From: a virus
DNA: 22,535 nucleotides
IMG/VR virus record: IMGVR_UViG_3300006192_000042
Location: 1-22,535 of that record
Direction: 5' to 3' (one strand)
In this document: positions 1 to 22,535 of the stretch, in pieces
Numbering within the stretch: the stretch's first letter is position 1
How the letters are laid out: every line of letters starts with the position of its first letter
Position numbers and translations under genes: made by a program
The notes under the pieces: model-generated
Databases searched by the model: none
What the model was told of the DNA's origin: nothing
The model's input: only the letters and a program-made list of their open reading frames with translations

Positions 1-1541
1 CCTTTCTCAAACTTTTCCATATTCTCAGAACCTATAGTTTTAAGCATCTGATTCATTTCTTTACCACCACCAGAAGTCTTAGCTATTTTATCTAATATAT
101 CTGAATAAGTCATAGCTCTAGTATCTATTGGTTTACCTGCTTCACTTAATAAAGTTCCAAAAGCATTATTAACATCAGCTTTCTTATTACCACCTCTCAT
201 AGCATAACTAAGAGCTAACTCAGCTCTACTAGTCTCCCATAAAGGTTTGAAGTTTTCAGGCATATTATCAGTAATTAAATTATCTATAAACTTTTGAGCA
301 TCTATATCAACCATATCTTTTTTATTAGCTTTTCTAATTTTAATAGTTTGGCCATTCATAGCTTCTCTAATATCAAATAATTCACTCATTGTAACATTAC
401 CATCACTATTCTCTAATAGCCTTTTAACTTTATTAGTTAAAGCTGAAGTAAAGTTTTCTGGTATATCTTGCATAATAGTTTTAAAATCATCTATAGGAAC
501 TTGAATTTTCTCAGGTCCCATTTCTGTAGCTATTTCTTTAACTTCATTATATCTACCTTCAGCAAAAGCTCTTTGCTCTTGTATAGGTTTAATAGCATCA
601 TCTACTTTATTACTACCTATTTGATTTTCAATAGCTTTACCTCTAGACTTACTTAATTCATCAAGAGCTTCTTTAGCCTTAGTATCAGCTTTAGCAGCTA
701 TAGTAAAATACTCTGCACCTTTTTTATCTCCTTGAGCCATAATAGCAACAGCTTTATCATAATTAGTCATTTGGTTAAGCTCTTTACCAGTAGCTTTAGC
801 AAAATTAGCATAAATATTATCAGCAGTAGCTGGGTCTAAATCAAACTCTTTAGTTAATTCATTAAGTACTTTTTGACCTTTAGTACCTAACATTTCAAAA
901 GCTTTCATAACAGCAGCTGTACCACCACCAGAAATTAACCCACTTATTGAAGCTCCTATTTTATTAGCTTCTGAACCTCTAGCTTCAGCATAACCTATGG
1001 CTCCTTCTAAAGTAAAAGCAAGTAACTTAGAACTAAAAGTTACTGGTAATGTAGCTAGTGTAGGTATTAATTTACCTAGTGTTGCACCACTAAAGAAGTC
1101 TTTATCTTGTATTTTAGAATTTAAATCTTTAATAGTTTTTTGTGCTTTTTCATCTAATTCAGAAACATCAAAACCTACTAAATTAGCTATATCTATTCCA
1201 GTTTGACCTAGACCAGCTAATGTTGATTGCATACCTAATGCTATATCTTTAGATCTTTGGTCACCACCACCAAATGTTGTACCTATTCCATGTTTATCTC
1301 TTTTCCAATCTGTCATAGCTTCTTGAGCTTCAACTTTATCACCAGTTTCACTAAGTACTTTTCTATATACATCAGTTGCCATTTCATTTCTAGGCCCTTG
1401 AATAGGATTAGTAGGTTGAGTAACTTCTGTAGTATCTAGACCTAAATCAGTAGGATTAACTTCAAGACCCAAATCAGTAGGATTAACCTCATTAGAAGCT
1501 ACGTTACTAAAACCCATGTCATCTAAATTAACTTCTTGCAT
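1..1541 (-). CDS. Large internal virion protein, N-terminal part (runs off left edge)
   Basis: This open frame starts at an ATG at 1541 and runs uninterrupted to position 1, giving at least 513 residues with no stop. A good AAGGA ribosome site lies just upstream, and the start overlaps the end of the portal gene by 14 bp. The N-terminus has three related nine-residue units (EVNLDDMGF, then EVNPTDLGL twice). Residues about 150-210 are hydrophobic and small-residue rich, and could insert into or cross a membrane. The rest is highly charged, helical-looking sequence. A long, helix-rich protein after the portal at the end of a podovirus structural operon is typical of internal or ejected virion proteins. 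No lytic transglycosylase motif is visible in this part, but the C-terminus is missing. The function rests on position and composition, not on a recognised domain. Confidence 0.72.
   Translation of the reverse strand, partial: MQEVNLDDMGFSNVASNEVNPTDLGLEVNPTDLGLDTTEVTQPTNPIQGPRNEMATDVYRKVLSETGDKVEAQEAMTDWKRDKHGIGTTFGGGDQRSKDIALGMQSTLAGLGQTGIDIANLVGFDVSELDEKAQKTIKDLNSKIQDKDFFSGATLGKLIPTLATLPVTFSSKLLAFTLEGAIGYAEARGSEANKIGASISGLISGGGTAAVMKAFEMLGTKGQKVLNELTKEFDLDPATADNIYANFAKATGKELNQMTNYDKAVAIMAQGDKKGAEYFTIAAKADTKAKEALDELSKSRGKAIENQIGSNKVDDAIKPIQEQRAFAEGRYNEVKEIATEMGPEKIQVPIDDFKTIMQDIPENFTSALTNKVKRLLENSDGNVTMSELFDIREAMNGQTIKIRKANKKDMVDIDAQKFIDNLITDNMPENFKPLWETSRAELALSYAMRGGNKKADVNNAFGTLLSEAGKPIDTRAMTYSDILDKIAKTSGGGKEMNQMLKTIGSENMEKFEK
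1437..1490 (-). repeat. 27-bp tandem repeat within the internal virion protein gene
   Basis: Two adjacent 27-bp units (1437-1463 and 1464-1490) differ at only a few bases and encode EVNPTDLGL twice (residues 18-35). A diverged peptide copy, EVNLDDMGF, sits at residues 3-11. The near-identical DNA suggests recent duplication. Confidence 0.85.
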
Positions 1542-3393
1542 TATTATATCCTTCTGGTTTAGCATCATTTGTTGCACCCATAGCACTTAACATAGCTTGG
1601 CCATTACCTCCACCTGGGTTACTACCTTGATTAACTGTACGAGGGTCCATAGGTTGAGCACCAGTTAACTTAGCTGCATTCTTATAGAATATTTGACTAA
1701 TCTCATCTGAATTTCTACCTTTTAACGACTGTATATGCATACCTGAAATTTGTAAGAAATCACCAGGAGATACAGCACTAAGAGCTTGACCAGCTGGACC
1801 TGATAATATAGCTTCAAGAGTTAATCTCTCTAAATCATCAGTATCATTATAAACAGCAGTAGATATATCTAAATCATACTCTAAATCTTCAAGTGAAGTA
1901 TCTGGGTCTATTACAGGTTGTAAAGTAATAGTATCTGTTTCTTCATCATACTCATATTCATCATAATAAACTATTTCTTCTTCACCATTAGAATTAGGTA
2001 ACGTTAAAGGTTTATTAAGTTCTGACCATCTATCACCAGTTTTTTGGTCTGTTAATCTAAGATACTGATTAGCTTTAAAATAAACTTTAGCAGTTTGTAA
2101 AATAGATTCACCCATTTCTGTATAAGCAAATTCTAAAGTTTCTGTTAAATATCTTAAAGCAACTACTGCAGAGTTTTGTTGTAATTTAACTTGTCTACCT
2201 GAAGCAGAGGAACCAGCAAAACCTAAGAAAGAATCATTCATACCTGTAATCTTTTGACATCTATCTAAAGCAGAATCTATTATTTGATATTGAGAAACTA
2301 TATCAGCAGATACATTATCTATTTTAATACCATTTAGGTCATTAACCTTCATAAAACTATTAACTCTTTCAAACTGTCTTCTAAAGTCTTCAAAGTCTTC
2401 AACTGCACCATCTTGAATATATACTTTATTAGTATTAACTAAAAGTTGTATTTGAATAAGAGCTTGATTAATAGATTTTTGAGTTTCTTTTAACTCTCTC
2501 ATAACACCATAAGTTTCGGCAATATTACTATACTCTAATTTAATAGGTCTATATTCAAATCTTTCTAAGTGACTTAAATCTATTTCTTCTAGTATCTCAT
2601 TATGTGACCATACACAAGATTTAATATTACCTTCATTATCTTTATATTGAGTCTCAATAACTAGATAATTATGATAATAATGATATCTACCAACAAAAGC
2701 TCCATTAAACTTAGCTGTTAAATCATAACCAGCTATATTTTCAGTGTTTTGGTCTTCATAAAGCTTCTTAACTTTTTCTACTCCATATAGTCTAATCATT
2801 TCTTCTTCAGGTACCCATTTCCATCTACTAATAAATCTACCATCTGAATAGTCATCTTTCTTAGCCATAGGGTCAGTAGCTACTTCATCCCATGGAATAT
2901 GATCTACTTCGACTTTAGTCATATCAGTACCAAATCTATCTTTCTTATTAACTTTCTTACCTTTAGCCCTAAAACATAGTTGCCCAGAAAGTATAATATC
3001 TTTCTCTAACTTAGCTTTAAGTCTTTTAAAGTTATTATCTTTTAAAGTATAATCAACCACATCTTGGCCTATAGAAGCTCTTAAACTATCATCAATATTA
3101 TCTCCACGAACTAGTATTGTACTAACTACAGTACTTAAATAACCAGTCATCATTCTAGTATACATTTTAATAATATTAAATGTTTCTGCCGGTTGACCTC
3201 TTCGTCTAAGAATATTTAACTGACTATTAGTATAGTGTCTATTATGATATAAATCTACTATTTCTAACGTTTCTAATCTAGAACTTTCATAAGTCTCAAG
3301 ACTAATTTTTAACCAATCTTGTAACTTTTCTATTTTAGATGTAGTTGGATTATTTACTGTAGCTACTCTATAATTATTATTTTGTGTTTTCAT
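1528..3393 (-). CDS. Portal protein, P22-type
   Basis: This is a 621-residue protein with the length and pattern of large podovirus (P22-like) portals, the dodecameric ring at the capsid vertex through which DNA enters and leaves. Visible features are the RRRGQP segment at residues 63-68 followed by an N-I-I-K-M helix, a tryptophan/acid-rich domain, and a central stretch of the form YGVMRELKETQKSINQ that matches the long conserved portal helix. The acidic C-terminal third is followed by a Gly/Asn-rich tail. The start overlaps the end of the preceding gene by 17 bp and has GGTGG upstream. Its position is unusual: portal genes normally follow the large terminase, but here about 15 kb of other virion and lysis genes intervene. 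The portal call is fairly secure from the overall pattern, although no alignment was run. Confidence 0.82.
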   Translation of the reverse strand: MKTQNNNYRVATVNNPTTSKIEKLQDWLKISLETYESSRLETLEIVDLYHNRHYTNSQLNILRRRGQPAETFNIIKMYTRMMTGYLSTVVSTILVRGDNIDDSLRASIGQDVVDYTLKDNNFKRLKAKLEKDIILSGQLCFRAKGKKVNKKDRFGTDMTKVEVDHIPWDEVATDPMAKKDDYSDGRFISRWKWVPEEEMIRLYGVEKVKKLYEDQNTENIAGYDLTAKFNGAFVGRYHYYHNYLVIETQYKDNEGNIKSCVWSHNEILEEIDLSHLERFEYRPIKLEYSNIAETYGVMRELKETQKSINQALIQIQLLVNTNKVYIQDGAVEDFEDFRRQFERVNSFMKVNDLNGIKIDNVSADIVSQYQIIDSALDRCQKITGMNDSFLGFAGSSASGRQVKLQQNSAVVALRYLTETLEFAYTEMGESILQTAKVYFKANQYLRLTDQKTGDRWSELNKPLTLPNSNGEEEIVYYDEYEYDEETDTITLQPVIDPDTSLEDLEYDLDISTAVYNDTDDLERLTLEAILSGPAGQALSAVSPGDFLQISGMHIQSLKGRNSDEISQIFYKNAAKLTGAQPMDPRTVNQGSNPGGGNGQAMLSAMGATNDAKPEGYNNARS

Positions 3394-4744
3394 TAGTTAC
3401 CACCCATTTACCATTAACTAGTTTAGCAGTTTTACCTTGATGAGGTCCCTTTGGTACAACCATAGTAGCACCTTCTTTAAACTCTTGATTACCAAATTTA
3501 TAAGTTTTAGCAGAATAACTAGTTTTATTTTTAGGAGCTAGCATTTGCTTCTTAGTTAAATAAGTATATGGGTGTGAATTTTTAATACTTTCTAACACTG
3601 AGCTAGTTGTATTTCTAGCTGCATCTAACATACCAGAAGTAGTAGCTATATTAGCTTCTCTAGTTTTTGCTGGGTCAAACAACATATCTTTATATTCTCC
3701 AAGCTCTGGAATTGAGAAAGCAGCTCCAGTTTTCATTGTTAAATAATCTAATAAAGCTACTCTAGCTGAAGAGTTAAGCTTTTGTAGTTTTTGATCTAAA
3801 GCAGCTTTATCTTTTTCATCACCAGAACCTAAATATCTATTAATATAAGACCCTGCATTAGTTAAGATATTATACTCTTCATCAGTCATATTTTCTAATT
3901 GACTTTTTACTTTTTCAATAGTATTTAAAGCCGCAGGTAACTCAGTAATATATTTATTAGTATTTGCACCTATAGTTTTAGCATCACTTTCTACTTCTTT
4001 AGCAACTTTAAGTACATCAACTTCTTCTCCATTAACATTAAAAGTACCTTCTCCAGACTCTAAAGCTTTATTCCAATTATCTTTATCTTTAAATGGGACA
4101 TCTTTTATATTACTAACTTGTAGCTTATTCATAGCTAATTGTTCTGATGGTTTAACTTCATCAGGTCTTAAAGCTTTCATAGTTTCAGCTTGTAACTTTT
4201 TAGTTTCCCAGATTTGTTTATTCTTTTTAAAAGCTTCTTCTGCTTTTTGATTATGTACTGAATCTCTTTTACTAAAATAACCTATTGAAGGTAAAAACAT
4301 TTCTAATGGAACTTGTTTCTCTTTACCAGACATAGAGTCTTTAAATATAAGATTACCAGTACCATCATTTTTAACTTCAGTTATTTGTTTTAAACCTAAT
4401 TTTTGTGACATAGATTGATTAAGTAAAGGATTCTCTACATAAGCAGAATTTAAGTATCTATCATCTAAAGTACCATCTTCTGTTGGTGTAGTTAAGTAGT
4501 TATCAATATATCTATAAGATTCATCTTGAACCATTTTCATATCTTGTTGAATAAGTTGTTGTTGTAGTTGTTTAATTTGCATATTCATTTGCTCATTTTG
4601 ATTTTGAGCACCTTGTTTTTGTAAGCCAAACATTTCTCTTCTTTGTTGACCTACTTCTTTTAGTTGATTGATTTTTTCTCTAGACATTTCACCTTTTACT
4701 CCAGATGAAAGGTCTAGTGAATTAGCTATTCCTGATACAAACAT
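3377..4744 (-). CDS. Putative internal virion/DNA ejection protein, coiled-coil rich
   Basis: This is a 455-residue protein of unknown precise function. Residues about 20-75 are Gln/Lys/Glu-rich with a strong amphipathic helical pattern (many Q-Q-L and M-Q-I steps) and probably form a coiled coil. The middle is charged and helical, with a Leu/Ala-rich segment near residues 320-345, and the C-terminus ends in a short basic, Gly/Lys-rich beta-like tail. It lies between the 207-residue protein and the portal. Its AGGAG ribosome site overlaps the stop of the upstream gene, which suggests translational coupling. Position and composition fit the internal or ejection proteins that podoviruses encode beside the portal and tail genes. 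It could instead be a tail-associated protein. No catalytic motif was seen. Confidence 0.6.
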   Translation of the reverse strand: MFVSGIANSLDLSSGVKGEMSREKINQLKEVGQQRREMFGLQKQGAQNQNEQMNMQIKQLQQQLIQQDMKMVQDESYRYIDNYLTTPTEDGTLDDRYLNSAYVENPLLNQSMSQKLGLKQITEVKNDGTGNLIFKDSMSGKEKQVPLEMFLPSIGYFSKRDSVHNQKAEEAFKKNKQIWETKKLQAETMKALRPDEVKPSEQLAMNKLQVSNIKDVPFKDKDNWNKALESGEGTFNVNGEEVDVLKVAKEVESDAKTIGANTNKYITELPAALNTIEKVKSQLENMTDEEYNILTNAGSYINRYLGSGDEKDKAALDQKLQKLNSSARVALLDYLTMKTGAAFSIPELGEYKDMLFDPAKTREANIATTSGMLDAARNTTSSVLESIKNSHPYTYLTKKQMLAPKNKTSYSAKTYKFGNQEFKEGATMVVPKGPHQGKTAKLVNGKWVVTNENTK

Positions 4745-4753
4745 TTATTTCTC

Positions 4754-5377
4754 CTAGCCCCATAGACTCATAGTACCTGGTCTATAAGACTCAGCATACA
4801 TAGCATTATTAATTAAATTACCTACACCTTGCCCAGCTGAAGTAGCTGCACTACCATAAATACTCGCTTGATTACCATACATATTTGACATATTATTTTG
4901 TGAGTTAGCAAGGCCTTGAGCAGCTACATTTTGTTGACCTGTACCTAAAGCTAACCACCCCATTTGATTAGATGCCCATTGTTGGTCTGCTTGTTGTGTT
5001 ATACCAGCTCTATTTTGTGTAGCTTGCATGTTCATGCTCATTACACCTTCAGCTTCAATACCAGAACCTGATAGTCCTCTCTGAGCCATTTGAGCGTCCC
5101 ATGCACTTTGAGCTTCTTGGAACTGTTTATCATAAGCATCTAGTCCCATAGTTTTATATTTTTCAGGTGTAAGTGATTTATAGTATTCTGATAAGTTTTG
5201 TTCTGTAGAACCATAAACATCTAATATTCTAGCATACTGCTCTTTTTGAAAATTTAAAGCTTCTTGTGAAATAGCTGTTTGTGCTCCCATACTACTACTC
5301 AGATCACTTTGTGCTTGAGTACCTTGATAAGCAGAATATGCACCTAGAGCTAATGAACCCCAGCCTAATAAACTCAT
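4754..5377 (-). CDS. Putative internal virion protein, small
   Basis: This 207-residue protein begins with a short hydrophobic, Gly/Ala-rich segment (SLLGWGSLALGAYSAY) like the N-termini of podovirus internal or ejection proteins, which often look like a small membrane-inserting helix. The remainder is rich in Gln, Ala, Ser, Asn and Met (motifs such as AQRGLSGSG and many Q/N pairs), with few charged residues in the C-terminal half. It has a strong AAAGGA ribosome site and its own candidate promoter at 5398-5420. Together with the 455-residue protein and the portal it forms a compact module. The assignment rests on composition and neighbourhood. A tail-needle or adaptor role is less likely but not excluded. 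Confidence 0.6.
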   Translation of the reverse strand: MSLLGWGSLALGAYSAYQGTQAQSDLSSSMGAQTAISQEALNFQKEQYARILDVYGSTEQNLSEYYKSLTPEKYKTMGLDAYDKQFQEAQSAWDAQMAQRGLSGSGIEAEGVMSMNMQATQNRAGITQQADQQWASNQMGWLALGTGQQNVAAQGLANSQNNMSNMYGNQASIYGSAATSAGQGVGNLINNAMYAESYRPGTMSLWG

Positions 5378-5397
5378 AGTATATCCTTTTTTTAATT

Positions 5398-5420
5398 ATT
5401 ATATCTAAATTAATATTAAA
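5398..5420 (-). promoter_or_regulatory. Candidate promoter upstream of the 207-aa virion gene
   Basis: Read on the minus strand, the site is TTTAATA-N8-GATATAAT, with the TATAAT box at 5398-5403. The same 23-nt pattern, with the same spacing, occurs at 18284-18306 and 20502-20524, each just upstream of a late gene. There is no TTGACA-like box. The distance from the TATAAT box to the ATG is about 20 bp, so the leader would be very short. Confidence 0.55.
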
Positions 5421-5433
5421 TTAATATTAATTT
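5407..5433 (-). terminator. A/T-only inverted repeat over the end of the 906-aa gene
   Basis: Perfect 11-bp arms (5407-5417 and 5423-5433) flank a 5-nt loop and span the TAA stop of the 906-residue gene. The stem is entirely A/T, so it would be a weak hairpin, and it overlaps the candidate promoter at 5398-5420. It could be a weak terminator or simply part of the promoter's A/T-rich block. Confidence 0.3.
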
Positions 5434-8147
5434 ATATTTACATTAGAGAAAATATATCTAAAAGAATGTATTTCTCCAGTACCAATTAACTCAAGCTCAA
5501 TTGATAAGCCTTCATTATTATCAGTAGGAATTTTAATTTCTTCTACTGCTATCTTATTAGAACTTATTGTATCAGATAATACTTCTACCTCATCTACATA
5601 TATAGTAAAAGTAAAGTCTCCTTTATATGTAAGATTTATCTTTTCAAACTCTGTAAGTATATCATAACTATTACCTATAAACTTAGGAGCTTTATAATGT
5701 AACTCTAAATAGCCACCAACTTTATCTAAAATATCTTCATATAAGCTTCCATCAAATTTACCATAGAGTTTACCTTTATATACTGTAATAAAATCTATAT
5801 TAGTTAATTTACAAAATGATGGACTATTATATCTAAAATCTACAGCCATAGTATAGTTTTCACCAACCAAATAATAGACACTATTATAAACTAAAGAAGT
5901 ATAAATTTCACCTATGTCTGTTAAGTCTACTTTCTCTTTAGATAAATTAGAAACTACAGAACCTACTGATAACATAAGACCTTCATAGTCTAACCAAATA
6001 GCTGTATTTTTTAAGTTAGCTATAGATTTATATGATATACAACCACTAGTTTTAGTTAATGAACTAAGAGTAAAGTTATATTTATCTGTACCCCCTAAGA
6101 GATAAGTTTGGCTATTAGTTGTAAAAATAAGTACTCCTAATGGTGTTGAAGCTAATCCACTAACTTGACCCCCTACTCTAATACTATTAAATTCACTCCA
6201 CATATTTGGTTTACCAGGTCTAGAGAAATAAACTATGTTATTTTTATAAGCATACATAGTACCTTTATGCTCGACTAGTTGCTTTAAATCTTCTATTACT
6301 TTTAAATTTTGTGTATCTAATATATAAGGATTATACTCTTCAGCTAAAGTATCTCTATAAGTAGTTGTACCTGTAGTAGCTATATTATCTATTTCAATTA
6401 CTAATCTATATGAACTACTATATCCACCTAGTCTATATACTCTAATAACGTCAACATTAGTTTCAGTTGAGTAACTAATGTTTGTAATATCTAGCTCATT
6501 AGTTTTCTTTAAGAATGTAGCACTAAAAACTGGAGCAGATTCAAAACCAGAGTCTCTATCATAATAAGTATAAGCATATGTATACTCTTCCCATAGTTCT
6601 TTATCTAGTTCAGAACCGACAGCATTAACATTAGGTGTAGTAGCTGGTACTATCATAGATACTGGTATTAAGTCATCCACAGTAGCATTATCTGATAAAC
6701 TAGCATAATCTAGTTGATATACTTTAGTATAAATAGGATTTTCTGTAGTTAAATACATAAAGTTACCTAGTTCTACCATACTAAAAGGGTAGCTATCTGA
6801 AAAGTAATAATCATTTGGTAAAAATTTAAAATAAGCATTAGCTATTTGGTTTATAGCTAAAGTACCTTTTTTTTCACTTTGCATAATACCTTTATCAATA
6901 TTAATATTTTTATATATACTTCCTTCATTAGCAGCTAGCAGATTTGAAGCTAATATTTCACTTAAGCCTCCTCTATAGTCTAAATATACAGCTTGTTGTG
7001 ATTTCATATTATTCTCCTGATTTAATTTTGGTTGTATAAACTTCTTAGGTGTATACAATTTTGGTTGACCTCTTAATAAATTATTAGAGGCAGTAGTTAT
7101 TAAGTTTGGTAAAAACTCTTCATTAAATAACTCATTTCTTACTATGTTATCAATATCACTATCTCCACCAGAAGAAATACCATTTACTAAACTATTAGCT
7201 ACTGAGTTAACAGCATTATTATTAGTTGGTGCACCTAATGAATTAGCAACTGTACTTATGGTTTGCAAAGAATCATATAAACCTTTTATACCTGCTATAC
7301 TTAAGCCTAAGCCAGTAATTCCACCTATAGCTCTACCTGCACTCAATATTTGCATACTAGGCATTGCTATATTTGCTAAAACTGAAGCTATCTCAGCTAC
7401 TGCAGCTAAGCCAATAGTAGTACTCTTACTAGCTCCTAAGCTTTCAGCTATATCTGCTACAGCTTCAGCAGCAAAACCAAACTCTGTATTATTAGCACCC
7501 CAGTAATGGGTATTAAATGAAAACGAAGTAGTACCTATACCTACTGTAGTATTATGCTGAGTAATTGAACCTTTTTGACCAGTAGTAAAGGTATTTAGGG
7601 TATTAACCATACCAAAGACAGCTATAGAAACATCTAGACCACCTAAACTATTAGCTATAGATGTAGTAACTGTCTTTGTATTATTAAAGAATCCAAAATT
7701 AACTTCAGTAGTAACAGTAGCTTCATTACCTACAGTATTAACACCCTCAACTACCGAAATAGTATTATCTTTCATAGTAACAGAATATAAAGGAGCATTA
7801 GCTCTTACACCAATACCAAGCATACCAGCTTCAGCTATAGCATCCATTTCTTTTTGGCTAGCCATACCTACTTGTGTAGCTACATTAGAATTATTACTGC
7901 CTTCACCTCCTTCACCTCCATCACCACCAATAGAACTACCACCAAGACCAGATCTCCCAGAGCTAGTACGACTACCTTCAGCAGATAAGCTAAGGCCTTC
8001 AGGGCCACCAGCTGATACACCAATAGAAGCTCCAACTGCATCGGCAGCTTCACCTACACCACTATCTCCACCACCACTATCTCCACCTTCTCCACCATAT
8101 AGTTTAATAGGAGTAAAATAATAAACTAGAAAATCTATAACATTCAT
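5427..8147 (-). CDS. Tail tube/DNA stabilisation-type protein with 380-residue N-terminal extension
   Basis: This single 906-codon frame appears to join two proteins. Residues about 18-85 are extremely Gly/Ser/Glu-rich and low-complexity, 100-240 look beta-rich, and 240-292 are hydrophobic and Gly/Ala-rich. From residue 381 (MKSQQAVYLDYRGG) onward the sequence looks like the large beta-propeller-like tail proteins of podoviruses (P22 gp10 or T7 gp12-like roles), with many Tyr-rich beta strands and the typical VYFSRPGKPNMW segment. That protein would plug or extend the tail below the portal. Met381 has its own strong AGGAG site, so a shorter 526-residue product may also be made. The gene starts in an ATGA overlap with the upstream 99-residue gene. 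The C-terminal assignment is reasonable; the role of the N-terminal part is unknown. Confidence 0.65.
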   Translation of the reverse strand: MNVIDFLVYYFTPIKLYGGEGGDSGGGDSGVGEAADAVGASIGVSAGGPEGLSLSAEGSRTSSGRSGLGGSSIGGDGGEGGEGSNNSNVATQVGMASQKEMDAIAEAGMLGIGVRANAPLYSVTMKDNTISVVEGVNTVGNEATVTTEVNFGFFNNTKTVTTSIANSLGGLDVSIAVFGMVNTLNTFTTGQKGSITQHNTTVGIGTTSFSFNTHYWGANNTEFGFAAEAVADIAESLGASKSTTIGLAAVAEIASVLANIAMPSMQILSAGRAIGGITGLGLSIAGIKGLYDSLQTISTVANSLGAPTNNNAVNSVANSLVNGISSGGDSDIDNIVRNELFNEEFLPNLITTASNNLLRGQPKLYTPKKFIQPKLNQENNMKSQQAVYLDYRGGLSEILASNLLAANEGSIYKNINIDKGIMQSEKKGTLAINQIANAYFKFLPNDYYFSDSYPFSMVELGNFMYLTTENPIYTKVYQLDYASLSDNATVDDLIPVSMIVPATTPNVNAVGSELDKELWEEYTYAYTYYDRDSGFESAPVFSATFLKKTNELDITNISYSTETNVDVIRVYRLGGYSSSYRLVIEIDNIATTGTTTYRDTLAEEYNPYILDTQNLKVIEDLKQLVEHKGTMYAYKNNIVYFSRPGKPNMWSEFNSIRVGGQVSGLASTPLGVLIFTTNSQTYLLGGTDKYNFTLSSLTKTSGCISYKSIANLKNTAIWLDYEGLMLSVGSVVSNLSKEKVDLTDIGEIYTSLVYNSVYYLVGENYTMAVDFRYNSPSFCKLTNIDFITVYKGKLYGKFDGSLYEDILDKVGGYLELHYKAPKFIGNSYDILTEFEKINLTYKGDFTFTIYVDEVEVLSDTISSNKIAVEEIKIPTDNNEGLSIELELIGTGEIHSFRYIFSNVNIN
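7005..7018 (-). promoter_or_regulatory. Internal Shine-Dalgarno and ATG inside the 906-aa gene
   Basis: On the minus strand AGGAG (7014-7018) stands six bases before an in-frame ATG (7005-7007), which is codon 381. The spacing is ideal and the site is as strong as the true start sites in this operon. It falls exactly where the Gly-rich/hydrophobic part ends and the tail-protein-like part begins. It implies a nested 526-residue product (5427-7007), or a past fusion of two genes. Confidence 0.6.
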
Positions 8148-8443
8148 TTTACTCTCGCTTTAATAGTACCATTAGGTAATATTTTAATTATTTTACACAT
8201 TTTTAATATACTTTTATTTTTAGTATATATTATTTTATTTCTACATAAATAGCTATAATCTAATAGAAATCTTAAGTTATTTTGCTTAGTATCACTTAAA
8301 ATTAGGTAATAAATAAAATCATTATTACCAATAAGACAACAGTTATTATGGTAAACTAGAAATGTTGATTTTTTAATACTATTCATAATATCTTGTAAAT
8401 TAGCTATTTCTGGTGGTAATTTATTAAGTAAAAGCTCAAACAT
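8144..8443 (-). CDS. Hypothetical 99-aa protein downstream of the ketosynthase
   Basis: The function is not recognised. The protein is 99 residues, basic and Ile/Leu/Asn-rich, with several beta-like stretches (STFLVYHNNCCLIG, FIYYLILS, KIIYT) and a basic C-terminus. It has four cysteines, including a CC pair, but no CxxC zinc motif. It starts one base after the ketosynthase stop and ends in an ATGA overlap with the 906-residue tail gene, so it is translated as part of this chain. Its position makes it a possible third member of the ACP-ketosynthase set. A very reduced acetyltransferase-like fold is conceivable from the strand pattern, but this is a guess. Confidence 0.6.
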   Translation of the reverse strand: MFELLLNKLPPEIANLQDIMNSIKKSTFLVYHNNCCLIGNNDFIYYLILSDTKQNNLRFLLDYSYLCRNKIIYTKNKSILKMCKIIKILPNGTIKARVK

Positions 8444-8444
8444 A

Positions 8445-9296
8445 TTAGTCCTTATTTAAAATACAACTACCATAAAAACCACCTAATCCAGAGGCAACAC
8501 AAAGAACTTTACCTTTTATACTTTTATCTTCATAAGCTAAAAGTAATTCTATTAAAGCACTAGCTCCTTGACAATGTCCAATTTTATTTTTATAGTTTAA
8601 TATTTTATAACCTTTATAAGCCTCTTGTTCAGCTTTATTATTTACTTCTGTACCTGTACCATGTACTTTAATTATATCAGCTTTAGTAAATACTTGTTTA
8701 TACCCATTAACTGTTGTCATAAAAGGATTAGAATTATACTCTGCATACCATTTTGCATTAGATATATCATTACCTTTAGTTAATACTATAAAAGCAGCAC
8801 CTTCACCAAGTTTTATATCTATATTACTTTGTTTAAATACTCTAAGAGTACTATAACTAGTTTTTTCTTCTGCAACTATTATAACATTATCAACTATACC
8901 AAGTTCTAATAGTATATTAGCATGAAAAATTGAGTACATACTACTAGCACAAGAATTAGAATTAATATCCATAAAAGTTATATTATTATTTTTACTTAGT
9001 ATTTTCATATATTTATGAGCCATATAAGCAGTTAAGTCTTTAACTGATACCCTGGTTTCACCTCTACTAATAGAGAATTCAAAATCTAGAGGTATTTCTC
9101 TATCTTCACCTTGTGGTTTAGAAATACCTACAGCATAAAGTAAAGCAGTATTACCTTCCAGCTTTATATTAGATAAATACTCTTTAAATATTTTTATATA
9201 CTGGTCTGTCATATAGTTTTTTCTATCTTGTAGTAATCCTATTCTATCTTCTTCATTTATTGTACCATGAATATATTTATAACTTTGTATTTTCAT
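8445..9296 (-). CDS. Compact beta-ketoacyl-ACP synthase-like protein
   Basis: This 283-residue thiolase-fold condensing enzyme is of the FabF/FabB/KS type, joining an acyl group to an ACP-bound malonyl unit. The active-site nucleophile is Cys116 in NSNSCASSM, matching the TACAS/TACSS motif. The family motif GEGAA lies at 164-168, the first catalytic histidine is His212 in VHGTGTE, and Lys236 and His241 lie in KNKIGHCQGASA, five residues apart as in FabF. The C-terminal GLGG at 270-273 matches the usual GFGG loop. All catalytic residues are therefore present. The protein is much shorter than the roughly 410 residues of FabF: about 50 residues are missing before the Cys, and the region between Cys and the first His is also shortened. 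It overlaps the ACP gene by 20 bp and has a strong AGAGGAG site. It might condense, decarboxylate or merely transfer acyl groups; the substrate is unknown. Confidence 0.85.
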   Translation of the reverse strand: MKIQSYKYIHGTINEEDRIGLLQDRKNYMTDQYIKIFKEYLSNIKLEGNTALLYAVGISKPQGEDREIPLDFEFSISRGETRVSVKDLTAYMAHKYMKILSKNNNITFMDINSNSCASSMYSIFHANILLELGIVDNVIIVAEEKTSYSTLRVFKQSNIDIKLGEGAAFIVLTKGNDISNAKWYAEYNSNPFMTTVNGYKQVFTKADIIKVHGTGTEVNNKAEQEAYKGYKILNYKNKIGHCQGASALIELLLAYEDKSIKGKVLCVASGLGGFYGSCILNKD

Positions 9297-9501
9297 TATA
9301 TAGCTCCTCTAATTTAGCTGGTGTAATAGTTTCTATAGGAAATTCTTTTAAATAATCATCTTTCATAAAAGGATATTCAGCTTGTACTTCATTTAATACC
9401 ATAACAACACCAAAACTATCTATTCCACTTTCTACTAATGGAATATTTAAACCATATATTCCGCCTTCATTTTCTATTTGTTCTTGTATATATTCTTGCA
9501 T
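9277..9501 (-). CDS. Acyl carrier protein
   Basis: This 74-residue acidic protein has the classic carrier-protein attachment site: Ser29 within VESGIDSFGVV, equivalent to the LGxDSL motif of AcpP, where a phosphopantetheine arm would be attached by a host transferase. The sequence after it (VLNEVQAEYPF) matches helix II, and the C-terminal TITPAKLEELYNE matches the last helix (the Tv.dLv pattern). Helix I is slightly short. It has a strong AGGAG ribosome site 8 bp after the fibre-like gene stop and overlaps the ketosynthase by 20 bp, so the two are co-translated and are almost certainly partners. No other fatty acid synthesis gene is visible, so malonyl transfer, reduction and dehydration would have to come from the host. 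Confidence 0.88.
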   Translation of the reverse strand: MQEYIQEQIENEGGIYGLNIPLVESGIDSFGVVMVLNEVQAEYPFMKDDYLKEFPIETITPAKLEELYNENTKL

Positions 9502-9509
9502 AATATCTC

Positions 9510-11075
9510 CTAGGTATAAAAATCTGGTGCTTTATTAAGTGTACTATCTCTATCAGCTTGATAATGTAAATCAGCCATTAAACCATAAACATTGCTACCA
9601 TAAGTATCTGTACCTCTTTGTACTTTAATACTAACTACTGTATCTGGCTCAATTAAATCAAAAGCATCTATATCTGAGCATTCAGTTACCATATGTTCTC
9701 CAGCTACCTCAGTACCATCAGATATATGTGTTATAGTAAATGAAACTGGAGTAGCTAATAAGCTCTCTCCTTGTTGATGCCCTTTAGCAATAATATAACT
9801 TATATTCCATATAACTGTTTCACCTAAGGTCATAGTAGTAGTAGGCATCCAGTGAATATGTATATAAGCACTTGTGCCTCTAGCATAATCATGATTTACA
9901 TGATAATCTATAAAAACTTCATTACCATCACTAAAAGCTAGTCTTACAAAACCATTACTATCAGTAGCTTCAGATGGAGCTGAAGCACCTTTAATAGCTA
10001 AAGTAAAAGGTACAACATTATCTTTCCAACCTATGTCTTGAGCAGATGATGAAGAAATTAATTTTGATGCTTTATTTCTAATATCTACTATTTCTGCTAT
10101 AGAAGCTGTACCTTGGTCTATAATTATTAAGCTTAGTGGTTCTATCTCTGAGCCTATATCGCCATTAAAAATACCTAGATTTGGATTAGCATTAATGGCA
10201 TCTGTTAATTTATTATAAACTATAGTACCATAAGTAAAATAAATAGTTTCAGTTCTAGAGCTTCTAGATATTGTATGTGTAACATACTTATTATTAGGTA
10301 TTAATGCTAAATCTGTACCATTATCATAATTAGCTATATCAACTACCAAAGTAGTTTCAGGTTGTAATTGATATTGTCCTGATATATTATACATCTTTTG
10401 TGCTACTATATTTAAAGTTTGCGTAATAGTTTTAGTCTCAGCATTAGGAGTATTAATTTGCCCTTCTGCTATATCTAGGTGAAGAGGGTTACTTATATTT
10501 TGTGTAATTAATCCTGCTTGTAAACTAAATATTGTACCCTCAAAAAACTTAGACCTTATATATATTTTCTTAATAAAATCTAAGGATAAGAAAAAACTAT
10601 TACCTATCTTATTAATAGTATTAGTATCAGTTTTACTAAATGCTGTTAGTTCTAGTTTACCATCATTTAAATCTGATGTACTTGGAAATTGATTAGGTAA
10701 TAAAGTAACCAAACCATTTATATCTATAATAGCTGAGGCAAAGTTACCACCTGATATAGATATAGTATCTATTATAGCCCCATTATATACTTTTTTAATA
10801 CCATTAATATAATATATACCTGAAGCTATATTAAAATACCTAGGGTTAGCATTAATAGTTATATTCATACCAGAAATTATACCATGTAGTTGGTGATATG
10901 ATAAGCGTTCAGAATTTTCATAAATAGTATCTAAATCATTCTGGTCAATAGAGTCTAATATAGCTTTATTACTATGGGTATGAGATACTGTAGCTGCTTC
11001 TGTACTTCTCATTAAAGCTCTATGAGCAGCTCTATCCATCTTATGATTATTTGTACTACTTATATTATTATTCAT
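9510..11075 (-). CDS. Tail-fibre-like/virion structural protein
   Basis: This is a 521-residue beta-rich protein. Near the N-terminus it has the SHTHSNKAILDSI motif (residues about 31-43), common in phage fibre and appendage proteins. The middle is Thr/Asn/Ile-rich with beta repeats. The last ~150 residues match a common phage C-terminal domain with the pattern YIHIHWMP, then VIWNISY, and a final MADLHYQAD...NKAPDFYT, typically a trimeric jelly-roll-like tip found on fibres or capsid-associated proteins. It follows the endolysin and precedes the ACP. The ribosome site is weak (AGTAGT) compared with its neighbours, which may mean lower expression. It might be a head or side fibre rather than the main tail fibre. 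Confidence 0.7.
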   Translation of the reverse strand: MNNNISSTNNHKMDRAAHRALMRSTEAATVSHTHSNKAILDSIDQNDLDTIYENSERLSYHQLHGIISGMNITINANPRYFNIASGIYYINGIKKVYNGAIIDTISISGGNFASAIIDINGLVTLLPNQFPSTSDLNDGKLELTAFSKTDTNTINKIGNSFFLSLDFIKKIYIRSKFFEGTIFSLQAGLITQNISNPLHLDIAEGQINTPNAETKTITQTLNIVAQKMYNISGQYQLQPETTLVVDIANYDNGTDLALIPNNKYVTHTISRSSRTETIYFTYGTIVYNKLTDAINANPNLGIFNGDIGSEIEPLSLIIIDQGTASIAEIVDIRNKASKLISSSSAQDIGWKDNVVPFTLAIKGASAPSEATDSNGFVRLAFSDGNEVFIDYHVNHDYARGTSAYIHIHWMPTTTMTLGETVIWNISYIIAKGHQQGESLLATPVSFTITHISDGTEVAGEHMVTECSDIDAFDLIEPDTVVSIKVQRGTDTYGSNVYGLMADLHYQADRDSTLNKAPDFYT

Positions 11076-11088
11076 TACTACTACTTTA

Positions 11089-11472
11089 CTAATATAACCA
11101 GATTACTTCTGGTGATTTTGATTCATCATCATCAACATGTATAAATGTCTTTGCAATACCAATTCTTGTAAACCCTGCTCTAATTAAAGCTTCTATAATT
11201 ACAAATCTTTTTCTACTATCTTCAGCATCTAAGTCAAAAGCTTTACATTCAATACCTTCTTCTTCACTTGCAATATGGGAAGATGTATCTGATCCACCAA
11301 TAGCTTTATTATGCTCTCTACATGAACAAGCTCTATTATTAGGTCCTATACTAAAAGGTTCTCCTGCAAATTCTCTAGCATGATTTAATCTTTCTAGAGA
11401 TGAGGCTCTAACTTTATTTAACCCACAACCACATCTACATTTCAATTCTTTTTCTGTAAAATAATTTTTCAC
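11089..11472 (-). CDS. Endolysin, M15 family peptidase (D-Ala-D-Ala carboxypeptidase/endopeptidase type)
   Basis: This 127-residue protein has the M15A zinc peptidase motifs. His66 and Asp80 lie in a SSH...AFDLD stretch (the SxHxxGxAxD motif with an insertion of acidic residues), and His112 lies in IHVDDD, the third zinc ligand and active-site region. The N-terminal FTEKELKCRCGCG (residues 5-17) is the typical start of this phage and bacterial family. It would cleave peptide bonds of peptidoglycan stem peptides late in infection. No signal peptide is seen, so it depends on a holin. The start is GTG, chosen because AAAGGA lies eight bases before it and no earlier in-frame start exists. It follows three membrane proteins, which together form the lysis cassette. 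Its position between tail genes rather than at the operon end is a notable feature. Confidence 0.88.
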   Translation of the reverse strand: MKNYFTEKELKCRCGCGLNKVRASSLERLNHAREFAGEPFSIGPNNRACSCREHNKAIGGSDTSSHIASEEEGIECKAFDLDAEDSRKRFVIIEALIRAGFTRIGIAKTFIHVDDDESKSPEVIWLY

Positions 11473-11476
11473 TGTC

Positions 11477-11893
11477 TTATCCTTTAAATTTACTAATAAG
11501 TAATTGTAGTACTATTTTTAAAATATCTCTTAATCCATATATACTTAAAAATATAGATAATACTAATATTTGATACCATATTGGAGTACTTAGATCCATA
11601 GCTTTTAAACCTTGTATTGCATATGGTTGTAAAGATGGAATAAACAACATTATAAATGGCATAGTAATTACTATTAATATAAATTCATCTTTCCAGCTTG
11701 ACTTCATATTTTCAACAGCCATCTTGTTTAAATCATAATCTTGCTCACCTTCCCTTGTGATACGAGCTATTTTAGCTTTTGTTTCAGCAACTACTACTTC
11801 TTTTTCACCCTCAGCTTTAAGTTTAGAAATTTCTTGTTTCTTTGTAAAGTAATTAGATATTCCTGTAATTAATAACCCACCTAACTCAAACAT
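11477..11893 (-). CDS. Holin, 3TM family
   Basis: This 138-residue membrane protein matches the 3TM holin pattern: an N-terminal hydrophobic segment (residues 2-14), a charged Glu/Lys helix (about 17-60), then the NMKSSWKDEF motif leading into a transmembrane helix (about 69-88) and a second one (about 103-124) containing WYQI and YGLRD. These holins form inner-membrane lesions that release the endolysin. The GTG three bases upstream (11896) is rejected as start because AGGAG lies only two bases from it, whereas ATG at 11893 has normal spacing. The gene overlaps the preceding small membrane protein and ends four bases before the endolysin GTG codon, supporting a coupled lysis cassette. Confidence 0.85.
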   Translation of the reverse strand: MFELGGLLITGISNYFTKKQEISKLKAEGEKEVVVAETKAKIARITREGEQDYDLNKMAVENMKSSWKDEFILIVITMPFIMLFIPSLQPYAIQGLKAMDLSTPIWYQILVLSIFLSIYGLRDILKIVLQLLISKFKG

Positions 11894-12146
11894 CACTTCT
11901 CCTTCTAGTTTTTAATCTCCATTCTTTTTTAAGTAGAAATGTGTATATAATTAATGCCCATACTGATATCACCATAGTTATAACATGAAATAAAGCCCAA
12001 TAGTTTTCAGGTAATAATTTATAACTAATAGTAGATATAAGCATAACTATAAGTACAGCAAATAAAGTTTTATTATATAAATAAAGTTTATTATGTATAA
12101 ATGTACTTAACGCGAATAATATAGATAGTAATAGTATACTATACAT
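11886..12146 (-). CDS. Small membrane protein of the lysis region
   Basis: This 86-residue protein has three hydrophobic segments (about residues 2-17, 26-45 and 50-72) and ends in a strongly basic tail (KKEWRLKTRRRSD). It is not recognised as a known family. It overlaps the genes on both sides by about 8 bp and has AGGAG upstream. Being sandwiched between a holin-like protein and the 3TM holin suggests an accessory role in lysis timing, for example an antiholin or pinholin, but the sequence itself shows only a membrane protein. There is no lipobox or long periplasmic coiled coil, so it does not look like a spanin. Confidence 0.65.
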   Translation of the reverse strand: MYSILLLSILFALSTFIHNKLYLYNKTLFAVLIVMLISTISYKLLPENYWALFHVITMVISVWALIIYTFLLKKEWRLKTRRRSDV

Positions 12147-12459
12147 CTTTTACTCCTAACTTATTTTTTATATACATTATTGCAATAGGCATTAAGTCAA
12201 CTGCAAAATATGCTACAAGCCAAGCAAAGTATATCAAAAACTCACTATCTTTAAGTAGTGGATACTGATATGGGACACCTTTTACAATAACTAATACTAA
12301 TATACAACCTAAAATAGCTTTTGAAGAAGATATAAATATCTTAGCTTTCATTGTCTTTTCTGGATATAAATCAGCTGAAACTATCTTACCCATTACATTA
12401 ATAAAGGTTATAAAGAAACCTGTTATAGCTAAGGCAACTATATCTAACTTTTCAAACAT
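12139..12459 (-). CDS. Putative second holin-like membrane protein
   Basis: This 106-residue protein has three predicted transmembrane segments (about residues 7-27, 45-62 and 74-97), a short cytoplasmic-looking N-terminus and a basic C-terminus. Size and topology resemble class I-type holins (LydA or phage holin family 3), but no diagnostic motif is certain. The ribosome site AGGAGAATAG precedes ATG. It is the first of three consecutive membrane proteins before the endolysin. If the 138-residue 3TM protein is the main holin, this one may be a second holin or its regulator. Confidence 0.65.
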   Translation of the reverse strand: MFEKLDIVALAITGFFITFINVMGKIVSADLYPEKTMKAKIFISSSKAILGCILVLVIVKGVPYQYPLLKDSEFLIYFAWLVAYFAVDLMPIAIMYIKNKLGVKDV

Positions 12460-12460
12460 T

Positions 12461-12721
12461 CTATTCTCCTACTGATTTATTACAATGATTATATTCAAGT
12501 TTAGATAATAAACAACATAACTTAATATCAAACCATGTAGCTATTCCTTTTTCTTTTCTTCTAGCTATATGAGAAGATATTGTTTCATCTTGACTACCAT
12601 TCCATATAACTACATTAAGCATTTGGTCAAAAGAGAGAAGAAATCTCATACCTCTTGACCTTTTGCTTACATCTTTATCAAACTTTTCTATTAATAGTTC
12701 TTGTTTAGTTTTATTTCCCAT
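12461..12721 (-). CDS. Small conserved phage protein of the lysis region
   Basis: This is an 86-residue soluble-looking protein. It resembles a small family often found near lysis genes of podoviruses and other phages, with a pattern of aromatic/Leu-rich start (FLLSFDQMLNVVIWNG), a central DETISSHIARR, and an N-H-C motif near the end. The family has no established function that I can state with confidence. The start codon overlaps the TAA of the preceding gene by one base (TAATG), and the gene ends one base before the next gene, so it belongs to the same translational chain. Two cysteines near residues 68-69 and one at 79 could bind metal, but this is not shown. Confidence 0.6.
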   Translation of the reverse strand: MGNKTKQELLIEKFDKDVSKRSRGMRFLLSFDQMLNVVIWNGSQDETISSHIARRKEKGIATWFDIKLCCLLSKLEYNHCNKSVGE

Positions 12722-13164
12722 TATACACCTACAAAGAATTTATTTCTTTCCGTAACAAACCATAGAGCAAAGTCAGGGAAATCTAATACATTAATAGGCA
12801 TCTTAGCACCATTATCAAAATGTATTACTGTATCTGTTATACCTAGCTCAAAACCACTCTTTACTTGTACTAAACCATCTCCATCATTCTTAGTAAATGA
12901 TACTACTGTCCCCTTATAATCAAGACCATCTAACATAGCTTTAGTTCTAGCCTTATCCACATCTTCTAATGCCTTAGTGTCAATTAACTCTTGCTCTTTA
13001 ACCCTATCAGGTACATACTTACCATCTACCATATCGGGTAGGTAGTATGTATGTAAAGTACCATCTATTTTAGTTTCTAATAACTCTAACTTTATCCAAG
13101 TACCATCAGGATTTGTAGTCCTTGATTGTATAGTACCATCTGTGTTTAATTTAAAATACGCCAT
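12721..13164 (-). CDS. Putative tail-fibre assembly/chaperone-like protein
   Basis: This 147-residue protein starts two bases after the stop of the tail fibre gene, the usual place of a fibre assembly chaperone. The N-terminal half is beta-rich (GTIQSRTTNPDGTW, HTYYLPDM), followed by a charged helix (VKEQELIDTKALEDVDKART) and a C-terminal region (FELGITDTVIHFDNG...FPDFALWFVTER) whose layout recalls small phage proteins of the DUF4376 / fibre-assembly type. This link is an impression, not an alignment. AGGA lies upstream of the ATG at normal-to-long spacing. The alternative is a small structural protein of unknown role. Confidence 0.5.
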   Translation of the reverse strand: MAYFKLNTDGTIQSRTTNPDGTWIKLELLETKIDGTLHTYYLPDMVDGKYVPDRVKEQELIDTKALEDVDKARTKAMLDGLDYKGTVVSFTKNDGDGLVQVKSGFELGITDTVIHFDNGAKMPINVLDFPDFALWFVTERNKFFVGV

Positions 13165-13165
13165 C

Positions 13166-15037
13166 TTAGTTTTTTCCTCCCATAATGATTAAAGAAGCTA
13201 CCTCGGTATCAACCTGTATAGTAGCAGTAGCATATACTTCTAATTTACAGTAAGTAGTAGAAGTTGGATAACAAGCAACATTTCTGTCTGATGGGTCATT
13301 AGAAGAGGCTCCTGCTGAAGCAGCACCTACATAATTAGTAGTATCCATACTCTCATTAAAATATACATCGTAATTACCAGTAGTAGTTCTTACTACATCA
13401 CTAACATTAAAACTATCTCTAATAGTAGGAGGTGTAGTTGTACCATCAAAGTTTACCCAAGCTGTACAAGAGTTTTTACCTTCTACTTCTGCTATAACCT
13501 TATCAAACTTAGCTACACTCTCAACTATCTTAGGAGCACCTTCCATATAGTGTAAAGCTACTGGAACTCCACCTACTACTTCTACTCCTAGTAATTTACC
13601 TTTTTCGTTATTTAGATATGTGAATTGAGGAGAGTATGCAGTACCCGAAGTTGTTCCAAATATGCTAACATTATCTATTCTTGATGTTCTATTAGCACTA
13701 GTACCATGACTTAGTGCAAAAACAATGTTACCACTAACAGTAGGTGTATAATTAAAAGTATGAGTACCAACTATATTTGCTCCCGTACCTCCTATAAGAA
13801 TACCATCCATATAGAAATAAATCCCGGCTATTGCATCAGAAGCTACAATATCAAACTTTATTGTAAGTTTCTGACCAGCTATAACACTTATTATAGTTTC
13901 TGCTTTAGAAGAAACATCTCCGTTTAAATCTGCCATGATAAGAGAACTATCAGAAGAACTCCAACTTAATGTTATATTTGCGTTTGATGCAACCCATCCA
14001 CTAATATCAGTATCAAAAGTTCCATTAGTAACTAACTCTGTCATGATAGTTGAAGACCATAAGCCATTAGTATATATTGGTCTGTCTTCATCTATCATAG
14101 TAGCAAAGTACATACCCCAACTAGGCTTAGTTAATGTAGCTTCACTACTCCCGTCTGCAAACATCTTAACATAATTTATACCATCAGCATATCCACCCAT
14201 AGGATTAATAGCGCCATTTTTAACTATTACAGTATTTTTAATGGCTGTTGTGCTTCCACTAGCAATAGACACTAATAGATTATTACCATATAATGTACCA
14301 CTAGATATTGAGCAGTCTCCTTTAAGTGTATAAGATACTGATGTAGTTTCAGGTATATTAGCAATAGCATCTAATGTTGCTGTTGATATAGGCTTATTTA
14401 AATCTGATGTATTCTCTACATTACCAAGTCCTAAATTTATTCTAGAACCAGAAGCACTAGACACATCAGATAAATTATTAGAATTAATTAAAGCTCCACC
14501 AAGAGAGGCATAAGCTGCAACCCAACCAGTACCTAAAATATATACTTTCATTAAATGGTTATTAGGGTCAATATCAGAAGTATCAAGGTATAGCTCACCT
14601 CCACTTAAAGCTTCACCATTTAAATTTAAAGTTGGCTCAGTATTTGAAGCACCTAAATATACTCCATTTAAATATACTTTAGCACTATCTGCTATAACTG
14701 CACTACCACTAGCTTGGCTAGCTGAAAGTGAAGCTGATGCAGAATAACCTGAAGCTTGGCTAGCTGAAAGTGATGCTGATGTAGAATAACCTGAAGCTTG
14801 GCTAGCTGAAAGTGAAGCTCCACTAGCTGAACTACTAGCATCTATAGAGTAAGACTCTGTTCTATTTATAGCTTCTAATAGGGTTTCTGTTTCACTAAAA
14901 GGTAAGTTACTAGCATTTATTTGTGTTACTGAAACAGCTTGGCCATTTCTAGTTTGTGTTTCAACTCCAAAACCTACTGTTAAGTCTTCTAGACCAACTC
15001 TACCTCTATACGTTTTTGTTATATTATCATTTGCCAT
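13166..15037 (-). CDS. Tail fibre/receptor-binding protein with 14-residue repeats and carbohydrate-binding-like domain
   Basis: This 623-residue protein is counted from ATG 15037, which has AGGAT at good spacing. An in-frame ATG at 15079 would add 14 residues lying inside the previous gene and lacks this site. The N-terminal ~50 residues form a beta-rich attachment-like domain. Residues about 60-110 carry repeats of the form SASLSASQASGY. Around residues 332-460 lies a jelly-roll-like region beginning LVTNGTFDTDISGW, the typical start of CBM_4_9-type carbohydrate-binding domains, and the C-terminus is beta-rich. This fits a receptor-binding fibre that contacts surface sugars. It sits between the adaptor and the assembly-like protein. 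No lyase or hydrolase motif was seen. Confidence 0.78.
   Translation of the reverse strand: MANDNITKTYRGRVGLEDLTVGFGVETQTRNGQAVSVTQINASNLPFSETETLLEAINRTESYSIDASSSASGASLSASQASGYSTSASLSASQASGYSASASLSASQASGSAVIADSAKVYLNGVYLGASNTEPTLNLNGEALSGGELYLDTSDIDPNNHLMKVYILGTGWVAAYASLGGALINSNNLSDVSSASGSRINLGLGNVENTSDLNKPISTATLDAIANIPETTSVSYTLKGDCSISSGTLYGNNLLVSIASGSTTAIKNTVIVKNGAINPMGGYADGINYVKMFADGSSEATLTKPSWGMYFATMIDEDRPIYTNGLWSSTIMTELVTNGTFDTDISGWVASNANITLSWSSSDSSLIMADLNGDVSSKAETIISVIAGQKLTIKFDIVASDAIAGIYFYMDGILIGGTGANIVGTHTFNYTPTVSGNIVFALSHGTSANRTSRIDNVSIFGTTSGTAYSPQFTYLNNEKGKLLGVEVVGGVPVALHYMEGAPKIVESVAKFDKVIAEVEGKNSCTAWVNFDGTTTPPTIRDSFNVSDVVRTTTGNYDVYFNESMDTTNYVGAASAGASSNDPSDRNVACYPTSTTYCKLEVYATATIQVDTEVASLIIMGGKN
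14712..14819 (-). repeat. 42-bp tandem repeats in the tail fibre gene
   Basis: Units start at 14712, 14754 and 14796 with an exact 42-bp period. Each holds a near-identical core gcttggctagctgaaagtga and encodes the 14-residue unit containing SLSASQASGY. The third copy is partial. The identity at DNA level would allow copy-number change by slippage or recombination, altering fibre length. Confidence 0.85.
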
Positions 15038-15038
15038 A

Positions 15039-15884
15039 TTAAAATCCTGTCTTATAAGGTACTTCTGGGTAATCAACACCTTGGTAACTATTAGATGTTC
15101 TACCTATATCTTTTTTTAACTCTTTATTATATTTATCTATAAAAATACTAGCTTTATTAATATTTTCTGTTCTTGAATCATCTAATAAAAGCGTACCAGC
15201 AACATAATAAACTAATGTATTTTTATAAGAATCATCTAAATCTACTACTGTTGTGAATATGTTAGTAGTTGTATCTAATAAATCTGGTTTAGCAAAATAA
15301 GTAACTTCTAATGTTATAAATACATCAGATAAACTAAGTATTGGCTCATATCCCCTTAATTCTATCTTATCATAAACATTCATAGGTACTATAATATCTT
15401 CAAAATCCATAGAAGTTATTAAACCATAAACACTATCAGAAGGCACATTTGGTATATCAATCAATAATGTTCCTGCTGTATTATTATTTAAGGCTGTATA
15501 AGTTGTACTTGTTTCTTTTAATAAAGGAAATAGTGTAACTTGCTTAGGGTTTTGTAGGTCATAAACTATTGCTTCTAGTCTTTCACCAGTTTTTGTTTCC
15601 CATTGTCTATGGTGCTTATCCATTTCATTATGTGTTAGTTTATTAATATCTTTACCATTTTGTCTAACTCTTTGTAAGCTTAAAAATTGTTCATCAGGTA
15701 TAATTAGATATTTTTGGTAAGGTAGAATAGGTATAGCCATTACTTTCTTTTTAACATTAGCTTTTTTACCTAATTCTTCTAAACCCTCATTAATAAGTTC
15801 TATAATTCTACTATTAGTAAATTTTCTACCAACAGTATCTCCAACTTTAGGTCTAATCTCATTAAACAAGGTTTGTATAGTCAT
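15039..15884 (-). CDS. Head-tail adaptor/virion structural protein
   Basis: This 281-residue protein begins with a helical region (TIQTLFNEIRPKVGD, then RIIELINEGLEELGKKA), followed by a mixed domain with YLIIPDEQFLSLQRVRQNG and a beta-rich C-terminal part ending in a helix with DDSYKNTLVYYVAG. This layout, an N-terminal helical bundle that 'counts' sample positions and then a beta domain, is that of phage adaptor or connector proteins in podoviruses, which form a ring under the portal. It follows the capsid genes and precedes the fibre. The ATG has AGGAAATATT upstream, right after the hairpin at 15902-15930. The precise family is uncertain. Confidence 0.65.
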   Translation of the reverse strand: MTIQTLFNEIRPKVGDTVGRKFTNSRIIELINEGLEELGKKANVKKKVMAIPILPYQKYLIIPDEQFLSLQRVRQNGKDINKLTHNEMDKHHRQWETKTGERLEAIVYDLQNPKQVTLFPLLKETSTTYTALNNNTAGTLLIDIPNVPSDSVYGLITSMDFEDIIVPMNVYDKIELRGYEPILSLSDVFITLEVTYFAKPDLLDTTTNIFTTVVDLDDSYKNTLVYYVAGTLLLDDSRTENINKASIFIDKYNKELKKDIGRTSNSYQGVDYPEVPYKTGF

Positions 15885-15901
15885 AATATTTCCTATTAAT
15901 A

Positions 15902-15930
15902 AAAGCTATAGAAATAAATTCTATAGCTTT
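15902..15930 (-). terminator. Hairpin between capsid and adaptor genes, probable terminator/attenuator
   Basis: Perfect 12-bp arms (15902-15913 and 15919-15930) surround a 5-nt loop. Read in the direction of the late genes, the stem ends in GCTTTT followed by ATTAAT, a short T-rich tail. It lies right after the decoration protein gene and just before the adaptor ribosome site. With no promoter seen between it and the adaptor, it probably reduces rather than stops transcription, keeping capsid mRNA in excess over tail mRNA. Confidence 0.65.
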
Positions 15931-15943
15931 AAATATTCACAGA

Positions 15944-16360
15944 TTACTCTGTAAAAGCCCCGTCATATCCGTTTAATTCAACGTATGTAACTACTACTTC
16001 TAATGCCCCTGCTGTTGCACCAGTTAAAGTTGGAGTAACTTCAATATCAGTTAATGATGTTACATGCACTCTTACTTCAGATGAATTAACACCTAAAGCA
16101 GAAACAGCAATATCATTATGTACTACAGCCCCGCCTACTTCAACATCAACAGTTGGAGTAGTACCATTAAAAGCTTCAGTAACAACTAAGTCAACACTTA
16201 AAATAAGTGAATTAGCTGGAACAGATGCAACTTTATAAGTACTACCTGATGCCATAGTACCTAATCCTCCAGCAAGAGTAAAACTAAGTTTACCTGCTGT
16301 TGAATTTAATTTATTCTTCTTTTTATTTCCATCAAATTGGATTAAATTTACTTTTGCCAT
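15944..16360 (-). CDS. Capsid-associated/decoration-type protein
   Basis: This 138-residue, Ala/Val/Thr-rich, beta-strand-rich protein with few aromatics has repeated short strands separated by Gly/Asn turns (LVVTEAF, VDVEVGGAVVH, VEVTPTLTG-like patterns). It has a strong AAGGAGT site ten bases after the major capsid stop, so both are expressed together at high level. The next gene is separated by a hairpin. Size, composition and position are those of a head decoration or capsid-stabilising protein, or of a small fibre base. No specific family motif was recognised. Confidence 0.65.
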   Translation of the reverse strand: MAKVNLIQFDGNKKKNKLNSTAGKLSFTLAGGLGTMASGSTYKVASVPANSLILSVDLVVTEAFNGTTPTVDVEVGGAVVHNDIAVSALGVNSSEVRVHVTSLTDIEVTPTLTGATAGALEVVVTYVELNGYDGAFTE

Positions 16361-16370
16361 AATCTACTCC

Positions 16371-17519
16371 TTAAGCAATTGCTGTTTGATATGTATCAAA
16401 TGCAAATAATGAGAAGTCCATATTTGAAATTTTAGCTTCATCATAATCTTCAACTTCTGCAATAACATTACATTTTTTAGCTTGATGCCATAGCTCTAAA
16501 GCTGACTCAGAAACTCTACCAAAATCTTGTGATGCTTGATATTTATAATCTGGCATCATACCAAAGGCTTCTTGGAATGCCCCAGCCCCACAAATAAACC
16601 CTCTAGATGCAACTATACCTGTTTGTGCAACACTTGTACCTGAGAAAGTACCAGCTTCATCTATAGTTCTTAAACCTTGAATCTCAACAGATTGTTTAAA
16701 TAACTCATTTGATACAGAAGAACCAAAGAATGTTTGAGCTTCCATAATAATTAAGTTACCTACATTAGCAATAGCATGTGTAATTAACTCATTATTATTG
16801 CCTCTAACTTGTGCTTGTTGATAAACAGCTTGGAATTTAGTATCTTTTAATAAGTCTTGAATTTGCCAAGAATCTAATACTGCAATCCATTTTCTCTGTC
16901 CATTTGCAAATTTAAAAGGTTTAATTGGAGCTCTTCTATCATAAGTTCCTATTTTACCAGTTTTTGCAGCTGTTTCCATTTCTACTAAAAAGTCCCAAGA
17001 CATTTTATCAGAAGAAGTTAAAGCTGAAACATCAGCACGGCCATTTGGTAAAAGAATATGTGAAGGTGTTTCACCTCTTAAATAACCTGTACCTAGATCA
17101 AAGAATACCTGGTCATTAACTCTAATGTTATTATCTGATAAAAGCTCTCTTGAGTCTTCATGTTCAGCTAAGTCCATATCACCAATAACAGCAGCATCAT
17201 ATTTTCTACCATTATCAACAGTATAAATACCTTCTTCAATTGTAAGTTTATCTGAAAATTTAAATTTAGCTTTTGCATTACCAAATGCCTCTTCAGAACC
17301 TCTAAAACCAGCCGTAGCTAAGTTTCCTCTATAGTCAAATACAACAGTCATACCGTCTGATGCATTTCTATCACTTTTTTGGTAGATAACAGAGTCTTCT
17401 GATTTACCTTTAAGACCGTTCCAGAATGATTCAGATTTCTTTTGAATCATTCCTTGTACCATCCAAGACTTTCTTTCTAACTCACTACCATATCTTAAAA
17501 CACTTGTACTAGCGCCCAT
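16371..17519 (-). CDS. Major capsid protein (N4 gp56/DUF4043-like)
   Basis: This 382-residue protein has the pattern of the N4-gp56 / Phage_capsid_3 group of HK97-fold capsid proteins: an N-terminal helix with ERKSWMVQGM and FWNGLKG; a D-G-M-T-V-V-F-D strand; the region GFRGSEEAFGNAKAKFKF followed by strands and ...GRKYDAAVIGDMDLAEHEDSRELL; and a C-terminal domain with FICGAGAFQEAFG. It forms the shell of the head. It is directly preceded by a scaffold gene and followed by a decoration-type protein. AAGGA lies before the ATG. Start, length and neighbours all agree. Confidence 0.85.
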   Translation of the reverse strand: MGASTSVLRYGSELERKSWMVQGMIQKKSESFWNGLKGKSEDSVIYQKSDRNASDGMTVVFDYRGNLATAGFRGSEEAFGNAKAKFKFSDKLTIEEGIYTVDNGRKYDAAVIGDMDLAEHEDSRELLSDNNIRVNDQVFFDLGTGYLRGETPSHILLPNGRADVSALTSSDKMSWDFLVEMETAAKTGKIGTYDRRAPIKPFKFANGQRKWIAVLDSWQIQDLLKDTKFQAVYQQAQVRGNNNELITHAIANVGNLIIMEAQTFFGSSVSNELFKQSVEIQGLRTIDEAGTFSGTSVAQTGIVASRGFICGAGAFQEAFGMMPDYKYQASQDFGRVSESALELWHQAKKCNVIAEVEDYDEAKISNMDFSLFAFDTYQTAIA

Positions 17520-17539
17520 AAGTCTTCCTTTTATTTATT

Positions 17540-18247
17540 TTATAATACGATACTTTCATAGTCTTCAGCTACACTTTTTTTAACATCAGTATTTGAAGGC
17601 TCTTGACCTCCAGAAGTTTTATCCAAAGTATTACTCCCACTATTAGGTACTTTAGTTGATGTTACTTTTGTTGCAACTTCAAATTTTTGAGCTTTAGTTA
17701 GAAAGTCTTCAAAAGTAATTTCATTGTTAGCCAACTGATTAACTAAAACTGGAGGAAGTTGTGCAAGAACTTTCTCATCAGTTAAGTTAAAACCAGGATT
17801 AGCCTCGCTAAAATCTTTTAGAATCTCTTCTCTTCTAGATAACTCATAGTTCTTAGATGCTTCTGATTTAGCCTGCCCTAAACCATTAGTAATAGTTTTG
17901 TCAAAATCTTCTTTAGCCTGTACTTCTAATTTATGGACAGTATCTCTCCATTTATCAGGGTCTTCAAATTTAAGCTTATTAAGCTCTTCATTTTGCACAG
18001 TTGAAAGATTTAAGCCTTTTTGAACTTCACTCATAAGAAATTGTTTCTCAGCTTCTAATTCTTTAAGGGTTTGTCGCCCTTTAGTATAAGATGCTTGTGT
18101 TTCTCTTCTTGTAAACTCAGTTTTGGCCAACTCATCTAAAAGCGTATTACCCTCAGTATTCTCAATATTATGCTTAACAGCAAGGTCTTTCTTAATACCA
18201 TTAATTAACGCTTGTTTTTCTTCAGGAGTCTCGTAAGTAATTCCCAT
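17540..18247 (-). CDS. Scaffold protein
   Basis: This 235-residue, highly charged, Lys/Glu-rich protein is predicted almost entirely helical, with a long coiled-coil-like stretch (about residues 45-130) and a Ser/Thr/Gly-rich flexible region before a short acidic C-terminal helix (VAEDYESIVL). It lies directly before the major capsid gene, the usual place and composition of a head-assembly scaffold, which guides shell formation and then leaves. The start has AAAAAAGGA upstream and follows a candidate promoter. No protease motif was seen. Confidence 0.78.
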   Translation of the reverse strand: MGITYETPEEKQALINGIKKDLAVKHNIENTEGNTLLDELAKTEFTRRETQASYTKGRQTLKELEAEKQFLMSEVQKGLNLSTVQNEELNKLKFEDPDKWRDTVHKLEVQAKEDFDKTITNGLGQAKSEASKNYELSRREEILKDFSEANPGFNLTDEKVLAQLPPVLVNQLANNEITFEDFLTKAQKFEVATKVTSTKVPNSGSNTLDKTSGGQEPSNTDVKKSVAEDYESIVL

Positions 18248-18333
18248 ATTTAATCCTTTTTTATTTTATCATTAAATATAACTATTATATCAAATTTAAT
18301 ATTAAACTTTGTTTAAATTATTATAAAATTATA
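18248..18333 (-). promoter_or_regulatory. Intergenic with candidate promoter for scaffold and capsid genes
   Basis: This 86-bp A/T-rich gap is one of the few in the late operon. On the minus strand it holds the TTTAATA-N8-GATATAAT pattern (18284-18306), with TATAAT at 18284-18289 preceded by TG one base upstream (extended -10). About 36 bp later comes AAGGA and the scaffold ATG. An upstream element TTTAAACAAAG is nearly shared with the plus-strand promoter at 21288-21310. Confidence 0.6.
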
Positions 18334-19905
18334 TTATATTGCAAAACCATCATCACTATCTATATATTGTTGGTTTGTAACACTACTATTTCTCTTAAAG
18401 TCGAAGCTTTTAGTTTGTCCAATGATATCTGCCTCCTTATATGGTATAGTTTTATTATAATGTATACCTAATGCTTTATATCTTAAACTATCACAAGGGT
18501 TTGATGCATCATCATGTTCAGGTGTTTTAAGAAATACTTGTAGTCTTTTGTCAAACTTCCATCTATATACTTGTATTGCTGATATTAAATCAGTACAATT
18601 ATCTGAGTCTATTAAACATACTTTTAAAAACTGTCTAGTGGCTTCAATACCATCTGATATTGATTGTCTTTTCTGAACTATAGCTGTAACACCAAGTCTT
18701 CTAAACTCTTGTATTCTAGTTCTCCCTGTTTGCATCTCTCTAACCTCAGCATCATGTGGAAGAATAACTTTGATACTACCTATTTTTAGTTGGTCTCTAA
18801 TCTTATGCATGATATCTACATAAAATTCAATAGCTTGCCCATTATTCTGATAGTGATATATAATTCTAGGTCTTCCTTTATATACTTGTGTAAATATTAA
18901 GTCAGTAGTATCATTCATACCTAAGTCATATGATACTGTACAAGGATAATTAGGTATAGCTAAGTTTGATATAATTCTTTTTTCTTTAAATAATAAGTTA
19001 TATTCATTCTTATATATTGTACCTTCAGTTGTTTGTTCAAATGCTTCTTCAGGATATGATGGATATTCCCTTTTCATATCTTCACCTAAACCATCTAATT
19101 TAGTAGCATACCACCACTTCTGTGTTTTTTCTAGTTTAGTATCTAATCTAAGTTCTATCTCTTTAAAATACTCTTCTAATTCTGCTGATATCTCAACCTC
19201 CTCATTAATATTACAATCAGGGTCAATAATCCAACTAAGAAATATAGCTTGAAAGTCAAAAGGTGATAGTTTTGCATTAGCTAGCGATTTAATATATGCT
19301 TTTTTCCATGTATCATAAAATAACCCATGTTTACCTTCAGCTGTCGACTCTATAGTTAATCTATTACCTTTACCTACTGCTTCGAATGCTCCAGTTTTAA
19401 GCTCTTTAGCTTTTTCAGGAAACTTAACTGCTATCTTACCTAGCTCTGACACATGTAGTGACTGTAGTGTATCACCTCTAAAGTTACCTATACGCAGTGT
19501 TGAGCCATTAGAGAATTCCATAAGTGTAGTGTTCGACCTAACTAGTGTTATACCTAGTGAGTCTTTAAATGCTTGAGGCATATCATCCCACATTATCTTA
19601 GCTCTTTCAGCAAGTTTCTCCCCCTCATCTTTACCATATGATTGTACACCAGCAGAGAAGTGACTTTTAGTTATACAACTATCTAAGTTATAAGCTAAGT
19701 ATAGTGTTGATATACCTTGTTGTCGTGATTTTAGAATTACTTTTCTAGGATGCTTAAAGTCTTTAAGTATTTTACGTTGTGAGAAGTTTAACTTCATTAT
19801 CTTCTTAGGACCAGACTTTGGAACTATTGTATAAAGGTTATTAAGCCTCCAAAGTTTCGATGTAAGGTTTTTCTTCTGCTCATTAGTTAGCTTATCAACA
19901 ATCAT
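18334..19905 (-). CDS. terL: Terminase large subunit
   Basis: This 523-residue DNA-packaging ATPase and nuclease has an N-terminal ATPase half. It shows a deviant Walker A, ILKSRQQGISTL (residues 57-68), a Walker B-type HVSELG with the catalytic acid Glu154, and a motif III-like IESTAEG at 185-191. The C-terminal RNase H-like nuclease has Asp327 in VSYDLGM, Asp385 in ILPHDAEV, and a third acid in EHDDASNPCDSLRY (Asp465/466/472). It cuts concatemeric DNA and pumps it through the portal. The gene overlaps the small subunit by 11 bp with AAGGA upstream of the ATG. Which packaging type (cos or headful) cannot be read from the sequence. Confidence 0.92.
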   Translation of the reverse strand: MIVDKLTNEQKKNLTSKLWRLNNLYTIVPKSGPKKIMKLNFSQRKILKDFKHPRKVILKSRQQGISTLYLAYNLDSCITKSHFSAGVQSYGKDEGEKLAERAKIMWDDMPQAFKDSLGITLVRSNTTLMEFSNGSTLRIGNFRGDTLQSLHVSELGKIAVKFPEKAKELKTGAFEAVGKGNRLTIESTAEGKHGLFYDTWKKAYIKSLANAKLSPFDFQAIFLSWIIDPDCNINEEVEISAELEEYFKEIELRLDTKLEKTQKWWYATKLDGLGEDMKREYPSYPEEAFEQTTEGTIYKNEYNLLFKEKRIISNLAIPNYPCTVSYDLGMNDTTDLIFTQVYKGRPRIIYHYQNNGQAIEFYVDIMHKIRDQLKIGSIKVILPHDAEVREMQTGRTRIQEFRRLGVTAIVQKRQSISDGIEATRQFLKVCLIDSDNCTDLISAIQVYRWKFDKRLQVFLKTPEHDDASNPCDSLRYKALGIHYNKTIPYKEADIIGQTKSFDFKRNSSVTNQQYIDSDDGFAI

Positions 19906-20458
19906 CTGGAGTTCCTTCTAGTAGTATAGCTAGCCCATTACCTGAACCAACCTGTACATCACCATTCAATATATTAACCATTGGAGCTTTAGTATTAAAG
20001 TAACTATCTCTTATTGATGTATGTGCCGCAACTAAGTCCCTAACATCCTTAGCACTCTCAACATTATGTAGCTCAGTATCTATAGCTTGTAGTAGTGTTA
20101 GTGCTTGTGTCTGGAGCTTAGTGTCTAGTAGTCTTAATCCCTCAAAACCATCTCTAGCTTGTTGAGGTAATGATTCTTTAGTAACAGGCTTTGAGTGTTT
20201 TATATCATCTGCTGTGTGAACTATCTCTGCTTCTATAGTCTCAATATTTTGCTCTAGGTAATCTTCGATGTTAGGTGAATATAATGTCTCATAAACTAAT
20301 TTTATAGAACTATCAATAGAGTCTTGTGGGTTTTTCTCCCATTTAGTATAACCTTTAAGGTCTTTAGTAGTGCAACCATACTGCTCACATAATTCTTCTA
20401 TACTTGTGTTTGTATGTTCATATTCAATTTGTATGTTTTTAAGTAGTGCTTTAGTCAT
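19895..20458 (-). CDS. terS: Terminase small subunit
   Basis: This 187-residue DNA-recognition partner of the large terminase begins with a helix-turn-helix-like region (SIEELCEQYGCTTKDLKGY, about residues 20-38) suited to binding the packaging site. A helical oligomerisation part follows (about 85-150), and a C-terminal tail overlaps the start of terL. The chosen start is ATG 20458, preceded by TTAGGAACAGCT. A TTG nine codons upstream lacks a good ribosome site. It is the first late gene and sits next to the large intergenic region, consistent with that region containing the packaging signal. A candidate promoter lies at 20502-20524. Confidence 0.78.
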   Translation of the reverse strand: MTKALLKNIQIEYEHTNTSIEELCEQYGCTTKDLKGYTKWEKNPQDSIDSSIKLVYETLYSPNIEDYLEQNIETIEAEIVHTADDIKHSKPVTKESLPQQARDGFEGLRLLDTKLQTQALTLLQAIDTELHNVESAKDVRDLVAAHTSIRDSYFNTKAPMVNILNGDVQVGSGNGLAILLEGTPDDC

Positions 20459-20501
20459 AGCTGTTCCTAATAGTTGTTTTACCAATTTAGTTATTTTTGA
20501 A

Positions 20502-20524
20502 ATTATATCCTAAGTTTTATTAAA
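20502..20524 (-). promoter_or_regulatory. Candidate late promoter for the terminase genes
   Basis: On the minus strand the site reads TTTAATA-N8-GATATAAT, with TATAAT at 20502-20507, about 44 bp before the terS ATG. Pattern and spacing equal those at 18284-18306 and 5398-5420. No TTGACA box is present, so this resembles promoters that rely on an extended A/T-rich upstream region. Confidence 0.6.
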
Positions 20525-20622
20525 TTTAGATTAGTTCTAGGTTGTATTTCTTAGTAATTTAGCTAAGTTTGTATTACTTTTGGTTTTTGAAAATTTTTTC
20601 TGGCTCTACAAGTTTGGTTACT

Positions 20623-20659
20623 GAGGTACTGTATCTTGCTAGTTGAGGTGCTATATCTT
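20623..20659. repeat. Two 15-bp direct repeats with 22-bp period
   Basis: GAGGTACTGTATCTT (20623-20637) and GAGGTGCTATATCTT (20645-20659) differ at two positions and start 22 bp apart, about two helical turns. They could be binding sites for the small terminase or a regulator. Confidence 0.5.
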
Positions 20660-20691
20660 TATTTAGTTAAATTAATAATGTAATCCAAAAT

Positions 20692-20757
20692 GCTACGGAG
20701 TTATGCCTTGAGCGAACGTTACTAATACAGGCCTAGCGTCCGACCACCCGCCCTTCA
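20692..20757. other. G+C-rich island with possible RNA or packaging-site structure
   Basis: This 66-bp stretch is more than half G+C, in sharp contrast to the A/T-rich DNA around it. It can fold with CGGA (20696-20699) against TCCG (20739-20742) and TATGCCT (20702-20708) against AGGCCTA (20729-20735, one mismatch), leaving a 20-nt loop. It ends in a C-rich run. The segment from 20708 resembles the conserved TTGAGC...TACTAAT near the 3' end of bacterial 23S rRNA. It could be a small RNA, a cos/pac site or a remnant of host DNA. Confidence 0.45.
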
Positions 20758-20800
20758 ACTAAAAAGTAGATACAACCATAGAAATTCTAAGCCAATGAAA

Positions 20801-20814
20801 TTAATCATGATTAA
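20801..20814. promoter_or_regulatory. 14-bp perfect palindrome
   Basis: TTAATCATGATTAA is a complete 14-bp palindrome in the non-coding region and could bind a dimeric regulator. Its right half, ATGATTAAAAG, recurs at 21182-21192. In A/T-rich DNA a chance palindrome is possible. Confidence 0.35.
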
Positions 20815-20882
20815 AAGAATAGACATTAAATAAAACTTAAGAAAATAAAGTAACTCAATAGCCTAAGCCACAACTAATGAAT

Positions 20883-21038
20883 ATTATGATATACAATTAC
20901 TTATTAGTTTAATCTTAGATTCTATAATTAATTATATAAATTAATAAGATTCTAATATAAATTATGATATACAATTATTTATTAGTTTAATCTTAGATTC
21001 TATAATTAATCTTAATAATTAATAAGCTTCTAATATAA
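20883..21038. repeat. Two 78-bp direct repeats
   Basis: Units at 20883-20960 and 20961-21038 are adjacent and differ at about six of 78 positions. The first six bases of a third unit follow at 21039. Each unit holds AGATTCTATAATTAAT and similar short inverted segments. The repeats lack spacers and are A/T-rich, as in replication origins with easily melted DNA or iteron-like sites. They are non-coding. Confidence 0.8.
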
Positions 21039-21138
21039 ATTATGCTATTTAAAGAAAGATATATCTCAATAATTAATATTTATTATTAAAAATCAATATA
21101 AATTTTATATAATATATCCATATCATCCCATAATTAAG

Positions 21139-21201
21139 AAATATGGACTTTTAATCTAATCCCTTTATATTAATATTAATAATGATTAAAAGGCCATATT
21201 T
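21139..21201. repeat. Long inverted repeat (18-bp arms)
   Basis: Arms at 21139-21156 and 21184-21201 pair with a single mismatch over 18 bp, enclosing a 27-nt loop. The right arm also contains CCATATTT, which is needed by a second hairpin starting at 21194, so the two structures compete. Confidence 0.65.
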
Positions 21202-21212
21202 TGCAAATATGG
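21194..21212. repeat. Short hairpin CCATATTT-TGC-AAATATGG
   Basis: Perfect 8-bp arms surround a 3-nt loop. This hairpin uses the same CCATATTT as the longer inverted repeat at 21139-21201, so only one can form at a time in RNA or in extruded DNA. No T-run follows, so it is not a standard terminator. Confidence 0.6.
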
Positions 21213-21287
21213 AGATATTTATATATTTTATTAATTTAATTAATAAATTTTGAAATTTCTTATTAATTTAGTTAAATTTAAGCAAAC

Positions 21288-21310
21288 TTTAATAATTAGT
21301 ATATTATAAT
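21288..21310 (+). promoter_or_regulatory. Candidate promoter for the plus-strand gene block
   Basis: TTTAATA (21288-21294), eight bases, then ATTATAAT (21303-21310) gives the same element spacing as the three minus-strand sites. Upstream, TTTAAGCAAAC matches TTTAAACAAAG of the 18284 site at nine of eleven positions. The ATG of the first plus-strand gene lies 51 bp downstream of the TATAAT box. Confidence 0.55.
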
Positions 21311-21361
21311 TATTCTATCAAAAGCACGAAAGCCTTTGAAATTTAAAATAAAGAAGAGAAA

Positions 21362-21610
21362 ATGAAAATAGAAAAATCGCAATTTATTAAAGTAACTAAT
21401 AAAGATAAAAGTATTAAAGTTACTCTAGAAATAAATGAATGTAATGAAATAAGAATAAAGTATAATGGTTATTTAATTGTAGAGCATATACATTATCTAT
21501 GTTATAATACTTTTACAGACTTATTTGAAAGAAATAATCTAAATGATAATTTTTGGGATAAGGATTTAATAACAACTTGTATAATAGAGTGTCATAAAAC
21601 TTTATTATAA
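21362..21610 (+). CDS. Hypothetical 82-aa protein
   Basis: The function is not recognised. The protein is small, with a Lys-rich N-terminus, alternating beta-like strands (SIKVTLEINE, EIRIKYNGYLIVE), and a C-terminal helical part with Asn/Asp and three cysteines. It is preceded by a purine-rich GAAGAG ribosome site and a candidate promoter at 21288-21310. It is the first gene of the divergent block and so is likely expressed separately from the late genes, perhaps early. A takeover or regulatory role would be typical for such position and size, but nothing in the sequence proves it. Confidence 0.6.
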   Translation: MKIEKSQFIKVTNKDKSIKVTLEINECNEIRIKYNGYLIVEHIHYLCYNTFTDLFERNNLNDNFWDKDLITTCIIECHKTLL

Positions 21611-21725
21611 TATTCTTAGATATAACTTCTAAATAGTTGTATCTATAGAGTATTATACTCAAATCGTATAGTTATCTTCATAATGAAGAGAATCAAAAAC
21701 GCATATAAACTGAAAAGGATGCAAA
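21611..21725 (+). promoter_or_regulatory. Leader with three consecutive inverted repeats
   Basis: This 115-bp gap holds a 10-bp stem with one wobble pair (21617-21626 with 21636-21645, 9-nt loop), a GAGTA-TTA-TACTC hairpin (21648-21660), and the palindrome TCTTCAT-A-ATGAAGA (21675-21689). AAGGAT follows just before the next ATG. They could end the previous transcript, control the 155-residue gene, or bind a regulator. Confidence 0.5.
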
Positions 21726-22193
21726 ATGAAAAAGTCTGAATTATATACAAAAACTAATGAGTTATTAGCTCAATTCGAAGCTCAATTTAAAAGTAAAAAA
21801 TCTTTTGAAGAGTTTAAGTCACAAATTGATGAATTACTAAAACCTAAAAGTGGTGGAGGTGTAGTGCAATATCCTATGATAGTAGATAACGATATTAACT
21901 ATCACTTCTGTAGATACTCAAACTACTACTTGCCTGAGTCTGAAATAGTTATGTCAAATGGGAAGTCTAAAGGTTATTCTAAGAAAGCTATAGCTCTATG
22001 GACTAAAATAGGGAGAACTGCTCAAGAACTAAATAATGAAGCTATGAAACTATTATTAAGTGGTGATGTTGAGGCAGGGAAGTCTAAAGCCGAAGAGGCA
22101 GAGAAACTTAAAGTTGATAGAAATAAAACTTCTATGTATGATGAGGTACGAAGTGCCTATGAAGAGATAAAACTAGATAACGAAGTTAAATAA
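21726..22193 (+). CDS. Hypothetical 155-aa charged protein
   Basis: The function is not recognised. This 155-residue protein has helical, Lys/Glu-rich ends and a short beta-like middle. Residues 1-40 are likely a coiled coil (LYTKTNELLAQFEAQFKSKK). A Gly-rich GGGVV turn, an aromatic stretch (YHFCRYSNYYLPES) and a long C-terminal helix with LLLSGDVEAGKSKAEEAEKL follow. The latter superficially resembles a P-loop (GDVEAGKS) but lacks the full GxxxxGK[ST] context and fold, so it is not called an ATPase. A strong AAGGAT ribosome site is present. A hairpin overlaps the stop codon. Confidence 0.65.
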   Translation: MKKSELYTKTNELLAQFEAQFKSKKSFEEFKSQIDELLKPKSGGGVVQYPMIVDNDINYHFCRYSNYYLPESEIVMSNGKSKGYSKKAIALWTKIGRTAQELNNEAMKLLLSGDVEAGKSKAEEAEKLKVDRNKTSMYDEVRSAYEEIKLDNEVK

Positions 22194-22204
22194 GACTTCG
22201 TTAT
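22177..22204. terminator. Perfect 10-bp hairpin around the stop codon of the 155-aa gene
   Basis: ATAACGAAGT (22177-22186) pairs perfectly with ACTTCGTTAT (22195-22204) around an 8-nt loop that contains the TAA stop. No T-run follows on the plus strand; on the minus strand a TTTT occurs a few bases later. It may be a terminator, an mRNA stabiliser or a processing site. Confidence 0.45.
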
Positions 22205-22279
22205 GTATGATATAGAAATATTTAAGTGTAGTATAGTATTTATAATAATTATACTAATATATATAATAAAGGATTAATT

Positions 22280-22519
22280 ATGCACGAAGTAGAAATATCT
22301 AAAGATAATAGCTTTAATGTTTGGTTTGATGATACTTATATAGTATGGACTAGATTAATAAATAGCAAACTATATACTATAAAGAATGATTATAGAGAAC
22401 AAAGGCTATTAAAGACACTTAGTGTTATTAGTAAGCTAAATGATGAAGACTTTATATTACTATGTAAACTAAGTAGTACTAGTGATGAGGGAGATGAATC
22501 TAATATAGAAGAGTTATAG
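22280..22519 (+). CDS. Hypothetical 79-aa acidic protein
   Basis: The function is not recognised. This small protein has a beta-like, Trp-containing N-terminal part (NSFNVWFDDTYIVWTRL), a helical middle (EQRLLKTLSVISKLNDEDFILLCKL), and a very acidic C-terminus (DEGDESNIEEL). Small acidic proteins with such tails are common among phage proteins that act on host factors or mimic DNA, but this is a general remark, not evidence. AAAGGATTAATT before the ATG is a good ribosome site. It is the last gene in the window. Confidence 0.6.
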   Translation: MHEVEISKDNSFNVWFDDTYIVWTRLINSKLYTIKNDYREQRLLKTLSVISKLNDEDFILLCKLSSTSDEGDESNIEEL

Positions 22520-22535
22520 GTATAATAATTTAGGG

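Follow-up and report, generated by a model that had tools for sequence, protein, structure and literature searches.

What use could a tailed phage make of an acyl carrier protein (ACP) and a ketosynthase (KS) encoded among its virion genes? The question is raised by a virus record of IMG/VR (IMGVR_UViG_3300006192_000042), whose entire 22,535 nucleotides (22.5 kb) are here called the window. One long minus-strand run of this DNA holds terminase, head, tail-type, and portal genes, arranged in the order terminase, scaffold-like protein, major head protein, fibre, endolysin, 521-aa fibre-like protein, ACP, KS, a 99-aa open reading frame (ORF), a 906-aa protein, ejection protein (PHROG 21132), and portal. 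The endolysin matches Peptidase M15 (Pfam), the major head protein is 39–40% identical to that of Edwardsiella phage KF-1, a Kafunavirus, and the window phage is a Kafunavirus-like podovirus. Matches of the same head protein were weak when used toward host assignment.

A preliminary description of this locus, made from the letters of the window alone, had proposed two overlapping genes for ACP and KS, located between a fibre-like and a stabilisation gene, similar to these in ribosome-site strength and overlaps, and made late together with the virion. The overlap can be read directly from the sequence (Table 1), and strong Shine-Dalgarno-like sites precede both genes (AGGAGATATT-ATG for ACP and GAGGAGCTATATA-ATG for KS). 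The placement within the virion operon also holds, but the KS does not border the 906-aa gene, from which it is separated by the 99-aa ORF. Late expression of the pair is probable from its position, because it is embedded in the virion operon.

Table 1. Coordinates of the ACP-KS pair and its neighbouring genes in the window.
Feature	Position	Strand	Basis or remark
Fibre-like gene of 521 aa, its end 8 bp from ACP	9510..11075	(-)	Putative; no Pfam or PHROG match
ACP, 74 aa	9277..9501	(-)	Ser29 of GIDSF at 9415-9417, predicted phosphopantetheine site
Overlap of ACP end and KS start, 20 bp	9277..9296	(-)	Direct from sequence
KS, elongating Cys-His-His type, 283 aa	8445..9296	(-)	PF02801, AF2/Foldseek, conserved catalytic columns, phage clade
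KS catalytic residues	Cys116 8949-8951, His212 8661-8663, Lys236 8589-8591, His241 8574-8576	(-)	
99-aa ORF, one base after KS	8144..8443	(-)	Same place as gene X in other phages; position only
906-aa protein of stabilisation/internal virion type, after the module	5427..8147	(-)	PHROG 511, E=3e-35

Taken singly, the window ACP matches PF00550 at E=0.048, which is under the gathering score of Pfam. A profile built from the phage ACP family (30 members, 12 of which match PF00550 at E≤0.1) retrieves acyl carrier proteins of the PDB with E-values starting from 5e-6, and the attachment serine given in the preliminary description is intact. Every one of the 106 distinct phage ACPs retains Asp-Ser, a count that is partly true by construction since the motif used for picking them includes the serine. 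A motif-bearing ACP ORF was present at the expected place in 139 of the 141 KS loci of the first round. With its conserved serine at a helix II start and its ACP-like sequence, the window protein is of the ACP type, and phosphopantetheine attachment to it is predicted. PHROG 28189 and PHROG 35856 are both listed as being of unknown function; their matches to the proteins of the window and of phage ctpbd312 (see below) indicate an acyl carrier protein and a ketosynthase, respectively.

The window KS is recognized by PF02801 (E=3e-5) and also by KAS III-type N-terminal domains of Pfam. Foldseek searches with its AF2 model (pLDDT 83, pTM 0.84) gave 876 matches at E≤1e-3; among these, all 50 that were listed are ketosynthases or ketosynthase-containing synthases. 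All four catalytic residues of the preliminary description are present, and alignment to FabF (reference residues His304, Lys336, and His341 of FabF as translated here), the Cys column of the family, and the AF2 fold together reveal the Cys-His-His triad plus Lys in a predicted thiolase fold. Among the loci listed, which comprise 203 distinct sequences, His, Lys, and His of the catalytic columns occur in 242 of 242 phage KSs and Cys in 241. The sole exception (L166:2272-3381) has Arg replacing the catalytic Cys, and is either a real variant or an assembly error. Lack of an ACP or KS fold, or loss of the catalytic residues in all relatives, had been named beforehand as grounds for abandoning the identification; instead, the KS fold is predicted and the residues are kept. 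The resemblance of both ORFs to ACP and KS is far beyond chance, and we put the probability that the window genes are a conserved, catalytically intact ACP-KS pair at about 0.95. The fixed position in the virion operon, and the small size and divergence of the window KS, would also agree with a co-option of both proteins as virion or assembly parts that have lost their enzyme action. This is improbable, however, because next to no variation is seen at the ACP serine and the four catalytic positions, in contrast to the wide variation of other columns.

The pair had been presented as an isolated case, a view that no longer holds: it belongs to a widespread phage module, which usually has a third, GNAT-fold gene (X) adjoining. 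Scans of viral contigs with the ctpbd312 KS, a two-sequence alignment, and a DNA pattern for HGTGTxxNN yielded at least 250 loci, a few contigs being represented twice. The ACP-then-KS arrangement was found in more than 200 viral loci, where the two genes mostly overlap by 4 bp. A strict ACP motif lies just upstream of KS in 218 of the 253 listed KS loci, with the modal 4-bp overlap in 134; the remaining KS loci are mostly truncated, motif-variant, or divergent. Stabilisation protein, ACP, KS, X, and ejection protein is the usual order across loci, and KS, ACP, and X are under purifying selection (median pairwise dN/dS 0.075, 0.081, and 0.081, respectively).

Within 50,697 phage records searched by tblastn, ctpbd312 (MW202545.1, Manatee Spring) is the only genuine member. 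Its ACP, KS, and X genes likewise come straight after the stabilisation gene; its KS is of the long type (366 aa in our reading) and shares about 23% identity with the window KS in the part that could be matched, and its ACP is a 93-aa ORF with IDSLD before the KS that is annotated as hypothetical. Further "phage" records, among them ones of Listeria, Enterococcus, and Staphylococcus, gave KS matches that were rejected as members; these records are unannotated, and the three examined are marked unverified. The KS of the Staphylococcus "phage" record groups with bacterial FabF in the tree and is not of the phage clade. Records OR846837, OR848561, PQ520154, OQ572406, OR844991, and similar ones (Listeria, Enterococcus, Pseudomonas, and Staphylococcus) contain FabF-like bacterial genes and are probably host DNA. 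The single match of a viral-contig scan with the ACP only (L144) was spurious.

The nearest relative of the window is one IMG/VR contig (L201/L379), whose KS is 42% and whose ACP is about 30% identical to the window proteins. There, the overlapping ACP and KS genes are followed by a 145-aa ORF and then by a 762-aa protein. No further close kin were found in viral contigs scanned with the window KS, the portal, and the A3 alignment. A phage-like contig (L385) in the bin of Sulfurospirillum sp. UBA1314 carries a KS (1819-2721) that is 33% identical to the window KS. Its ACP (SEIDSFG; 10739-10993) belongs to the same late run but is located about 8 kb from the KS, and adjoins a 151-aa ORF at the X position. 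Among 397 Campylobacterota genomes, this Sulfurospirillum contig was the only one with a KS of this type. A contig of a Balneolaceae MAG (L335/L387) harbors a KS of the long type that belongs to the phage clade, which might point to the host of this branch.

In a tree calculated without FabH, 36 phage KSs form one clade (100/100) versus 27 bacterial KSs; a smaller earlier tree with FabH and one mis-framed bacterial row did not separate the groups. The window KS lies inside the phage clade and is grouped with those of L379 and L262 (100/100), where flagged long branches make the placing of short KSs tentative. The phage proteins resemble FabB/FabF (KAS I/II) and AcpP in the Cys-His-His-Lys set, the thiolase fold, the separate small ACP, and its DSL-type site. 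They differ from FabB/FabF in that they have HGTGTxxNN (with Asn for the FabF Asp) instead of HGTxTxxGD, a length of 283–400 aa, and their own clade. The gatekeeper residue is Met or Leu in 36 of 36 phage KSs, but Phe in 25 of 25 bacterial KSs, and scores of 16.6 and 98.6 bits against the FabF equivalog TIGR03150 stay far below its cut-off of 493.75. Unlike in type II fatty-acid synthase, the phage genes form part of a virion operon and are not accompanied by other fab genes.

These features bear on the possibility that the pair acts late on the fatty-acid synthesis of the host, raising or redirecting it and altering membrane lipids before lysis or feeding replication, so that both genes would be auxiliary metabolic genes whose place in the virion operon sets only their timing. 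In profile searches the phage KS is nearest to enzymes of the FabF/FabB type, and the host pathway would have to complete the reactions since the phage is without other pathway genes. Phosphopantetheinyl transferase, malonyl transferase, and SDR-type ketoreductase were not detected in 15 phage records of 52–72 kb, and host enzymes must therefore serve the pair. Phages with ACPs are known as well: solitary phage ACPs (PMC5463345, PMC11705849) and an ACP with an ACP synthase in cyanophages (PMC3037559) have been reported. On the other hand, a dedicated ACP would be pointless if the host ACP sufficed, and a host-derived auxiliary gene should nest among its bacterial homologues, whereas the phage KS constitutes a separate clade with a long stem and is no recent copy of a host gene. 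The replacement of the FabF gatekeeper Phe in every phage KS of the tree also speaks against this role, as does the location of the pair, which in hundreds of genomes stays fixed amid genes for tail and ejection proteins, auxiliary genes being typically scattered. We regard a contribution to host lipid synthesis as rather doubtful, although it ranks next after the acylation of a phage protein considered below.

The phage ACPs reported earlier (PMC5463345, PMC11705849, PMC3037559) also differ from the window pair in having been described without a ketosynthase partner and in being treated as auxiliary metabolic genes, while the window pair is part of a virion operon. Also reported is a fabG-acpP-fabF set in predicted prophages of Rhodobacteraceae (PMC8224337), in which an ACP and a ketosynthase likewise occur inside a predicted prophage. 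However, this set includes fabG and is not a virion-operon pair, and it may be a host operon, because its genes are arranged as in the fab operons of bacteria, a likeness noted in the same paper. In the literature searched, which was mostly open-access with few subscription papers, no ACP-KS pair among phage virion genes was found described, in agreement with the preliminary description, which knew of no characterised phage system with such a pair among tail genes. The enzyme families themselves are known; new here are a distinct phage KS clade and its unreported genomic setting.

Gene X (about 150 aa) comes next after KS in 185 of the 215 listed loci that have a downstream ORF. Its AF2 model (pLDDT 95.6) finds its best PDB matches in GNAT acyltransferases (Foldseek E=1e-4, TM about 0.5), and X is predicted to have a GNAT acyltransferase-like fold. 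Scans of X members against Pfam and NCBIfam returned no acyltransferase family. The CoA-pyrophosphate loop R/Q-x-x-G-x-G/A is absent; the loop that joins strand 4 to helix 3 has N-x-D-T/I-A/G/P instead, its N-x-D being invariant at this place. By-eye likeness of X to T7 gp13 was unsupported by hhalign. The comparison also gave no support for homology of the 145-, 151-, and 99-aa ORFs at the X position to X; the window ORF was not significant against the X profile in hhalign and shares its position only.

Conversely, ACP and KS are located just upstream in 74 of 75 X homologues with enough upstream sequence, a linkage that may be overstated because the survey kept only the best 80 of 328 X matches, those nearest L204. 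One locus (L496:2800-5500) has the stabilisation gene, a small gene, and X in succession but no ACP-KS, and thus resembles an "empty site." Given this locus, and since many uncultured phages have X-like folds, X may act in virion assembly independently of the pair. The empty site, the distance of about 8 kb between ACP and KS in the Sulfurospirillum-contig phage, and cultured Kafunavirus relatives, which are without the pair, would be compatible with a cassette gained and lost without tight integration and serving another late function, e.g., superinfection exclusion through a change of the envelope. In most loci, however, the position is otherwise the same, and we consider such a loosely held cassette very unlikely.

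Acyl-ACP-dependent acyltransferases with a GNAT fold include the HlyC-type toxin acylases as well as LuxI and FeeM, which are enzymes of signal synthesis. With these, X has in common a GNAT-type fold beside a source of acyl-ACP, its own function being only proposed; the family scans of X gave no sign of a relationship in sequence. The example of LuxI and FeeM would agree with the production of a small acyl or beta-ketoacyl molecule (a signal, inhibitor, or precursor) that is released at lysis, and a KS with a dedicated ACP forms the core of small dissociated acyl or polyketide pathways. Still, no additional tailoring genes were found beside the pair, and a location among structural genes is atypical for such a pathway, which makes this product an unlikely one.

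From its sequence features, the window pair is best read as an active, phage-specific acyl-condensing pair that is made late, and its function might proceed as follows. Phosphopantetheinyl transferase of the host would load the ACP at Ser29, and host enzymes would provide the malonyl and acyl groups. Cys116 of the KS would then take up the acyl group, and condensation with malonyl-ACP would be mediated by His212, His241, and Lys236, the product perhaps being processed by host reductases. Late in infection, the phage would finally turn the acyl group to its own ends. A separate late use of the acyl chain is suggested by the dedicated carrier and the intact KS, which are fixed beside ejection genes. 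The chain could be attached covalently to a virion or ejection protein, the enzyme perhaps being the GNAT-fold protein whose gene adjoins KS in most family members, and the modified protein would thereby be helped to enter or cross membranes. Acylation of a virion or ejection protein is, tentatively, the likeliest role of the pair, with catalysis, product, transfer step, and target all being proposed here. Its most specific version, according to which many aquatic caudoviruses have a protein-lipidation system of their own, with ACP and KS making the chain and the GNAT-fold protein acylating a protein of the tail or of ejection ahead of packaging, and with virions that thus contain a membrane-active protein bearing a lipid, appears rather doubtful to us. 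A phage coding for ACP and KS only would also fit a decoy or sink, which would shut down host lipid synthesis by drawing off malonyl or acyl groups or by competing for AcpS of the host, but decoys would be expected early and need no tie to ejection genes, and this explanation is quite improbable.

For acylation, the N-terminus of the protein encoded after X is a candidate target. Residue 2 of this ejection gene is S, G, A, P, or T in 175 of 177 distinct proteins and, because this residue is small, the N-terminal amine is likely exposed after removal of Met; a small residue 2 is equally expected from the shared ancestry of conserved homologues. In L204 and other loci, the product of the gene after X begins with M-[SGA]-[AG]-V, and long amphipathic V/E/D repeats come next. 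Unlike the ejection proteins after X, the 906-aa protein of the window starts with MNVID, where residue 2 is not small.

The presence of an intact KS and an ACP beside ejection genes in more than 200 phage loci makes acyl chemistry part of the late programme in a large group of phages, almost none of which has been cultured. Its carriers, mostly uncultured aquatic phages, number in the hundreds, and the gene set should build a fatty-acid-like chain. For years, phage ACPs have been described with no role assigned to them; since here the partner enzyme, a candidate neighbour with a transferase fold, and candidate targets are all adjacent, the question of their role becomes directly testable. If virion proteins are indeed lipid-modified, this would represent a new principle of membrane crossing by tailed phages, and protein lipidation could be a use for the enzymes. 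Elsewhere in the window, SASASLSASQASG stretches recur in the fibre gene (13166-15079).
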